Positions 1 to 64,000 of a stretch of DNA of 64,000 bases are shown here, one piece after another. Below the pieces are notes generated by a model. That model saw only the letters and a program-made list of their open reading frames with translations. It did not search any database and was not told the origin of the DNA. Within the stretch, counting starts at the first letter, position 1. Every line of letters starts with the position of its first letter. Made by a program: the position numbers and the translations under genes. Location: the NCBI RefSeq assembly GCF_001544615.1, contig NZ_FCNV02000007.1, positions 62,001-126,000 on the forward strand, read 5' to 3'. The stretch comes from Caballeronia concitans (lineage in GTDB: Bacteria; Pseudomonadota; Gammaproteobacteria; Burkholderiales; Burkholderiaceae).

Positions 1-243
1 GTGTTCGCGGGCGCGGCCAATACGCCGATCGCATCCACGGTCATGGCGATGGAGCTTTTCGGCACGCATATCGGCGTCTATGCCGCCGTGGCGTGCGTCG
101 TCAGTTATCTGTTTTCGGGCCACACGGGCATTTATCGGGCGCAGCGCGTGGGGCAGGCGAAACATCGGCGGTTGCCGGAAGACATTCGCCTTGCCGATGT
201 CGCCGCGTTTCGCAAGCGCGGGCAGGCAGACGAGCGTTCGTGA
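1..243 (+). CDS. ClC-type chloride channel/transporter, C-terminal part
   Basis: Only the last 80 residues are in the window; the gene begins upstream of position 1 and ends at the TGA at 241-243. The visible part has the hydrophobic stretch beginning GAANTPIAST and continuing to a Glu-Leu-Phe-Gly, which is the late membrane region of bacterial voltage-gated chloride channel family proteins, followed by one more membrane segment and a basic cytoplasmic tail. The family moves chloride across the inner membrane, often in exchange for protons. Selectivity-filter residues lie upstream and cannot be checked, so channel versus antiporter cannot be decided. Confidence 0.75.
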   Translation: MFAGAANTPIASTVMAMELFGTHIGVYAAVACVVSYLFSGHTGIYRAQRVGQAKHRRLPEDIRLADVAAFRKRGQADERS

Positions 244-360
244 GCGCGACCGCACGCCTTTGCCCGATGACAGGCAAAATACGCGGTTCAATCCCTGAAC
301 GCTGCCTTCGATCTTCGGACCGGCCGATGCTCATTGAGCGCATCGGCGCTCTCGCCCTTT

Positions 361-1614
361 ATGAACCCTGCCAACCCCGACCGCTCTTTTGCCGCCGTGC
401 GCGAATCGAATTCGCCGCGCTTTCTGCTGTTCCTCGTCTGCTTCTTCGCGTCCGCCGGGCAACTCGCGATCGACATCTATGTGCCCGCGCTGCCCGCGAT
501 GGCGCGTTACTTCGCGACATCGCCGCAGGCCATTCAGTCGAGCGTGTCGGGTTACATGGCCGCGTATGCGCTCGGCCAGCTCATCTTCGGCCCGGTCGCC
601 GATGCGTATGGCCGCAAGCGCGTGCTCGCGTTCGGGCTCGTGATCTTCACGCTCGGCTGCCTGCTTTCGCTCGCCGCGACGAACCTCGAAACGTTCCTGC
701 TCGCGCGATGCATGCAGGGCTTCGGCATCGCGACGACCAATCTGCTCGCGAAAACCATCATCACCGATTCGTTCGCCGGACAAGCGCTGATGCACGCGTT
801 CACGTACATGTCGATTGCGTGGGGTCTCGCGCCGATCATCGCGCCCGTGATCGGCGCGCACTTGCAGGAGTGGCTCGGCTGGAAGTCGTGCCTCGTGTTC
901 CTGCTGCTGTATTCGATCGTGATGTGGTTCCTCGTCTGGCGATACCGCGAGACCTTGCCGCGGCCCGTTCATCTCGCGCCGCGCACGCTCGTCACGAATG
1001 CGGGCAAGGTGCTGTCGAGTCCGGTGTTTCAGAGCTGCTTCCTGGCGCAAGGGCTGTGCTACAGCATCCTGCTCGTGTTCAATGTCGTCGGCCCGTTCAT
1101 GGTGCAGAACACGCTGCACAAGCCGCCGACTTACTTCGGCTATCTCGCGCTCGGCATCGGGCTCGCATACTTTCTCGGCGGCCTCTCGAACCGCGTGCAT
1201 GGTCCGCGTCTGCCGAGCGCGGAGCGGCGGCTCCGCATCGGGGCGTGCACGATGGCGGTCACGTCCGTCGTGATGCTGCTGCTTGCGCTGACGGTGGGCT
1301 TGCGCGTGTGGACGCTCGCGACGCCGGTGCTCGTGATGGGCTTCTGCGCCGGCGCGATGTATCCGACGCTGATGGCGAAGGGCAATTCGCTGTTCCCGCA
1401 CATCGCCGGGCTGACGAGCGCGATTCTCGGCTGCGCGTTGCTGCTGGTGTCGTCGTTGATGATGGGCCTCGCGGGCTTCGTGTCGGTGCAGGTGCTGACG
1501 CCGCTGGCGGTGTTCTTCGTGCTGCTGGCGTTCACCGTCGTCGGCATGGTGACGAAGCTGTTGCGGCATCTGGAGCAGGCTGCGCCCGATGCCGTCGCGC
1601 GGCGAGCGGGCTGA
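361..1614 (+). CDS. MFS multidrug exporter, Bcr/CflA family
   Basis: A 417-residue inner-membrane protein with about 12 hydrophobic segments, the normal size for Bcr/CflA drug:proton antiporters. The loop after the second segment reads GPVADAYGRKRVLAFGL, the MFS motif A (G-x3-D-x2-G-R-K). The conserved family start of helix 1 (Asp-x-Tyr-x-Pro-Ala-Leu-Pro) is present near residue 40. The ATG at 361 is preferred; an in-frame TTG at 334 would add nine residues. The gene is monocistronic and convergent with the DUF2252 gene, whose stop lies 10 bases away. The substrate is not predictable from sequence. Confidence 0.9.
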   Translation: MNPANPDRSFAAVRESNSPRFLLFLVCFFASAGQLAIDIYVPALPAMARYFATSPQAIQSSVSGYMAAYALGQLIFGPVADAYGRKRVLAFGLVIFTLGCLLSLAATNLETFLLARCMQGFGIATTNLLAKTIITDSFAGQALMHAFTYMSIAWGLAPIIAPVIGAHLQEWLGWKSCLVFLLLYSIVMWFLVWRYRETLPRPVHLAPRTLVTNAGKVLSSPVFQSCFLAQGLCYSILLVFNVVGPFMVQNTLHKPPTYFGYLALGIGLAYFLGGLSNRVHGPRLPSAERRLRIGACTMAVTSVVMLLLALTVGLRVWTLATPVLVMGFCAGAMYPTLMAKGNSLFPHIAGLTSAILGCALLLVSSLMMGLAGFVSVQVLTPLAVFFVLLAFTVVGMVTKLLRHLEQAAPDAVARRAG

Positions 1615-1623
1615 ACGCCACGA

Positions 1624-2841
1624 TCACTCCGCCGCGAGCGCGTATCGCCGGCAATGCTCCAGATAACCGACCTCGTGACTGCCCACCAGCTCGACGATGC
1701 TGCTCCACAGCCATAACGGCGCATCGATCGATTTGGGCTTCGTGCGCTTGAGTTCGGCGAGCCAGCTTCGACGCGTCGCCTTGTCCATCTGGCGCGCGTG
1801 CGCCTGGCCGACGACGAACGCCAGATAGCGCGCCACTTCCATCGCTTCCGCTTCGCCAATCTGCTCGATCTCGAGCTTGAGGTCTTGCGGCAAGAGTTCG
1901 CGCAAGACCACGGGCTTGCCCTGCATGGTGGCGGCCAGCATGCGCTCGCCCAGATGCGGCGACAACGCGCGCGCGCCCGCGACGACGCGCTCGGCATTGT
2001 CGCGCGGCATCGCGGCGCCCGGATAACGCGGCGCGGCGGCCTTCACGCCTTCCTTGATGTCGATGAGACACAGATCGTCGCCCTCGACGACGCCGCCGTC
2101 GACATCGAGCAGCACCGCGTAGCGCAGGCGTCCGAGCGAGCTGCATCCCTTCACCCAGTACGCCGCGTCCAGCACCGTGACGTGCCCGGTGTTCGCGCGG
2201 TCGCGCAGGCTCGTGGCGAGATTGGCGACCGTCGCCTTTTCGAAGAGCGCATCGATCTCGGCGCGCTCGTCCTTGCTGACGGGCCAGAAGCGGCTGCCGA
2301 ACGGAATCGTCGGACGCGTGTCTTCGAGGCGCTCGCGCGCCAGATGCTTCCATGACCGTCGCACGGCCTCGCGCATCACGACCCGCACGACTTCGGGCTT
2401 GCGGCAGACGTCGTCGGAGGCACGATCGTTGTCGAACGCGAGCGCGTAGCCTTCGAACAGCGCTTCGATCATGTTGATGGTGGTGACGCCGGGCAGCGCC
2501 GAGCCGCGCGCCGCCGTGGCGAGCGAAAGCCCGAGCCGGATCAGGTCGTGCACCGGATTGCCGATCACGGTTTGATCGAGATCGCGGATCTGCACGTCGA
2601 TGCGGCCCTGCACGTTGCCGACAGGACCGAGATTGCCGGTGTGGCAATCGCCGCAGATCCAGATCGCCGGTCCTTCGGGGAGGCTGCGAATGTCCGCCTG
2701 TTCCAGCCAGTCGTAAAACTTGGCGGTGTTGCCGCGCACGTAGGCGTGCGTCGAACGGGCCATCTTGGCGTTGCGCCGGGCGGTCAGCAGTTCCTGCCGC
2801 TTGTCGAAACTGGTGAGCTTGGGCTGCGGGGGATTACGCAT
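1624..2841 (-). CDS. DUF2252 family protein
   Basis: A 405-residue protein recognisable as DUF2252 from the run WICGDCHTGNLGPVGN near residues 60-75 and the following IRDLDQTVIGNPVHDLIRL. The family has a kinase-like (aminoglycoside phosphotransferase-type) appearance, with a GDxHxGN motif resembling a catalytic loop, but no reaction is established for it. The ATG at 2841 is chosen because the protein then begins with the usual basic N-terminus; a GTG at 2913 would add 24 residues of poor coding character. No clear Shine-Dalgarno is visible at either site. It stands alone between two transporters. Confidence 0.8.
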   Translation of the reverse strand: MRNPPQPKLTSFDKRQELLTARRNAKMARSTHAYVRGNTAKFYDWLEQADIRSLPEGPAIWICGDCHTGNLGPVGNVQGRIDVQIRDLDQTVIGNPVHDLIRLGLSLATAARGSALPGVTTINMIEALFEGYALAFDNDRASDDVCRKPEVVRVVMREAVRRSWKHLARERLEDTRPTIPFGSRFWPVSKDERAEIDALFEKATVANLATSLRDRANTGHVTVLDAAYWVKGCSSLGRLRYAVLLDVDGGVVEGDDLCLIDIKEGVKAAAPRYPGAAMPRDNAERVVAGARALSPHLGERMLAATMQGKPVVLRELLPQDLKLEIEQIGEAEAMEVARYLAFVVGQAHARQMDKATRRSWLAELKRTKPKSIDAPLWLWSSIVELVGSHEVGYLEHCRRYALAAE

Positions 2842-3052
2842 GGAGTCGTGTTCGGAAGTGAATCGATGGGGCGCGTCGTATGACCTGAAGTCACCGTCCG
2901 CTAGACAACGCACGGCGTGTGCCTGATGCGGGAGGTCGCGCAGTTGGACGATGCAGCCGGACGCGGAGCAATCGCTGCTGGAAGCGATTGGCGTGGGAGA
3001 GTGGTCGACGAGGCGGGCGCGGACGCGATGTCCGGCCCGCGCGAACCGCCGC

Positions 3053-3181
3053 TTACTTGAAGAGCTTCACCGCCTGCGTGAGCGTGTTCGTGATGCCCCA
3101 CGCGAGCGGAATCAGCACGTACAGCCAGAACACCACCAGCAGCGCCTTGTTCGACGCGCCGCGTTCGGAAGAAGTAGCCAT
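3053..3181 (-). CDS. Small membrane partner of the OFA-family transporter (MFS transporter small subunit)
   Basis: A 42-residue open frame directly downstream of the OFA transporter gene on the same strand, 17 bases after its stop. It starts with a short polar segment (MATSSERGAS), then has one strongly hydrophobic helix at about residues 13-30 (LLVVFWLYVLIPLAWGI) and a short basic end. Small single-helix proteins in this exact position are annotated in Burkholderiaceae as a small subunit of the MFS transporter; that assignment comes from genomic context rather than biochemistry. Codon use is typical of the window. An accessory or stabilising role for the neighbouring transporter is inferred. 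Confidence 0.72.
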   Translation of the reverse strand: MATSSERGASNKALLVVFWLYVLIPLAWGITNTLTQAVKLFK

Positions 3182-3198
3182 CGTAGAGTCCCCTGAAT

Positions 3199-4593
3199 TC
3201 AGCCGGCGGTCTGCGCCGCCGTGTCCATGTGATGTCTGTCGTTCACGCGCGTGACCAACAGGTTGCAGAAGAAGCCGATGACGAGCAGCACGGCCATGAT
3301 GTGCAGCGTCATCGTGTAGGCGTCCGCCTTGGCGACGCCGTGCGCCACTTCATACGCGCGAATGTAGTTCACGAGCACCGGACCCGCGATGCCCGCCGCC
3401 GCCCACGCGGTCAGCAGCCGCCCATGTATGCCGCCGACGAACGCCGTGCCGAACATGTCCGCGAGGTACGCGGGAATGGTGGCGAAACCGCCGCCGTACA
3501 TCGAGAGAATGACGCCATACGCGGCCACGAAGAGCGCGATGTTGCCCGCCTGCGCGAACTGCGGCACGAGGAAGTACAGCACCGCGCCGAGCGCAAAGAA
3601 TACGAAGTACGTGTTCTTGCGGCCGATCCAGTCCGACGCGGAAGCCCACACGAATCGTCCGCCCATGTTGAAGAGCGACAGAAGCCCGACGAAGCCCGCC
3701 GCCGCGCCCGCCGTGATCGACGACTTGAAGCTCTCCTGGATCATCACCGATGCCTGGCCGAGCACGCCGATGCCCGCCGTCACGTTCAGGAACAGCACGA
3801 GCCACAGCAGATAGAACTGCGGCGTCTTGAGCGCCTGATCGATGTGCACGTGGTTCTTCGTGATCATCTTGTTCGCGGTCGTGGGCGGCGTCCAGCCGGC
3901 GGGCTTCCAGTCGGCCGGGGGAATGCGGATGGCGAGCGCGCCGATCGTCATGGAGATGAAGTAGACGATGCCGAGCACCACGAAGGTCTCCGCCACGCCC
4001 ACGCTCGTCGCGCTCTTGAAGTAGTTCATCAGCGCGACGGAGCCGGGCGCCGCGATCATCGCGCCGCCGCCGAAGCCCATGATGGCCATTCCCGTCGCCA
4101 TGCCGCGACGGTCCGGGAACCAGCGAATGAGCGTCGATACCGGCGATACATAACCGAGCCCGAGCCCGATGCCGCCGATCACGCCATAGCCGAGATAGAG
4201 CAGCGCGATCTGATGCAGATAGACGCCGAGCGCGGACACGAGAAAGCCGCCGCCGAAGCAGCATGCGGCGGTGAACATGGTGCGGCGCGGGCCGACCTTT
4301 TCGAGCCACTTGCCCGCGAACGCCGCCGATAGCCCCAGGAACACGATGGCAAGCGAGAAGATCCAGCCGAGCGTGGTGAGCGACCAGTCATCGGGCGCGG
4401 ACTGCGTGATGCCGATGATCTTGGTGAGCGGCGCATTGAACACGGAGAACGCATACGCCTGCCCGATGCACAGATGAACGGCGAGCGCGGCGGGCGGCAC
4501 CATCCAGCGTGAGAAGCCGGGGCGCGCGACCGTCGCCTCCTTCGAGAAAAAGCCCTGCGGGCCGTGCGCGGCCCCCTGCTTGATGGTGCTCAT
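3199..4593 (-). CDS. OFA-family MFS transporter (oxalate/formate antiporter type)
   Basis: A 464-residue, 12-helix inner-membrane protein. The N-terminal helix with HLCIGQAYAFSVFNAPL and the segment LGLGYVSPVSTLIRWFPDRRGMATGMAIMGFGGGA are hallmarks of the OFA (oxalate:formate antiporter) branch of the MFS. Family members exchange or import small carboxylates such as oxalate, formate, lactate or pyruvate; the actual substrate here is unknown. The N-terminus is extended by about 30 cytoplasmic residues. It is transcribed away from the aldehyde dehydrogenase gene, across a 372-base regulatory gap, and is followed by a 42-residue membrane protein probably in the same transcript. Confidence 0.88.
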   Translation of the reverse strand: MSTIKQGAAHGPQGFFSKEATVARPGFSRWMVPPAALAVHLCIGQAYAFSVFNAPLTKIIGITQSAPDDWSLTTLGWIFSLAIVFLGLSAAFAGKWLEKVGPRRTMFTAACCFGGGFLVSALGVYLHQIALLYLGYGVIGGIGLGLGYVSPVSTLIRWFPDRRGMATGMAIMGFGGGAMIAAPGSVALMNYFKSATSVGVAETFVVLGIVYFISMTIGALAIRIPPADWKPAGWTPPTTANKMITKNHVHIDQALKTPQFYLLWLVLFLNVTAGIGVLGQASVMIQESFKSSITAGAAAGFVGLLSLFNMGGRFVWASASDWIGRKNTYFVFFALGAVLYFLVPQFAQAGNIALFVAAYGVILSMYGGGFATIPAYLADMFGTAFVGGIHGRLLTAWAAAGIAGPVLVNYIRAYEVAHGVAKADAYTMTLHIMAVLLVIGFFCNLLVTRVNDRHHMDTAAQTAG

Positions 4594-4766
4594 CGTGGTC
4601 TCCGTGGCGCGTCAATGGCGCACTTGTCCTTGTCGTACACCGCCGCGCGATATCGCGTCAGACATGTGATGAAGCGACATATGACGACGGTTGCGCATGA
4701 CCTTAGACAAGAGCGATGCGCTTGGCAATATGAACCGTGCTGCCATAAGCGTTTGCCCCAAGCAGT

Positions 4767-4814
4767 TGTCCTGCATCGCTACAGCGCGCATTGCACCTGT
4801 AGCGAAAGTGGACA
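4767..4814. promoter_or_regulatory. Extended symmetric dyad, candidate activator (enhancer) site
   Basis: Two nested inverted repeats share one centre. The inner arms are TCGCTACAG (4776-4784) and CTGTAGCGA (4797-4805), perfect over 9 bases with a 12-base spacer. The outer arms are TGTCC (4767-4771) and GGACA (4810-4814), each exactly 4 bases outside the inner arms. Such a site about 70-110 bases upstream of a sigma-54 promoter is where an NtrC-type activator would bind. No activator gene of that type is in the window, so the protein is unknown. Confidence 0.6.
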
Positions 4815-4878
4815 GCGAGCGTGCAGCGCGTATGAGCGATTGCACCCGTGCATGCGTGCTGCGCGGGCTTGTCGCGCG

Positions 4879-4895
4879 ATGGCATGGAACTCGCA
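4879..4895 (+). promoter_or_regulatory. Candidate sigma-54 (-24/-12) promoter for the aldehyde dehydrogenase
   Basis: The sequence ATGGCATGGAACTCGCA contains GG (4881-4882) and GC (4893-4894) separated by exactly 10 bases, with two mismatches to the TGGCACG-N4-TTGCA consensus. It lies about 70 bases upstream of the ATG at 4966 and about 65 bases downstream of the dyad at 4767-4814. Acetaldehyde-type dehydrogenases of this kind are sigma-54 dependent in several proteobacteria, which supports the reading, but the match alone is moderate. Confidence 0.45.
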
Positions 4896-4965
4896 GAGCG
4901 GATCGTGCGGCGGCGAGCATCGCAGCATCGCCGGCCGTTCATATCGACATGCGAGGAGCACATAG

Positions 4966-6486
4966 ATGAATCATGCAGAGATGCAGTTCCTGAGCACGGA
5001 CTATCCGTACAAGAAGCAGTACGGCAACTTCATCGGCGGAAAGTGGGTGCCGCCCGCGGGCGGCGAGTACTTCGACAACATTTCGCCCATTACCGGTGAG
5101 CCGTTCACGTCGATACCCCGCTCGCGCGAAGCCGATATCGAAGCCGCGCTCGATGCCGCGCATGCCGCGAAGGCATCGTGGGCGAGGACGTCGGCGGCGG
5201 ATCGCGCGAACGTGCTGATGAAGATCGCGGACCGCATGGAAGCGAACCTCGCGCGGCTCGCGGTCGCGGAATCCATCGACAACGGCAAGCCCTTGCGCGA
5301 GACGATGGCGGCGGACATTCCGCTCGCCATCGATCATTTCCGCTACTTCGCGAGCGCGGCGCGCGCGCAGGAAGGCTCGATCTCGCAGATCGACGACGAT
5401 ACCGTCGCCTATCACTTCCACGAACCGCTCGGCGTGGTCGGGCAGATCATCCCGTGGAATTTCCCGATTCTGATGGCCGTATGGAAGCTCGCGCCCGCGC
5501 TCGCAGCGGGCAATTGCGTCGTGCTGAAGCCGGCCGAGCAGACGCCCGCGTCGCTGCTCGTGCTGCTGGAAATCGTCGAGGACTTGCTGCCGCCGGGCGT
5601 CGTGAACGTGGTGAACGGCTTCGGGCTGGAAGCGGGCAAGCCGCTCGCATCGAGCAAGCGCATTGCGAAGATCGCGTTCACGGGCGAGACCACGACGGGC
5701 CGGCTCATCATGCAGTACGCGAGCCAGAACCTCATTCCGGTGACGCTCGAACTGGGCGGCAAGAGCCCGAACATCTTCTTCGCGGATGTCATGAACGCCG
5801 ACGACAGCTACTTCGACAAGGCGCTCGAAGGCTTCACGATGTTCGCGCTGAATCAGGGCGAAGTGTGCACGTGTCCATCGCGTGCGCTGATCGAGGAATC
5901 CATCTACGAGCGATTCATGGAGCGCGCGTTGAAGCGCGTCGCGGCCATTGCGCAAGGGCATCCGCTCGATACGAAAACGATGATCGGCGCGCAGGCATCG
6001 CAGGAACAGTTGGAAAAGATCCTGTCGTATATCGATCTCGGCAAGCAGGAGGGCGCGCAATGCCTGAGCGGCGGCGCCCGCAATGCACTCGACGGCGAAC
6101 TTGCCAACGGCTACTACGTGCAGCCGACGGTGTTCCGCGGCCACAACAAGATGCGTATTTTTCAGGAGGAAATCTTCGGTCCGGTCGTCTCAGTGACGAC
6201 GTTCAAGAACGAAGAAGAAGCGCTGGAAATTGCCAACGACACGCTCTATGGACTGGGCGCAGGCGTATGGACGCGCGACGGTACGCGGGCGTATCGCTTT
6301 GGCCGCGCGATTCAGGCGGGCCGCGTGTGGACCAACTGCTATCACGCGTATCCGGCGCACGCGGCGTTCGGCGGCTACAAGCAATCGGGCATCGGCCGCG
6401 AGAATCACAAGATGATGCTCGATCACTATCAGCAGACGAAGAACCTGCTTGTCAGCTATAGCGACAAGCCGCTCGGCTTCTTCTAA
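4966..6486 (+). CDS. NAD-dependent aldehyde dehydrogenase (acetaldehyde/ExaC-AcoD type)
   Basis: A 506-residue cytoplasmic enzyme oxidising an aldehyde, probably acetaldehyde or another short-chain aldehyde, to the acid with NAD. Visible landmarks are the Rossmann region with IIPWNFP near residue 161, the general base Glu262 in LELGGKSP, and the catalytic Cys301 in GEVCTCPSR (a second Cys follows at 303). The length and the N-terminal [12 protein letters not shown] match the ExaC/AcoD group used in ethanol and acetoin catabolism. The start follows CGAGGAGCAC, a good ribosome site. A DUF779 gene follows 49 bases later, a common pairing for this group. Regulation by a sigma-54 promoter is suggested by the upstream elements. 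Confidence 0.9.
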
Positions 6487-6535
6487 ACCTTGCGCGAAGA
6501 GAGCCGCTGCATCGAAGGGCGGCTCGGGGAATGTC

Positions 6536-6925
6536 ATGAGCGAACAGGAAGTCTTGCGCGTCGTCGCGACGGATGCGGCCATCGCGTTGATCGAAAAGCT
6601 CGTCGGGGAGCATGGCGCGGTGCTGTTTCATCAATCCGGCGGATGCTGCGACGGCAGCGCGCCGATGTGCTTTCCCGCGAACGAGTTCATCGTCGGCGGC
6701 TCGGACGTGAAGCTCGGCGACATCGCGGGCGTGCCGTTCTACATGAGCGAATCGCAATTCGAATACTGGCAGCATACGCAGCTCGTCATCGATTGCGTGC
6801 CGGGCAACGGCGGCATGTTCTCGCTCGAACGTCCTACGGGACTGCGCTTTCTGACGCGTTCCCGCCTCTTCACCGATGAAGAGAACGCGTGGCTCGACAA
6901 GCATCCCGTCGAGCACGCGCAATGA
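6536..6925 (+). CDS. DUF779 family protein
   Basis: A 129-residue cytoplasmic protein with the family signature HQSGGCCDGSAPMCF near residues 35-49, giving three closely spaced cysteines that could bind metal. DUF779 genes are repeatedly found next to acetaldehyde dehydrogenases, as here; their function is not established. The start at 6536 follows CGGGGA at a suitable distance. It is cotranscribed with the dehydrogenase and converges on the enoyl-CoA hydratase gene, whose stop lies 10 bases away. A role in maturation or protection of the dehydrogenase is only a guess. Confidence 0.85.
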   Translation: MSEQEVLRVVATDAAIALIEKLVGEHGAVLFHQSGGCCDGSAPMCFPANEFIVGGSDVKLGDIAGVPFYMSESQFEYWQHTQLVIDCVPGNGGMFSLERPTGLRFLTRSRLFTDEENAWLDKHPVEHAQ

Positions 6926-6934
6926 GCGCGATAC

Positions 6935-7720
6935 TCACCAGCGCGGCGCGCGTTTCTCGATGAACGCCTGCGTGCCTTCTAGCGTGGCCTCGTCCATCAT
7001 GTTGCAGGCCATCGTCTCCGACGCGAGCGCATACGCCCCTTCGATGCCCGTTTCGAGTTGCCGATAGAAAAGCCGCTTGCCCGCCGCGACCGCTTCACGC
7101 GGCTTGCTTGCGATGCTTGCCGCGAGCGCGCTGACTGCATCGTCGAGTTCGGCGAGCGGCGCAACGCGATTTACTAGGCCGCGTTCGCGCGCCGTATGGG
7201 CATCGATGAAGTCGCCCGTCACGAGCATCTCGAACGCGGCCTTGCGCGATACGTTGCGCGAGAGCGGGACGCTCGGCGTGGCGCAAAAAAGCCCGAGATT
7301 GACGCCCGATACCGCGAAGCGCGCGTCGTCCGATGCCACCGCGAGATCGCACATCGCGACGAGCTGACAGCCCGCCGCCGTCGCGATGCCATGCACGCGC
7401 GCGATCACCGGCTGCGGTATGCGTTGAACGGTCAGCATCATGCGCGAGCAGCGCGCGAAGAGATCGCGATAGTAGTCGAGCGCGGGCTGCGCGCGCATCT
7501 CCTTGAGATCGTGGCCCGCACAGAACGCACGCCCCGCGCCGGCAATGACCACGACCCGCGCATCCGATTCGCCGATGTCCTGCAACGCATGTTCCATTGC
7601 ATCGAGCATGGACTCGGACAGCGCGTTGAACGCTTGCGGCCGGTTCAACGTGAGTTTCACCGCGCCTTTTATGCCGTATGCATCGTGTTCCAGCAGGACG
7701 AGTGCTTCGTTATCGCTCAT
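6935..7720 (-). CDS. Enoyl-CoA hydratase/isomerase family protein
   Basis: A 261-residue crotonase-fold enzyme. The N-terminal half has LNRPQAFNALSESM and the oxyanion-hole segment AGRAFCAGHDLKEM; the second oxyanion region is GIATAAGCQLVAMCDLAVAS. In the crotonase position that usually carries the second acid, the sequence reads NLGLFCATPSVPLSR, with no Glu, so simple enoyl-CoA hydration is uncertain and another crotonase reaction is possible. The gene follows the acyl-CoA ligase gene by 11 bases with a GGAAG ribosome site, so the two form a transcription unit for activating and processing a carboxylic acid. Confidence 0.85.
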   Translation of the reverse strand: MSDNEALVLLEHDAYGIKGAVKLTLNRPQAFNALSESMLDAMEHALQDIGESDARVVVIAGAGRAFCAGHDLKEMRAQPALDYYRDLFARCSRMMLTVQRIPQPVIARVHGIATAAGCQLVAMCDLAVASDDARFAVSGVNLGLFCATPSVPLSRNVSRKAAFEMLVTGDFIDAHTARERGLVNRVAPLAELDDAVSALAASIASKPREAVAAGKRLFYRQLETGIEGAYALASETMACNMMDEATLEGTQAFIEKRAPRW

Positions 7721-7731
7721 CGATGCTTCCT

Positions 7732-9375
7732 TTAAACGTCGATTGCCGCAACCGAGCCCGCGCGCTTGCGCAACTCGTACTTCTGAATCTTGCCGGTCGA
7801 TGTCTTCGGCAACTCGCAGAATTCGATTGCACGCGGCACCTTGAAGCCCGCGAGATGCGCCTTGCAATGCGCGATGAGATCCGCCGCGCTCACTTCTGCG
7901 CCAGCCTTGATTTCGACGAACGCGCAAGGCGTCTCGCCCCAACGCGCATCCGGCTTCGCGACAACAGCGGCCGCGAGCACCGCCGGATGCCGATACAGCA
8001 CGTCTTCCACCTCGGTGCTCGATATGTTTTCGCCGCCCGAGATGATGATGTCCTTGCTGCGATCCTTGATACGCACATAACCATCCGGATAGCAGACGGC
8101 GAGATCGCCGGTATGGAACCAGCCGCCGCGGAACGCTTCCTCGGTGGCCTTCGCGTTCTTCAGATAACCCTTCATCGCGATGTTCCCGCGAAACATGATC
8201 TCGCCGATGGTTTCGCCGTCGTTGGGCACGGGCTGCATCGTGAGCGGATCGCACACGCCGACCGCATCCTGCAAGTGATAGCGCACGCCTTGCCGCGCAT
8301 TGAGCCGTGCGCGGTCGCTGATGTCGAGCGCGCTCCATTCGGCCTGCTGCGCACAGACGGTCGCGGGTCCATAGACTTCGGTGAGCCCATACACGTGCGT
8401 CAGTTCGAAGCCGAGCCGCTCCATGCCTTCGATCATCGCGGCAGGCGGCGCGGCGCCCGCGACCATCGCGTGTACCTTGTGCGCGATGCCTTGCTTCATC
8501 TCGTCCGGCGCATTGACGAGCAGGTTCTGCACGATCGGCGCGCCGCAATAATGCGTGACGCCTTCGCTGCGGATCAGATCGAAGATGGCCTTGGCATCGA
8601 CCTTGCGCAAACAGACGTTCACGCCCGCACGCGCCGCCACGGTCCACGGGAAGCACCAGCCGTTGCAATGAAACATCGGCAAGGTCCACAGATACACCGC
8701 GTGCTTCGGCATGTCCCATTCGAGGATGTTGCTCACCGCATTCGTATAAGCGCCGCGATGATGGTACACAACGCCCTTCGGATTGCCCGTCGTGCCGGAC
8801 GTGTAATTCAGGCAGATGGCGTTCCACTCGTCCGATGGCGGCGACCACGCATAGTCGGGATCGCCGCTCGCGAGCAGCGCTTCATAGCCGATCTCGCCGA
8901 TAAGATCGCCTTCGCCCGTGTATTGCGGATCGTCCACATCGATCACGATGAGCGACTGCGGCACGTCCGCAAGCGCCTTCTTCACCACTCCGGCGAACTC
9001 GCGATCGACGAGCACCGCCTTGGCCTCGCCATGCGTGAGCATGAACGCGAGCGTCGCGGCATCGAGCCGCGTGTTGAGCGTGTTGAGCACGGCGCCCGTC
9101 ATCGGCACGCCAAAGTGCGCTTCCACCATTTCCGGCGTGTTCGGCAGCATGGCCGCGACCGTATCGCCCACGCCGATGCCGCGCGCCGCGAGCGCCGATG
9201 CGAGGCGTCGCGTTCGCGCATACGTTTCGGCCCACGTGCGCCGCACATCGCCATGCACGACGGCAAGCCGCTTTGGATACACGGACGCCGCGCGCTCGAT
9301 GAAAGTCAGCGGCGTCAGCGCCGCGAAGTTGGCCGCTGTCTTGGGAAGGCCTTCGTCATACATATGGGCGGTCAT
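7732..9375 (-). CDS. Acyl-CoA synthetase (AMP-forming), medium/long-chain type
   Basis: A 547-residue adenylating enzyme that activates a carboxylic acid to its CoA thioester using ATP. Signature regions are the phosphate loop LNYTSGTTGNPKGVVYHH, the HVYGLTEVYGPATVC region, GWFHTGDLAVCYPDGYVRIKDR and the C-terminal lysine in KTSTGKIQKYELR. The chosen ATG at 9375 has GGTGAGGAGACAACC in front; an in-frame start at 9414 would add 13 residues without a better site. Acid chain length cannot be read from sequence. The enoyl-CoA hydratase gene is downstream in the same direction, and two glutathione transferases lie upstream on the same strand. Confidence 0.9.
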   Translation of the reverse strand: MTAHMYDEGLPKTAANFAALTPLTFIERAASVYPKRLAVVHGDVRRTWAETYARTRRLASALAARGIGVGDTVAAMLPNTPEMVEAHFGVPMTGAVLNTLNTRLDAATLAFMLTHGEAKAVLVDREFAGVVKKALADVPQSLIVIDVDDPQYTGEGDLIGEIGYEALLASGDPDYAWSPPSDEWNAICLNYTSGTTGNPKGVVYHHRGAYTNAVSNILEWDMPKHAVYLWTLPMFHCNGWCFPWTVAARAGVNVCLRKVDAKAIFDLIRSEGVTHYCGAPIVQNLLVNAPDEMKQGIAHKVHAMVAGAAPPAAMIEGMERLGFELTHVYGLTEVYGPATVCAQQAEWSALDISDRARLNARQGVRYHLQDAVGVCDPLTMQPVPNDGETIGEIMFRGNIAMKGYLKNAKATEEAFRGGWFHTGDLAVCYPDGYVRIKDRSKDIIISGGENISSTEVEDVLYRHPAVLAAAVVAKPDARWGETPCAFVEIKAGAEVSAADLIAHCKAHLAGFKVPRAIEFCELPKTSTGKIQKYELRKRAGSVAAIDV

Positions 9376-9441
9376 GGTTGTCTCCTCACCGTGTCTTTCG
9401 CGGATGCCGCTCATATTACGCGCGCCTGACAGCGCCGCGCA

Positions 9442-10077
9442 TCAGGCCTGATCGTCCAGTTTCACTTCGAAGCCGCGCTGCACGCCGGGTCGCGCAAACA
9501 ATGCTTCATACCAGCGTTTGACGTTGGGAAAATCGTCCAGCGATACTTGATGCCGCTCGTGCCGCCACGCCCAGCCGAGAATCGCGAAGTCGGCGACGGA
9601 CAACGCGCCCGCGACGAATTCCACTTCGGCGAGACGCCGGTCGAGCACGCCGTAGAGGCGTCGTGTTTCATCGGAATAGCGCTTGAGGCCATAACGGCGA
9701 TCGCTCTCCGCTTCGACCATGCGGAAGTGATGCACTTGACCGGGCATCGGGCCGAAGCCGCCCATTTGCCACATCAGCCATTCGAGCACCGGTACGCGCT
9801 CGCGCAGGCTCGCGGGAAGAAACTGCCCGGTCTTTTCGCCGAGATATAGCAGGATCGCGCCGGACTCGAACACGCTGATCGGCTGGCCGTCGGGACCATC
9901 GGGATCGACGATAGCCGGAATGCGGTTGTTCGGGCTGATGCGCAGAAACTCGGGCGCATGCTGCGCGCCCTTCGTGATGTCGATGGTCCTGACCGTGTAG
10001 GGCAGTTGCATCTCTTCCAGCGCGACGCTGATCTTGCGTCCGTTGGGCGTGTTCCATGTATGCAGTTCGATGGTCAT
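9442..10077 (-). CDS. Glutathione S-transferase, YfcG/YghU-like
   Basis: A 211-residue soluble protein with a thioredoxin-like N-terminal domain (residues 1-85) and a helical C-terminal domain. The beginning LHTWNTPNGRKISVALEEM and the segment RISPNNRIPAIVD, followed by FESGAILLYLGEKTG, match the Ure2p-like/nu-class group (YfcG, YghU), which act as disulfide-bond oxidoreductases or glutathione peroxidases rather than classic conjugating enzymes. The T-x-N in TPNGRK is the usual glutathione-contacting position. The gene lies 25 bases downstream of a second glutathione transferase gene on the same strand. Confidence 0.87.
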   Translation of the reverse strand: MTIELHTWNTPNGRKISVALEEMQLPYTVRTIDITKGAQHAPEFLRISPNNRIPAIVDPDGPDGQPISVFESGAILLYLGEKTGQFLPASLRERVPVLEWLMWQMGGFGPMPGQVHHFRMVEAESDRRYGLKRYSDETRRLYGVLDRRLAEVEFVAGALSVADFAILGWAWRHERHQVSLDDFPNVKRWYEALFARPGVQRGFEVKLDDQA

Positions 10078-10102
10078 GTCGGTATCTTTTCGATGGATGC
10101 GT

Positions 10103-10729
10103 TCAGGTCAGTTCGGGCGCGATGTAGCGCTGGAATCCCGCGCGTTGCGACTGTTGCGCGTACCAGCGTTCGAGGTCCGGCAGCGCGGGGCGCTCCAGCT
10201 CCGCGATGCCATACCACCGGCGCGCATAAGCGGCCACGACGAGATCCGCGAGCGTGAACGCGTTGCCTTCGAGAAAGTCGCGGTCTTTCAGATGAGCGTC
10301 GATCACGCGCCACAGCGTTTCGACTTCGCGGGCGTCGGCTTCGAGCTGCTTCAAATGGCGCTTGGCCGCAGGCGTGCGGATGTAGCCCCAGAACACCGGG
10401 CGCTCCGCCGGTTGCAGCGTGGACAGCGTCCAGTCGAGCCAGCGGTCGACGCTTGCGCGCAGCTTCGGGTCGGCGGGATAGATGGCGTTGTCCGCGCCGT
10501 ATTGCATCGCGAGATAGCGGATGATCGCGTTGGATTCCCACAGCACGAAGTCGCCATCCACCAGCGTCGGCACGCGGCCCATTGGATTCATCGCAAGGTA
10601 TTCGGGTTCGTGATTGCGCCCGAACTGCATGCCCGCGTCGATGCGGTCGTACGCCAAGCCCAGTTCGTCACAGCACCACAGCACTTTCTGCACGTTGACG
10701 GAGTTGGCTCTGCCCCAGATGGTCAGCAT
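10103..10729 (-). CDS. Glutathione S-transferase family protein
   Basis: A 208-residue two-domain glutathione transferase. Residues 1-80 form the thioredoxin-like domain, with MLTIWGRANSVNVQKVLW at the start (Ser10 as likely glutathione-activating residue), the cis-proline region MGRVPTLVDGD and WESNAIIRYL for the gamma-glutamyl contact. The C-terminal helical domain contains FTLADLVVAAYARRW, the usual N-capping box. A GAGGGAGACATCC ribosome site precedes the ATG. It is the first gene of a minus-strand group with the YfcG-like transferase, and it differs clearly from that protein, so the pair is not a recent duplication. Confidence 0.88.
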   Translation of the reverse strand: MLTIWGRANSVNVQKVLWCCDELGLAYDRIDAGMQFGRNHEPEYLAMNPMGRVPTLVDGDFVLWESNAIIRYLAMQYGADNAIYPADPKLRASVDRWLDWTLSTLQPAERPVFWGYIRTPAAKRHLKQLEADAREVETLWRVIDAHLKDRDFLEGNAFTLADLVVAAYARRWYGIAELERPALPDLERWYAQQSQRAGFQRYIAPELT

Positions 10730-11171
10730 CGGATGTCTCCCTCTTCAATAGTCTGTCGTTTTCTTCAAGCATAACGGCTATTAAGCGCGGGCTGCAATCG
10801 GGCTTTGCATGAACGCTTGAGCGGATAAGGCGTCGCCAAGCGTTCGTGGTCTGTGGGCTTGCCCACGTTCGGTCGTCGACTTGCATCGCAATGATGGACG
10901 GACACGAACGCTGGCGAGCGGCGTCAAGCAAAACAATATGCTAAGGATGACGAATAAACGTGCGGCCGCCTTCAGACGTTCATGGCGATGGCTACGCCCG
11001 TCCCGATCACTTGCCGCCTGTTGCGTAAACCACCACAGTTTGCGCGCCCGCGTGCCCGCGCCGATGCGTTGCGATATTTGATGTGATAAAAGTCCGCGTG
11101 CTCATCGCGTTTCCATTGCAGACGCGCGCAACGGGCGCATCACATTGAACAGAAATAAACGCATAGACACT
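10730..11171. other. Intergenic region upstream of the porin gene
   Basis: A 442-base gap between divergent genes. It is locally less GC-rich just before 11160 and presumably carries the porin promoter and that of the glutathione transferase, but I could not fix a -35/-10 pair with confidence. No gene or repeat was recognised. Confidence 0.4.
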
Positions 11172-12308
11172 ATGAAGACGATCACCTCGCGCGCGGCCAC
11201 CGCGTTTGCCGCATCCGCCATTGCATTCGCCTGCCAATCCGCGTTCGCGCAAAGCTCAGTGACGCTGTACGGCGTCGCCGACGTGAGCGTGCGCTATCTG
11301 ACCAACGCGAACGCCAGTAACGACGGCAAGCTGTTCATGACGAACGGCGCAATCACCAACAGCCGTATCGGGCTGAAAGGAACGGAAGATCTCGGCGGCG
11401 GCCTGAAGGCGATTTTCCGCCTGGAAAGCGGCGTGGAACTGAACAGCGGCCAGTATTCGGACAGCCAGCGCGCGTTCAATCGCGCGGCCTATGTCGGGCT
11501 CGCGAACCAGTATGGCGCGCTGACGCTCGGCCGCCAGAAGACGCCGCTCTTCGACATGCTCGGCGACACCTACGATCCGCTTACCGTCGGCAATTACTTC
11601 GAGAACGCGTGGCTGCCGGTGGCGCTCGGCGCCGGCTTGTATGCGGATAACGCGGTGAAGTACGAGGGCACGTTCGCGGGCCTGTCCATCGGCGCGATGT
11701 ACTCGTTCGGCACGAACTCCACGTCGACCGGCGCAGGCGGCTTCTCGGGCCAGGTGCCGGGACATCTCGGCGCGGGCAACATGTACGGCTTCACGGCGTC
11801 GTATGCAGTGGGGCCGTTGTCGATCGGCGGCGGCTATCAGCAGAACAGCGACAACGCCAGCAACAAGCAGAAGATCTGGAACGCGAACATCGTCTATACG
11901 GTCGGGCCCGCGAAGCTCTATGCCGGCTATCTGCATTCGACGGACGACACCGGCTTCGTCGACAGCCTGCTCGCGCAACGCAACCTCGTGTCCGGCGTGG
12001 ACATTCTCAAGGGCTCGGGCCGCCGCGACGATGGCCCGTTCGCCGGCGTGACGTGGCAAGTGACGCCCGCGCTGCTGCTCACGGGCGCGTTCTACTACGA
12101 CCACATGAAGAACGCCGCCATCGGCGGTGGCGAGACGGGCAGCGGCAATCGCTACACGGGCGTCGCGGTCGCGGAATATGCGCTGTCCAAGCGCACCGAA
12201 GTCTACGGCACCGTCGACTTCAACAAGGTGACGGGCGCGGGCGTCGTGGAATTGCCGGGCCGCTCGAATCAGACGGGCGTGTCCCTGGGACTGCGCAACC
12301 TGTTCTGA
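11172..12308 (+). CDS. Gram-negative general porin, Burkholderia type
   Basis: A 378-residue outer-membrane trimeric porin. It has a signal peptide (about residues 1-26, cleavage after AFA), then the mature start QSSVTLYGVADVSVRYL typical of betaproteobacterial porins, then GGGLKAIFRLESG and RAAYVGLANQYGALTLGRQKTP. Alternating beta-strand pattern and the C-terminal phenylalanine (GLRNLF) fit BAM-dependent assembly. It allows diffusion of small hydrophilic solutes. The ATG at 11172 gives the proper signal peptide; an in-frame TTG at 11145 would put nine polar residues before it. No strong Shine-Dalgarno is visible. Confidence 0.93.
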   Translation: MKTITSRAATAFAASAIAFACQSAFAQSSVTLYGVADVSVRYLTNANASNDGKLFMTNGAITNSRIGLKGTEDLGGGLKAIFRLESGVELNSGQYSDSQRAFNRAAYVGLANQYGALTLGRQKTPLFDMLGDTYDPLTVGNYFENAWLPVALGAGLYADNAVKYEGTFAGLSIGAMYSFGTNSTSTGAGGFSGQVPGHLGAGNMYGFTASYAVGPLSIGGGYQQNSDNASNKQKIWNANIVYTVGPAKLYAGYLHSTDDTGFVDSLLAQRNLVSGVDILKGSGRRDDGPFAGVTWQVTPALLLTGAFYYDHMKNAAIGGGETGSGNRYTGVAVAEYALSKRTEVYGTVDFNKVTGAGVVELPGRSNQTGVSLGLRNLF

Positions 12309-12390
12309 TCGATGCCGGTGGTGTCGGCATGTCTTGCGGGCGCGAAACTTGCGGCGTAGCGCCCGGAGCCAAAAATCAAAGGAGACAAGG

Positions 12391-13008
12391 ATGCCCGACA
12401 CCACTCATCCGGACCCGTGCAGGCTGGGCGTCGCGTTCATCGACGCTCAGTTGCTCTCGCTTTGCACGCATGCCGGCTTGCTCGCCGACTGGATCGAAAA
12501 TGGCGAGCGCGCGCCGGACTTCAGCGCGCTCGCGCGATTGATCGAGCATCGGCATGCGAAGCCCGAAGCGCACACGCATAGCGAAGACGGCATGCCGATG
12601 AAGAACGATCCGTCCGACGCCTTGCAGCCGTGGCCTTCGCTGCCCGATGCCTCGCAGCGCATGTCCTTCGCGCTGCGCGTGCCGTGTACGAATGCGATTC
12701 TCGCGGTGGCGGATTTCTTCGACGTGCATCGGCTGTCGAGTTCGCGCACGCCCGAAGTGCAGTTCCTCATGCGCCTGCGCGATGCGGCCGTGAACGGCGG
12801 GCGCTTTCGCATCGGCGTCGATGAGTATGTGCCGCACGCGGCGTATGGCGGTCTCATCGTCGACAAGACGATCGACGGCAAAGCCTTGTTCAGCGATGGC
12901 GGGGAAACGGGCTTCATCGCGTTCGGCGATGTGGTGGGTTTGCTCGCGTACTTGCGCAAGCTCCTGAAGAGCATGCAGGCAGTGATCAGTGCGGGCGATG
13001 CCGGATAA
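12391..13008 (+). CDS. Conserved hypothetical protein, about 205 residues
   Basis: Unrecognised. The frame has a strong ribosome site (AAAGGAGACAAGG) ending right before the ATG, and codon use typical of the window, so it is a real gene. The product is soluble, acidic, with no signal peptide or membrane segment. The N-terminal third contains a His-rich patch (IEHRHAKPEAHTHSED). The C-terminal part (from about residue 130) alternates strands and helices. It lies 82 bases after the porin gene and could be in its transcript. No function is proposed. Confidence 0.65.
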   Translation: MPDTTHPDPCRLGVAFIDAQLLSLCTHAGLLADWIENGERAPDFSALARLIEHRHAKPEAHTHSEDGMPMKNDPSDALQPWPSLPDASQRMSFALRVPCTNAILAVADFFDVHRLSSSRTPEVQFLMRLRDAAVNGGRFRIGVDEYVPHAAYGGLIVDKTIDGKALFSDGGETGFIAFGDVVGLLAYLRKLLKSMQAVISAGDAG

Positions 13009-13057
13009 CGCTTGACAGAAGCGGCCGCATGCAACGTACCGCACGCGGCCGCGATGC

Positions 13058-13222
13058 TTATTGCGCCGGCGCGGTCTTGTGATGCTTGTGGTGCTTGTGC
13101 GTCTTGCTATACGCCGGGCGCTTCTGGCTGGACGGATAAGCGGCCGTTGCGAACGAGAGGCTCGGTGCGGCGAAAGCCGCGAGCACGAACAGCACGAGAG
13201 TCTTTTTGATGGCAGTTTTCAT
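13058..13222 (-). CDS. Small exported Lys/His-rich protein
   Basis: A 54-residue protein with a clear signal peptide (MKTAIKKTLVLFVLAAFAAPSLSFA, about 25 residues, written here in part: basic start then hydrophobic core) and a short mature part of some 29 residues ending in KTHKHHKHHKTAPAQ. The mature peptide is strongly basic and histidine-rich, suggesting binding of metal ions or polyanions in the periplasm, but this is only from composition. The gene is convergent with the preceding 205-residue protein gene. Similar short secreted basic proteins are common in Burkholderiaceae. Confidence 0.6.
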   Translation of the reverse strand: MKTAIKKTLVLFVLAAFAAPSLSFATAAYPSSQKRPAYSKTHKHHKHHKTAPAQ

Positions 13223-13384
13223 CGGATGCTCGGTAGTGATTCGTGAATGACGCGATGGCGAACGATCATTCGTGCGCGTCGCGGGCAATGTCGGCACTGC
13301 GCTGATCAGTTTAACCGCGTAAAGCGTTGCCGCGTCATGCCGCATCGACGGTGTTGCGGATTCACCGCGCCCGACGCTTCACGC

Positions 13385-14287
13385 TCACGCATTCGGTCCT
13401 TCGGGCAGCTTGCGCTGCCACGCGACTGCAATCGCGCTGCCGACGATCAACGCAATGCCCGCAAGCGAGAGCGGCTGAATGATCTCGCCCCACGCGACGT
13501 ACGCGAAGAGCGCGGCCCACGCGATGCTCGTGTAGTTGAACGGCGCGAGCGCCCCGGCGTCCGCGCGCCGATACGCGACCGTCATCAGCAATTGTCCTGC
13601 CGTCGCGAATGCGCCGAGCAGCGCCATGACGACGAGCGCCTGAAGGGTCGGCGTCTTCCAGCTGAACGCGAGCGTGCACGCGCTCACCGCGGTGCCGACC
13701 GCGCTGAAAAAGAGCACTGTCGTGCGCGAATCGTCGGTGGCGCGAATGCGCTTGATCTGCATGATCGAAAGCGCGCCGAACATGGCGCTCGCCAGCAGCA
13801 GCAAAGGTCCGAACCACGTCGATTCGCCGCCGCCCGGCCGCACGACCAGCAGCACGCCCGCGAAGCCGATGCACGCGGACCATGCGCCGCGCGTCGTGAG
13901 CTTTTCCTTGAGGACGAACGGCGCGAGCACGACAACGATCAACGTCTCCGAATACGCGATGGCGACGGCCTCGCCGAGCGGCATGAACGGAAGCCCCGCG
14001 AAAAAGAAGCCGGACGCGCCGAGCAGCGTGAGCGCGCGCCACGTTTGCCCTTTGATGTCGAGCGATCTCATGCGATCGGCGAACGACCGCTTGCCGACGC
14101 AGCACATGACGAACGCCGGAATAAGCCCGAACAGCATGCGAAAGAAAGTCACTTCGTTCGCCGGATACTGAAGCGCGACGACCTTCGCGAGCGCATCGAC
14201 GATAGCGAAGCACAGCATCGACGTGAGAATGTAGCCGATGCTCGCAAGCGAAAGATGGCCGTTACGTGTGGCGGTTATCGACGGCAT
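13385..14287 (-). CDS. DMT-superfamily transporter (EamA domain pair)
   Basis: A 300-residue inner-membrane protein with about ten hydrophobic helices arranged as two EamA repeats (roughly residues 15-145 and 155-290). Characteristic features are FFRMLFGLIPA in the first repeat, GEAVAIAYSETLIVVVLAPFVLKEKLT at the repeat end, and ALAPFNYTSIAWAALFAYVAWGE in the second. Family members export small metabolites or amino acids. The ATG at 14287 is chosen, 7 bases after the stop of the TfoX-like gene upstream; a GTG at 14320 would overlap that gene. The two probably share a transcript. Confidence 0.87.
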   Translation of the reverse strand: MPSITATRNGHLSLASIGYILTSMLCFAIVDALAKVVALQYPANEVTFFRMLFGLIPAFVMCCVGKRSFADRMRSLDIKGQTWRALTLLGASGFFFAGLPFMPLGEAVAIAYSETLIVVVLAPFVLKEKLTTRGAWSACIGFAGVLLVVRPGGGESTWFGPLLLLASAMFGALSIMQIKRIRATDDSRTTVLFFSAVGTAVSACTLAFSWKTPTLQALVVMALLGAFATAGQLLMTVAYRRADAGALAPFNYTSIAWAALFAYVAWGEIIQPLSLAGIALIVGSAIAVAWQRKLPEGPNA

Positions 14288-14294
14288 GTCGTGT

Positions 14295-14693
14295 TCAATG
14301 TTTCGATGAGCGTGGCGCACGCATCGCGCGTTTGGCGGCCGGCTTGCGCGGCTTCGGCTCGACGCCCACGCGCGGATCGCGTGCGAGCACGAGCGCGGTC
14401 AACTGTTCGGCGACGGCCTCGAAGTCCGGGCTTTCCTGCGCCACGTAAAGCCACTTGCCGAGCACGGGATGCGGTTGCAGCGCGGGTATCTCGTCGATGA
14501 GCGCGGCATGCCGCTCCCGCGACGTGCACACGAGCAGGCCATTCCACGGCTTCTCGCGATCGGCGGCGACGAGGCACAGCAAGCCGTCGATATACGCGGC
14601 ATCGCAACCGAACATGCGTCTGCGGATGTAGGTCGCATCGCGCTCGAAGGCATCGAAGATCCAGAGCAGGGAATTGCGAATGGTGGCGGGCAT
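14295..14693 (-). CDS. TfoX N-terminal-like domain protein
   Basis: A 132-residue soluble protein. The segment RRMFGCDAAYIDGLLCLVAADREKPWNGLLVCTS resembles the N-terminal domain of TfoX/Sxy, which has a conserved Met-Phe-Gly followed by a short strand pair; the C-terminal tail is basic (PKPRKPAAKRAMRAPRSSKH). There is no C-terminal TfoX domain, so a competence-regulator role should not be assumed. It is the first gene before the DMT transporter, with a 7-base gap, and it follows the DUF4148 lipoprotein gene by 6 bases on the same strand. Confidence 0.6.
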   Translation of the reverse strand: MPATIRNSLLWIFDAFERDATYIRRRMFGCDAAYIDGLLCLVAADREKPWNGLLVCTSRERHAALIDEIPALQPHPVLGKWLYVAQESPDFEAVAEQLTALVLARDPRVGVEPKPRKPAAKRAMRAPRSSKH

Positions 14694-14699
14694 CGTCGT

Positions 14700-15008
14700 T
14701 CAGTGTGTCTGCGCCGGCTGGCAATCCGTTTGGAACCAGCCATCGATTCGACGCTGCGCCACTTGAAGATCCTCGGGATAGTACGGGTCGTACCACTTCG
14801 ACGGATCGTAACCGGCTTGCCTCAGCGCGGTCAGTTCGCTCGCGTTGCGTTCGCGCGAAGGCGGCGCGTGGTTGCGCAGCGCGGCGAGATCGCGGCATTG
14901 CGTTTCTGAGAGATGCCGCGCATTGTCGGGCGTGGCGCTCGCGGCGCAACCCGCCAGCACGAGCGCCGACGCGAAGATCATCGGGAAGAGTTTGATGAAG
15001 TCGTTCAT
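14700..15008 (-). CDS. DUF4148-type lipoprotein
   Basis: A 102-residue exported protein. The N-terminus has a lipoprotein signal with lipobox LAGC (Cys21), so the mature protein is probably lipid-anchored. The mature part contains the DUF4148 pattern ELTALRQAGYDPSKWYDPYYPEDLQVAQRRI. DUF4148 proteins are abundant small periplasmic proteins of Burkholderiaceae without known function. Two cysteines in the mature part could form a disulfide. The ATG at 15008 follows AAGGAAAACGCGGG. It begins a tightly spaced minus-strand group with the TfoX-like and DMT transporter genes. Confidence 0.75.
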   Translation of the reverse strand: MNDFIKLFPMIFASALVLAGCAASATPDNARHLSETQCRDLAALRNHAPPSRERNASELTALRQAGYDPSKWYDPYYPEDLQVAQRRIDGWFQTDCQPAQTH

Positions 15009-15096
15009 CCCGCGTTTTCCTTCAGGGCGATGTCGATTTTGCGTGCGATGCATCGTCGTAGACTGTGTCGAATTTTTCAAGCGAGGAGTGGATATC

Positions 15097-15543
15097 ATGA
15101 CTACCGGCACCGTCCATCTGCACCGCGTCCTGCGCGCGACGCCCGAGCGCGTCTATCGCGCGTTCCTCGAACCCGAAGCCATCGCGAAGTGGCTGCCGCC
15201 CTACGGCTTCACGTGTCAGGTGCATCACATGGATGCGCGCGAGGGCGGAACGCACAAGATGTCCTTCCGCAATTTCAGCACCGGACATGGCCACTCGTTC
15301 GGCGGCGAGTATGTCGAACTCGTGCCGTTCGAGAAGCTGCGCTACACGGACCGTTTCGACGATCCGAACCTGCCCGGCGAGATGCACGTCACCGTTTCGC
15401 TGCGGCAGGTATCGTGCGGAACGGACCTGACCATCGTGCAGGAAGGCGTGCCCGAGGTCATCCCTCTTGAGATGTGCTATCTCGGCTGGCAGGAGTCGCT
15501 GCTTCAGCTCGCAAGACTCGTCGAGCCGGATATCGCCGAATGA
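15097..15543 (+). CDS. SRPBCC-family protein (AHA1/START-like)
   Basis: A 148-residue protein with the ligand-binding SRPBCC fold. The start VHLHRVLRATPERVYRAFLEPEAIAKWLPP, the middle GGEYVELVPFEKLRYTDRFDD and the final helix containing CYLGWQESLLQLARLVEP match the AHSA1/DUF-type group often called activator of Hsp90 ATPase homologues in bacteria. Such proteins bind small hydrophobic ligands; no ligand is known here. A GAGGAG ribosome site sits 7 bases before the ATG. It is monocistronic and convergent with the HAD phosphatase gene. Confidence 0.85.
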   Translation: MTTGTVHLHRVLRATPERVYRAFLEPEAIAKWLPPYGFTCQVHHMDAREGGTHKMSFRNFSTGHGHSFGGEYVELVPFEKLRYTDRFDDPNLPGEMHVTVSLRQVSCGTDLTIVQEGVPEVIPLEMCYLGWQESLLQLARLVEPDIAE

Positions 15544-15592
15544 TGCGCAATACGCGGCCCGCGCTCACGTGTGTCATGCGTGTCACGCGTGC

Positions 15593-16267
15593 TCAGGGCC
15601 GCGCCGCGACTTCGTCCAGATGGGCGAGCAGGTCGGCGGGATCTTCGTACACGCGCAGCGCGCCGGATCGCTCGAGTTCGTCGCTGCCGTAGCCGCCCGA
15701 TAACAGGCCGACGCCAAGCGACCGGCAGCGCCGCGCCGCGAGCATGTCCCAAATGCTGTCGCCGACGACGACCGTATGCTCGATCGGCACGTTCAGACGT
15801 TCGGCGGCGGCGAGGAACAAGTCGGGGTCGGGCTTCGCGTACTTCACGTCGTCGCGCGTGATGACGACCTGCTTCGACGCATCGACGCCCAGCGCTTCCA
15901 GATTGACCGCCGCGGTTTCCATGCGTCCGCTCGTCGCAATGGCCCAGCGCGTGCCCGCGTCCGTCAGCGCGGCGAGCAGCTCGCGCGCGCCCGGCAGCGG
16001 GCACACCTGCGCGCGCAGCCGCTTGTACGCTTCGGCATGCAACTGGCGCAGCCGCTCGACGCGATCCGCGCTGATCTCGCCATGCGTCTCGCGAAGCAAC
16101 TGATTGGTGAAGAGCCCGCCGCTCATCCCGATCTTGCGATGAATGCGCCACACCGACAGTTCGATGCCCTCCGCATCCAGCGCTTCCTTCCAGGCCAGCA
16201 CGTGTTGATAGACGCTGTCGACGAGCGTGCCGTCGAGGTCGAAAAGAAACGATGTTTCGATCCGCAT
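15593..16267 (-). CDS. HAD-family hydrolase, phosphoglycolate phosphatase-like
   Basis: A 224-residue cytoplasmic phosphatase. Motif I is FLFDLDGTLVDS with nucleophile Asp10 and acid/base Asp12; motif II is the Thr/Ser in AIATSGR; motif III is the lysine in KYAKPDPDLF; motif IV is VVGDSIWDML. The helical cap between residues 20 and 85 is of the C1 type, as in phosphoglycolate phosphatase and beta-phosphoglucomutase. The substrate is not determined by sequence. The ATG at 16267 places motif I at the usual distance from the N-terminus; longer in-frame extension is non-coding in character. Divergent from the DAHP synthase gene. Confidence 0.9.
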   Translation of the reverse strand: MRIETSFLFDLDGTLVDSVYQHVLAWKEALDAEGIELSVWRIHRKIGMSGGLFTNQLLRETHGEISADRVERLRQLHAEAYKRLRAQVCPLPGARELLAALTDAGTRWAIATSGRMETAAVNLEALGVDASKQVVITRDDVKYAKPDPDLFLAAAERLNVPIEHTVVVGDSIWDMLAARRCRSLGVGLLSGGYGSDELERSGALRVYEDPADLLAHLDEVAARP

Positions 16268-16420
16268 GTTCTTGCTCCGATGATGAAGTCTCATGATACG
16301 CACGATCCTCAGCCCAAGGGGCCGCCGCACCGCAACGATGCGATAATCGATGTTCGCGCCGCTCGTCGGCAATGAAGCGGAAAAACCGCATCGAACCTGC
16401 ATTTCAAGCATTTATACCGC

Positions 16421-17554
16421 ATGACGGAGCCCATTTTGAGCCGCATCGACAATCCCGCTCGCGACCAGGAGGCCGGCGTCGCCGACTCCACGCAAGATAC
16501 GACCCGCATCGACGACACGCGCATCGGCGCGGTGCGTCCGCTGATTTCGCCGGCGCTGCTCATCGACGAACTGCCGGTCACGCCCGGCGTGCAGACGCTC
16601 GTGGAAGAGAGCCGCGCGTCGATTGCGAACATCCTGCACGGCCGCGATGACCGGCTCGTGGTCGTCGTCGGACCGTGTTCCATTCACGACCACGATCAGG
16701 CGATGCAATACGCCGAGCGCCTGAAAAGCGTCGCCGAGCGCCTGCGTGACGATCTTTTCATCGTGATGCGCGTGTACTTCGAAAAGCCGCGCACGACGGT
16801 CGGCTGGAAGGGCTATATCAACGATCCGCGTCTCGACGGCAGTTTCCGCATCAACGAAGGCCTGCGCCGCGCGCGCGAACTTCTGCTCGATATCAGCGGC
16901 CTCGGGCTGCCGACCGCCACCGAATTCCTCGACCTGCTGAGCCCGCAGTACATCGCCGATTTGATCGCGTGGGGCGCGATCGGCGCGCGCACGACGGAGA
17001 GCCAGAGTCATCGGCAGCTTGCTTCGGGGCTTTCGTGTCCGATCGGCTTCAAGAACGGCACCGATGGCGGCGTGCAGGTCGCCGCCGATGCGATCGTCGC
17101 GGCGAGCGCGAGCCACGCGTTCATGGGCATGACGAAGATGGGCATGGCCGCGATCTTCGAAACGCGCGGCAATGCCGACTGCCACGTGATTCTGCGCGGC
17201 GGCAAGAAGGGCCCCAACTACGACGCCGACAGCGTGAACGCAAGCTGTGCAGCGCTCGCGACGCTCGGCCAGCGCGAACAGGTGATGATCGATTTCTCGC
17301 ACGCGAACTCGAACAAGTCGCATCAGCGTCAGGTCGATGTCGCCGAGGACGTCGCGCGGCAACTGTCGGCGGGCGAGAAGCGCATCACGGGCGTCATGAT
17401 CGAAAGCCATCTCGAAGAAGGCCGGCAGGACCTGAAACCGGGCGTGCCGCTGAAGCACGGCGTATCGATCACCGATGCGTGCCTCGGCTGGACGCAGACC
17501 GAGCCGGTGCTGGAACTGCTCGCGGAAGCGGTGAGAAAGCGCCGGGCGCGATGA
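16421..17554 (+). CDS. 3-deoxy-7-phosphoheptulonate synthase (class I DAHP synthase)
   Basis: A 377-residue enzyme that condenses phosphoenolpyruvate and erythrose 4-phosphate, the first step of the shikimate pathway to aromatic amino acids. Typical class I landmarks are VVVVGPCSIHD near residue 82, FEKPRTTVGWKG, LPTATEFLD, WGAIGARTTESQSHR, GFKNGTDGG and the metal-binding segment MIDFSHANSNK. The N-terminal extension of roughly 25 residues is longer than in the E. coli AroF/G/H enzymes, and this region holds feedback-binding residues in the family. Which of AroF, AroG or AroH it corresponds to cannot be decided, so no symbol is given. Confidence 0.95.
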   Translation: MTEPILSRIDNPARDQEAGVADSTQDTTRIDDTRIGAVRPLISPALLIDELPVTPGVQTLVEESRASIANILHGRDDRLVVVVGPCSIHDHDQAMQYAERLKSVAERLRDDLFIVMRVYFEKPRTTVGWKGYINDPRLDGSFRINEGLRRARELLLDISGLGLPTATEFLDLLSPQYIADLIAWGAIGARTTESQSHRQLASGLSCPIGFKNGTDGGVQVAADAIVAASASHAFMGMTKMGMAAIFETRGNADCHVILRGGKKGPNYDADSVNASCAALATLGQREQVMIDFSHANSNKSHQRQVDVAEDVARQLSAGEKRITGVMIESHLEEGRQDLKPGVPLKHGVSITDACLGWTQTEPVLELLAEAVRKRRAR

Positions 17555-17577
17555 ACGTTGGATGAACGCCGTCGCGC

Positions 17578-20500
17578 TCAGGCCGCGGCGGCGGCATTCA
17601 ACGCATCGACGAGCGCGAACGGATCGTACGGCTTGCGCACTTGAATGGCGCGCGGCAACGCCTTGCGTTCGTCATCGCTCAGTGCAAGTTCGTAGCCCGT
17701 CACGAACACGACGCCCAGCGCGGGCTGGTCGCGACGCGCGGCCATCGCCAGTTCAACGCCCGATTTCCCCGCCAGATCCACGTCCGTCAGCAAGACGTCG
17801 AAGCGATGCTCGCGTAGCAGCGTCATCGCTTCATCCACGCTTGCCGCTTCCATCAGATCGAGCCCCATCGTGCGCAGCAGTTCGGCGCTGCTCGTGCGAA
17901 CGAGTTCGTTGTCTTCGACGAACAGCACGCGCCGGGCGGCAAGCGCGTCTTGCTGCGCCGTCTCCGGCTCTTTAGCGGGCGCATCGCCGGATTCGGTATC
18001 GTGCACGTTTCGTCCGAGCACGAGCCGGACCTTGCGTGCAAGCGCCTCGTGCGTATAAGGCTTGCTCAACAGGTCGATGCCTTCGTCGAGCCGCCCCGCA
18101 TGCACGATCGCGTTGTCCGTATAGCCCGACGTGAACAGCACGCCGATGCCCGGCACGCGCTCACGCGCCTTGCGCGCGAGTTCGGTGCTGCGCAGCGGCC
18201 CGGGCATCACGACATCGGTGAAGATCAGGTCGATGGGCACGCCGCTTTCGACGATCGCGAGCGCGCTCATCGCGTCCTTCGCGCGCAGCACGCGATAGCC
18301 GAGATCGGCCAGCAGCTCGACCACGGTGGCGCGCACTTCCTCGTCGTCCTCGACCACGAGGATCGTTTCGGTGCCGCCCTTGGCCGGCCCGGCTTCGACG
18401 TTCGTTTCGAGGTCTTCTTCCTCCCGCGCGCGCGGCAGGTAAATGCGCACCGTGGTGCCGTGCCCTTCCTCGCTGTACACCTTCACGTGCCCGCCCGACT
18501 GCTTGACGAAGCCGTACACCATCGAAAGTCCGAGGCCCGTGCCCTGGCCTTCGCGCTTCGTCGTGAAGAACGGCTCGAACGCGCGTTCCTGCACTTCGGG
18601 CGACATGCCCGCTCCCGTGTCCGTGACCGCGACCATCACGTACTGGCCGGGCAATACATCGACGTTGCGCAAGGCGTAGGTTTCATCGAGCGATGCATTG
18701 CCCGCCTCGATGGTCAGCTTGCCGTGGCCGTTCATCGCGTCGCGGGCGTTGATCGCGAGATTGAGCAGCGCGTTCTCGACCTGGAACGGATCGACGAGCG
18801 TATTCCACAGGCCGCCCGTGATGACCGTTTCGATCTCGATGCCGTCGCCGAGCGCGCGGCGGAACATGTCGTCGAGACCGCGCACGAAGCGGCCCAGATT
18901 GACGACCTTCGGCGCGAGCGGCTGGCGTCGCCCGAATGCGAGCAGTTGCGAGGCGAGATTCGCGCCGCGCACCACGCCAGCGAGCGCGCTGCGCACGCGC
19001 TGCTCGGCTTTCTCGTGGCCCGCGACATCTTTCACGAGCAGTTGCAGGTTGCCGCCGATCACTTGCAGCAGGTTGTTGAAGTCGTGCGCGACGCCGCCCG
19101 TCAGCTTGCCGATGGCCTCCATCTTCTGCGCCATGCGCAGCGCTTCTTCGGCGTGACGCAGCGCATCGGCGGTTTCGCGGTCGGCGGTGACGTCGCGGCC
19201 CACGCCGTGAATGCGCCGCGTGCGCGGATCGAGCGACAGCGTCCACGCGATCCAGCGCCATCCGCCATCCATGCGCGCAAGGCGGCATTCATAACGCACC
19301 GGCGTGCCGCTCGCCCGCAGGCGGTCGATCTCGAATTCGGCGGCGGCCGCGTCGTCGGGATGCACGAGTTCCAGCATCGTGCGTGCATGCAGACGCTGCT
19401 CATCCATGCCGAGCACCGACGCCCACGACGGACTCACGCGCAAGAGCGCGCCGTCGAAGCTCGCGATGACGAACAGGTCTTCGCTCAGTTCCCAGAGCCG
19501 GTCGCGGTCCGCGACGACTTCCGTCACGCGGCGCTCCAGCGTTTCGTTGAGATCGCGCAGCGCGGTCTGCGCCTTGGTGCGCTCGGCGATTTCGTCCTGC
19601 GCCGCCTGAAAGAGCCGCGCATTGTCGATGGCGATGGCCGCCTGTGCCGCGATGCCTTCGATGATCTGCTCGGCGCGTTCATGGAAAATATCCGGCTCCG
19701 GATGCCCGAAGAACAGGCCGCCGAGCACTTCGCCCGTGCGCGACACGACCGGCGCGGCGAGATAGCTGCGCACCGCGAGATGGCCCTTCGGCATGCCGTG
19801 ATGCGGCGCGTTGTGGCCGTATCGCGGGTCCTTCGTGATATCCGCCGAACGGACGATGCCTTCGCCGCGGAACGTCGGCCCGAACACGGATGTGTTGCGC
19901 GGCATCGGGAACTTGGAGAAGCTGTCCTTCGGCACGCCTGAGAGCGCGTACAGCGTGTAGCTGCCGCCTTCGTTGTCGAGCACGTTGTAGAAGAACGAGC
20001 CGAACGCCGCGCCGGTCAGTTCCGTGGCGGCGTCCGTCACCACCTGCACCGCGCGCGACAGATCGAGTTCCGCCGCGATCGTCGTGCCCACGCGGTTCAG
20101 CACTTCCAGCACGCGCGAATCTTCGCGAAGTTTGCGCTCCGTTTCCTGCCGAAGCCGCGCGAGCCGCAGATTGCTCGATACGCGCGCGAGCAGTTCGCGC
20201 GCGGAGAAGGGCTTGGTCAGATAATCGTCGGCGCCGGCATCGAGGCCGCCCACGCGCGCTTCTTCGCCCGCGCGCGCGGACAGCAGCACGACCGGCGTCT
20301 CGCGCAGCGTCTCGTCCTCGCGCACCGCGCGCAGCAGGCCGAAGCCGTCGAGACGCGGCATCATCACGTCCGACACGATCACTTCCGGGCGCAACGCGCG
20401 GGCGGCTTCGAGCGCGGCGGCGCCATCGGCGGCGACGATCACGTCGTGGCCCGCCGACGCCAGCATGCGGCGCATGTAGTCGCGCAGGTCGGTGTTGTCG

Positions 20501-22434
20501 TCGACCACGAGCACGCGGCCTGTCAACGCCGCATCGCCTTCGGCATGCGCGAGCGGCGCGTTGATGTCGCTGATCGCGTCGATGGCTTCGTTCGCCGCAT
20601 CGGACGTCCAGCGCAATGCGGCGTCGACGTAGCTGCGCGCGCCGCTGCTCGCTTCGGCGCGCGAGGCGTCGTCGCGCACGACGGCCGTCGGCTGCGCGGC
20701 GGGCAGCGTGACCCTGAAGCACGCGCCTTTGCCCGGCCGGCTCTCCACGCCGATACGCCCGCCATGCAGCTTCACCAGCTCGTGCACCATCGCGAGTCCG
20801 ATGCCGCTGCCTTCCACCGAACGCCCCGTCGCGCCCGCCACGCGATGAAAGCGCTCGAACACGCGCTCGAGTTCGTCGGCGGGAATGCCGATGCCCGTAT
20901 CGCGCACGCACATCTCGATCTCGCTGTCACCGCGCGCGTGCAGGGACACGATAATCGCGCCGTCGAACGTGAACTTGAACGCGTTCGACAGCAGGTTCAT
21001 CACGACCTTCTCCCACATGTCGCGGTCGATGTCCGCGAGAAGCGGCGTGTCGGGAATATCGGTGCGAAGCTCGAGCCCGGCGGTTTCGATCGCCGAGCGA
21101 AACAGCGACGCAAGCTCCGCGGTGAACGCGGCAATGTCCGTCGTCTGGCGATGAATCTCGATGCGCCCCGCCTCGATGCGCGAAAAGTCGAGCAGCGCGT
21201 TGACGAGCTTCAGGAGCCGCAAGCCGTTGCGATGAACCATCTCGACGAGCCGCACGTCGCCGGGCGCGACGCGCTCGTGATTGGCGAGCATCTCTTCGAG
21301 CGGGCCGAGCATCAGCGTGAGCGGCGTCCTGAACTCGTGGCTGATGTTCGAGAAGAACGTGGTCTTCGCGCGGTCGATTTCCGCGAGCGCTTCGGCGCGG
21401 CGGCGTTCTTCGTCGTAAGCGTGCGCGTAGCCGATCGCCGCGCCGATCTGCCCGGCGACGAGATTCATGAACGCGCGATAGCCGTCGTCGAACAGGCGAT
21501 ACGGATTCAGCGCGACGACGAGCACGCCCGCGTGGCCGGTCTCGCCGGTCGGCGCGATCGGCATGAGGACCGCGCGCGTGGGCGCGGCGTTCCATGCGCC
21601 GCTCGGCAACGGCGCATCGATATGTTCGTGCAGATTCGTCACGAGCCGCGACTGGTTATCGCGCAGGACTTCGTGGATCGGCCACGGTTCGCGTTGTCCG
21701 GCGTGGACGGTCTCGGGCGCGGCGGGATGCCCCGGCGCGATGCCGCATGCGCCGACGAGCGTCGCCGTCTGATTGCCCGGCTCGGCGGCGTAGAGCAGCG
21801 CGAACGGCATGTCGCGCGGCGCGTTGCGCAGCGCCTTCATCGAGCGTTCGCAGGCTTCCCGCCAGGTGCGCGCATCGGCGGCGTAGGTCGCGAGTTCGCG
21901 CAGCACGAGAAGCTGGCGCTCGCCGAGCACGCGTTGCGTGTCGTCGCTGTTCGCGCAGATGATGCCGCCCGCGCCGCCCCGGTCGTCGGGAATCGGGCTG
22001 TAGGAGAACGTGTAGTACGTTTCCTCCGGGAAGCCGTTGCGCTCCATGATGAGCAGCTTCTGTTCGACGAACGTGCCTTCGACGCCCGCGAGCGCGGTAT
22101 CGAGCAGCGGCCCGATGTCGTTCCAGATCTCGCGCCATACGGCCGAAGTCGGCTGGCCGAGCGCATGCGGATGCTTGCCGCCGATGATCGACTTGTACGC
22201 GTCGTTATAGAAGAACAGCAGGTCGCGGCCCCAGCCGATCCAGATGGGCTGGCGCGACGTCAGCATGATGCGGATGGCGGTCTTGAGACTTTGTGGCCAA
22301 TGGACCGGCTCGCCGAGCGTGGTTTGTGTCCAGTCGAAGCCACGGATGAGCACGCCCATCTCGCCGCCGCCGAGGAGAAAGCTCGGGTCGCCGGGGCGCG
22401 ATGTCATATCCGGGATCAGATTGCTGGAATCCAT
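17578..22434 (-). CDS. Multidomain hybrid sensor histidine kinase with two kinase cores and three receivers
   Basis: A 1618-residue signalling protein without membrane segments, so probably cytoplasmic. Order: PAS-like (about 45-165), GAF-like (175-345), HisKA with His366 in SNISHEFRTPL, ATPase domain (465-585), receiver with Asp689 in SDVMMPRLDG, GAF (770-945), PAS (975-1085), second HisKA with His1117 in GGVAHDFNNLL, ATPase domain (1210-1335), receiver with Asp1407 in TDVVMPG, receiver with Asp1551 in LTDVDLAGKSG. All phosphoacceptor residues are intact. GTGAGGAG precedes the ATG. There is no output domain, so signal passes to another protein. No partner regulator is adjacent; the genes either side are DAHP synthase and a TPR protein. 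Confidence 0.93.
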   Translation of the reverse strand: MDSSNLIPDMTSRPGDPSFLLGGGEMGVLIRGFDWTQTTLGEPVHWPQSLKTAIRIMLTSRQPIWIGWGRDLLFFYNDAYKSIIGGKHPHALGQPTSAVWREIWNDIGPLLDTALAGVEGTFVEQKLLIMERNGFPEETYYTFSYSPIPDDRGGAGGIICANSDDTQRVLGERQLLVLRELATYAADARTWREACERSMKALRNAPRDMPFALLYAAEPGNQTATLVGACGIAPGHPAAPETVHAGQREPWPIHEVLRDNQSRLVTNLHEHIDAPLPSGAWNAAPTRAVLMPIAPTGETGHAGVLVVALNPYRLFDDGYRAFMNLVAGQIGAAIGYAHAYDEERRRAEALAEIDRAKTTFFSNISHEFRTPLTLMLGPLEEMLANHERVAPGDVRLVEMVHRNGLRLLKLVNALLDFSRIEAGRIEIHRQTTDIAAFTAELASLFRSAIETAGLELRTDIPDTPLLADIDRDMWEKVVMNLLSNAFKFTFDGAIIVSLHARGDSEIEMCVRDTGIGIPADELERVFERFHRVAGATGRSVEGSGIGLAMVHELVKLHGGRIGVESRPGKGACFRVTLPAAQPTAVVRDDASRAEASSGARSYVDAALRWTSDAANEAIDAISDINAPLAHAEGDAALTGRVLVVDDNTDLRDYMRRMLASAGHDVIVAADGAAALEAARALRPEVIVSDVMMPRLDGFGLLRAVREDETLRETPVVLLSARAGEEARVGGLDAGADDYLTKPFSARELLARVSSNLRLARLRQETERKLREDSRVLEVLNRVGTTIAAELDLSRAVQVVTDAATELTGAAFGSFFYNVLDNEGGSYTLYALSGVPKDSFSKFPMPRNTSVFGPTFRGEGIVRSADITKDPRYGHNAPHHGMPKGHLAVRSYLAAPVVSRTGEVLGGLFFGHPEPDIFHERAEQIIEGIAAQAAIAIDNARLFQAAQDEIAERTKAQTALRDLNETLERRVTEVVADRDRLWELSEDLFVIASFDGALLRVSPSWASVLGMDEQRLHARTMLELVHPDDAAAAEFEIDRLRASGTPVRYECRLARMDGGWRWIAWTLSLDPRTRRIHGVGRDVTADRETADALRHAEEALRMAQKMEAIGKLTGGVAHDFNNLLQVIGGNLQLLVKDVAGHEKAEQRVRSALAGVVRGANLASQLLAFGRRQPLAPKVVNLGRFVRGLDDMFRRALGDGIEIETVITGGLWNTLVDPFQVENALLNLAINARDAMNGHGKLTIEAGNASLDETYALRNVDVLPGQYVMVAVTDTGAGMSPEVQERAFEPFFTTKREGQGTGLGLSMVYGFVKQSGGHVKVYSEEGHGTTVRIYLPRAREEEDLETNVEAGPAKGGTETILVVEDDEEVRATVVELLADLGYRVLRAKDAMSALAIVESGVPIDLIFTDVVMPGPLRSTELARKARERVPGIGVLFTSGYTDNAIVHAGRLDEGIDLLSKPYTHEALARKVRLVLGRNVHDTESGDAPAKEPETAQQDALAARRVLFVEDNELVRTSSAELLRTMGLDLMEAASVDEAMTLLREHRFDVLLTDVDLAGKSGVELAMAARRDQPALGVVFVTGYELALSDDERKALPRAIQVRKPYDPFALVDALNAAAAA

Positions 22435-22898
22435 TGACGCTGTAGCTCCTCACTGTCTATCGATGCGGCCATTCAACGCCGCAGGGTGACGTTTCTTTTG
22501 GGATAAAGCTTCGGAATTTTCGCATGGAATATGCGGAAAGCCGGGCCGTCGTGCTTGTTCCGGATCGCGCGCAAGTGCGTAGCAAGCATCGTGACCGGGC
22601 GGCTGACATGCTTTTGTCGAAGGCACTGAAGGCGAATAACGCCAACGCCGATAATCGGCGTTTCACGCAATCGCACCCCGATCGTTGGCAATAATTTTTG
22701 GACTATACGCGAATGCATCCGTTAATGTTCGCCCTTTGAAATAGCAATAATGCGAAGCCGGATTTAGCGGCATCGACTAGATCACGCTGAAAATCGGCGC
22801 CCGGGCGATGCGTTCGCGTGCCGCGCGTCGTGGCGCTTTCCTCATTTCCGTTAGCGGCCATTCGAATAACGTTTTATCCCCGGCACGAGAATCAACTC
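22435..22898. other. Intergenic region upstream of the kinase and TPR genes
   Basis: A 464-base divergent gap, less GC-rich than its surroundings between about 22490 and 22760. It presumably carries the promoters of the large kinase gene and of the TPR gene. A short imperfect inverted repeat (TTTCGCAT around 22518 and ATGCGGAAA around 22530) is visible. No gene is supported. Confidence 0.4.
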
Positions 22899-23483
22899 AT
22901 GAATGAAGAGACGAGCCTTAATCGCGAGCGCCTCGCTGAAGCGGAAACCATGCTTCGCGGCGAATTGGCCGATAACCCGAATTCCGTCGCGACGTATAAC
23001 AATCTGGCGCTCGTCCTTCGTCAACTCGGCCGTCCCTCCGAGGCCGAGCGGCTGCTTCGGCATGCACTGACGTTGCAGCCCGATTCGGCTGACATTCATC
23101 TGAATCTCTCACTGCTTCTTTTCGATCAGCGGCTTTACGGCGGATGCGAAACCATGCTGAACGCGGCGCTGGCGCTGCGTCCGGATTTCGCGCTGGCCAA
23201 ACACCTGCTCGGCCTGGCGCTTCAGGCGCAGGGCCGCATGGATGAAGCCGGCAACGCATTCACCGGGGCGATTGCCGACGATCGCGGCTTCGCACTGGCG
23301 CATCTCGCGCTCGGTCGCTGGCTGCGCATTGACGTGCGCTGGGGGCAAGCGGAAGCTGCATGCCGCCGGGCGATCGACCTGGGACGAAGTGATCGGCCGT
23401 GTCGTGATGAGCCTGGCGGAGTTCAGGCAAAACGCGTGACGAAGCGATTCTCAGTCAGCCGCATGGACAAAAGCTATATGTAA
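22899..23483 (+). CDS. TPR-repeat protein, probably frameshifted near its end
   Basis: A 194-residue frame of which about 155 residues are tandem tetratricopeptide repeats: ATYNNLALVLRQLGRPSEAE, ADIHLNLSLLLFDQRLYGGC, ALAKHLLGLALQAQGRMDEA and FALAHLALGRWL mark four units. Such repeats form a protein-binding scaffold. After about residue 163 the reading frame shows poor coding character (many A/T third positions), whereas the frame one step away from about 23385 to the TGA at 23437-23439 has typical G/C third positions (encoding WDEVIGRVVMSLAEFRQ). This points to a frameshift, real or from sequencing. The start at 22899 has only a weak ribosome site. Confidence 0.6.
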   Translation: MNEETSLNRERLAEAETMLRGELADNPNSVATYNNLALVLRQLGRPSEAERLLRHALTLQPDSADIHLNLSLLLFDQRLYGGCETMLNAALALRPDFALAKHLLGLALQAQGRMDEAGNAFTGAIADDRGFALAHLALGRWLRIDVRWGQAEAACRRAIDLGRSDRPCRDEPGGVQAKRVTKRFSVSRMDKSYM

Positions 23484-23532
23484 GGCTTGCTTCTTGCTCG
23501 TGCATGAATATGTAATCGCAGGGAGAAAATTC

Positions 23533-24048
23533 ATGCAGAAGCCGAAGCCCACATCGACCGATCAGCTCGACACCATCCCAGACACGAGCAGCCCCGCCTA
23601 CGCGAAGGCGAATCCCGTGATGCGCGCGTTCGACAGCTTCGCGAGCCTCGTCACGCGCTGGGCCGGCTCGCCGTTTGCATTCGGCTTCGCGGTCACGAGC
23701 ATCGTGGTATGGGTCGCCACTGGCCCCATCTTTCATTATTCCGATGGCTGGCAACTCGTCATCAACACGGGCACGACGATCATCACCTTCCTGATGGTGT
23801 TCCTGATCCAGCAGAGCCAGAACAAGGACAGCGTCGCGCTGCATCTGAAGCTGAACGAGTTGCTCGCGACGCACCGCACGGCGAGCAATCAACTCATCGG
23901 CATCGAGGATGCGAGCGAGGAAGAACTGCGCAGGCTCGCCGCCGCGTATTTGCGTCTCGCCTCGGAAGGCAGCACGCGCGGGGGCGCGGCGCGGTCGCCT
24001 GCATGCGAAGTGGAAGTCGAAGGCGCAAGCGACAAGGACGCGCGTTGA
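23533..24048 (+). CDS. Low-affinity iron permease family protein
   Basis: A 171-residue inner-membrane protein with two hydrophobic segments (about residues 48-64 and 74-93) and the family pattern SPFAFGFAVTSIVVW, then INTGTTIITFLMVFLIQQSQNKDS and LHLKLNELL. The name comes from yeast Fet4-related sequences; direct iron transport by the short bacterial versions is not established. AGGGAGAAAATTC precedes the ATG at 23533. The C-terminal 40 residues are polar and variable. It stands alone between the TPR gene and the convergent PoxB-like gene. Confidence 0.82.
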   Translation: MQKPKPTSTDQLDTIPDTSSPAYAKANPVMRAFDSFASLVTRWAGSPFAFGFAVTSIVVWVATGPIFHYSDGWQLVINTGTTIITFLMVFLIQQSQNKDSVALHLKLNELLATHRTASNQLIGIEDASEEELRRLAAAYLRLASEGSTRGGAARSPACEVEVEGASDKDAR

Positions 24049-24096
24049 GCGCATCGATGCCGCCTCGAAGCAGCATCGCGCGGCCTCGTGCGCGCA

Positions 24097-25890
24097 TCAG
24101 TCCTTGTGGCCCGGCAGCACCGCGCCGATGACCTGCTTCGCCGTGTCGATGATCACGTTGCGCTGATTCGGATCGCCCTCGAAGAGCGTCGTCGCGAACG
24201 CCTTCGCCTGCTGCAGCGTGATATGCGGCGGCAGCGGCGGCACGTTCGGATCGGCTTTCACTTCGATCACCACGGGGCGATCCGACGCCAGCGCTTCGTC
24301 CCAGACGGCGGCCATGCGTTCGGCATCGTCGACATAGAAGCCGCGCAGTCCGATCATTTCCGCGAACCGGTGATACGGCACCGACGGAATGTCCTGCGAC
24401 GCTTCGAACTTGGGATCGCCGTTCATCACGCGCTGCTCCCACGTGACCTGATTCAGGTCTTCGTTATTGAGCACCATGCAGATCCATCGCGGATCGGACC
24501 ATTGTTTCCAGTACTTCGATACGGTGATGAGTTCGGCCATGTTGTTCATCTGCATGGCGCCATCGCCGACGAGCGCGATCACGGGCCGCTCGGGATGTGC
24601 GAACTTGGCCGCGATGGCGTACGGCACCGCTGCGCCCATCGACGCAAGGCCGCCCGATAAAGAGCACATCATGCCGCGTTTCACTTTGAGATCGCGCGCG
24701 TACCAGTTGGCGCATGATCCCGAATCACTGGTGACGATCGCGTTCGACGGAACACGCGGCGACAGTTCCCATACCGTGCGTTGCGGATTCACGCCGGTCG
24801 TTCCCGCTTCCAGCGCGCGCTTTTCGAGCTTCTTCCACCAGTCGCCCATCCAGCCTTCGATGTCCTTGCGCCATGCGTGATCGGTCTTTTCCTCAAGCAG
24901 CGGAAGAAGCGCACGCAAGGTCTCGGCGCTATCGCCGACGAGGTTCACTTCCATCGGATAACGGATGGACAACATGTCCGGCTTGATATCGATCTGCACG
25001 CCGCGCGCTTGTCCTTCCTTCGGCAGAAACTCGGAGTACGGAAAGCCCGAGCCGATCATCAATAGCGTGTCGCATTCGGTCATCAGCTTGTAGCTCGGCT
25101 CGGTGCCGAGCAGGCCGATCGATCCCGTCACGTATGGAAGATCGTCGGGCAACGCGGCCTTGCCGAGCAGCGCCTTCGCGACGCCCGCGCCCAACTTTTC
25201 CGCGATGGCGATGACTTCATCGGTAGCCTGAAGCGCGCCCGCGCCGACGAGAATCGCGACCTTCTTGCCTGCGTTGAGCACATCGGCGGCGCGTTGCAAA
25301 TCATTTGCATAAGGCACGACTTTCGGCGCGCTGAAACCCACGCCCGAGTGCAGCGTGCCGTGCTTGCGCGCGGGCGCTTCGTATTCGAGGTCCTGCAGAT
25401 CGTTCGGCAGAATCAGTGCCGTGACCTTGCGTTCGCCGATCGCCGTGCGCACCGCCCGATCGACGAGATGCCTGATTTGCGACGGCACGCTCGCCTGCTG
25501 CGCGAATGCACCGGCGACGTCCTTGAACATCGCTTGCAGATCGACTTCCTGCTGATAATGCCCGCCGAGCGCCGCACGCGCCTGTTGGCCCACGATGGCG
25601 AGCACGGGCATGTGGTCGAGCCGTGCATCGTAGAGACCGGTGATGAGATGCGCGGCGCCCGGTCCGGAAGTGGCGATGCACACGCCGAGTTCGCCGGTGA
25701 ACTTTGCATGCGCGGACGCCATGAACGCGGCCATTTCCTCGTGCCGCGCCTGAATGAATTCGATCTTGCCCTTCGCGCGATTGAGCGCGCCGAACACGCC
25801 GTTGATGCCATCGCCGGGATAGCCATAGATGCGGCGCACGCCCCAGGCGTGCAGACGGTCGATCAGAAAATCGCCGACGGTGATGCTCAT
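24097..25890 (-). CDS. Thiamine-diphosphate enzyme, pyruvate oxidase/PoxB-like
   Basis: A 597-residue enzyme of the acetolactate synthase/pyruvate oxidase fold. The N-terminal domain has the catalytic glutamate (Glu51 in QARHEEMAAF) and GYPGDGINGVFGALNR. The C-terminal ThDP domain carries ALVGDGAMQMNNMAEL followed by VLNNEDLNQVTWEQR (the GDG to N-N metal/ThDP motif). PoxB-type enzymes decarboxylate pyruvate to acetate and pass electrons to quinone, but related proteins use other 2-oxo acids, so the substrate is open. The typical C-terminal membrane-binding tail of E. coli PoxB is not obvious. CGGAGG precedes the ATG at 25890. Confidence 0.85.
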   Translation of the reverse strand: MSITVGDFLIDRLHAWGVRRIYGYPGDGINGVFGALNRAKGKIEFIQARHEEMAAFMASAHAKFTGELGVCIATSGPGAAHLITGLYDARLDHMPVLAIVGQQARAALGGHYQQEVDLQAMFKDVAGAFAQQASVPSQIRHLVDRAVRTAIGERKVTALILPNDLQDLEYEAPARKHGTLHSGVGFSAPKVVPYANDLQRAADVLNAGKKVAILVGAGALQATDEVIAIAEKLGAGVAKALLGKAALPDDLPYVTGSIGLLGTEPSYKLMTECDTLLMIGSGFPYSEFLPKEGQARGVQIDIKPDMLSIRYPMEVNLVGDSAETLRALLPLLEEKTDHAWRKDIEGWMGDWWKKLEKRALEAGTTGVNPQRTVWELSPRVPSNAIVTSDSGSCANWYARDLKVKRGMMCSLSGGLASMGAAVPYAIAAKFAHPERPVIALVGDGAMQMNNMAELITVSKYWKQWSDPRWICMVLNNEDLNQVTWEQRVMNGDPKFEASQDIPSVPYHRFAEMIGLRGFYVDDAERMAAVWDEALASDRPVVIEVKADPNVPPLPPHITLQQAKAFATTLFEGDPNQRNVIIDTAKQVIGAVLPGHKD

Positions 25891-26156
25891 GATGAGGCCT
25901 CCGTGATGCGGTCGGAAAGGGATGCGGGAACCAGAGCGAGTGAGCAATGCACATGCCGTATCCATTCAATCGCGGCGATGTAACGGTCGCGTAAGAACAG
26001 TGAAAACATGGGGCAATCCCGGATGATTCGATCGTCCTAGGACATGCGTGCGGACAATTGGCTTCTGTATGGTGGACTCAAGACGGCGCGACATGCACGC
26101 ACGAAGCAACACGCTTCGCTTCGACGCCGATTCACTGACGCATCCGGACCACGAAC

Positions 26157-27578
26157 ATGAGTTATGTGCAGGCATCCATGAAGCAGGACACGACGCACGA
26201 CACGACACGAACGGAACGCGGCCCGCTTCGCCGTGCGATGGCGGCATCGGCGATAGGCAACGCGACCGAATGGTTCGACTACGGCATCTACAGCTACGGC
26301 CTGACGTATATCTCCGCCGCGCTCTTTCCCGGCAGCACCGCGCAAGCGACGCTCTTCGCGCTCGCCACCTTCGCGATCTCGTTTCTCGTGCGTCCGTTGG
26401 GCGGCCTCTTCTGGGGACCGCTCGGCGACCGTCTCGGCCGCAAGCATGTGCTCGCACTGACGATCATCATCATGTCGGTGGCGACGCTGCTCGTCGGCGT
26501 GTTGCCGTCGTATGCGAGCATCGGCATGTGGGCGCCGGTATCGCTCATTGCGTTGCGCATGATTCAGGGCTTCTCGACGGGCGGCGAATACGGTGGCGCG
26601 GCGACCTTCATGGCCGAATATGCGCCCGACCATCGGCGCGGCTTCTGCGGCAGCTTCCTCGAATTCGGCACGCTCGCGGGCTTTTCACTCGGCGCGTTCC
26701 TGATGCTCGGCTGTTCGGTCCTGCTCGGCAACGACGCGATGCACGCATGGGGCTGGCGTCTGCCGTTTCTCGTGGCCGCGCCGCTCGGTCTGATCGGCCT
26801 CTATCTGCGCTCGAAGATGGAAGACACGCCCGTGTTCCGCGAAGCCGCCGCCGCAGCGCAACGCGAAGAGCCGGCGGGCGTGCCGCTGCGCGAACTGTTC
26901 ACGCGCTTCTGGAAGCCGCTCGTTCTGCTGGGCGGACTCGTGGTGGCGCTCAATGTCGTGAATTACGTGCTGCTCGCCTACATGCCGACCTTCATGAAGA
27001 AGGAACTCGGCATGAGCGACAACCTCTCGCTTCTGCTGCCGCTCATCGGCATGTTGTCGATGATGGTGCTGCTGCCGTTCGCTGGCGCGCTGTCCGATCG
27101 CATCGGCCGCAAGAAGGTGTGGTGGCTGTCGCTCGCGGGCATCTTCGTGGCCGCCGTGCCGATGTTCTCGCTGATGTCGCATGGCATTGCGGGCGCGCTC
27201 ATCGGCCTCGCAGTGCTGGGCGTGCTCTACGTGCCGCAACTCGCGAGCATCTCCGCGATGTTCCCCGCCATGTTCCCGACGCAGGCGCGCTATGCGGGCA
27301 TGGCGATCGCGTACAACGTATCGACGTCGATCTTCGGCGGCACCGCGCCGATGGTCACGGACTGGCTGATCGGCCGCACGGGCAGCACGCTCGTCCCGGC
27401 GTATTACATGATGGCGGCGTGCGCGGTCGGCGCCTTCGCGCTGTTGTTCGTCACCGAGACGGCGGGATGTTCGCTGCGCGGCCGCGAGATTCCGGGCGAA
27501 GCGGAGAAGGCGAAGCGCGTGGATTCGACAGTCGATGCCGGCGATGCGTGGGTCGATGCCGATCGCTACCACGCCTGA
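26157..27578 (+). CDS. MFS transporter, metabolite:H+ symporter (MHS) family
   Basis: A 473-residue inner-membrane protein with 12 predicted helices. MHS hallmarks are MAASAIGNATEWFDYGIYSYG at helix 1, FLVRPLGGLFWGPLGDRLGRKHVL for motif A, and RMIQGFSTGGEYGGAATFMAEYAP. The MHS group includes ProP (proline/betaine), alpha-ketoglutarate, citrate and shikimate symporters; closeness to ProP is suggested by the N-terminal region but not decisive. The ATG at 26157 is used; an internal ATG at 26178 has about as good a ribosome site. A strong bidirectional terminator hairpin follows at 27602-27628. Confidence 0.88.
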   Translation: MSYVQASMKQDTTHDTTRTERGPLRRAMAASAIGNATEWFDYGIYSYGLTYISAALFPGSTAQATLFALATFAISFLVRPLGGLFWGPLGDRLGRKHVLALTIIIMSVATLLVGVLPSYASIGMWAPVSLIALRMIQGFSTGGEYGGAATFMAEYAPDHRRGFCGSFLEFGTLAGFSLGAFLMLGCSVLLGNDAMHAWGWRLPFLVAAPLGLIGLYLRSKMEDTPVFREAAAAAQREEPAGVPLRELFTRFWKPLVLLGGLVVALNVVNYVLLAYMPTFMKKELGMSDNLSLLLPLIGMLSMMVLLPFAGALSDRIGRKKVWWLSLAGIFVAAVPMFSLMSHGIAGALIGLAVLGVLYVPQLASISAMFPAMFPTQARYAGMAIAYNVSTSIFGGTAPMVTDWLIGRTGSTLVPAYYMMAACAVGAFALLFVTETAGCSLRGREIPGEAEKAKRVDSTVDAGDAWVDADRYHA

Positions 27579-27601
27579 ACGCAATCACGCCTCGAACAGC
27601 G

Positions 27602-27633
27602 AATGGCCCGGCAGAACGCCGGGCCATTTTCGT
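27602..27633. terminator. Bidirectional Rho-independent terminator
   Basis: A perfect 11-base stem, AATGGCCCGGC (27602-27612) pairing with GCCGGGCCATT (27618-27628), loop AGAAC, followed on the plus strand by T-rich sequence. It lies between the convergent MHS transporter gene and the last gene of the minus-strand ABC transporter operon, so it can serve both. Confidence 0.88.
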
Positions 27634-27649
27634 TTTCATTGAAGCATGG

Positions 27650-28606
27650 TCAATGCGCGACCTTCGCGGGCGCCGCGCTTCGCTTCAGCACGCGCGCCTG
27701 CAACACGATCACGAGCAGCAGGAACAAGCCGCGAGTCACCGACTGCCAATACGCCGACAGGCTGATATACCCGAGCCCGTTCTCGAAGTTCAGCAGGTTG
27801 AACACGAGGCCGAGCAGCGCGACGCCCGCGATGGTCATCGCGATGGAACCTTCGCCGCCCGTCAGACGCGTGCCGCCGAGCACGACTGCCGAGATCGCGA
27901 ACAGCTCCCAGCCGACGCCTTCGTTCGGCTGTCCCGCGCCGAATTGCGCCGCGAGGATCGCGCCGGCGATGCCCGCCAGCAGTCCGCTCACCGCATACAC
28001 CGCGACGAGCGTGCGGTCCACGTTCAGCCCCATCAGCCGCGATGCTTCCTCGCTGCCGCCGATGGCGAGCGCATGCCGCCCGAAGCGCGAGCTGCGCAAC
28101 GCGATCCACCCCGCGACCGCCGCCACGAGCGACACGATGCCCGGTATCGGCAAGCCGAGGAAATCGCCCTGGCCGAACGCGGCGAAGTTCGTGTCGTAGG
28201 AAATCGCGACGGCATCGTTATGGCCGAGCAGGAGCGCGAGACCATGCGCGCCGAGACTCGTCGCGAGCGTGACGATGAACGGAAGAATGCGCATGTGCGT
28301 GATGACCATGCCGTTCAGCACGCCGACAGCCAGCCCCGCGCACGATCCCGCGAGCACGCCCGCCACCGCGCCGTGCGAACTCGCCAGCGCCGATACGACG
28401 CTCGCCAGCGCCGCCACCGCGCCCACCGACAGATCGATGCCGCCCGTGATGATGACGAACGCCATGCCGATGGAGATCAGTGCGAACATCGAGTTGTATC
28501 GCCAGAAGGAGGTGACGTTGTATGCCGACGCGAAGTGCTCGTAGCGCACCACGCCCAGCACGAGCAACGCCGCGAGCGCGATCAGAATGGGAAGGTTCTT
28601 CTTCAT
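27650..28606 (-). CDS. yjfF: Sugar ABC transporter permease, YjfF type
   Basis: A 318-residue inner-membrane permease of the ribose/galactose (BPD_transp_2) class. Typical stretches are FVIITGGIDLSVGAVAALASV, SLGAHGLALLLGHN, GGSEEASRLMGLNVDRTLVAVYAVSG and ISAVVLGGTRLTGGEGS. The galactofuranose importer of E. coli is built of YtfQ, YtfR, YtfT and YjfF, and this gene occupies the YjfF place, last in the same order here. It starts one base after the stop of the YtfT-like gene. Substrate identity with galactofuranose is inferred from the set of four and is not proved. Confidence 0.87.
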   Translation of the reverse strand: MKKNLPILIALAALLVLGVVRYEHFASAYNVTSFWRYNSMFALISIGMAFVIITGGIDLSVGAVAALASVVSALASSHGAVAGVLAGSCAGLAVGVLNGMVITHMRILPFIVTLATSLGAHGLALLLGHNDAVAISYDTNFAAFGQGDFLGLPIPGIVSLVAAVAGWIALRSSRFGRHALAIGGSEEASRLMGLNVDRTLVAVYAVSGLLAGIAGAILAAQFGAGQPNEGVGWELFAISAVVLGGTRLTGGEGSIAMTIAGVALLGLVFNLLNFENGLGYISLSAYWQSVTRGLFLLLVIVLQARVLKRSAAPAKVAH

Positions 28607-28607
28607 G

Positions 28608-29603
28608 TCATGAGCCCCGGCGACGTTGCACGTACACGGCAGCGATGATGATCGCGGCCTTGAGCACGAGCGCGGCGGCATCCGGAATGCCGTGCGCGAG
28701 CAGCGTGTAGCGCAATAGCTGGATGATGAGCGCGCCGATCAGCGTGCCCGTGATATACGCCTTGCCGCCCGTCAACGCGGTGCCGCCGACGGCGACCGCC
28801 GCGATCGCATCGAGTTCGACGCCGAGGCCGACCACGTTCGCATCCGACGACGAATTCACCGATATCGATATCAAACCCGCAAGACCCGCGAGCGCCGCGC
28901 ACAGCGTGTACGCGATCATCTTCACGCGCGCGGTCGGAATGCCGCACAGATACGCGGCGTCCTCGTTGCCGCCGGTGACGAGCAGGTACTTGCCGAAGAG
29001 CGTCTTGCGCACGATCCACGTGAAGATCGCGACGAGCGCGAGCATCAGCAGGATTTGAAACGGCACGCCCGCGACCTTGCCGAGCGCGATCCACTGGAAC
29101 GCGGGATTGTTGAACGCCTGCAGGCTGCCGTCGGTGACGACCTGCGCGATGCCGCGTCCCGCGATGAACAGCACGAGCGTCGCGACGATAGGCTGCACAT
29201 GAAGCCTCGTCACCAGCAGCCCGTTGAACACGCCGCACGCCGCTGCGGCGAGCACGGGCAGCGTGAACGCGAGCAGCAAGCCCAACGGGCCGTCGATGTT
29301 CATGAAGAGCATCGGCGCGAGCGCGCCTGCAATCGCCATCGATGCGCCCACGGACAAGTCGATGCCACCCGTCGCCACGACGAGCGTCATGCCGATGCCG
29401 ACGATCACGATCGTCACCACTTGCGTGAGATTCACGTTGAACGTCTGCAGCGACAGAAAGTGGTCCGTGAAGATGAGATTGAAGACGATCATCGCGACGA
29501 GCACGGCGATCTCGCGCTGTATCGCGATGCCGCGCTTCTTCTTCGCGGGCGCGGCCTGTGCATCGGCGGCGAGCGGCGCGGCGGGTTGCGTCTTGTCGAT
29601 CAT
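28608..29603 (-). CDS. ytfT: Sugar ABC transporter permease, YtfT type
   Basis: A 331-residue permease of the same class as the next gene. It has a 30-residue polar N-terminus, then VGIGMTLVVATGGIDLSVGASMAIAGAL, IVATLVLFIAGRGIAQVVTDG, GGNEDAAYLCGIPTARVKM and LDAIAAVAVGGTALTGGKAYITGTLIGA. With the YjfF-like protein it would form the heterodimeric membrane channel. Its start overlaps the stop of the ATPase gene by four bases (ATGA), the usual sign of translational coupling. The two permeases are clearly homologous but distinct, as in E. coli. Confidence 0.88.
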   Translation of the reverse strand: MIDKTQPAAPLAADAQAAPAKKKRGIAIQREIAVLVAMIVFNLIFTDHFLSLQTFNVNLTQVVTIVIVGIGMTLVVATGGIDLSVGASMAIAGALAPMLFMNIDGPLGLLLAFTLPVLAAAACGVFNGLLVTRLHVQPIVATLVLFIAGRGIAQVVTDGSLQAFNNPAFQWIALGKVAGVPFQILLMLALVAIFTWIVRKTLFGKYLLVTGGNEDAAYLCGIPTARVKMIAYTLCAALAGLAGLISISVNSSSDANVVGLGVELDAIAAVAVGGTALTGGKAYITGTLIGALIIQLLRYTLLAHGIPDAAALVLKAAIIIAAVYVQRRRGS

Positions 29604-31162
29604 GTTTCGTTTCCTTGCGCGGCGCTTGCTTGCGCCAGCGTCGATTCCTCGCCCGAGCCATACGCGATGGCATCCATGATCGACGCTTCGTTCATCTGCG
29701 CGCCGTCCAGTTGCGCGACCGTTTCGCCGTCGCGGATGACGACCGCGCGATCGGCGACGGCGGTCAGTTCCTCGAGTTCGGATGCCGATAACAACACGGC
29801 CATGCCCGCATCGCGCAACTCGCGCACGATGTTCGCGACATCGGCTTTCGCGCCGACATCGATGCCGCGCGTGGGTTCATCGAGCAAGAGAAGCCGCGGA
29901 TTCGTCGCGAGCCAGCGCGCGAGCAGCACCTTCTGCTGATTGCCGCCCGACAGCTCGCGCACCGGCTGATCCGGCGAACGCAGCTTGATGCCGAGCGACG
30001 CGATGAAGCGATCGACGATCTCGCGCTGCTTCGCCACATCGACGATGCCGCGTTTCGTCAACGCAGGCAGGCACACGAGCGTGAGGTTGTCGCGCACGGA
30101 AAGCTCCGGCACGATGCCTTCCGCCTTGCGGTCTTCCGTGAGATACGCGATGCCGCGCGCGATCGCATCTTTCGGCGACTTGAACGCGACGCTATCGCCG
30201 CCGACGGCGAGCGTTCCGTGCGACGGACGGTCCGCGCCGAACAGAAGACGCATGGTCTCCGTGCGGCCCGAGCCGAGCAAACCCGCGAGGCCGACGGCTT
30301 CGCCCGCGTGGACATCGAGCGAGACGTTCGCCACCTTCGCGCCCGCCGCGAGCGATTGCGCGCTCAGCGCCACCGCGCCGCGCTTCGCGAGATTCGCTTC
30401 CTTGACCGCGCTGTCTTCGTGAACGACGGCGGCGAGCGTGCGGCCGAGCATCGTCGTGACGAGCTTGAGCTTGTCCATCTCCTGCATCGTGCTTTCCGCG
30501 ACGGTCTGTCCGTCGCGCATCACGGTCACGCGGTCGCATAGCGCATAGAGTTCGTCGAGCCGATGCGACACGAAGATGACCGCGCGGCCATCGTCACGCA
30601 AGCGGCGCACGACGGTGAAGAGCAGCTCCACTTCGCGTTCGTCGAGCGAGGACGTCGATTCGTCCATGATGACCATCTTCGCCTCCGACGATACGGCGCG
30701 CGCGAGCGCCACCATCTGCTGAATCGCGGTGGAATAATCGCGCACGGGCTTCTTCACATCGATTCGTAATCCGAACGATTCGAGCAGTTCGCTCGCGCGA
30801 CGCTGCACTGTCTTCCAGTCGATGAGGCCGAACCGGCGAGGCTCGCGCCCGAGGAAGATGTTCTCCGCGACCGAGCGGAACGGCACGAGATTGATCTCCT
30901 GATAGATCGTGCTGATGCCGGCCTCGCGCGCTTCCTTCGGCGTGCGGAAATCGACTTCGCGTCCGTCGAAGCGAATCGTGCCGCCGCTCTTGCGATACGC
31001 GCCCGTGAGAATCTTGATGAGTGTCGACTTGCCCGCGCCGTTCTGGCCGATGAGCGCATGCACTTCGCCCGCCGCCACGGTCAGACGCGCGCGCTTCAAC
31101 GCCGCGACGCCGCCGAACGCGATGTCGATGTCCTGCATGTCGAGTAGGGGAGTCTGGGCCAT
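29600..31162 (-). CDS. ytfR: Sugar ABC transporter ATPase, double nucleotide-binding domain, YtfR type
   Basis: A 520-residue protein with two fused ABC ATPase domains. The first has Walker A GQNGAGKST (residues 39-47), a degenerate signature (YSTAIQQMVALARA) and Walker B MVIMDESTSSLD. The second has a degenerate Walker A (GLLGSGRTET), a good signature LSGGNQQKVLLARW and LLLDEPTRGIDVGAK. This alternation is normal for the RbsA/MglA/YtfR class. It energises import by the two permeases. The ATG at 31162 follows the binding-protein gene by 77 bases; a long upstream in-frame extension is non-coding. Confidence 0.92.
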   Translation of the reverse strand: MAQTPLLDMQDIDIAFGGVAALKRARLTVAAGEVHALIGQNGAGKSTLIKILTGAYRKSGGTIRFDGREVDFRTPKEAREAGISTIYQEINLVPFRSVAENIFLGREPRRFGLIDWKTVQRRASELLESFGLRIDVKKPVRDYSTAIQQMVALARAVSSEAKMVIMDESTSSLDEREVELLFTVVRRLRDDGRAVIFVSHRLDELYALCDRVTVMRDGQTVAESTMQEMDKLKLVTTMLGRTLAAVVHEDSAVKEANLAKRGAVALSAQSLAAGAKVANVSLDVHAGEAVGLAGLLGSGRTETMRLLFGADRPSHGTLAVGGDSVAFKSPKDAIARGIAYLTEDRKAEGIVPELSVRDNLTLVCLPALTKRGIVDVAKQREIVDRFIASLGIKLRSPDQPVRELSGGNQQKVLLARWLATNPRLLLLDEPTRGIDVGAKADVANIVRELRDAGMAVLLSASELEELTAVADRAVVIRDGETVAQLDGAQMNEASIMDAIAYGSGEESTLAQASAAQGNET

Positions 31163-31239
31163 GCGGCTTGTCCATCGGAATGAAAAAGCGAGCGCCGGCG
31201 AACGGCGCCCGCAAGACACACACCTTCGCTTCTGGCGAT

Positions 31240-32256
31240 TCAATACCCGTACTGCATGCTCTGATCGACGTTGCTCTTGTCGTAGAAGCGGTCGGAGACT
31301 TTCACCCACGGCGGGATGGTCTCGCCCTTCGCGTACTTCTGCGCGACATCGCACGCGAGCGGTCCGAAGAACGGACTCGACTGCACGCTCGCGCCGAGTT
31401 CGCCCGCCTTGATCGCTTCGAGGCCGCCCTTCGTGCCGTCGATGGTGACGATCTGGATGTCCTTGCCCGGCTGCTTGCCCGCCGCCTTGATCGCGGCGAT
31501 CGCGCCGAGCGCCATTTCGTCGTTGTGCGCGTAGACGGCGGTCACGTCCGGATGCGCCTGCAACAGCGTTTCCATGACCTGACGGCCCTTGTCGCGCGCG
31601 AAGTCGCCGCTTTGCGACGCGACGATCTTCATGCCGGGATTCTTCGCGATGACTTCATCGAAGCCCTTCTTGCGATCGTTCGCAGCGGACGCGCCCGTCG
31701 AGCCTTCGAGTTCGATGATCGTCGCCTTGCCGTTGGTCGCCTTCACGAGCCAGTCGGCGGCGCGGTGTCCCTGGTCGATGAAGTCGGAGCCGATGAACGT
31801 GATGTAGTCGCGGCCCGCCTTCGCCATCGACTGATCGATGTTGCGGTCGACGAGAATCACCGGAATGCCCGCCTTCTTTGCCTGCATGACGACCGGCGCG
31901 AGCGGCTTCTCTTCGCGCGGCGGGAACACGAGCAAGTCCACGCGCTGCGCGATCATGCTCTGGATGTCGGACACCTGTTTCGCGGCGGAACTGTTGGCGT
32001 CGGTCATGACCATCTGCCAGCCGCACTTCGCGGCGATGTCCTTGAAGCTCTTGGTCTCCGCGAGCCGCCACGGGTTGTTGCTCTCGGTCTGCGCGAAGCC
32101 GACCTTGAGCGGCTTCTTGTTGGGGATCTTGGGCAGCGCGTCGTCGGCGGCGTGCGCGGCGGAGAAGCCTGCGGAAAGCGTCAGCGTGGCGACCGCCGCG
32201 AGCGCGGCGGAAAGCGGGCGCAGGCCCGAGCGCGAATGGTTCTTGAGCGACAGCAT
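31240..32256 (-). CDS. ytfQ: Periplasmic sugar-binding protein, YtfQ type
   Basis: A 338-residue ribose-type binding protein (Peripla_BP_4). A signal peptide covers about residues 1-36 (cleavage after AHA). The mature protein has VGFAQTESNNPWRLAETKSFKD, MIAQRVDLLVFPPREEKPLAPV, ILVDRNID, AVYAHNDEMALGAIAAIKAAG and IVTIDGTKGGLEAIKAGEL. In E. coli YtfQ binds galactofuranose and related furanose sugars; the TESNNPWR start and the overall gene set match. TCGGAGGAAGAC precedes the ATG. First gene of the operon, 124 bases downstream of the LacI-type regulator, with an operator-like site at 32384-32400. Confidence 0.9.
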   Translation of the reverse strand: MLSLKNHSRSGLRPLSAALAAVATLTLSAGFSAAHAADDALPKIPNKKPLKVGFAQTESNNPWRLAETKSFKDIAAKCGWQMVMTDANSSAAKQVSDIQSMIAQRVDLLVFPPREEKPLAPVVMQAKKAGIPVILVDRNIDQSMAKAGRDYITFIGSDFIDQGHRAADWLVKATNGKATIIELEGSTGASAANDRKKGFDEVIAKNPGMKIVASQSGDFARDKGRQVMETLLQAHPDVTAVYAHNDEMALGAIAAIKAAGKQPGKDIQIVTIDGTKGGLEAIKAGELGASVQSSPFFGPLACDVAQKYAKGETIPPWVKVSDRFYDKSNVDQSMQYGY

Positions 32257-32380
32257 GTCTTCCTCCGATAAGGATGATTCTCTTGTGGTGATGCCGATGC
32301 TTGTTGTTGCCCGGTCGATCTGCTGCGAGAGTGGCTGCTGTTGCTGCGTTTTATCGATGGACGGCACTTTCTATCGACCG

Positions 32381-33484
32381 TCAATCGCTAATATTATTAA
32401 TGGCGAGTTGCCTGACTTCATTGACGACTCTGACCGATCCGCGTTCGATCAGCGGACCGTCGAGCTTCACCGTGCGATGCCGCACCGGCGCGCCGGCCGC
32501 GCGATTGTGTTCCTCCTGCAAGAGCGTTTCGACCGCCCAGCGGCCCAGGTCGTAGTTAGGAAGCACGACGGTGGACAGCGGCGGATGCGTGTGCCGCGCG
32601 ATTTCCTGATCGTCATAGCCGACGACGGATACATCGTCGGGAACGCGCAGGCCGAGTTGCTTCAGCGCTTCGATTGCGCCGAGCGCCATCAGGTCGTTCG
32701 CGCAGAAAATCGCGGTCGGCGGATTCGCTTCACGCATCAGCGAAAGCGTTTGCTCGAAGCCCGTGCCCGAACTCCAGTCGCCTTCGCGCACCAGTTCCGG
32801 CGCGAACGGCAAGTCGGCCGTGGCGAGCGCGGTGCGATATCCCTTCAGGCGCTCGCGCGCCGCGTCCTGCCACGGTTCGCCGTTGATATAACCGATCCGC
32901 CGATGCCCCGCCGCCAGCAGATAGTCGGTTGCCGTGTGGCCGCCCGCGACTTCCGCCGGCACCACCGACGACACGTTCGCCTCGCCCGAATAGCAATTGA
33001 GCAGCACGGTCGGCACCTTCGCGAGCGCGGCGGGCAGCGTGACGCGGCGCGTGTAGACCGTCGCGTAGATCACGCCGCAGACGTCGCGATTGCGAAGCGT
33101 CGCATCCAGCACGCGCGCTTCGATCTTCGCGTTGCCGTGCGTCGAATACACGGCGAGCATGCGTCCGTGCGCGAACGCGGTTTCGCGCGCGCCGTCGATG
33201 CTGACCACCGGATGCGGGCTCGTCGAGATTTCGTCGGCGAGATAGACGATGAGATTGCGCTCGTTTTGCGTATGGAGCGCATCGAGCGGATCGAGACTCG
33301 CGGACTCGCGCGGCGTCATGCGATAGCCGAGTTCCTGCGCGGCCTTGAGCACCTTGTCGCGTGTGGCGTCCGAGAACTTCGCGCCGCTGGCGTTGTTCAG
33401 CACGAGCGATACCGTCGATTGCGAGACTCCGGTGAGCTTCGCGATGTCGGTCATCGTCGGGCGGCGTGGCGTGGATTTCTTCAT
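32381..33484 (-). CDS. LacI-family transcriptional regulator
   Basis: A 367-residue DNA-binding repressor. The helix-turn-helix is at the N-terminus (TMTDIAKLTGVSQSTVSLVLNNA), followed by the hinge region and a periplasmic-binding-protein-like ligand domain (about residues 78-345) with GYINGEPWQDAARERLKGY, AIFCANDLMALGAIEALKQLG and DDVSVVGYDDQEIARHTHPPLSTV. Placed upstream of and in line with the furanose-type transporter operon, and divergent from the PhyH/epimerase pair, it probably represses both in the absence of the sugar. Three similar AT-rich sites flank it. The ATG at 33484 is the natural start for this family. Confidence 0.92.
   Translation of the reverse strand: MKKSTPRRPTMTDIAKLTGVSQSTVSLVLNNASGAKFSDATRDKVLKAAQELGYRMTPRESASLDPLDALHTQNERNLIVYLADEISTSPHPVVSIDGARETAFAHGRMLAVYSTHGNAKIEARVLDATLRNRDVCGVIYATVYTRRVTLPAALAKVPTVLLNCYSGEANVSSVVPAEVAGGHTATDYLLAAGHRRIGYINGEPWQDAARERLKGYRTALATADLPFAPELVREGDWSSGTGFEQTLSLMREANPPTAIFCANDLMALGAIEALKQLGLRVPDDVSVVGYDDQEIARHTHPPLSTVVLPNYDLGRWAVETLLQEEHNRAAGAPVRHRTVKLDGPLIERGSVRVVNEVRQLAINNISD
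32384..32400. promoter_or_regulatory. Operator-like site upstream of the ABC operon, inside the lacI-type gene's 3' end
   Basis: The stretch ATCGCTAATATTATTAA is conspicuously AT-rich and overlaps the last codons of the regulator gene. Its first 13 bases (ATCGCTAATATTA) recur exactly, inverted, at 33524-33536 in the regulator's own upstream region. It lies about 130 bases before the ytfQ-type start, where a LacI-family repressor controlling the operon could act. Confidence 0.5.
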
Positions 33485-33522
33485 TGCGCGAAGGCAGGGT
33501 CATGAGCGAATGAAACTTACCA

Positions 33523-33536
33523 CTAATATTAGCGAT
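33523..33536. promoter_or_regulatory. Operator-like palindrome in the lacI/PhyH divergent gap
   Basis: CTAATATTAG (33523-33532) is a perfect 10-base palindrome, and TAATATTAGCGAT (33524-33536) is the exact inverse complement of 13 bases of the site at 32384-32396. It lies about 40 bases upstream of the regulator's ATG, consistent with autoregulation. Confidence 0.55.
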
Positions 33537-33593
33537 GAACAACGCGGGCGAGCACTAGCCAAATGGTGAATCTGCATCGGGTTTTCCCGTGTT

Positions 33594-33608
33594 ATTACTA
33601 ATAATATT
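33594..33608. promoter_or_regulatory. Second operator-like site in the lacI/PhyH divergent gap
   Basis: ATTACTAATAATATT is AT-rich like the other two sites and shares the CTAATA core; read on the other strand it gives AATATTATTAG, which matches AATATTATTAA at 32390-32400 in ten of eleven bases. It lies about 70 bases upstream of the PhyH gene start. Confidence 0.45.
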
Positions 33609-33676
33609 GACGGCCTGCTGACGGCCATGCGATTCTGCTTTCGATCCAGTGACGACCGAAGAACACGGAGGAGACG

Positions 33677-34477
33677 ATGGGCCGCTACGACGAAAGCACG
33701 AGAGACGCGCTCGCTCGAGCGTTCGAGAAGGATGGGTTCGTGTTGCTGCGCGATCACTTCGACCGCGCGAAGCTCGAAGCCTGGCGCGATGCATTCGCGC
33801 CGCTGTTCAAGCCGCATGTCGATGCGGCGCGCGAGGCATCGGCGAACGGCAATCGCGGACCGGGCCGCTATTACGTGACCTTGCCGTTCGAAGGCGAGTT
33901 CGCGGACCCGGCAATCATTTGCGACGAAGACATCGTCGGCATTGTCGAGCGCGTGGCCGGACCCGATCCGGTGATGTGCCAACTCGCCACCGACACCCCC
34001 GTGCGCGGCTCGGACTTCCAGGACTGGCATCGCGATACGCCGCCGCTCTTCGACGACGCGCCCGAAACGCCGTCGTTCCAGCTTGCGGTGAACTTTCCGC
34101 TCGTCGATGTGAACGACAGCAACGGCCCGCTCGAAACCACGCGCGGCACGCATCGCATGTCGCGCGAAGAAGCGCTCGCCGGTCTCGCCGATGGCCGCTT
34201 TCCGCCGGAGCGCGTGCCGATGCGCGTCGGCGACGTGATGATCCGCGACGTGCGCGGGCTGCATCGCGGCACGCCGAATCTCACCGACGAACCGCGTCCG
34301 ATGGTCGTGATCGGCTATAGCCGCGCGTGGTATTTCCGGCCCGAAGTGCATATCGACGTGCCGCGCGCCGTGCTCGCCGACCTGCCGCCGCACGCGCGAC
34401 GTCTCCTGCGCTACAGCCCGGTGGTCGAGCGCACCGCGCGGACCTTCGACGAAAGCTACCGGCAGTTCGCATATTGA
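33677..34477 (+). CDS. Phytanoyl-CoA dioxygenase (PhyH) family protein
   Basis: A 266-residue Fe(II)/2-oxoglutarate-type oxygenase with a cupin-like core. The iron triad appears as His118 and Asp120 in FQDWHRDTPP and His196 in VRGLHRGTPN; the downstream arginine for 2-oxoglutarate is likely Arg207 in DEPRPMV. Family members hydroxylate small molecules, including sugar or amino-acid derived ones, and the substrate is unknown. A GGAGGAGACG site precedes the ATG. It is translationally coupled to the aldose epimerase gene (TTGA overlap) and divergent from the LacI-type regulator, so it is probably part of the same carbohydrate programme. Confidence 0.87.
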   Translation: MGRYDESTRDALARAFEKDGFVLLRDHFDRAKLEAWRDAFAPLFKPHVDAAREASANGNRGPGRYYVTLPFEGEFADPAIICDEDIVGIVERVAGPDPVMCQLATDTPVRGSDFQDWHRDTPPLFDDAPETPSFQLAVNFPLVDVNDSNGPLETTRGTHRMSREEALAGLADGRFPPERVPMRVGDVMIRDVRGLHRGTPNLTDEPRPMVVIGYSRAWYFRPEVHIDVPRAVLADLPPHARRLLRYSPVVERTARTFDESYRQFAY

Positions 34478-35418
34478 GCGCCGATCCGAACACGCGCGCG
34501 CCCGACGCGCTCCTCGAATTGCGTCACGGTGCGCGGCGCGTGCTGCTCGCTCCGCATATCGGCGGGGCGATCGCGGCCTTCTTCGACGCGCACGAAAGCG
34601 GCGAGCGCCACTGGTTGCGTCCCGCGACGCCCGAGACGCTCGCCGCGCGCAATCCGCTCGGCATGGCGAGCTTTCCGCTCGTGCCGTATTGCAACCGCAT
34701 CCGCGATGCGCGCTTCACGTTCGATGGCGCGCTTATCGATCTGTCCGGCGATGGCAATACTTTCCCGCACGCGCTGCACGGCAACGCGTGGCGGCTGCCG
34801 TGGCGCGTCGATTCGCTCACCGAAGCGCATGCGCGCCTGACGCTGCATCACGAGCCGTCGCGGGAAGCGGCGCATCACTGGCCGTTCGCGCATGAGGCGG
34901 CGCAGGACATCGCGCTCGATGCGCAATCATTGACCGTCACGATGTCGCTGCGCAATCTGTCCGATCGGCCTATGCCGTTCGGCATAGGACATCATCCGTA
35001 CTTTCCGCGCACGGCGGGCACGCGTGTGCATGCGCGCGTGGCGTCGATGTGGCACACGACGCCCGATCCGCTGCCGACGCACGCCGGGCCGCATCCGAGC
35101 ATCGATGCGCTGGCATCGCCCGAAGGCATGTCCCCCGATGCGTACGATCTCGACAATAACTTCACGGGCTGGGCGCGCACGGCGTCTATTGTGTGGCCGG
35201 ACGAGCATCGCTCGATCACGCTGCAGGCGGGCGCGCCGTTCGACTTCATGGTGATCTACGCGCCGTCGGCGTTCCCGTCGCTCTTGTGCGTGGAGCCGGT
35301 GAGCAACGTGGCGGACTGGATCAATCTCGATCTCGATCCCGCGTCGAAGGGCGGCGGGGTGCTCGCGCCGGGCGAGTCGATGAGCGCGAGTTTCACCCTG
35401 ACGCCGCAAACGGCGTAG
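34474..35418 (+). CDS. Aldose 1-epimerase (galactose mutarotase-like)
   Basis: A 314-residue beta-sandwich protein of the aldose 1-epimerase family. Landmarks are LVPYCNRIRDARFTFDG (Asn-Arg sugar-binding pair), HALHGNAWRLPW (His-Gly catalytic base region), GIGHHPYFP (second catalytic His region) and a late LCVEPVSNVADWINL carrying the catalytic glutamate. It interconverts sugar anomers or related epimers. No ATG is available near the start; a TTG at 34474 overlapping the PhyH stop (TTGA) gives the right length and translational coupling. Its pairing with a furanose-type transporter fits handling of an imported sugar. Confidence 0.86.
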   Translation: MSADPNTRAPDALLELRHGARRVLLAPHIGGAIAAFFDAHESGERHWLRPATPETLAARNPLGMASFPLVPYCNRIRDARFTFDGALIDLSGDGNTFPHALHGNAWRLPWRVDSLTEAHARLTLHHEPSREAAHHWPFAHEAAQDIALDAQSLTVTMSLRNLSDRPMPFGIGHHPYFPRTAGTRVHARVASMWHTTPDPLPTHAGPHPSIDALASPEGMSPDAYDLDNNFTGWARTASIVWPDEHRSITLQAGAPFDFMVIYAPSAFPSLLCVEPVSNVADWINLDLDPASKGGGVLAPGESMSASFTLTPQTA

Positions 35419-35496
35419 CGTTGCGGCTTTGAACGACTCGCGCGCTGTTCGGGTAAGACGCCGACGCCTCCCGAAGGAAGCGTCGCCGTGCATCGC

Positions 35497-35793
35497 TCAA
35501 TGCCCGAAGAACACGCTGCAGGCGGGCGTCCATGCGCAGGTCTCGGCGTCGCGGCGGCTCGCCGATGCGCTCGCGCCGGCAGTCGAACCGCCATACGCGC
35601 TGTCGTCGGTCGTCTGTGCGCGGGCGTTGGCGTCGTGCTCCGGCGCGCCGTTATGCGGCTGCATGGGGCGCATCGTCTGGACGAGTTGTTGCGCGGGCTC
35701 CGGCATGCCTTGCGCGTGCGCAGCGCCAATGCCCGCGGCCATCGCGCAGGCGGCCATCATCGCGACGACTTTCAGGTTGACTCTCGGCTTCAT
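35497..35793 (-). CDS. Small exported protein of unknown function
   Basis: A 98-residue protein with a signal peptide (MKPRVNLKVVAMMAACAMAA and onward, cleavage after AHA at about residue 27). The mature part is polar, Ala/Ser/Thr-rich and mostly disordered, with two cysteines in the last 12 residues (AETCAWTPACSVFF), which may form a disulfide. TGAGGAGCTGGAAC precedes the ATG. No family was recognised. It is monocistronic, convergent with the aldose epimerase gene. Confidence 0.6.
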   Translation of the reverse strand: MKPRVNLKVVAMMAACAMAAGIGAAHAQGMPEPAQQLVQTMRPMQPHNGAPEHDANARAQTTDDSAYGGSTAGASASASRRDAETCAWTPACSVFFGH

Positions 35794-36165
35794 GTTCCAG
35801 CTCCTCATAACGAATGCCCAAGCAGCCGGAAACGTATTTCTCGGACTCCTTGCAGCGTCTTAGGACGAAGTCGCGCGATGAGTGGATTCGAACGCGTCGC
35901 GCGAACGATACCGGCGCGCAGCGGATTCGCCGCATGCCATTTTTCAAAGACGGATGACGAAACGCGCGACATGCAGACGTGGCGAAACCACGTAAGCAGT
36001 GCAGGCGAACGGTTCATTACGCCTTGGCGCGACAGGGATCGCGCAGGCATACGTTACGGATTCATGAGAGGACGCGAAATCCCTATGTGGAAGGGATGCG
36101 TTAGGAGGGATCGGCTGGAACAAAGCCGGCAACGAGGGAACGACGCGACGCTGAGAAGCGTCGAT

Positions 36166-36190
36166 CAGGCCGCGCATCGAACGCGGCCTG
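36166..36190. terminator. Strong hairpin, possible terminator of the Gly-rich protein gene
   Basis: CAGGCCGCG (36166-36174) pairs perfectly with CGCGGCCTG (36182-36190) around a 7-base loop. It is 60 bases past the stop of the minus-strand gene ending at 36250. In that direction no T-run follows, so it is not a classical Rho-independent terminator. Confidence 0.35.
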
Positions 36191-36194
36191 AAAA

Positions 36195-36244
36195 TACGAC
36201 GAGTCACGACGACTTACGACGAATTACGACGAATTACGGCGAGA
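36195..36244. repeat. Five-unit 10-base tandem repeat
   Basis: Five consecutive 10-base units of the form TACGACGAAT: TACGACGAGT, CACGACGACT, TACGACGAAT, TACGACGAAT, TACGGCGAGA. The two central copies are identical. It lies immediately downstream of the stop codon of the Gly-rich protein gene (minus strand). Confidence 0.8.
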
Positions 36245-36249
36245 CGCTG

Positions 36250-36561
36250 TTAGTCCGCCTTCGATCCGCTGGTCGAGCTGCCCTTCTTCATTGAATGGCC
36301 ACTCTTGCCGGTCGATCCGCTCTTGCCGCCCGACGAGTCCATCGTGCTTGCGCCCGACGCGCCCGACGTTGCGCCGGTCGTGCCGTGTGCATTCGGCGTG
36401 CTCATGCCGGTGCCGCCCTGGCCCGCGCCGTTGCCGCCAGCCGTGCCGCCGCCTGCACCGCCTCCGCCGCCCGCACCGCCGCCGGCGCCCTGCGCAAAGG
36501 CAGCGCCCGACATACTCAGAACCAACGCGGATACGAGCAAGCTCTTCTTGGCGATCTTCAT
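36250..36561 (-). CDS. Exported Gly/Ser-rich low-complexity protein
   Basis: A 103-residue protein. A signal peptide (cleavage after AFA, about residue 23) is followed by about 80 residues made almost only of Gly, Ala, Ser and Thr, with a Gly block (about residues 25-50) and a Ser/Lys/Gly block (about 75-103, for example GGKSGSTGKSGHSMKKGSS). The mature protein should be disordered and basic at the end. GGGAGGCACC precedes the ATG. Proteins of this make-up are frequent in Burkholderiaceae, with no established function. Confidence 0.65.
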   Translation of the reverse strand: MKIAKKSLLVSALVLSMSGAAFAQGAGGGAGGGGGAGGGTAGGNGAGQGGTGMSTPNAHGTTGATSGASGASTMDSSGGKSGSTGKSGHSMKKGSSTSGSKAD

Positions 36562-36696
36562 GGTGCCTCCCTTGAGTGGTGGATATCGCGCGCCGCTTCG
36601 CGTGTCCGGCGCGGCGTCGCGGCTTACATACCGCAATCCCCGTGCCGCGCGATGTAAGCGCGCATGAAGCCAGCCACGACGATCAGCAAGCGCCAC

Positions 36697-36918
36697 TCAG
36701 GCGAGCGCCTCATCACACCATTCGATGGCCCATGAACGCGCGCAATTCAAGGCGTCCCATTCATTGGCGAACGAGTCGAGATCGCCGGAATCGTGGACCT
36801 CCACGTGCGGTGTGTATTCGTTCGGCGCGCTCGTGATGCGGGCGTGCGCGTAGAAGCGCCCGTCCTCGTCGTGGCGAGCCGTGCAGTCGATATGAAAATG
36901 CTTGTAGTCGAAACGCAT
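36697..36918 (-). CDS. Small cytoplasmic protein of unknown function
   Basis: A 73-residue acidic protein beginning MRFDYKHFHIDCTARHDEDG and ending with a helix (NCARSWAIEWCDEALA). It has no signal or membrane segment; three cysteines and a strand-rich first half suggest a compact fold. GGAGACCTCTCA precedes the ATG, and codon use is typical of the window, so it is a real gene. No family was recognised. It is divergent from the DUF3140 gene with a gap of 103 bases. Confidence 0.6.
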   Translation of the reverse strand: MRFDYKHFHIDCTARHDEDGRFYAHARITSAPNEYTPHVEVHDSGDLDSFANEWDALNCARSWAIEWCDEALA

Positions 36919-37021
36919 TGAGAGGTCTCCGGAATTGAAGTGGTCGGCTTCGACCGAGCAAGCCGATGTCACAGGAGCGATGCTTGCTCGATCGACGTAT
37001 GGCGACTCAAGGAGCAAACTC

Positions 37022-37381
37022 GTGACCACCCATCACACGCATGGACAATCGACGGACGAAGACGACAAGGCCGCGTTCGAAGAATTCAAGTCGCTCGTGA
37101 ACATGACGGCGCATCAACTGGAAAAGTGGCTTGCCACGGAAGCATCCCGCGCAGTTGGCCAAAAGGACGGCGATGCGGAGTCTGTCGGACACAAGTCGGG
37201 ACGACGGATTATCGAACTGCTGGGCGCGAAGAAAAGCGACTTGCAATCCGATGACTACGCCCACATGCGCAAGGTAACCGGCTATGTGAAGCGCCATCTC
37301 GCGCAGCGCCCGCACGGCGATATCGAACATACGAAGTGGCGGTATTCGCTGATGAACTGGGGACATGATCCGTTGAAATGA
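37022..37381 (+). CDS. DUF3140 family protein
   Basis: A 119-residue cytoplasmic protein that matches DUF3140 over nearly all its length: FKSLVNMTAHQLEKWLATEAS, then ESVGHKSGRRIIELLG, then DYAHMRKVTGYVKRHLAQRP and the end WRYSLMNWGHDPLK. The GTG at 37022 is the likely start because AAGGAGCAAACTC stands directly before it; the preceding in-frame ATG at 36935 lacks a ribosome site. The family is widespread and possibly DNA-binding, but its function is unknown. It lies 67 bases upstream of the SOS-box operon in the same direction. Confidence 0.85.
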   Translation: MTTHHTHGQSTDEDDKAAFEEFKSLVNMTAHQLEKWLATEASRAVGQKDGDAESVGHKSGRRIIELLGAKKSDLQSDDYAHMRKVTGYVKRHLAQRPHGDIEHTKWRYSLMNWGHDPLK

Positions 37382-37416
37382 AGCCCGACCGCGCAGAAGC
37401 GCAAAACACGAATACC

Positions 37417-37438
37417 ATACTGTATAAACATACAGTAT
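37417..37438. promoter_or_regulatory. LexA (SOS) box upstream of the radical SAM/UdgX operon
   Basis: The core CTGTATAAACATACAG (37420-37435) fits the proteobacterial LexA consensus CTG-N10-CAG with the AT-rich centre. Including flanks the two arms ATACTGTAT (37417-37425) and ATACAGTAT (37430-37438) are perfect inverted copies around AAAC. It ends 10 bases before the ATG at 37449, where bound LexA would block transcription. This is the clearest regulatory site in the window and implies DNA-damage induction. Confidence 0.87.
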
Positions 37439-37448
37439 CATAGGCAAG

Positions 37449-38660
37449 ATGGAACTGTCCGAAAAGCTCGAAATTCTTGCGGATGCCGCGAAGTACGACG
37501 CCTCGTGCGCCAGCGGCGGCGCGTCAAAACGCGAGTCGCGCGGCGTGGAAGGCCTCGGCGCGAGCACGGGCTCGGGCATCTGTCACAGCTTCACGCCGGA
37601 CGGCCGCTGCGTGTCGCTGCTGAAGATTCTGCTGACCAACTTTTGCCTGTACGACTGCCGCTATTGCATCAATCGCCGGTCGAGCAACGTGCCTCGCGCG
37701 CGGTTCACGCCGGAGGAAGTCGTCACGTTGACGGTGGACTTTTATCGCCGCAACTACATCGACGGCCTGTTTCTCAGTTCGGGCGTCATCCGCTCGTCGA
37801 ATTACACGATGGAGCAACTCGTGCTCGTCGCGAAGACGCTGCGCGAAAAGCATCAGTTTCGCGGCTATATCCATCTGAAGACCATTCCCGACGCCGATTC
37901 CGAACTCATCGCGCAGGCCGGGCGGTATGCGGACCGGCTGAGCGTGAACATCGAGTTGCCGACCGAAATCAGCCTCGAACGGCTCGCGCCCGAAAAGAGC
38001 GGGCGCACGATCAAGCTCGCGATGGGCAACATTCGCGTCGCGCGCGAAGAGTCCGAAGCCGAGCCGCGCGCGCCGCGTTTCGCGCCGGCCGGGCAGAGCA
38101 CGCAGATGATCGTCGGCGCGGACGAAACGGACGACCGCACCATCCTCGGCACCGCCGAAACGCTGTACGGCTCGTATCAACTAAAGCGCGTGTATTACTC
38201 CGCGTTCAGCCCGATTCCCGATAGCCCGAGCGGCGTGCCGTCGAAAGCGCCGCCGCTGTTGCGGGAGCATCGGCTGTATCAGGCTGATTTCTTGATGCGC
38301 GGGTACGGTTTCAATGCCGCCGAATTGCTCGGCGATGCCGGCAATCTGCCGCTCGATGTCGATCCGAAACTCGCATGGGCGCTCGCGCATCGCGAGCGCT
38401 TTCCCGTCGATCTGAACGCTGCACCCGCGCGCATGATCGCGCGCGTGCCGGGCATCGGCATGCGCAACGCGAAGCGCATCGTGGAATTGCGGCGCACGCG
38501 TCGCGTGCGTTATGCCGATCTCGCGCGGCTGCGTTGCGGCATGGAAAAGGTGAAGCCGTTCGTCGTGACGGAAGATTATCGGCCGCCGCTTTCGGAGGCG
38601 TCGTCGGAGAACTTGCGACGGGCGCTGGCCACGCAGCCCGTGCAGCTTTCGCTGCTTTAG
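37449..38660 (+). CDS. Radical SAM protein linked to DNA repair (UDG-linked rSAM)
   Basis: A 403-residue radical SAM enzyme. The iron-sulfur motif is CLYDCRYC (Cys66, Cys70, Cys73; C-x3-C-x2-C), in a typical TNFCLYDCRYCINR context. The C-terminal part has a helix-hairpin-helix DNA-binding element (APARMIARVPGIGMRNAKRIVELRR, about residues 337-361; shown here for its position). The family is annotated as a putative DNA modification/repair radical SAM protein always found with a uracil-DNA glycosylase family gene, exactly as here, 7 bases apart. Its reaction is unknown. A LexA box just upstream indicates SOS control. Expected substrate: a damaged or modified base. Confidence 0.9.
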   Translation: MELSEKLEILADAAKYDASCASGGASKRESRGVEGLGASTGSGICHSFTPDGRCVSLLKILLTNFCLYDCRYCINRRSSNVPRARFTPEEVVTLTVDFYRRNYIDGLFLSSGVIRSSNYTMEQLVLVAKTLREKHQFRGYIHLKTIPDADSELIAQAGRYADRLSVNIELPTEISLERLAPEKSGRTIKLAMGNIRVAREESEAEPRAPRFAPAGQSTQMIVGADETDDRTILGTAETLYGSYQLKRVYYSAFSPIPDSPSGVPSKAPPLLREHRLYQADFLMRGYGFNAAELLGDAGNLPLDVDPKLAWALAHRERFPVDLNAAPARMIARVPGIGMRNAKRIVELRRTRRVRYADLARLRCGMEKVKPFVVTEDYRPPLSEASSENLRRALATQPVQLSLL

Positions 38661-38667
38661 CTTCGCC

Positions 38668-40089
38668 ATGCGCGCGATCATCATCGACGACGATTTCGAT
38701 GCCTGGCGCAGCGCCGCGCTCGATGCGTTGTCGCAAGGGCTCGCGCCCGAATCCATCGACTGGCGCACGCGGCAAAGCGAGGCCCCGGCGCTTTTCGAAG
38801 CCAGCGCTGATGTCGCCACGCCGCGCACCGATGCGCCACAAGTCCGCGTTTCCCGCGACCTCGCCGCGTTGCTGAAAGACGCCGCGCATTTTCGCGACGT
38901 GCACCGCTGGGGCTTTCTCTATCGCGTGTTGTGGCGATGGACGCATGGCGACCGCTCCGTCGCGTCTCCCGCCGATGAGGACGGCGCGCGTCTCTACAAG
39001 ATGGCGAAGGCGGTGCGGCGCGCGCAGCACGACATGATCGCCTACGTGCGCTTCCGTCAGCGCGATGCATCGCTCGGGCCGCCCGAATATGTCGCGTGGT
39101 ACGAGCCGGATCACGACGTGCTCGCGTGGGGCGCGGAGCATTTCGCGGCGCGCATGGGCCGCTCGACGTGGCTCATCACCACGCCCGACGGCGCGGCCAT
39201 GTGGAACGGCGAGCGTCTGGAGATCGAGCGGCGGCGCGCTCATGCATCGGACCATGGATCCGATACGCCCGACGCCGCCGAAGACCTCTGGATGACGTAC
39301 TACCGCAGCATCTTCAATCCGGCACGTCTGAACGAATCCGCGCTCGAACAGCACATGCCGGTGCGTTTCTGGAAGGGCCTGCCCGAAGGCGCTTTGATCC
39401 CGCAAATGCTGAGCGATGCCCGCGGCGGCGCGCGGCGGGTCGCGCAGGCGAGAACGGTCGGCGCGCTCGGCGGCAAGACGGTGCAGGTCGACGCGGAAGA
39501 CGCACAGCCGGAACGCGACGCGCCCACATCGCTCGATACATGCCGCCGCTGCGATCTATGGCGCAACGCGACGCAAGCGGTCCACGGCGCGGGGCCGTCG
39601 GATGCGCGCATCATGCTGCTCGGCGAGCAGCCCGGCGATCAGGAAGACCTGAAGGGCGAGCCGTTCGTCGGCCCGGCCGGACAGTTACTCGACGACGCCA
39701 TGCGGCGCGCGGGCGTGCCGCGCGAACAGGTCTATCTGACCAACGCGGTGAAGCATTTCAAATGGGAGCCGCGCGGCAAGCGGCGTCTGCACAAGACGCC
39801 CGCGCAGCAGGAAGTCGAAGCGTGCTCGTACTGGCTCGAACGCGAACTCGACGATACCGCCGCGCGCGTCATCGTCACGCTCGGCGCGACGGCGCTCACC
39901 GCGCTGCTCGGCAAGCGCGCGACCTTGCGCGAGCACGTCGGGCGCGTGGTGCCGTTCGGCGACAAGCTGATCGTCGCGACGTATCACCCGTCGTATGCGC
40001 TGAGGCAAATGGACGAGACCGCGCGCGCAAAGACCGTCGCCGATATCACCGATGCGCTCGCGAAGGCGCATCGGCTGAGCGCGACTTAA
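38668..40089 (+). CDS. udgX: DUF4130-UdgX fusion, uracil-DNA binding protein
   Basis: A 473-residue two-domain protein. Residues about 1-250 are the DUF4130/SAM-linked domain (WGFLYRVLWRW, YKMAKAVRRAQHDMIAYVRF, MTYYRSIFNPARLN). Residues about 285-473 are a UdgX-type uracil-DNA glycosylase with GEQPGDQED (319-327), PFVGPAGQLLD, KRRLH (371-375) and HPS at 440-442. UdgX proteins bind uracil-DNA covalently through the histidine of a KRRIH loop; here the loop is KRRLH with His375 intact. Iron-sulfur ligands are likely Cys292, Cys295, Cys386 and His363. Translated 7 bases after the radical SAM gene, under the same LexA box. Confidence 0.92.
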   Translation: MRAIIIDDDFDAWRSAALDALSQGLAPESIDWRTRQSEAPALFEASADVATPRTDAPQVRVSRDLAALLKDAAHFRDVHRWGFLYRVLWRWTHGDRSVASPADEDGARLYKMAKAVRRAQHDMIAYVRFRQRDASLGPPEYVAWYEPDHDVLAWGAEHFAARMGRSTWLITTPDGAAMWNGERLEIERRRAHASDHGSDTPDAAEDLWMTYYRSIFNPARLNESALEQHMPVRFWKGLPEGALIPQMLSDARGGARRVAQARTVGALGGKTVQVDAEDAQPERDAPTSLDTCRRCDLWRNATQAVHGAGPSDARIMLLGEQPGDQEDLKGEPFVGPAGQLLDDAMRRAGVPREQVYLTNAVKHFKWEPRGKRRLHKTPAQQEVEACSYWLERELDDTAARVIVTLGATALTALLGKRATLREHVGRVVPFGDKLIVATYHPSYALRQMDETARAKTVADITDALAKAHRLSAT

Positions 40090-40874
40090 AACGCCGCGCG
40101 CACCACGCCGCCATCCGCGCGCAACGCCGCGCCGTTCGTCGCCGACGACAACTCCGAGCACACATACACGACCATGTTCGCGATCTCCTCGGGCAGGATG
40201 AAGCGCTTGAGCAGCGAACTTGGCCGCGCCTCGGCGAAGAACGACTTCTCCGCTTCCTCGAAACTCTTGCCGCCCGAGAGCTTGTCGACGAACTCGGTGA
40301 CGCCTTCCGAGCGCGTCGGCCCCGGCAGCACCGCGTTGACCGTCACGCCGGTGCCGGCGCACGTTTCCGCGAGACCGCGCGAGAGCGACAGTTGCGCGGT
40401 TTTCGTGAGGCCGTAGTGAATCATCTCGACCGGAATCTGGATGCCGCTCTCGCTGCTGATGAACACCACGCGGCCCCAGTTCTTCGCCTTCATTTTCGGC
40501 AGATACGCGCGCGACAGCCGCACGCCCGACATCACGTTGGCATTGAAAAAACGCAGCCAGTCGTCGTCGGAAATCTCTTCGAAGGGCTTCGGCTCGAAGA
40601 TGCCCATGTTGTTCACGAGAATATCGACGTCCGGAAAGCGCTGCACGAGCGCGTCGACTTGCGCGGCGTCGGAGACATCGCCCGCGAAGCCTTCGGCCTG
40701 CGCGTTCGGCACGAGCTGGCGCAGCTTGTCGAGGGCGGCATCGACGGACGATTGCGAACGACCGTTGACGATCACGCGCGCGCCTTCACGCGCGAGCGCC
40801 ACCGCGATGGCGTGACCGATTCCCTTCGTCGATCCGGAAACGAACGCGAGCTTGTTGGCGATTTTCAGGTCCAT
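40086..40874 (-). CDS. SDR-family NAD(P)-dependent oxidoreductase
   Basis: A 262-residue short-chain dehydrogenase. The cofactor motif is SGSTKGIG (residues 13-20), then NNMG (88-91), and the catalytic Ser141, Tyr154 and Lys158 (IHYGLTK). The Thr-Lys in the glycine motif and Arg39 in NGRS suggest NADP preference. The C-terminal loop EEAEKSFFAEARPSSLLKRFILPEEIANMV is typical of beta-ketoacyl reductase-like SDRs of unknown substrate. Its stop overlaps the UdgX stop by four bases in convergent orientation. It is probably monocistronic. Confidence 0.88.
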   Translation of the reverse strand: MDLKIANKLAFVSGSTKGIGHAIAVALAREGARVIVNGRSQSSVDAALDKLRQLVPNAQAEGFAGDVSDAAQVDALVQRFPDVDILVNNMGIFEPKPFEEISDDDWLRFFNANVMSGVRLSRAYLPKMKAKNWGRVVFISSESGIQIPVEMIHYGLTKTAQLSLSRGLAETCAGTGVTVNAVLPGPTRSEGVTEFVDKLSGGKSFEEAEKSFFAEARPSSLLKRFILPEEIANMVVYVCSELSSATNGAALRADGGVVRAAF

Positions 40875-41083
40875 GTCGGGTTCCTTTTGAGTGGCGGTTG
40901 GGCAACCGGTGAATGGTAGCCACGCTCGCGCAATCGTGCTTGAACGCGGGCTTTCTTCCGCGCGTAACTTCGCGACATAAATGTTCGATGGCGTCGTCGG
41001 AAGGCATCGTCCATAGTTGGGCCTGCGTGATCGAGCACAACGAAAGAAAGCATCGCGCGCCGACCCACTTTCGAGCCGCCATC

Positions 41084-41863
41084 ATGTCCATCCAGATCTG
41101 CTTTCCTTCGTTCGATTCCATCCTCAAGCACGCGCGCCATGCCGTCATTGCCGGCGTGATGACGAGCAGCGCATTGTTCGCGGGCTGCGCGCAAGCGGGC
41201 CAATATCAACATGCGCCGACCGTCGCGGCCGCCACCGCCGCGCGGCCCGACGTCATCTACGTGTATGCGTTTCAAAGCAGCGCAAGCGATGTGAAGCTCG
41301 ACGAACACGGCATCGCTTCGAGGCTGAAGGCGTCGATGTCCGGCGAATCGCAAGCGCAGCAGCAGTCGATGGAAGCGGTCGAAGCGCGCGAGGAGGTGGC
41401 GAACGAAATCGTCGCGAAGCTGCAGTCGATGGGCCTGCGCGCGGTCCGCGCCGATGTCGCGCCGCCCGACAACCAGAACGTGCTCGTCGTCGAAGGCAGC
41501 ATCAACACGATCGACGCGGGCAATCGCCGCCGCCGCGTGCTGATCGGTCTCGGCGCGGGCGAAAGCAAGGTCGGCGCGACGGTCCAGCTCGTCTACAAGC
41601 CGGCGCACGGCGTGCCGCAGCTTATCGAACAGTTCGACGCCACCGGCGACAGCGGCCACGCGCCGGGCGTCGCGGAGACGGCGGGCGTCGGCGCGGTGGT
41701 GGGCCATGCGGCGAGTTCGCTTGTCGTTTCGGGCGGACTGCACGCGGTATCGGAGACGAAGCGCGCGGGGGTATCGTCGGATGAAAAGCGTCTGGGCGAG
41801 GCGATCGCGACGCAAATCCGCAAGACGGGCGAGGCGCAAGGCTGGATGCCCGCGAAGGGCTGA
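41084..41863 (+). CDS. DUF4410 domain lipoprotein
   Basis: A 259-residue envelope protein. A signal sequence ends in the lipobox LFAGC (residues 31-35), giving a lipid-anchored mature protein. The mature part has the DUF4410 pattern with a strand VIYVYAFQSSASDVKL, a conserved VANEIVAKLQSMGLRAVR, an EGSINTIDAGNRRRRVLIGLGAGES segment and TVQLVYKP. The family is found in betaproteobacteria with no known role; the fold may be related to lipoproteins that bind outer-membrane or secretion components. The start at 41084 is the only one giving a proper lipoprotein signal. Confidence 0.75.
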   Translation: MSIQICFPSFDSILKHARHAVIAGVMTSSALFAGCAQAGQYQHAPTVAAATAARPDVIYVYAFQSSASDVKLDEHGIASRLKASMSGESQAQQQSMEAVEAREEVANEIVAKLQSMGLRAVRADVAPPDNQNVLVVEGSINTIDAGNRRRRVLIGLGAGESKVGATVQLVYKPAHGVPQLIEQFDATGDSGHAPGVAETAGVGAVVGHAASSLVVSGGLHAVSETKRAGVSSDEKRLGEAIATQIRKTGEAQGWMPAKG

Positions 41864-41955
41864 ATCACGCACGAATCGACCGATCGTCCTAAAGAATGCC
41901 GGGTGCGCGCCGATAAGACGCAAACGCAAACAAGCATCTTCGCAACCCGGCACTC

Positions 41956-44019
41956 ATGCACGGCATCTATAACTTCTGGCTCGTCGCGGCGTCGCTCGTC
42001 GTGGCAACGCTCGCCTCATACACCGCGCTCGACATCTCGGGCCGCCTCGCGGCGCTCTCCGCATCGCGCATGCGCCATGTCTGGCTCGCGGGCGGCGCGG
42101 CTTCGATGGGCACCGGCATCTGGTCGATGCACTTCATCGGGGTGCTCGCCTTCTCGCTGCCCATTCCGCTCGGCTACGACCTGCGCATCACGGCGGCGTC
42201 GCTCGCGGTCGCGATATTCGTGTCGTTCTTCGCGCTCTCGGTCATCAATCGCGCGCAACTGACGTTCGCGCGGCTGGCGGCGAGCAGCGTGCTGATGGGC
42301 GCGGGCATCGCGACCATGCACTACATGGGCGACGCCGCCATGCGCATGCAGCCGGCCATCGTCTACGACCCGCTGCTGTTCGTCGCGTCCGTGGCGATCG
42401 CGGTGGTGGCGTCGGGCGCGGCAATGTGGATCGCACGCGCGCTGTCCGATGCGAGCCAGTCGAACCTGACGACGAAGCGCATTGCATCGGCGTTCGTGAT
42501 GGGCATCGCGATCACCGGCATGCATTACACGGGCAATGCAGCCGCGAACTTTCCGCTCGGCGCGGTATGCGGCGCGGCCAACGATGTCGACGTGCACTGG
42601 CTCGCCACGACTGTCACGCTATTTACATTCGGAATCCTGATTATCACGCTCGTGCTGTCGCGTCTCGACACGCACAACGCGATGCTCGCGGGATCGGTCA
42701 CGCGCCTGCATGGACAGATCGTCCACATGGCGACCTTCGACACGCTCACGGAATTGCCGAACCGCAGCACGATGACGGACCGCATCGAGCGTGCGGTGCG
42801 GCACGCGACGCAGAGCGGCACGCGCTTCGCGATTCTGTTCATGGACCTGGACGGCTTCAAGACCATCAACGATTCGCTCGGCCACTCGACCGGCGACGAA
42901 GTGCTGAAAGCGTTCGCGCGACGCCTGCTGCAATGCGTGCGCGGCGGCGATACCGTCGCGCGGCTCGGCGGCGACGAGTTCGTCGTGATGCTCGAAAACA
43001 TGAACGCGCATTCCGATGCCGAGCGCCTCGCCGAACGCATTCTCGATGCGACGAAGAAAGGACTCGTCGTGGGCGCGCATCCGTTGCAGGTGACACCGAG
43101 TATCGGCATTGCGCTTTTCCCCGACGATGGCGAGAGCGTCGAGGCGTTGCTCAAGCACGCGGATGTCGCGATGTATGAAGCGAAGCGCGGCGGGCGCAGC
43201 ACGTATCGCTTTTTCGAAGCGAGCATGAACGAGGCGGCGGTGCGCACGCTGCAGATTCAGCAGGCCTTGCATGAAGCATTGAGCGGGGGCTATTTCTTCC
43301 TGTTGTTCCAGCCCAAGTTTCGCGGCGATGGCGAGCTTGCCGGCGCGGAGGCGCTGATCCGGCTCGATCATCCGCAGATCGGCTTGTTGACGCCGCTCGA
43401 ATTCATCCCGATTGCGGAGCGCTCGGGACAGATCGTCGAGATCGGCTATTGGGTCGTGCGCGAGACGTGCCGGCAGATTACGCGATGGCGCGAAGCGGGA
43501 CGTCCGCCGGTGAAAGTGGCGATCAATCTATCGCCCAGGCAGATGAACGAGACCGATCTTGTCGCGCGCGTGATGGACATTCTGCGCGAGGAGCATGTCG
43601 CGAGCGAGCATCTGATGTTCGAGATCACCGAGACGGTGGCGATGCAGGACGCGCCGCGCACCATCGAAATGATTCGCGCGTTTCAGGACAATGGCTTTGA
43701 GATTGCCATCGACGATTTCGGCACGGGTTATTCGAGTCTCGCTTATTTGCAGCGCTTTCGGGCGAAGCAGTTGAAGATCGACCGCTTCTTCACGAACGGA
43801 CTCGATGAGAACGGGCAGGAAGGGCGCGCGATCGTATCGGCGATCATTGCGCTTGCTCACTCGCTTGATATGGACGTGGTCGCGGAAGGCGTCGAAACGA
43901 AAACGCAACAAGACAGGCTGCGCGATCTCATGTGCGATGAGATGCAGGGGTTCTTGCTGGCTAAGCCGCTTTCGGCTCAGGCGTTCGAGGCGTTGCTGGA
44001 GACGGGGGTGGTGGTTTGA
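41956..44019 (+). CDS. MHYT-GGDEF-EAL membrane protein (c-di-GMP signalling)
   Basis: A 687-residue inner-membrane protein. The N-terminal MHYT sensor (about residues 1-250, seven helices) shows the repeated motif as SMHFIG, TMHYMG and GMHYTG, thought to bind copper or gas ligands. The GGDEF domain (about 265-430) has an intact active site GGDEF at 338-342 and the EAL domain (about 440-680) an intact E465-A466-L467, followed by the EITE, DDFGTGYSS and KIDR motifs. Both synthesis and breakdown of c-di-GMP are therefore possible. It probably reports a small ligand to control biofilm or motility. A second MHYT-GGDEF-EAL gene lies at 57631-59724. Confidence 0.94.
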   Translation: MHGIYNFWLVAASLVVATLASYTALDISGRLAALSASRMRHVWLAGGAASMGTGIWSMHFIGVLAFSLPIPLGYDLRITAASLAVAIFVSFFALSVINRAQLTFARLAASSVLMGAGIATMHYMGDAAMRMQPAIVYDPLLFVASVAIAVVASGAAMWIARALSDASQSNLTTKRIASAFVMGIAITGMHYTGNAAANFPLGAVCGAANDVDVHWLATTVTLFTFGILIITLVLSRLDTHNAMLAGSVTRLHGQIVHMATFDTLTELPNRSTMTDRIERAVRHATQSGTRFAILFMDLDGFKTINDSLGHSTGDEVLKAFARRLLQCVRGGDTVARLGGDEFVVMLENMNAHSDAERLAERILDATKKGLVVGAHPLQVTPSIGIALFPDDGESVEALLKHADVAMYEAKRGGRSTYRFFEASMNEAAVRTLQIQQALHEALSGGYFFLLFQPKFRGDGELAGAEALIRLDHPQIGLLTPLEFIPIAERSGQIVEIGYWVVRETCRQITRWREAGRPPVKVAINLSPRQMNETDLVARVMDILREEHVASEHLMFEITETVAMQDAPRTIEMIRAFQDNGFEIAIDDFGTGYSSLAYLQRFRAKQLKIDRFFTNGLDENGQEGRAIVSAIIALAHSLDMDVVAEGVETKTQQDRLRDLMCDEMQGFLLAKPLSAQAFEALLETGVVV

Positions 44020-44092
44020 GGGGAGGTGAAGCGCGTTCGGGACCGCTTGTTGCTGTTTCGATCCGCAAACAACCCACAACCGGAGCCCGTTC

Positions 44093-44389
44093 ATGCCGAT
44101 TCATCGCAAAGCACCGCTGGCCGCCATCGCCTTGTCCGTTGCAGCGCTCGTCACCTTGCCTGCCGTGCCCGCGCAGGCGCAGGACACCGCCGCTTCCACG
44201 CCCAAGCAAGTGAGAAAAGCCGAGCGCAAGGCCGCGCGCGCGAAGAAGAATGCGGAACTGAAAGAGCTCGAAAAGAACGGCTACAGCCCCTCCGGCGAAC
44301 AGACTGATTATCCGAGCAACCTGCAGAACGCGCAGAAGCGCATCAACGCGGAAAAGGCCGGCCAACCCGCGCCCGCATCGGCGCCTTGA
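44093..44389 (+). CDS. DUF4148 family exported protein
   Basis: A 98-residue protein with a signal peptide (cleavage near residue 29 after AQA). The mature part starts with a basic, Ala/Lys-rich helix (KQVRKAERKAARAKKNAELKEL) and then the DUF4148 pattern ELEKNGYSPSGEQTDYPSNLQNAQKRINAEK. It is related in pattern to the lipoprotein at 14700-15008 but is not lipid-anchored. GGAGCCCGTTC precedes the ATG. It is short, monocistronic and convergent with the EAL protein gene. Confidence 0.78.
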   Translation: MPIHRKAPLAAIALSVAALVTLPAVPAQAQDTAASTPKQVRKAERKAARAKKNAELKELEKNGYSPSGEQTDYPSNLQNAQKRINAEKAGQPAPASAP

Positions 44390-44399
44390 TACGCATATC

Positions 44400-44417
44400 G
44401 GCGGCGTTCACGCCGCC
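44400..44417. terminator. GC-rich hairpin between convergent genes
   Basis: GGCGGCG (44400-44406), loop TTCA, CGCCGCC (44411-44417): a perfect 7-base stem between the DUF4148 gene and the EAL gene. There is no T-run on either side, so a terminator role is only suggested by position. Confidence 0.4.
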
Positions 44418-44429
44418 ATTGACTCACGT

Positions 44430-45296
44430 TCAAGCGGCATCGGCTAGCCGCACGCCGGCACTGTGCGGCTTGACGTTGCGCAGCATCGGCGAACGCACGC
44501 CCGGCACGTTCTCCATGCCGAACACAGGGCGCGCCAGATAGAAGCCTTGCGCGAACACATGCGGCCATTGCGCGAGCCACTGCGCCTGCGCCGGCGTCTC
44601 GACGCCTTCGACCACGATCTTCACCTTGAGACGCGCCAGCAACGCGAGCACGGACGAAAACACGGTGCTCGCGTTGGGGCAACGCGGCGCTTCAGCGAGC
44701 AGTTCCTTTGCGATCTTCACCGTCCCGAAGTTGATCGGCCCCAACGCGGCGAGACAGGCGAAGCCGGTGCCGAAGTCGTCCATCGCTACATTGACGCCGC
44801 GGCTGCGCAAACGTTGCACGACCTTCGGGATGCAAGGGAAACGAGCGAGATCCTGATTCTCGGAGAGTTCGATCTCGATGAGTTCGGGCGCGACGCCATG
44901 TGCATCGCACACGGACTGAAGACGTTCGCTGAACCCTTCCGACGATGCGAACGAAGGCGGCACGTTGATCGCGACCGGATAGCATGCGCCGCTGGCCTGC
45001 AACGTGGCGATATCGTGCGATACCGCGTTCATCACGAAGTCCGTCAATTCGGCGATGACCTCGTCGTCTTCGAGCGCTTCGTGGAAGCTGCCCGGCAATA
45101 GCACTCCAAACTCCGGATGACGCCAGCGAATAAGCGCTTCCATCTGCGCAAGCTCGCTGGTATCGACACGGTAGATACCCTGATACGCGACGCGGAACTC
45201 ATCGGTTCTCAAGCCCTGAAGCACGCGACGCTTCAGCGTGTGACCGGCTTTCGGCGCGGCGTTCATCACGCGCGAACGGAGTGTTGTTGCATTCAT
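44430..45296 (-). CDS. Standalone EAL-domain protein (c-di-GMP phosphodiesterase-like)
   Basis: A 288-residue cytoplasmic protein consisting of an EAL domain only. Metal and catalytic residues are largely present: Glu53 in MEALIRW, Asn111, Glu143, Asp173 and Asp174 in DDFGTG, Lys194 and Glu230 in EGVET. Differences from standard enzymes are INVPP for INLS, the loop after DDFGTG reading FACL rather than YSSL, and KIA where KID is usual. Activity is therefore possible but uncertain; it may act as a c-di-GMP binder or regulator. No N-terminal sensor is present. Confidence 0.85.
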   Translation of the reverse strand: MNATTLRSRVMNAAPKAGHTLKRRVLQGLRTDEFRVAYQGIYRVDTSELAQMEALIRWRHPEFGVLLPGSFHEALEDDEVIAELTDFVMNAVSHDIATLQASGACYPVAINVPPSFASSEGFSERLQSVCDAHGVAPELIEIELSENQDLARFPCIPKVVQRLRSRGVNVAMDDFGTGFACLAALGPINFGTVKIAKELLAEAPRCPNASTVFSSVLALLARLKVKIVVEGVETPAQAQWLAQWPHVFAQGFYLARPVFGMENVPGVRSPMLRNVKPHSAGVRLADAA

Positions 45297-45612
45297 GCTG
45301 TGCCGCCCTCAAACGATGGACCATCCGATTAATTGCATGAGCCATGCCCGAATGAGACGTTTGGTAGAGCGATACAGCGAAGCGCCGGGAAAACCCTGAG
45401 CCATGCATCGTTGCAGTGCAGGATGCTTGGCTAACGACTGTTTCCAACTCCGAAAATCAGTAATCGACAGCGGTAAAGGCAGGCGTTTTGTCCGATGCGT
45501 CCGGTGATGGACGCAGCGGGTGTGAACGATCGTACAAAACCACTTTGAAGTTTCTGCTGATCTTTTCTGGAACTTTTGTAATACGGACTATTGAAAGAGC
45601 ACCCGCGTTCTA
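45297..45612. other. Intergenic region between EAL gene and ABC ATPase gene
   Basis: A 316-base gap between two minus-strand genes. It is AT-richer than average between about 45530 and 45600. It should hold the promoter of the EAL gene, but I could not identify -35/-10 elements, a terminator for the ATPase gene or any further gene with confidence. Confidence 0.4.
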
Positions 45613-46734
45613 TCAGACGATAGCCGCTTCTGCCACTGGACGCATGCGTTCGAGCGCGCTGCCATCTTCGCGAAAGAGATGCACGTGACGAATGCTGAAG
45701 CCTACGTTGAGCCGTTGCCCATCCACGGCGGGCGACTCACCGGAACCCTTCACGTTAATGACGAGATCGTCCGGCAACCGAATATGCAGAAGCGTCTCGC
45801 CGCCGAGATGTTCGATGACCATGACTTCGCCGGTGAGTCCGCTGTCGATATCGCCGCCGCCCGACTCGATGAAATGCTCGGGGCGTATGCCGAGCGTGAG
45901 GGTTTCCCCAGCCTTCACCGATGCGCCCGCAAAGGGCAGCGTCAACGGTTCTCCACCCGGCAGTTCGATGGTCACGCCCGCGCCATCGACACGCAGCACA
46001 CGCACATCCATGAAGTTCATCTTCGGCGAGCCGATGAATCCCGCGACGAAGCGATTGTGCGGTGTGCGATACAACTCGAGCGGCGATCCGATCTGTTCGA
46101 CGCGCCCATGATTCATCACCACGATGCGATCGGCCATGGTCATGGCTTCGGTCTGATCGTGCGTGACGTAGATCATCGTTGCGTTGAGCTGCTTGTGGAG
46201 CTTGATGAGTTCGAGGCGCATCTGCACGCGCAATGCCGCGTCGAGATTGGATAACGGTTCGTCGAACAGAAAGACCTTCGGTTCGCGCACGATCGATCGC
46301 CCGATAGCCACACGCTGCCGCTGGCCGCCCGACAACGCGCGCGGACGCCGCTCCAGCAATTGCCCGATCTGGAGGATTTCCGCCGCACGCTTCACGCGTT
46401 CCTTGATCTGCGCTTCGGGCAGCTTCAGCATGCGCAAGCCGAACGCGATGTTTTCGTACACCGACATGTGCGGATAGAGCGCATACGACTGAAACACCAT
46501 TGCGACGCCGCGTTGCGATGGCTCGAGGTCCGTGACGTCCTCACCGCCTATCAGCACTTGTCCGGAGTCGCATTGCTCGAGGCCCGCAATGCTGCGGAGC
46601 AAGGTGGACTTGCCGCATCCCGACGGACCGACGAAGACCATGAACTCACGGTCGGTCACTTCGATATCCACGCCCTTCAGCACATCGACGCCACCGAAGG
46701 ACTTGCGAATCTGCTGCAAATGGACTGCGCTCAT
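45613..46734 (-). CDS. Carbohydrate ABC transporter ATPase (UgpC/MalK/SmoK type)
   Basis: A 373-residue ATPase. The nucleotide domain has Walker A GPSGCGKST (residues 36-44), signature LSGGQRQR, Walker B VFLFDEP with the D-loop SNLDA, and the H-loop YVTHDQTEA. The C-terminal third is the TOBE-type regulatory domain (LTLGIRPEH, HVHLF). It energises import of a sugar or polyol; the binding protein and permeases are encoded divergently, starting at 46970. Physical separation of the ATPase from the rest, with a shared promoter region, is unusual but plausible. GGAGACACGC precedes the ATG at 46734. Confidence 0.93.
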   Translation of the reverse strand: MSAVHLQQIRKSFGGVDVLKGVDIEVTDREFMVFVGPSGCGKSTLLRSIAGLEQCDSGQVLIGGEDVTDLEPSQRGVAMVFQSYALYPHMSVYENIAFGLRMLKLPEAQIKERVKRAAEILQIGQLLERRPRALSGGQRQRVAIGRSIVREPKVFLFDEPLSNLDAALRVQMRLELIKLHKQLNATMIYVTHDQTEAMTMADRIVVMNHGRVEQIGSPLELYRTPHNRFVAGFIGSPKMNFMDVRVLRVDGAGVTIELPGGEPLTLPFAGASVKAGETLTLGIRPEHFIESGGGDIDSGLTGEVMVIEHLGGETLLHIRLPDDLVINVKGSGESPAVDGQRLNVGFSIRHVHLFREDGSALERMRPVAEAAIV

Positions 46735-46819
46735 GCGTGTCTCCGTCCAGAGCTGCGTGTCATGGCTGCATTGCAAAGAGCATCGCAGTGCAACATGGAT
46801 TGCCTCGTCGATATTGTTC

Positions 46820-46848
46820 TTGACAACCCGTTCGGGGCCAAATATACA
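46820..46848 (+). promoter_or_regulatory. Sigma-70-type promoter of the polyol transporter operon
   Basis: TTGACA (46820-46825), a 17-base spacer and TATACA (46843-46848), close to the sigma-70 consensus with optimal spacing, about 120 bases upstream of the binding-protein ATG. It overlaps the candidate operator beginning at 46845, so a bound repressor would block it. Confidence 0.75.
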
Positions 46849-46869
46849 ATTGTAAAACCGAAATTACAA
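46841..46869 (-). promoter_or_regulatory. Overlapping minus-strand promoter of the ATPase gene
   Basis: On the minus strand TTGTAA (46869-46864), a 17-base spacer and TATATT (46846-46841) form a fair sigma-70 promoter, firing toward the ATPase gene. Its -10 shares bases with the plus-strand -10 element, so the two promoters overlap and one regulator could control both. Confidence 0.55.
46845..46869. promoter_or_regulatory. Candidate operator for the SorC-type regulator
   Basis: Three half-sites of the form TTGTAA/TTACAA lie here: the perfect palindrome TACAATTGTA (46845-46854), and TTGTAA (46850-46855) facing TTACAA (46864-46869) across an 8-base spacer. They cover the downstream edge of both divergent promoters. 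The SorC-family regulator encoded within the operon at 50236-51216 is the obvious candidate to bind here. Confidence 0.6.
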
Positions 46870-46969
46870 GTGAAACGCAGCAGGTCAGGGCGCTGCATTC
46901 ACGCTGCTGCGCAAGAAGGGACGCACGACACGAACGTATCCGCTCAAGAAGATAGAAAGGAGACAAGGC

Positions 46970-48340
46970 ATGAAAAAGCGCATCACGCAGGGCAGACATT
47001 CTGGTCCGATGAAGCACATTGCGGCCATCACGCTATGGGCGGCAAGCGCGGCGTTCGCTGCATCGAATGCGCAGGCCTGGACTCTCAAGGAAGCGGCGCA
47101 ACCGTATTCGGGCACCACCATCAAGGCTATATTTCTGGACCGTCCGGGATACAAGGCAGCACAAACCCTGATTCCTCAGTTCGAGAAGGAAACCGGCATC
47201 AAGGTGCGCTGGGAAGTGATTCCCTACGAGAACACGCGCGAGAAGGAAGTGCTGAACTTCGTCGGCGGCGGAGATCAGGACGTGGTGCTGGTGGATGTCG
47301 TGTGGATCGGCGAATTCGCGAGCAACAAGTGGCTCGTGCCTATCAAGAAGTTCACGGACGACCCGAAGCTCGCGGACCCGAATCTTAATCTCAAGGGCTT
47401 CTTCCCGATCCTGCTCGATTCCTTCGGCACATGGGACAAGGTCACGTATGGCCTGCCGTTCGATAACTACTCGGGCCTCATGTTCTACAACAAGTGCATG
47501 TTGAAGGACGCGGGTTTCGACGAGCCGCCGAAGACCTGGGACGAACTGCTCAACACGTATGCGCCGAAGCTCACCAAGGGGGACAAGTTCGCGTTCGCGC
47601 TGCAGTCGCGGCGCGGCGAAACGCAATCGGCGGACAGCTTCATGCGCGTGTTGTGGCCCAACGGCGGTTCGCTGCTCGACGCGAAGTTCAAATCGAATCT
47701 GATGTCCGCGCAATCGCAGGCGGGCCTCGAATATCGGCAGAAGCTGATGAAGTACATGCCGCCCGGCATCGTCGATTTCGACCATGCCGAAGCGGTCAAT
47801 GCGCTGGCGCAAGGGCAGGTCGCGATGATCACCGAGTGGTCCGCGTTCTATCCGACGCTTACTGACCCGAGCAAATCGAAGATCGGCAACTGTCTTGCCA
47901 TCACCACCGAGCCGAAGGGTCCGGCGGGCCTCAAGCCTGCGCTCGGCGGCTTCTCGCTCGCGGTCAATGCGAAGTCGAATGCGAAGAAGCAGGCGGCGTC
48001 GTGGCTCTTCATTCAGTGGATCACGTCCGAAGCCATGGCGAAGCCTTATCTCGAAGCGGGCGGCGTGCCGGCGCGCACGGCGGTGTATCAGGACAAGGCT
48101 GTGCAGGACAAGTATCCGTTCGTGAAGCCGATGGTCGAGTCGTGGCAAGGCGGCGTGCCGGATTATCGTCCGCGTTTCCCCGAATGGCCGGCGGTGTCCG
48201 AAGTCATCGGCGAATGGGGCAGCAAGATGATGCTCGGGCAGGTCACGGTGAAGGAAGGTGCGGAGACTATCGGCCAGAAGACCGAGGACATCCTGAAGAA
48301 AGCGGGCTACTACGACGGCAAGAAGCCCTTGCTGAAGTAA
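46970..48340 (+). CDS. Polyol/sugar-binding protein of ABC transporter
   Basis: A 456-residue periplasmic binding protein of the SBP_bac_1 class. Signal peptide about residues 1-36 (cleavage after AQA). The mature protein has [82 protein letters not shown] and [11 protein letters not shown]-like C-terminal features. Large binding proteins of this group (SmoE, related to mannitol/sorbitol uptake) accept polyols; the adjacent polyol dehydrogenases support this. An AGAAAGGAGACAAGGC ribosome site precedes the ATG. Confidence 0.9.
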
Positions 48341-48382
48341 GCGCGCATTGGCAGCACACTACACGGAACCGGAGGCGATTCA

Positions 48383-49321
48383 ATGGCGAACGGCACTGTA
48401 TCCGCGACACAGTCGCGGGGGCCGCGCAAACATGCGCGTCGCTTCGGCATATGGCCGCGCTCGCCCGCCTTCTGGTTCCTGTTTCCCGCGATCTTCGCGC
48501 TCGCGGTCATCGGCATCTATCCGCTGCTGCTCGCGCTCTATAACTCGTTCCATCAATACAAGCTGGCGGACCTGGCGTCGGGCACGCCGTTCGTCGGCTT
48601 CGACAATTACATGGCGACGCTCTCGGACCCTTCGTTCTGGGGCGCGCTCGGCCGCACTGCATTGTTTCTTTGCCTTACGCTGCCTATCGAAGTCGCGCTC
48701 GGCCTGTTCGCTGCGCTGATGCTGCATCGCACGGACCTGCGCATCATGCGTGCGGCCGCGCGCGTGAGTCTCGTGATTCCAATGGCGACGACCTACGCGG
48801 TCGTCGGCCTGATCGGACGGCTCATCTTCAACCGGCAGTTCGGCGTGGCGAATTACTTGACGGGCCTCTTCGGCATACCGCCGCAAGACTGGCTTGCCGA
48901 TCCCACGCTCGCGTTCGTCTCCGTGATGATCATGGATATCTGGCAATGGACGCCGTTCTGCGCGCTCATCATGCTGGCGGGTCTTTCGATGGTGCCGAAG
49001 GAAGCGGAAGAGGCCGCGCGCCTCGAAACGCCGAAGTGGACGATGATCCTGTGGCACTTGCAGCGGCCCTATCTTTTGCCCGGCCTGACCGCGATTCTCA
49101 TTCTCCGTTCCGCCGACATGCTCAAGATGTTCGACGCCGTCTTCACGATGACGCGCGGCGGCCCCGGCGCCGCCACCGAGTTCATCAGCGTCTATATCCA
49201 GCGCGTGGGCTTCAGGCTCTTCGATCAGGGCATGGCGTCCGCGCAAGCCATCATCCTGCTGATCCTCACCATCGTGTTGTCGCGTCTTTATATTCGCTTT
49301 GTTTATCGGGAGGCCGCGTGA
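48383..49321 (+). CDS. Carbohydrate ABC transporter permease 1 (MalF-like)
   Basis: A 312-residue inner-membrane permease with six hydrophobic helices. The N-terminal part is basic ([11 protein letters not shown]). The EAA loop that contacts the ATPase reads [11 protein letters not shown] (about residue 210), and the family stretch [18 protein letters not shown] follows. It forms a heterodimer with the next gene product. It starts 42 bases after the binding-protein stop. Its stop overlaps the GTG start of the second permease by four bases. Confidence 0.92.
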
Positions 49322-50199
49322 GCACATCCGTATCGCCCGTCGCGAACGGCGGCGTTGCAGAGCGCGGCAAGCGTGCGCGCGCGGCACGCCGGCGCGCGAC
49401 CGTATGGCATTTTCTCGGACTGGTCGTCGTGTTCCTGTCCTCCGTGTTTCCGTTCTACTGGATGGTCACGACGAGCCTCAAGAGCCAAGCTGATGCGCTG
49501 GCGTATCCGCCGAAGTGGATCTTCAGCCCGACGTTCCATCACTATTCCGCCGCGCTTTTCGAGCACGATGTGGCGGGCAGTCTGATCAATTCGCTCATCA
49601 TCGCAAGTTCGACAACCGTGCTGGCCATTCTGCTCGGCACGCCCGCAGCGTATGCGCTTGCGCGCTATGAATTTCGCGGCAAGGAAGACCTGTGGTTCTG
49701 GTTCATCTCGAACCGCATGGTGAGTCCTGTGGTGCTTGCCGTGCCGTTCTTTCTGATTGCGACGAAGCTCGATCTCGTCGATACGCATATCGTCCTCATT
49801 CTGCTTTACCTCACGTTCTCGCTGCCGATCGTCGTATGGATCTGCACGGACCAGTTCCGCAATATCCCGGTCGAACTGGATGAAGCCGCGCGTCTCGATG
49901 GCGCATCGCCGTGGCGCGTGTTCTGGCGCATCAATCTGCCGCTCGCAATGCCGGGCATCGTCGTATCCGCGATCTTCGCGTTCATCTTCTCGTGGAACGA
50001 TCTGCTCTATGCGCTCGTGCTCACGCGCACCGAAGCCATTACGTCGCCGGTTGCAGCGACGAGTTACATGAGCGGCTATGAGTTGCCGTGGGGCGAGATC
50101 ATGGCGACGGGCACGCTGATCGTCCTGCCGATGGTGGTGTTCGCGCTGCTCGTATCGGGGCGGCTCGTGCAAGGGCTCACGATGGGCGCGGTGAAGTAA
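49318..50199 (+). CDS. Carbohydrate ABC transporter permease 2 (MalG-like)
   Basis: A 293-residue permease starting at a GTG that overlaps the previous stop (GTGA), with CGGGAGGCC in front; translational coupling is clear. Six helices follow a basic N-terminus ([15 protein letters not shown]). The EAA loop is [19 protein letters not shown], and the C-terminus has [12 protein letters not shown] and [27 protein letters not shown], the standard MalG-type ending. Together with permease 1, the binding protein and the ATPase it makes a complete importer. Confidence 0.93.
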
Positions 50200-50235
50200 G
50201 ATCGCGCGGCCCTTCATTGCGACGACATAGAGAAC

Positions 50236-51216
50236 ATGAGCAAGACAGCACCACCCATCGCCATCGCCGTAACGGACGATTCGATCGACTCGGAAGAGGA
50301 ATTGCAGGCCCGCGTCGCGTGGCATTACTACGTCGGCAATCTGACGCAACAGGAGATCGCGCAACGCATCGGGAGCAATCGCGTGCGCGTGAACCGGCTG
50401 CTCGCCGCGAGCCGCGAATCGGGCCTCGTGCAGATCACCATCAACAGCAAGATCGCGCCGTGCGTGGCGCTGGAAGAAGCGCTCGTAAAGCGCTTCGGCC
50501 TGGAAAGCGCCGTGGTCGTGCCAAGCGGCGCGAACACGGAGGCGAACAACGCGGCGCTCGGCATCGGCGCGGCGTCGTACTTCTCGAAGCAGATCGTTGC
50601 GGGGCAGACCATTGGGCTCGGCTGGGGCCGCACGATACGCGCGGTGCTGCGCGCGATGCCGCAGCGTTCGTATGGCGCGGTGTCGGCGGTATCGCTGCAA
50701 GGCGGGTTGTCGCATTGCCCGAGCATCAATACGTTCGATCTCGTGTCGGACTTCGCGGACATCTGCCGCGCCGATGGCTATATTTTCGCCGCGCCGATCT
50801 ACGTGAGCAGTCAGAAGGCGCGCGATGTGATCCTTCAGGAAGGCACCGTGCGCGAAACATACGATCTCGCGAGAAACGCGGACCTTGCGTTGCTGACGTG
50901 CGGTGATCTGACGGAATCGCTCGTGGTGACGTATGGCATCGACAATCCCGAGCAGTTGCGCACGCTGCAGAAAGCGGGCGCGGTCGGCGACATGCTCGGG
51001 CATTTCATGGATGAAGACGGCGAGCTGATCGACCATCCGCTGAATCGCCGCACGGTGGCGATCACGCTCGAAGACTTGCGCAAGATTCGCCGCGTGATCC
51101 TGGTGAGCGGCGGCCCCAAGAAGTTTCATGTGACGCGTGCCGCGTTGCGTGGACGTTATCCGTCGGTGCTCGTGACCGATGAAGACACCGCGCGACGCCT
51201 ATGCGAAGAGCGCTGA
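50236..51216 (+). CDS. SorC-family sugar-binding transcriptional regulator
   Basis: A 326-residue regulator. The N-terminal helix-turn-helix is at about residues 25-60 (VAWHYYVGNLTQQEIAQRIGSNRVRVNRLL), followed by a sugar-phosphate-isomerase-like effector domain (about 75-320) with LEEALVKRFGLESAVVVPSG, TIGLGWGRTIRAVL and LVSGGPKKFHVTRAALRG. SorC members bind phosphorylated or free sugars/polyols and control adjacent transport genes. Its position inside the operon, and the inverted repeat at 46845-46869, point to local regulation. It is followed by the SDR gene 7 bases later. Confidence 0.92.
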   Translation: MSKTAPPIAIAVTDDSIDSEEELQARVAWHYYVGNLTQQEIAQRIGSNRVRVNRLLAASRESGLVQITINSKIAPCVALEEALVKRFGLESAVVVPSGANTEANNAALGIGAASYFSKQIVAGQTIGLGWGRTIRAVLRAMPQRSYGAVSAVSLQGGLSHCPSINTFDLVSDFADICRADGYIFAAPIYVSSQKARDVILQEGTVRETYDLARNADLALLTCGDLTESLVVTYGIDNPEQLRTLQKAGAVGDMLGHFMDEDGELIDHPLNRRTVAITLEDLRKIRRVILVSGGPKKFHVTRAALRGRYPSVLVTDEDTARRLCEER

Positions 51217-51223
51217 CGAAGCC

Positions 51224-51970
51224 ATGACGACCATCGACAGGAACCGAGAATTCGAAGGCAAGGCCGTGCTCGTGACGGGCGCGGGCAAGGGCATCGGTCA
51301 TGCGACGGTGCATCTCTTGGCGAGTCGCGGCGCGCGCGTGATTGCATTGAGCCGCAGCGCCGACGACCTCGCTATGCTTGCAAAAGAAACGGGCTGCGAG
51401 ACCATCGCCGTCGATCTGGCGGATGCCGACGCCGCACGTGAAGCGGCGCGTTCGGCGCAACCGGTCGATCTGCTCGTCAATTGCGCGGGGCTCGTCGTAT
51501 TGCAGCCCTTTCTCGATACCACGGTCGAAGCATTCGATCTCACGATGAACGTGAATGTGCGCGCCGCGATGATCGTCGCTCAGGCGTGCGCGAAGAGCAT
51601 GATCGAGCGCGGCAAGGGCGGCGCGATCGTCAACGTGTCGAGCTTGTCGGCGACGGTCGGCTTGCCGCTGCATGCGTCGTATTGCGCATCGAAAGGCGCG
51701 CTCGATGCGATGACGCGCGTGATGGCCGTCGAGCTCGGTCCGCACGGCATCCGAGTGAACGCGATCAATCCCGTGGTCACGATGACGCCGATGGCCGAGA
51801 AAGCCTGGAGCGATCCCGCGAAGTCGGGGCCGATGCTCGCGCGTATTCCGCTGAACCGCTTCGTGCAGCCGGTGGAAGTGGCGCGCACCATCGCTTATTT
51901 GTTGAGCGACGATTCGAGCATGGTGAGCGGCGTGAGCCTTGCCGTCGACGGCGGCTTTCAGGCAGGATGA
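51224..51970 (+). CDS. SDR-family oxidoreductase, L-xylulose reductase-like
   Basis: A 248-residue short-chain dehydrogenase. The cofactor motif is TGAGKGIG (residues 18-25), NCAG at about 86-89, and catalytic Ser140, Tyr153 and Lys157 (SYCASKGAL). The TGAGKGIG form and GLVVLQPFLDTTVEAFD are typical of dicarbonyl/L-xylulose reductases, which interconvert L-xylulose and xylitol or related ketose/polyol pairs. In this operon it is the likely ketose-forming or ketose-reducing partner of the two zinc dehydrogenases. The ATG at 51224 gives the normal N-terminus; an upstream in-frame ATG at 51179 lies within the regulator gene. Confidence 0.86.
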   Translation: MTTIDRNREFEGKAVLVTGAGKGIGHATVHLLASRGARVIALSRSADDLAMLAKETGCETIAVDLADADAAREAARSAQPVDLLVNCAGLVVLQPFLDTTVEAFDLTMNVNVRAAMIVAQACAKSMIERGKGGAIVNVSSLSATVGLPLHASYCASKGALDAMTRVMAVELGPHGIRVNAINPVVTMTPMAEKAWSDPAKSGPMLARIPLNRFVQPVEVARTIAYLLSDDSSMVSGVSLAVDGGFQAG

Positions 51971-52003
51971 TTCGGATACCGTATTTAAACCGAAGGAACG
52001 ACG

Positions 52004-53038
52004 ATGGAAGCACTGGTTCTCGAAGAGGCGCGGCGCATCAGCCTGCGTCCGTTCAGCTTGCCGCAGGTCGTGGGTCCGCGCGATGTTCGCATCCGCATCC
52101 ATACGGTCGGCATTTGCGGCAGCGACGTTCATTACTATCAGCACGGACGCATCGGCCCGTTCGTCGTGAACGAGCCGATGGTGCTCGGACATGAAGCGTC
52201 GGGCACGGTCGTCGAAGTGGGCGAGGAGGTCACGCATCTGAAGGCGGGCGATCGCGTGTGCATGGAACCGGGCGTGCCGGACATGGAATCGCGTGCGTCG
52301 CGCGAAGGCATGTACAACCTCGACCCCAAAGTGCGCTTCTGGGCGACGCCGCCGGTGCATGGCTGCCTCGCGCCGTACGTCGTGCATCCGGCCGCGTTCA
52401 CGTACAAGCTGCCCGATAACGTGAGCTTCGCGGAGGGCGCCATTGTCGAGCCGCTGTCCATCGGCTTGCAGGCCGCGAAGAAGGCCGCGATCCAGCCGGG
52501 CGATGTGGCCGTCGTGCTCGGTGCGGGCACCATCGGCATGATGTGCGCGCTTGCGGCGCTCGCGGGCGGATGCAGCCGCGCGATCGTCTGCGATCTCGTG
52601 CAGGAGAAGCTCGATCTGATCGGCAGCGTGCAGGGCGTGACGGCAGTGAACATTCGCGAGCAGCGCGTGCAGGACGTCATCGCCGAACTGACGGACGGCT
52701 GGGGCGCGAACATCGTGTTCGAAGCGAGCGGCAACGAGAAGGCGTTCGAAGGCATCGTCGATCTGTTGTGTCCGGGCGGATGCATCGTGCTCGTCGGCAT
52801 GCCGCAACGCGCGATTCCGCTCGATGTCGTCGCGGTTCAGATCAAGGAAGCGCGCATCGAATCCGTGTTCCGTTACGCGAACATCTTTCCGCGCGCGATC
52901 CAGTTGATCGCATCGGGCAGGCTCGATGTGAAACCCTTCATTTCGCGCACGTTCCCGTTCGCGGAAGGCATCAAGGCGTTCGAGGAAGCGGCGAGCGGCG
53001 TGCCGACGGATGTGAAAGTGCAGATCGTGATGGAATGA
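52004..53038 (+). CDS. Zinc-dependent polyol dehydrogenase (xylitol/sorbitol dehydrogenase type)
   Basis: A 344-residue MDR-family dehydrogenase. The catalytic zinc ligands are Cys38 in [13 protein letters not shown] and His63/Glu64 in LGHEASG; the NAD site is [10 protein letters not shown] at about residue 166. The HYYQHGRIG segment is typical of sorbitol and xylitol dehydrogenases. The structural-zinc cysteines are missing, as in mammalian sorbitol dehydrogenase (the region reads [14 protein letters not shown]). Expected reaction: polyol to ketose with NAD. It lies 33 bases after the SDR gene and 26 bases before the next dehydrogenase. Confidence 0.88.
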
Positions 53039-53064
53039 GACGATAACGACCGGGAGACGCGATC

Positions 53065-54141
53065 ATGGAAAACACTGCGGAAATGACGGCCATTGTCTGC
53101 CGCGCACCGAAGGACTATCGCGTCGAGCGCGTGGAGCGTCCGCGCGCAGGCCCGAACGAGTTGGTCATTCGCATTGCCGCATGCGGCATCTGCGCGAGCG
53201 ACTGCAAATGCTGGTCGGGGGCGAAGATGTTCTGGGGCGGCCCGAATCCGTGGGTCAAGGCGCCGGTCATCCCCGGGCATGAGTTCTTCGGCTATGTCGA
53301 AGAACTCGGCGAGGGTGCGGCGGAACACTTCGGAGTGCAGAATGGAGATCGCGTGATCGCGGAGCAGATCGTGCCCTGTGCGAAGTGCCGCTATTGCAAG
53401 TCGGGCCAGTACTGGATGTGCGAAGTGCATAACATCTTCGGCTTTCAACGCGAGGTCGCGGACGGCGGCATGGCCGAATACATGCGCTTTCCGCCGACGG
53501 CCATCGTCCACAAGATTCCGGATGGCATTTCGCTCGAAGATGCGGCGATCATCGAGCCGCTCGCATGCGCGATTCATACGGTGAATCGAGGCGATATTCA
53601 ATTGAGCGATGTCGTCGTGATCGCGGGCGCGGGTCCGCTCGGATTGATGATGGTGCAGGTCGCGCATCTGAAGACGCCGAAGAAGCTGGTTGTCATCGAT
53701 CTCGTCGATGAGCGGCTCGAGCTTGCACGCGAATACGGCGCGGATATCACGATCAACCCGAAGACCGACAACGCGCTCGAGATGATTCGCGGCATCACGG
53801 ATCAATACGGCTGCGACGTGTATATCGAAACGACGGGTTCGCCCGTGGGCGTGACGCAAGGGCTGGAGTTGATTCGCAAGCTCGGGCGCTTCGTGGAGTT
53901 TTCCGTGTTCGGCAGCGATACGACGGTGGACTGGTCGATCATCGGCGACCGCAAGGAACTGGACGTGCGCGGCGCGCATCTGGGACCGTATTGCTATCCC
54001 ATCGCCATCGATCTGCTCGCGCGTGGGCTCGTGACGTCGAAGGGCATCGTCACGCACGGCTTCACGCTGGAAGAGTGGGACGATGCCATTGAAGTCGCGA
54101 ATTCGCTCGATTCGATCAAGGTGCTGCTGCGGCCGAAGTGA
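53065..54141 (+). CDS. Zinc-dependent alcohol dehydrogenase, erythritol/L-threitol dehydrogenase type
   Basis: A 358-residue MDR-family enzyme with both zinc sites: catalytic Cys43, His72 and Glu73 (PGHEFFGY), and structural cysteines 105, 108, 111 and 119 (CAKCRYCKSGQYWMC). The NAD-binding motif is IAGAGPLGLMM. It resembles the erythritol/L-threitol dehydrogenases found in tetritol-catabolism loci. Together with the xylitol/sorbitol-type enzyme it suggests that the locus handles a four- or five-carbon polyol. Last gene of the operon; no terminator hairpin with a T-run was seen after it. Confidence 0.85.
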   Translation: MENTAEMTAIVCRAPKDYRVERVERPRAGPNELVIRIAACGICASDCKCWSGAKMFWGGPNPWVKAPVIPGHEFFGYVEELGEGAAEHFGVQNGDRVIAEQIVPCAKCRYCKSGQYWMCEVHNIFGFQREVADGGMAEYMRFPPTAIVHKIPDGISLEDAAIIEPLACAIHTVNRGDIQLSDVVVIAGAGPLGLMMVQVAHLKTPKKLVVIDLVDERLELAREYGADITINPKTDNALEMIRGITDQYGCDVYIETTGSPVGVTQGLELIRKLGRFVEFSVFGSDTTVDWSIIGDRKELDVRGAHLGPYCYPIAIDLLARGLVTSKGIVTHGFTLEEWDDAIEVANSLDSIKVLLRPK

Positions 54142-54495
54142 TCAGTGGTTCATCCATGTGCGGCCGATGACGCTTTGGGGTAGGCGTCTATGCTGTACAG
54201 CGATGTCGTAGCCATGAGGTCGGCGCGATGCGAAGGTCAACGCTTTTGCGTGGACGTCCGTCGACATAATTGCCGCACGTTCGAGCGTTTCCCGAATCGC
54301 CAGGTTAGACGCGCTGAGCAACGGCGCTCCCATCGTTCGAAACAAGACGCGAAAAATGGGCAGCTAGCGCGGCGAATAACGCATTCACCCCAAAACCTCA
54401 CACCCGTTCGCAAACCCGGGGTTTATCAAATCGAAAGGAGGCGCCTAGAATCAATCCACCGCCCCGGTCTTCGTCGCCTTGCAACAGGACATCTC
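54142..54495. other. Intergenic region upstream of the YbdK-type ligase gene
   Basis: A 354-base gap. It contains AAAGGAGG (54434-54441), a perfect ribosome-binding sequence, but no ATG, GTG or TTG follows at a usable distance. No gene is supported. The promoter of the ligase gene is expected here but was not pinned down. Confidence 0.45.
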
Positions 54496-55620
54496 ATGCT
54501 GCAGCCATTCGCGTCGTCGGAATCGTTCACGATTGGAGTCGAACTCGAGGTTCAGCTCGTCAACACGCACGACTACAACCTCACGAAGGCCACGACCGAG
54601 CTGTTGAACCGCGTGCGCGCCGAGAGCTTCGCGGGCGCGATCAATCCCGAGACCACGGAAGGCATGATCGAGCTGTCGACCGGCATATGCAAGCACTTCG
54701 ACCAGGCCCGCAGCGAACTGCAAGGCCTTCGCGATACGCTCGTGCGCGCAGCCGACTTTCTCAACGTCGGCGTGTGCGGCGGCGGAACGAATTTCTTCCA
54801 GAACTGGTACGACCAGAGATCCGATGGACGCGAACGCTCCGAATATTTGATGGGACTGTATGGCGCGTTGTATCAGCAGTTCACCATCTTCGGTCAGCAT
54901 GTGCATGTCGGCTGCCCCGATCCGGACTCGGCGCTCGTGCTGTTGCATTCGCTTTCGCGCTACGTGCCGCACTTCGTCGCGCTGGCCGCGTGTTCACCGT
55001 TCGTCCAGGGCAGCGACACGCAATTCCAATGCGCCCGCTTGAATTCCGTCGCGCCGTTTCCGTTGTCGGGACATTCGCCGTTCGTGACTACATGGGCCGA
55101 GTTCGAACAATACTTCGATCGAATGACGTGCACGGGTCTGGTCAAGAGCCTCAAGGACTTCTACTGGGACATTCGCCCGAGCCCCGGTTATGGAACGATC
55201 GAAATACGCGTGATGGACACGCCGCTTCGCGTCGAATGGGCCGCTGCGATTGCCGCCTATATTCAGGCGCTTTCGCGCTATCTGCTGATCGACAGGCCCT
55301 TGCGGCTCAGTGATCGCGACTACGAGGTGTATCGAACGAACCGGTTCAATGCGTGCCGATTCGGCCTCGATGGCGCATGCGTGAACCCCGAGACCGGACA
55401 GCGCGGCCCGATAAGAAACGACATTCTCGCGACGCTCGCAGCCATCGCGCCCCACGCGCAAGCGCTCGGCGCGGAGGAAGGCATTGATCAGATCAGGCGC
55501 ACGGTCACCGACGGCGTCAGCGATGCTACGTGGCAACGCCGCGTCTATGGCGCGCATCGTTCGTTGCATGAGTTGGTACGTCAGCAATGCCAGATATGGC
55601 GCGGCGCGGAGATCGCGTGA
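54496..55620 (+). CDS. YbdK-family carboxylate-amine ligase (glutamate-cysteine ligase-like)
   Basis: A 374-residue soluble enzyme of the GCS2 family. Landmarks are [13 protein letters not shown] at the start, [10 protein letters not shown], the nucleotide region [15 protein letters not shown] and the C-terminal [32 protein letters not shown]. coli YbdK has weak glutamate-cysteine ligase activity; the physiological substrates are unknown. The ATG at 54496 follows AGGACATCTC and gives the canonical beginning; the upstream in-frame extension of about 100 residues is non-coding in character. It precedes the intradiol dioxygenase gene by 24 bases. Confidence 0.88.
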
Positions 55621-55644
55621 AGTGGCGTGAAGGAGTGTGATGCG

Positions 55645-56259
55645 ATGCCGACACGAACCACGAATCCTGGACGGCGCGACTTTCTGCGCAGGTCGAGTGT
55701 CGTGCCGTCCGCGTGCTTGCTGCTCGCGCTGGGTCGCGCAGGCCATGCACGAGCCGATGAACTCACTGCGACCCCCGCCTGCACCGACGAACACGAACCG
55801 ACCCGCCCACAGACCGCCGGACCGTTCTTTCTTCCGCATTCTCCGCAACGGGCATCGCTGCTGGAGCCGGGCATGCGAGGCACGAAGATCGTTCTGAGCG
55901 GACGCGTATGGTCATCGCGATGCGCACCCGTGTCCGGCGCGCTGCTCGATTTCTGGCATGCCGATGACGCCGGTGAATACGACACCGATGGCTTCCGTTT
56001 GCGCGGGCATCAGTTTGCCGATAGCGAGGGGCGGTATCGGCTGGAGACCATCGTGCCGGGGCTGTATCCGGGCCGCACGCGGCACTTTCACGTGAACGTG
56101 CAGCCGCCCAACGGGCGCGTGCTCACCACGCAACTGTATTTTCCCGACGAGCCGCGCAATGCGCGCGATTCGCTGTTCGATCGACGGCTCCTGATGACGA
56201 TTAACGGCGATGGCGCCGGCAAGATCGCGCGATTCGATTTCGTGCTCGCGCTTGCATAG
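55645..56259 (+). CDS. Exported intradiol ring-cleavage dioxygenase
   Basis: A 204-residue protein with an N-terminal twin-arginine type export signal (RRDFLRRSS then a hydrophobic stretch and AHARA), so it is likely exported folded with its iron. The catalytic domain has a GEYDTDG start and LYPGRTRHFHV; the iron ligands are likely Tyr112, Tyr141, His147 and His149 in the usual Tyr2His2 arrangement. Members open catechol-type rings between the hydroxyls. The exported subgroup has no settled substrate; lignin-derived or plant phenolics are possible. AAGGAG precedes the start at 55645. Confidence 0.86.
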   Translation: MPTRTTNPGRRDFLRRSSVVPSACLLLALGRAGHARADELTATPACTDEHEPTRPQTAGPFFLPHSPQRASLLEPGMRGTKIVLSGRVWSSRCAPVSGALLDFWHADDAGEYDTDGFRLRGHQFADSEGRYRLETIVPGLYPGRTRHFHVNVQPPNGRVLTTQLYFPDEPRNARDSLFDRRLLMTINGDGAGKIARFDFVLALA

Positions 56260-56284
56260 CGTCATGCATGCAGTCCGCTTGTTG

Positions 56285-57349
56285 TCACGTGCTGTCCGCC
56301 GCCACCGGTAATTCCTCGGCCTTCCACCGCAGCATGCCGCCTGCAAGGTTCGCCACCTTGCCGAAGCCCGCCTTGGCGAGCAACACGCTGGCCTGAGCGG
56401 AACGCGCCCCGGAGCGGCACACCGCCACCACCGGCCGATCGCGGTCCAGTTCGTCGAGCCGGTTCATCAACTGCGAGAGCGGCACGAGCTTCGCGTGCGG
56501 CAAACGCCCGAGCGGATCGATGAATTCCGCGGCCTCGCGAACATCGACGATTTGCACGGCGCCTTCACGCTCGAGCAGCGCCATCGGTTCGATCTCCCAC
56601 ACGCCGCTGAAACGCAAGGTCAGCGGGGCCCAGGCGGGCATGTCGTCCGCGGGGGCGTCGCCTTCGGGCTGTCCGCAGCGCAGGTTCGCGGGCACCGCCA
56701 CGGCCATATGCTTCGGATGCGGCAGATGGAGGTGGCTCATGTGCCCGACGAAATCGTCGATGTTCACATCGCCGCCCAGGCGCGGGTTGAAACGCCGCTC
56801 TTCCGTGACGCTCGTCACCGTGATCCCGCGATAGTCGTGCGCCGGATACAGCAGGCAGTCGCCGGGCAGCGTCAGAATCTGCTCGCGCACGGAGGCGAAC
56901 AACTGGCGGGCGCTGCCCTGCTGAAAATCGGTGCGGCCGCATCCGCGAATCAGGAGACTGTCGCCGGTGAAGGCCATGCGCCGGTCGTCGAGCACGTAGG
57001 TCAGGCAGCCGTTCGTGTGGCCGGGCGTGGCGCGCACCGTCAGATGGCGGCTTCCGAAGTCGATGCGGTCGCCGTGCGCAAGCGGCCGGTCCACGCCCTC
57101 GGCGCCCGCGGCGGCGGCGAGCGCGATCGAACTGCCGCTGCGCCTCTGCAAGCGCCACGCGCCTGTGACGTGATCGGCGTGGACATGCGTATCGAGCGTC
57201 GCCTGAAGGTGCAGACCGAGTTCTTCCAGAAGCGCGAGATCGCGCGGCGCCTGTTCGTAGACGGGATCGATCAGCAGCGCCGCGCCGCTATCGCCGAGTA
57301 AGTAGGTGTAGGTCGATGACGCGGCATCGAAAAGCTGGCGAAAGATCAT
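56285..57349 (-). CDS. Persulfide dioxygenase-rhodanese fusion protein
   Basis: A 354-residue two-domain enzyme. The N-terminal metallo-beta-lactamase fold domain (about residues 1-235) is ETHE1-like, with THVHADH (His55, His57, Asp59, His60), His111 in PGHTNG, Asp130 and His171. The C-terminal rhodanese domain (about 255-345) has the catalytic Cys311 in VVAVCRSGARS. ETHE1 oxidises glutathione persulfide to sulfite; a rhodanese partner can feed or use persulfide or thiosulfate. Fused proteins of this type have been characterised in Paraburkholderia. It stands alone, divergent from the second MHYT gene. Confidence 0.93.
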   Translation of the reverse strand: MIFRQLFDAASSTYTYLLGDSGAALLIDPVYEQAPRDLALLEELGLHLQATLDTHVHADHVTGAWRLQRRSGSSIALAAAAGAEGVDRPLAHGDRIDFGSRHLTVRATPGHTNGCLTYVLDDRRMAFTGDSLLIRGCGRTDFQQGSARQLFASVREQILTLPGDCLLYPAHDYRGITVTSVTEERRFNPRLGGDVNIDDFVGHMSHLHLPHPKHMAVAVPANLRCGQPEGDAPADDMPAWAPLTLRFSGVWEIEPMALLEREGAVQIVDVREAAEFIDPLGRLPHAKLVPLSQLMNRLDELDRDRPVVAVCRSGARSAQASVLLAKAGFGKVANLAGGMLRWKAEELPVAADST

Positions 57350-57630
57350 GGCGGAAGCTCAAACAAGGAAAGACACACTACGACACGGACGGTCTTACCT
57401 CCATTCAAGCCGTTTGCGGGCCAATGCTCAAGTAGATGAACCGCACCGCGCCACTGCGGATTCGAGCGTGCGCTCGAAAAGCCTTCGCCGCGTAGGTTTT
57501 CAATTGCGCCTTCCGATTCTTCGCAACATACTTGGTTCCACCTTACTTGCCAGCAAAGCGCGCGTCGGTGAATCGGTGCCGGAACGCGCGCCCCAAGTTT
57601 CAATAAGAGCGATGACAACAATAACGGCCG

Positions 57631-59724
57631 ATGCTCGCGAATACCTATAACCCGCTGTTGGTCGTTTGCTCGCTTCTCGTCGCGATCCTGGCCGCCTACA
57701 CCGCGCTCGACATGGCCGGGCGCATTGCACTCGCCGAAGGACGCACCGCGCGCTGGTGGATGATCGGCGGCGGATGCGCGATGGGCCTCGGCATCTGGTC
57801 GATGCACTTCGTCGGCATGCTTGCGTTCAATCTGCCGATCGCGCTCGGTTATGACCCGGCCATCACGTCGCTGTCGCTGCTCATCGCGGTGGCGGCGTCC
57901 ATGTTCGCGCTGTGGCTCGTCTGCCAGAACACGCTGCCCATGCCGCGCCTCGTCGTCGGCGCATTGCTGATGGGACCGGCCATCGCGGGCATGCACTACA
58001 CCGGCATGGCGGCCATGCGCATGCGGCCGGGCATCGACTATGACGCGACGCTCGTCGCGCTGTCCGTGAGCATTGCCATCGTGGCGTCGGGCGCGGCGCT
58101 GTGGATCGCGTTCCGCTTGCGGCAGCGCTCGGCGGGACGCTTCCTGTTGCGGGCAGTCGCGTCGCTGGTGATGGGCGTCGCTATCGTCGGCATGCATTAC
58201 ACGGGCATGGCCGCCGCGCATTTTCCGGCAGGCAGCATCTGCGATGCCGCCCGCGACGGCGCGAATCCCGCGTGGCTCGCGCTGGTGGTGATCGTCGTGA
58301 CGCTCGCGGTCATCGCCATCGCGCTCATTATTTCCGTGCTCGATCTGCGGATGGAAGCGCGCACGGCGGTGCTCGCCGCGTCGCTCGCGGAGGCGAACAA
58401 GGAACTCGCGTATCTCGCGCTTCACGACAGTCTGACCGGCTTGCCGAACCGCGTGCTGCTCGAAGACCGGCTCGCGCAGCTGGTTCGGGGCGCCCGTCAT
58501 TCGAAGCGGCGTTTCACGCTGATGTTCATGGACCTCGACAGTTTCAAGGCCGTCAACGACGCGCTCGGGCACCATGTCGGGGACAAGCTGCTCGTCGAAG
58601 TGTCGCGACGCCTTCGCGCCGCGCTGCCATCGCACGACACGATCGCCCGCGTGGGCGGCGACGAGTTCGTGCTGCTGTCCAACGTCGAAGACGCGACGGC
58701 CGCCGCCGACGTCGCGCAGGCGCTGACGCGGGCGATCGAAGCGCCGTTCGAAGTCGAAACGCACGCTGTCCACATTTCGTTGAGCGTCGGCATCGCCATT
58801 TATCCGGACAACGGCGCGGATCAACAGGAGTTGCTGAGCAACGCGGATGCGGCCATGTATCACGCGAAGGCGCTCGGCAGTGGAAGCTGCTGCTTCTTCG
58901 AGCCGTCGATGCAGGCGGACGTGTACGAGCAGATGCAGCTCGCGCATGAATTGCGTTCCGCGGTCGCGGCGGGCGAAATGGTCCTGCATTACCAGCCGAA
59001 GTTCGGCGCGGCGAGCGGCGAGGCCGTCGGGGCCGAAGCGCTGCTGCGCTGGAATCATCCGGTGCGCGGACTGTTGTCGCCCGATCACTTCATTCCGCTT
59101 GCGGAAAAGACCGGGCTCATCGTGTCGATCGGCATGTGGGTGCTCGACGAAAGTTGCCGGCAACTGAAGCTCTGGCATTGCATGGGGCGCACCGGCTGGA
59201 GCATCGCGGTGAACCTGTCGCCGCTGCAGTTCGTCGACGATGGTCTCGTGAAAGCCGTGCAGGACGTGCTGCGCCGGCACGACTTGCCCGCGCATTGCCT
59301 GATCCTCGAAGTGACGGAAACCACCGCGATGCGCGATGTCGACGTCAGCCTGACGGTGCTGCGGCAACTCCGGCATACCGGCGTGCAGATTGCCATCGAC
59401 GATTTCGGCACGGGCTATTCGAGCTTGGTCTATCTGAAGCGCCTGCCCGCGACGGAGCTGAAAATCGATCGCGCTTTCGTGCGGCAACTGTCGCACGGCA
59501 CCGAGGACGCCGCGATCGTGTCGGCGGTCATCGCGCTCGGCAGGACGCTCAACCTCCGCATCGTCGCGGAAGGTGTGGAGACGCACCAGCAACGCACGTA
59601 TCTGACCGATGTCGGCTGCGACATGTTGCAGGGCTTCCTGCTGGGCCGGCCCATGTCCGCCGATGCGTTCGTCGAAGCGCTGATGCCTTGCGACGCAGCG
59701 CTCGCCGCGACGCACGCGCGGTGA
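57631..59724 (+). CDS. MHYT-GGDEF-EAL membrane protein (second copy)
   Basis: A 697-residue inner-membrane protein with the same architecture as the one at 41956-44019. The MHYT sensor (residues about 1-250) has SMHFVG, GMHYTG and GMHYTG motifs. The GGDEF domain (about 270-440) has an intact GGDEF at 342-346, and the EAL domain (about 450-690) an intact E469-A470-L471 (AEALLRWNHP), DDFGTGYSSLVYL and KIDRAF. Both activities are possible. The two copies differ at many positions, so they are old paralogues. The ATG at 57631 is 281 bases from the divergent persulfide dioxygenase gene. Confidence 0.94.
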   Translation: MLANTYNPLLVVCSLLVAILAAYTALDMAGRIALAEGRTARWWMIGGGCAMGLGIWSMHFVGMLAFNLPIALGYDPAITSLSLLIAVAASMFALWLVCQNTLPMPRLVVGALLMGPAIAGMHYTGMAAMRMRPGIDYDATLVALSVSIAIVASGAALWIAFRLRQRSAGRFLLRAVASLVMGVAIVGMHYTGMAAAHFPAGSICDAARDGANPAWLALVVIVVTLAVIAIALIISVLDLRMEARTAVLAASLAEANKELAYLALHDSLTGLPNRVLLEDRLAQLVRGARHSKRRFTLMFMDLDSFKAVNDALGHHVGDKLLVEVSRRLRAALPSHDTIARVGGDEFVLLSNVEDATAAADVAQALTRAIEAPFEVETHAVHISLSVGIAIYPDNGADQQELLSNADAAMYHAKALGSGSCCFFEPSMQADVYEQMQLAHELRSAVAAGEMVLHYQPKFGAASGEAVGAEALLRWNHPVRGLLSPDHFIPLAEKTGLIVSIGMWVLDESCRQLKLWHCMGRTGWSIAVNLSPLQFVDDGLVKAVQDVLRRHDLPAHCLILEVTETTAMRDVDVSLTVLRQLRHTGVQIAIDDFGTGYSSLVYLKRLPATELKIDRAFVRQLSHGTEDAAIVSAVIALGRTLNLRIVAEGVETHQQRTYLTDVGCDMLQGFLLGRPMSADAFVEALMPCDAALAATHAR

Positions 59725-59851
59725 CGAAGCTGTCGCGTTTTTGTACAAGACGGTGAAAAAGCGCCGGCTGAAATCGTGATGTAACGGAACGTGCCTTGCT
59801 CGAAACGCGTGTTCGAGCGAAGCACTCATCCACCATCACCGGTCTCTTCCC

Positions 59852-61174
59852 ATGCCGACGAATTCCCCTCACGACGACGACAGCGACGACGCTGCACTTC
59901 ACACTGAAACGCCGCGCCGCCGCTTCCTTCAGCGCACCGGAACCGGCGTCGCGGCCGCGCTGATCGCGGGCGGCGTGGGCACGGCGCGCGTGGCGCATGC
60001 CGCGCAAGCCACGCCCGGCGATGCCGATGCCGTCAAGCTTCCACCCATCGCCGATACCGAGACCGAACAGCAGGAAGAGACGCCCGATCCGCGCGCCCGC
60101 ACCGACGAGCGCGTGGGCTTCGCGGTCGTCGGCATCGGACGGCTCACGATGAATCAGATCTTGCCGGCGCTGGCATCGTCGAAATATGCGAAGCTCGCCG
60201 CGCTCGTGAGCGGTGACGCCGACAAGGCGCACAAGGTCGCGCGCCAATACGGTCTTTCAGAGGACGCGGTCTACGGCTACGACAGCTTCGAGCGTCTCGC
60301 CGGCAATCGCGACGTGCAGGTCGTATACATCGTGCTGCCGAACAGCATGCACCGCGAATACACGGAGCGCGCCGCGAAGATCGGCAAGCACGTGCTCTGC
60401 GAGAAGCCGATGGCGACGAGCGTCGCCGACTGCCAGCGCATGATCGACGCGTGCCGCAACGCGAACCGCCTGCTGATGATCGCGTACCGCAGCCAGTACG
60501 AGCCGATGGACCGTCTCGTCGCGAAGTGGATCAAGGAGAAGCAGCTCGGGCCGGTGACGGAGTTCATCGCGGGAAACTCGCAGAATACGGGCGATCCCGG
60601 CCAGTGGCGTCTCAAGCGCGCGCTCGCGGGCGGCGGGCCGCTGCCGGACGTGGGCATCTATTGCATCAACGCCGCGCGTTTTCTGTTCGACGAGGAACCG
60701 ACGGAAATCATCGGCACCGTCACGCAGCCCGCCGCCGATCCGCGCTTTCGCGAAGTGGAGCAGAGCGTGCATTTCATCCTGCGCTTTCCGAGCGGCGCGA
60801 CGGCCACGTGCGCGTCGAGCTACGGGAATCACGAATCGCGCTTTTTCCGCGTGCAGGGCGCGAAGGCGTGGGCGGAGATGAATCCCGCGTTCGCGTACAA
60901 CGGGCTGCGGCTGCGCAAGGGCATGCTCGTGGAGGAGAAGAACGCCGCGACGGAGATCACCGTCGATCCGGTCGATCAGTTCGCGCGCGAGATCGATCAC
61001 ATGGCGCTGTGCGTAGTGCGTAACCGGACGCCGCATACGCCCGGCGAGGAGGGCTTGCAGGATCAGCGGATCATCGAGGCGATCTACGAATCCGCGCGCA
61101 CGGGGCGCGTCGTGAAGCTCTCGCCGCCGCCCGGACCGACGCGCGGCCCGATGCCGGACGAAGAGAAATTCTAG
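59852..61174 (+). CDS. Gfo/Idh/MocA-family oxidoreductase with Tat signal (glucose-fructose oxidoreductase-like)
   Basis: A 440-residue protein. The N-terminus has a twin-arginine export signal (RRRFLQRTGTGVAAALIAGG, residues 22-41) and a long linker. The catalytic part starts near residue 88 with the Rossmann motif VGFAVVGIGRLTMNQ and has the family EKP motif in LCEKPMAT and the C-terminal alpha/beta domain. Periplasmic members such as glucose-fructose oxidoreductase keep NADP tightly bound and interconvert sugars. The product and substrate are unknown here. It is monocistronic and convergent with the small exported protein gene. Confidence 0.88.
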   Translation: MPTNSPHDDDSDDAALHTETPRRRFLQRTGTGVAAALIAGGVGTARVAHAAQATPGDADAVKLPPIADTETEQQEETPDPRARTDERVGFAVVGIGRLTMNQILPALASSKYAKLAALVSGDADKAHKVARQYGLSEDAVYGYDSFERLAGNRDVQVVYIVLPNSMHREYTERAAKIGKHVLCEKPMATSVADCQRMIDACRNANRLLMIAYRSQYEPMDRLVAKWIKEKQLGPVTEFIAGNSQNTGDPGQWRLKRALAGGGPLPDVGIYCINAARFLFDEEPTEIIGTVTQPAADPRFREVEQSVHFILRFPSGATATCASSYGNHESRFFRVQGAKAWAEMNPAFAYNGLRLRKGMLVEEKNAATEITVDPVDQFAREIDHMALCVVRNRTPHTPGEEGLQDQRIIEAIYESARTGRVVKLSPPPGPTRGPMPDEEKF

Positions 61175-61187
61175 AACCGCAGGAAGG

Positions 61188-61436
61188 TCAGCGCATCGCC
61201 TGCCATTCGGCGGCGCGGTGGCCGCCCATCACGAGACATTGCGATCTGAACGCGTCGCCCTGACTGCCTGCGGCGGCCTCGCTGAAGCCTTTGCCGAGCG
61301 CGTCCAGCCGGACATGCTCGGCGCCGCGCACGCACGACGGAGCATCGACATCGCGCGCCTGCGCATGGAGCATGGCGCGATCGGCCACGAGATAAGCGAC
61401 GACCGCGAAGACGGCGGCGTTGAACAGCTTTTTCAT
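61188..61436 (-). CDS. Small membrane-anchored or exported protein of unknown function
   Basis: An 82-residue protein with one N-terminal hydrophobic segment (MKKLFNAAVFAVVAYLVADRA), either a signal peptide or an anchor. The rest is polar with two cysteines (SCVRG and SQCLVMGG) that may form a disulfide. AGGGAGACAAGA stands just before the ATG, so it is a real gene. No family was recognised. It lies convergent to the Gfo/Idh gene. Confidence 0.6.
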   Translation of the reverse strand: MKKLFNAAVFAVVAYLVADRAMLHAQARDVDAPSCVRGAEHVRLDALGKGFSEAAAGSQGDAFRSQCLVMGGHRAAEWQAMR

Positions 61437-61802
61437 TCTTGTCTCCCTGCTTGTCTCTTTCCACTAGGCTAAGTGGCGGGGCGCTCCGGGCAAATCAGGG
61501 CAAGCACGGAGAAAGCGAACGATCGGTGACCTGTCGATGACACGGGAACCGGTCGATTCGAATTTGTCAATAGCACCACACGCAATGAACTTGATCGTCG
61601 GCAATTCCCCGAAAAGTTTTTCTTTGAGTTATTCTCGTTAACCCTAGAAGTACGCGCCTTTCATTTTGGTTGCGTTCCGGGTTTCGGAACACTCGCGCAA
61701 CCGTTCCGCTCGTTACCTCATCGTCAACCTCGCGGTTTCAGCACGTCAGCCGGCGTCCCGGCGACGTGCGAACGCGTTTTGCGCTTCAAAAATCGTCAAG
61801 CC
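61437..61802. other. Intergenic region upstream of the NuoM-like gene
   Basis: A 366-base divergent gap, with an AT-rich patch at about 61610-61650. It should hold the promoters of the NuoM-like gene and the small protein, but no unambiguous -35/-10 pair could be chosen. No gene is supported. Confidence 0.4.
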
Positions 61803-63335
61803 ATGCACCTGCCGTCAGTACTCAGCTTTCTCATCTGGATGCCAGTGGTGTCGGGCATCTTCGTCTTCACGTTCAGCGTGTCGGCGATGCTCGCGCGCGC
61901 AGCCGCGCTCTTCGGCGCGGTGCTCGGGCTGCTGCCGGTCGTGCCGCTGCTCGCGCGCTTCGATGCGTCGTCGAATGCCGTTCAGCTCGCCGAGCGCATC
62001 GACTGGCTGCCGCAATTCGGCATTTCTTACCACCTGGGCGTCGACGGCATCTCGCTGTGGTTCTCCGTGCTGACCGCGGTGACGACGCTGATCGTGTTCA
62101 TGGCGTCGTGGCGCAGCGTGACGAAACAGGTCGCGCAGTATTACGGCGCGTTCCTCGTGCTGTCGGGCTGCATGCAGGGCGTGTTTCTCGCGCTCGACGG
62201 CATGCTGTTCTTCGTCTTCTTCGAGGCGACGCTGATTCCGCTGTATCTGCTGATCGGCACGTGGGGTTCCGAGCGCCGTGTCTACGCGGCAATGCGCTTC
62301 TTCTTCATCTCGCTCTTCGGCTCGCTGGCGATGCTCGCCGCGCTGATCTATCTGTGGAGCCAGTCGCATACGTTCGACATCGACGCATGGCGCAACATGA
62401 AGATCGGCTTCGCGCCGCAACTCGTGGTGTTCGTGTGTCTCGTGGCGGCTTTCTCGGTGAAGGTGCCGATGTGGCCGCTGCATACGTGGCTGCCCGATGT
62501 CAACGCGGAAGGTCCGACCGGCGCGGCCGTGCTGCTCGGCATGTTGAAGATCGGCGGATACGGCATGCTGCGCTACGTGCTGCCGATCGTGCCCGATGCA
62601 TCGCACTTCTTCGCCCCGGCGATGATCGCGCTGGCCCTCGTCGCCGTCATCTACGGGAGCCTCGTCGCGCTCGCACAGACCGACATGCGCAAGCTGCTCG
62701 CGTACTCGGCGGTCGCGCACATGGGTCTCGTGACGCTCGGCCTCTTCACGTTCGACCGCATGGGCACCGAAGGCGCGGTCGTGCAGATGCTGTCGTACGG
62801 CGTGGTATCGGGCGCGATGCTGCTGTGTACCGGCGTGCTCGTCGACCGCACGCAGAGCGGTTCCATCGATGCCTATGGCGGCGTGGTCAACACCATGCCG
62901 AAGTTCGCCACCTACGCCATGCTCTTCTCGATGGCGAACGTCGGCTTGCCGGGCACGTCCGGCTTCGTCGGCGAATTTCTGGTGCTGATGGGCGCGATCC
63001 GCTTCAACTTCTGGATCGGCGCGATCGCGGCGCTGTCGCTCATCTTGAGCGCGGCTTATACGCTGTGGATGTACAAGCGCGTGATCTTCGGCGCGGTTGC
63101 CAACGAGCGCGTCGCGAAGCTCAAGGACATCGGCAAGCGCGAGTTCGTCGTGCTGGGCGCGATGGCCGTGCTCGTGCTCGCCATCGGTGTGCATCCGAAG
63201 ACCTTCACGGACGCCATCGGGCCGTCGGTGGAGGCCGTGCTGTCGGCGGCGCAATCGTCGTCGCTGCCCTCGGACGACAACGCGCCTTCATACGACGCGC
63301 ATCGCGTCGACGCAACGAAGCGTTTGCCGGGGTAA
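61803..63335 (+). CDS. NADH-quinone oxidoreductase subunit M-like protein, orphan
   Basis: A 510-residue protein of the proton-pumping NuoM/MrpD family with about 14 membrane helices. Landmarks are LGVDGISLWFSVLTAV, FFVFFEATLIPLYLLIGTWG (the key glutamate helix), KVPMWPLHTWLPDVNAEGPTGAAVLLGMLKIGGYG and SAVAHMGLVTLGLF. No other complex I gene is nearby, so it is not the standard nuo operon copy. Isolated homologues occur in other redox-linked membrane complexes; its partners are unknown. A strong terminator follows. An in-frame ATG at 61779 would add eight residues. Confidence 0.86.
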   Translation: MHLPSVLSFLIWMPVVSGIFVFTFSVSAMLARAAALFGAVLGLLPVVPLLARFDASSNAVQLAERIDWLPQFGISYHLGVDGISLWFSVLTAVTTLIVFMASWRSVTKQVAQYYGAFLVLSGCMQGVFLALDGMLFFVFFEATLIPLYLLIGTWGSERRVYAAMRFFFISLFGSLAMLAALIYLWSQSHTFDIDAWRNMKIGFAPQLVVFVCLVAAFSVKVPMWPLHTWLPDVNAEGPTGAAVLLGMLKIGGYGMLRYVLPIVPDASHFFAPAMIALALVAVIYGSLVALAQTDMRKLLAYSAVAHMGLVTLGLFTFDRMGTEGAVVQMLSYGVVSGAMLLCTGVLVDRTQSGSIDAYGGVVNTMPKFATYAMLFSMANVGLPGTSGFVGEFLVLMGAIRFNFWIGAIAALSLILSAAYTLWMYKRVIFGAVANERVAKLKDIGKREFVVLGAMAVLVLAIGVHPKTFTDAIGPSVEAVLSAAQSSSLPSDDNAPSYDAHRVDATKRLPG

Positions 63336-63353
63336 GTTTCGCTTGCGAATGAC

Positions 63354-63395
63354 AAAGCCTCGCGGCGCGCTCATGCACTCGCGAGGCTTTTTTTT
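63354..63395 (+). terminator. Rho-independent terminator after the NuoM-like gene
   Basis: AAAGCCTCGCG (63354-63364) pairs with CGCGAGGCTTT (63380-63390) in a perfect 11-base stem with a 15-base loop, followed by a run of eight T residues up to 63395. It lies 19 bases after the stop of the NuoM-like gene. Confidence 0.9.
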
Positions 63396-63473
63396 GCCTC
63401 TCGCAAGCGCGTGAATGCCGGGTCGTTGATCGGTTATCTCTTATCGCGATTTCGCAGGATCGAAGGCCGGCAT

Positions 63474-64000
63474 TCACTCCGCGCGCGCCCGGCTCGTCAG
63501 ATGCTCGACCATGCGCTGCGCAGCCGGCTGCAGCAGATCGAAGCCCTTGAAGCACACGACGAAGCGTCGCTCGGCCCATGCATCGACGAGTGGAATGACC
63601 TTGACACCGAACACCGCCTGATAGGTCGCGGCCACTTCCACCGGCACCACGCTGATACCGAGTCCCGCCGCGACGACGCGAAACGCGGCATCGAAACTGG
63701 ACACGATCACGCGATACGACAGCGTCTTGCCCGCGCTCGCCGCCGCGCGCTGAAGCATGATGTGCACGGCCGTGGACGGCAACAGTCCCACGTGTTCATA
63801 CGCAAGCGTCGCTTCGAAGTTCAGATGCGGCTCCGTTGCGAGCGGATGATCGGGATGCACGGCAAGCGCCAGCCTGTCACGCCGATACGGCCTGTGCTGC
63901 AAGCCCTGCAGATCGACGTTGTCCCAGCACACGCCCACGCTCGCCGCGCCTTCGCGCAGCTGCCGCACGAGGTCCGACGAAAGCCGCTCTTCCACATCCA
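63474..64000 (-). CDS. LysR-family transcriptional regulator, C-terminal part
   Basis: The C-terminal 175 or so residues of a LysR regulator; the N-terminal helix-turn-helix lies beyond position 64000. The visible part is the effector-binding domain, with VEERLSSDLVRQLREGAASVGVCW, LALAVHPDHPLA, and VVAAGLGISVVPVEVAATY. The end follows HLTSRARAE. The target genes probably lie upstream, outside the window; nothing in the window is obviously its target. The product is expected to activate a nearby catabolic gene. Confidence 0.87.
   Translation of the reverse strand, partial: DVEERLSSDLVRQLREGAASVGVCWDNVDLQGLQHRPYRRDRLALAVHPDHPLATEPHLNFEATLAYEHVGLLPSTAVHIMLQRAAASAGKTLSYRVIVSSFDAAFRVVAAGLGISVVPVEVAATYQAVFGVKVIPLVDAWAERRFVVCFKGFDLLQPAAQRMVEHLTSRARAE

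Follow-up and report, generated by a model that had tools for sequence, protein, structure and literature searches.

The window analysed here, a stretch of 64,000 nucleotides taken as a whole, contains a radical SAM gene and, directly behind it, a gene encoding a DUF4130-UdgX fusion, both downstream of a LexA-type palindrome (Table 1). An operon of a radical SAM gene with a helix-hairpin-helix (HHH), followed after 7 nt by such a fusion, had been described in the initial annotation, and the family models bear this out, all of them scoring above cut-off with the exception of HHH_3 (E 9.5e-6, 26.1 bits), which falls slightly under the Pfam cut-off of 27. In detail, PF04055 covers residues 61-200 of the radical SAM protein above its cut-off, and DUF4130 (PF13566) covers residues 80-240 of the fusion protein with 122 bits against a cut-off of 27.

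Table 1. Features of the operon and their coordinates in the window
Feature	Position	Strand	Evidence or remark
LexA-type palindrome TACTGTATAAACATACAGTA	37418-37437	.	arms reach 37417 and 37438
Radical SAM protein, TIGR03916 rSAM_link_UDG, 403 aa	37449..38660	+	552 bits, cut-off 343.5; PF04055
Three invariant N-terminal Cys (C20, C45, C54) and H46	37506..37610	+	176/176 aligned relatives
Radical SAM cluster motif CX3CX2C (C66, C70, C73)	37644..37667	+	176/176
C-terminal HHH, residues 320-350	38406..38498	+	HHH_3
DUF4130-UdgX fusion, 473 aa	38668..40089	+	start 7 nt past radical SAM stop codon
TIGR03915/DUF4130 domain	38680..39387	+	212 bits, cut-off 112
UdgX domain (TIGR03914)	39481..40062	+	247 bits, cut-off 190; PDB UdgX E 2e-48
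UdgX motif A GEQPG	39622..39636	+	sequence, motif check
UdgX R-loop KRRLH, cross-linking His = residue 375	39778..39792	+	aligns with M. smegmatis KRRIH
UdgX motif B HPSYALR	39985..40005	+	motif check

The arms of the box, ATACTGTAT at 37417-37425 and ATACAGTAT at 37430-37438, are separated by an AAAC spacer, and the ATG of the radical SAM gene at 37449 lies 10 bases past the outer arm, or 11 nt past the palindrome of 37418-37437. The near-perfect LexA box noted in the initial annotation is fully borne out: TACTGTATAAACATACAGTA scores 16/16 against the palindrome TACTGTAT-N4-ATACAGTA and is the sole match in the window when up to three mismatches are allowed (shuffled mean 0.01). A consensus search for a sigma-70-like promoter at the operon found none. 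A weak stem-loop before the second gene (38642-38655) is one of three terminator-like sites in the region, where 2.7 are expected.

The same search of the whole genome, again with up to three mismatches, gave 15 motif sites compared to three for a control pattern, and among the genes recognised downstream of these sites are lexA, recA, dinB, three imuA genes and a DinG/Rad3-like helicase gene. The operator type upstream of the operon is thus the one found before the genome's own lexA and recA.

Relatives of the gene pair were collected as 90 anonymous loci, 36 from the same class and 54 from other classes of the phylum, to which 80 named relatives were added. Caulobacter vibrioides, a control genome, gives matches in the searches with all three families. 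A search of other genomes for LexA boxes before the pair, as proposed earlier, found within 100 nt, in all 54 loci from other classes, an exact GTTC-N7-GTTC or the complementary repeat, with CTGT-N8-ACAG in none of them, and a box of the CTG-N10-CAG type in 27 of the 36 same-class loci, with the direct repeat in none. Among the named relatives, 77 of 80 are preceded by a CTG-N10-CAG box matching at least 13 of 16 positions. The control rate in the remaining sequence of the loci was 5 and 6 matches per 391,968 bases. Nine same-class loci fell below the box criterion (G171, G256, G274, G352, G354, G431, G651, G709 and G742), G354 having a 12-of-16 box at 57 nt. The boxes in this genome and in its relatives lend strong comparative support to the SOS coupling suggested in the initial annotation, and judged from these sequence comparisons the operon is very probably under LexA control.

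These gene families are already curated as linked, and SOS control has already been published for the pair in other groups. All three models of the NCBIfam set TIGR03916/TIGR03915/TIGR03914 (COG4277-COG1573) score over cut-off here and in the linked order, so that there is no difference in kind from this set; what is particular is that this Caballeronia-like genome carries another DUF4130-UdgX gene with an SOS box. In a passage of PMC8565304, SOS control of the COG1573-COG4277 operon is inferred for Bacteroidetes, an SOS-controlled uracil-glycosylase repair system is cited for Verrucomicrobia and Alphaproteobacteria, and the widespread operon is described as a uracil-glycosylase-based repair system. 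The label 'SplB-like', relevant to the lesion-reversal reading below, appears in an excerpt of PMC3765255. No paper joining 'UdgX' and 'radical SAM' was found in the open-licence literature, and a division into core and accessory parts, as drawn below, was not found in print among the matches listed for the main texts of that literature.

In 90/90 anonymous and 80/80 named loci the radical SAM gene is followed on its own strand by DUF4130, which is also present in all 84 of the genomes with this radical SAM gene, suggesting that these two form the functional core. Their spacing does not exceed 680 nt in 88 anonymous loci and amounts to 2.8-3.0 kb in the other two, G579 and G591. Five loci contain intervening genes, and the four that were scanned encode a hemerythrin (G386), a cytidine/dCMP-type deaminase (G741) or beta-helix proteins (G579, G591), with no partner common to all four. 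UdgX, on the other hand, scores above cut-off in 63 of the 84 radical SAM genomes and is fused in 65 of the 90 anonymous and 72 of the 80 named loci. It is absent from 23 of the 90 anonymous loci, in which radical SAM and DUF4130 are still there, no fewer than 11 changes of its state are needed on the radical SAM tree, and four distant loci (L274-L277) have DUF4130 without it, all of which points to an accessory part. In addition, the box goes with DUF4130, since it stands before five of five DUF4130 copies without a radical SAM gene and before 19 of the 23 UdgX-less loci, but before none of 17 stand-alone UdgX genes; among the latter, G633 (family f15) and G367 and G563 (f182) count little because no LexA box type is shown for their families. 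A core of radical SAM and DUF4130 with UdgX as an accessory is, on this distribution, very likely. Its retention in most loci, 139 of the 140 linked domains still having the cross-linking His, argues that UdgX matters where it is present. DUF4130 in turn has some role of its own, as three of 87 sampled DUF4130 genomes have no such radical SAM gene and the second copies have none beside them. Two relatives from IMG/VR were left out of the linkage counts, for or against: L273 stops within the radical SAM gene, and in L272 a hemerythrin gene comes next and the contig breaks off after 18 residues of an apparent DUF4130 start, too short for the profile.

The alignment of 176 radical SAM relatives holds 173 distinct sequences. 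The invariance of C20, C45 and C54 upstream of the cluster motif suggests that these residues hold a second metal cluster. Archaeal TYW1/Taw1 proteins are two-cluster radical SAM base modifiers with a Wyosine_form domain, and they likewise have three Cys shortly upstream of CX3CX2C, which is a lead only, whereas the protein studied here has another Cys spacing, no Wyosine_form among the Pfam matches listed, and an HHH instead. A profile search of solved structures gave weak fragments only, chiefly of the HHH and the cluster motif. The HHH is matched at E<=1 in 50 of 50 alignment members, which points to nucleic acid, although its score in the protein studied here, slightly under the Pfam cut-off, counts against this, and we consider DNA somewhat more probable than not as the substrate.

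The alternative that survives best, although we regard it as improbable, is that the radical SAM protein directly reverts a dimer or base adduct in the manner of SplB. The cluster motif, the HHH and SOS control would suit such an enzyme, and being a radical SAM protein with SOS membership is shared with spore photoproduct lyase/SplB (COG1533) and with PA0069-type proteins, which we take to be SplB kin. Spore photoproduct lyase has a conserved H-atom-donor Cys downstream of the cluster motif; past C73, however, none of the 176 sequences' Cys positions is invariant, the commonest (position 363) being Cys in 102 of 176, and an invariant candidate for the H-atom donor is thus missing. A passage of PMC8565304 lists SplB as under SOS control in several species, but the sole NCBIfam match of our protein at E 0.001 is TIGR03916, with no match to the SplB family, and its profile aligns with one PA0069-type protein of this genome over 14 columns at the cluster motif only, a weak, single-sequence comparison.

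Another proposal, made in the initial annotation, was that UdgX captures a lesion for the radical SAM enzyme to alter or release; UdgX would then covalently trap uracil or abasic sites, and its partner would resolve or alter the UdgX-DNA adduct. The motifs GEQPG, KRRLH and HPSYALR and the Fe-S cysteines are indeed all intact, and the domain is like Mycobacterium smegmatis UdgX in its GEQPG, KRRxH and HPS motifs, its Fe-S Cys and its match to solved structures, and unlike it in being fused behind DUF4130, SOS-boxed and adjacent to a radical SAM gene. The frequent fusion and the retained His fit a trap, and so do the 25 DUF4130-UdgX paralogues of the genus that have no radical SAM gene, all 25 of which have Glu in place of the loop's first Arg and 7 of which have lost the cross-linking His; the second such gene of this genome is SOS-boxed with a degraded cross-linking loop. 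In a passage of PMC10359453, UdgX mutants of this His no longer cross-link and acquire, to varying extents, ordinary glycosylase activity, and a shift in the same direction is predicted for the His-less copy. However, the G671 paralogue keeps QRRVH despite having no radical SAM partner, 15 of 78 UdgX-bearing genomes are without such a radical SAM gene, and RecA-dependent pathways or proteases are proposed to resolve UdgX-DNA complexes in a passage of PMC10359453. Since UdgX is not present at all loci (absent in 23/90, with at least 11 changes) and the boxes follow DUF4130 and not stand-alone UdgX (0/17), capture and release is not supported as a general function, and we judge it unlikely, though it may apply at loci which do carry UdgX.

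Equally unlikely is that the radical SAM protein is a maturase which modifies DUF4130 (or the fusion) post-translationally, DUF4130 being the DNA-acting enzyme. DUF4130 has invariant polar residues of its own, the invariants over 76 sequences including H121, R128, R162, W208, Y211, R220, W235 and E240, and a profile search of solved structures with it gave no credible relative (single match, E 0.75). These residues, the tight linkage of the two genes and the persistence of SOS-boxed DUF4130 without a radical SAM gene would agree with a maturase, but in the three genomes and the conserved paralogues that have DUF4130 without this gene a modification is evidently not essential, and the HHH points to nucleic acid. 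Finally, DNA modification or phage defence instead of repair, suggested by the NCBIfam family name 'DNA modification/repair' and by a relative on 158 mostly non-mobilizable plasmid records, is most improbable, as neither protein has a PADLOC model, the radical SAM protein has no PHROG (the only PHROGs match, to a DNA polymerase profile, covers the UDG part), LexA-type boxes occur across the phylum sample, and an Acinetobacter record annotated as 'phage' has glyS and glyQ next to the operon and therefore looks chromosomal, and is no evidence for phage carriage. Three gut phage-collection records that were examined are unverified scaffolds without annotation and were not taken as evidence for phage carriage.

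The reading we prefer, an SOS-regulated DNA-damage operon with radical SAM and DUF4130 as the core and UdgX as an optional part, has as a whole about an even chance of being correct. LexA bound to 37418-37437 would silence the operon, and RecA-triggered cleavage of LexA would switch it on alongside recA, lexA, dinB and the imuA genes. The radical SAM protein and DUF4130 might then act together on a DNA base that is damaged or modified, with the former docking on DNA via its C-terminal HHH and carrying out radical chemistry by the SAM-binding cluster, probably together with the second metal centre on C20, C45 and C54. DUF4130 may be the partner for substrate positioning or for a second step, as its tight linkage and shared control suggest. 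By analogy with M. smegmatis and in line with its intact motifs, the fused optional UdgX would excise uracil and covalently cap the abasic site, which would be protected in this way through the SOS period. This specific division of labour among the three parts is offered tentatively, as less likely than not.

What the comparison adds is that the uracil part looks optional, which makes the pair of radical SAM protein and DUF4130, with the additional cysteines, the starting point for further work, and if the pair repairs a specific lesion the SOS response would gain a new arm. It is conceivable, if speculative, that an unrecognised SOS-induced repair chemistry is involved, in which a two-cluster radical SAM and DUF4130 core in several phyla acts on a damaged base, a detachable UdgX caps abasic sites that are produced or met, and the duplicate in the genus has left its partner, kept the box and is becoming a different enzyme as it loses the cross-linking loop. 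The genus-specific paralogue with its degraded R-loop constitutes a natural control for the purpose of cross-linking. As a side observation, a PA0069-type radical SAM gene behind a LexA box is also present in this genome.

The operon was found as the initial annotation had described it, with a LexA box 10 bases before a radical SAM gene and, 7 bases behind that gene, a second one encoding UdgX fused to DUF4130; the family matches in the table confirm the fusion. The distance of 10 bases is counted from the 9-base arms of the palindrome TACTGTATAAACATACAGTA, which extend out to 37417 and 37438, and at up to 3 mismatches this is the sole site of its motif in the window (shuffle mean 0.01). The HHH match of the radical SAM protein scores 0.9 bits under the Pfam cut-off and recurs at E<=1 in 50 of 50 aligned relatives.

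Features of the operon and related or LexA-boxed genes in the genome of the window (G000; other G-numbers denote sampled genomes, L-numbers extracted loci)
Feature	Position	Remarks
LexA-type palindrome, 20 bases	window 37418-37437	11 bases 5' of the radical SAM ATG
Radical SAM protein, 403 residues	window 37449-38660	TIGR03916 above cut-off
DUF4130-UdgX fusion, 473 residues	window 38668-40089	starts 7 bases past the radical SAM stop codon; TIGR03915 (DUF4130) and TIGR03914 (UdgX) above cut-off
DUF3140 gene	window 36935-37381 (+)	upstream of the operon; family not repair-related
Short-chain dehydrogenase gene	window 40086-40874 (-)	convergent; shares four bases with the UdgX gene end; family not repair-related
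Second DUF4130-UdgX (L249, L292)	G000:C14:30554-32071	without radical SAM neighbour; 30 nt past a perfect box
Third UdgX, stand-alone (L250)	G000:C14:146803-147372	LexA box not found
SLATT_4-domain gene (2TM effector type)	L264:1529-2116	8 nt past a 14-of-16 LexA box

The nearest named relatives of this genome belong to Caballeronia. A whole-genome search for the motif, allowing up to 3 mismatches, returned 15 sites versus 3 for the reversed control pattern. Two of these are DUF4130-UdgX-related, and for 12 of the remaining 13 the candidate downstream genes were scanned, usually one per site. They include lexA (with a sulfate-transporter gene on the opposite side of the site), recA, DNA polymerase IV, a DinG/Rad3-like helicase, three imuA, a PA0069-type radical SAM gene and a SLATT-domain gene, and the genes scanned at three sites (L260, L263, L270) gave no family match. 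As the sites adjoin lexA, recA and the other genes listed, the motif is the organism's own LexA operator type. Each of the three imuA has its own LexA-type box upstream (L257, L261, L262).

LexA boxes ahead of the gene pair, which the initial annotation had proposed to look for elsewhere, were found in most relatives. The best upstream site reached at least 13 of 16 positions in 77 of 80 named loci (12 in L036 and L044, 11 in L026; the maximum of 100 shuffles per locus was 13). Outside the window's class, all 54 anonymous loci of the phylum (30 genera, 9 families) have within 100 nt upstream an exact copy of GTTC-N7-GTTC or of its complement, and 0/54 have CTGT-N8-ACAG; a passage of PMC8565304 gives GTTC-N7-GTTC as the alphaproteobacterial LexA repeat. 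In the window's own class a CTG-N10-CAG type box precedes 27/36 loci and the repeat 0/36. The remainder of the loci contained 5 repeats and 6 CTGT-N8-ACAG per 391,968 bases. Judged from these counts, the motif varies by clade, 54/54 repeats versus 27/36 palindromes, while the site ahead of the radical SAM gene is constant. The nine same-class loci failing the box criterion are G171, G256, G274, G352, G354, G431, G651, G709 and G742; in G354 a 12-of-16 box falls slightly beyond the distance limit used, and the three f15 genomes G274, G651 and G742 (L083, L203, L207) lack a LexA box but carry, just 5' of the radical SAM gene, an inverted repeat around TCTCATCCAATGAGA, which is possibly another operator or a terminator.

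SOS coupling of the operon is thus well supported by box counts and has already been published in kind. Passages of PMC8565304 place the COG1573-COG4277 pair in inferred Bacteroidetes SOS networks and cite Verrucomicrobia and Alphaproteobacteria, and passages of PMC3765255 tie DUF4130 to SplB-like radical SAM proteins and uracil glycosylases, so that both the gene pairing and its SOS control were known. The linkage is also catalogued in the NCBIfam names rSAM_link_UDG (TIGR03916), SAM_7_link_chp (TIGR03915) and UDG_fam_dom (TIGR03914). Within the literature searched, we found no printed account of the core/accessory analysis, the cysteine pattern or the genus paralogue described here.

The three families are not linked equally. 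Among 398 genomes of the phylum, radical SAM, DUF4130 and UdgX were found above cut-off in 84, 87 and 78, respectively. DUF4130 occurs in all 84 radical SAM genomes and in three genomes without that gene; UdgX is above cut-off in 63 of the 84 (that of G736 falls below cut-off), and 15 of the 78 UdgX genomes have no radical SAM gene. DUF4130 is encoded downstream of radical SAM, in the same orientation, in 90/90 anonymous loci (the 84 and 6 seen only in a class sample of 369) and in 80/80 named loci, the two sets sharing three identical radical SAM proteins. The gap is below 680 nt in 88/90 and 2.8-3.0 kb with intervening genes in G579 and G591. Of the 90 loci, 65 have UdgX as a fusion and 23 lack it; G506 has it split, and in G545 a contig end truncates it. 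Among the 80 named loci it is fused in 72, split in 2 and absent in 6. For 20 of the 23 anonymous loci without it the genome-wide search found no UdgX above cut-off; G256, G258 and G352 lie outside that sample. A quick tree of 93 representatives, with G431 on a long, unsure branch, requires at least 11 changes in UdgX state; well-supported branches force 4 of these. Distant relatives add four loci with DUF4130 and no UdgX, one in Acinetobacter and three on gut scaffolds. Bacteroides ihuae, a control genome, is positive for radical SAM and DUF4130 and negative for UdgX, in contrast to the uracil-glycosylase COG listed for the Bacteroidetes operon in the relevant passage of PMC8565304.

Where other genes separate radical SAM from DUF4130, they encode a hemerythrin (G386, L199; L272), a cytidine/dCMP-type deaminase (G741, L202) or beta-helix proteins (G579, L201; G591, L205). 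The record CAKLQH020000003.1 (L274) is titled Acinetobacter phage MD-2021a, but with glyS and glyQ next to the operon it appears to be a piece of bacterial chromosome.

The box follows the same division. Where DUF4130 has no radical SAM gene next to it, the clade-type box is present in 5/5 cases (two second copies, G551, G567, G636), 32-216 nt before the domain; in the latter three (L246-L248) tblastn found no trace of a radical SAM gene and DUF4130 retains the direct-repeat box. At a sixth locus (G428), a box precedes a DUF4130 remnant fused to UdgX. UdgX-less loci have the box in 19/23 (absent in G256, G352, G431, G709). Stand-alone UdgX above cut-off in the sample have it in 0/17, three of which (G633, G367, G563) belong to families with no box type established in this analysis; five sit in genomes with a boxed linked copy (G000, G402, G603, G615, G671). 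The most parsimonious interpretation assigns SOS control to radical SAM-DUF4130, with UdgX acquiring it through fusion. The proposal that UdgX captures a lesion which the radical SAM enzyme then alters or releases is disfavoured by the 23/90 loci lacking UdgX and the 17 box-less stand-alone copies. Conservation and linkage favour instead a radical SAM-DUF4130 unit that would process lesions while bound to DNA, with UdgX as a probable accessory capping module. While SOS control and the core are read from counts, we infer the chemistry.

The radical SAM protein has Cys 20, 45, 54, 66, 70 and 73 and H46 in 176/176 sequences (173 distinct), distant ones included, and no invariant Cys beyond residue 73. 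C66, C70 and C73 form the SAM cluster motif, and the pattern suggests that C20, C45 and C54 may bind a second metal centre. Such centres occur in several radical SAM base-modifying enzymes. The family match does not place the protein with spore photoproduct lyases, and in a single-sequence comparison only 14 columns of the profile align with one PA0069-type protein of the window's genome. DUF4130 has 13 invariant columns in 76 sequences, among them H121, R128, R162, W208, Y211, R220, W235 and E240, and a search for a relative of known structure found none. UdgX chemistry is described in passages of PMC10359453, with abasic site protection as the proposed role. The cross-linking His is present in 139/140 linked UdgX, the exception being G736 (the alignment has 141 rows as the window's locus entered twice). 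In eight linked rows a gap or SE takes the place of the first Fe-S Cys pair, and in five domains SHYRWW stands at the third Cys; these may lack the cluster, or the sequences may be cut or misaligned.

The genes upstream of the second DUF4130-UdgX of the window's genome encode molybdopterin-binding and MobA-like domains, as they do for the G671 copy. A search of 41 genomes of the genus found some match in 40; 25 of them, among these the window's own genome, have a second copy at >=76% identity (others L293-L316); in G763 and G771 it occurs as fragments or with stops. A LexA box of 15 or 16 of 16 precedes 25/25 of these copies. Motif A is GEQPG throughout and the R-loop is degraded, the first Arg of KRR being Glu in 25/25 and the His lost in 7 and kept in 18.
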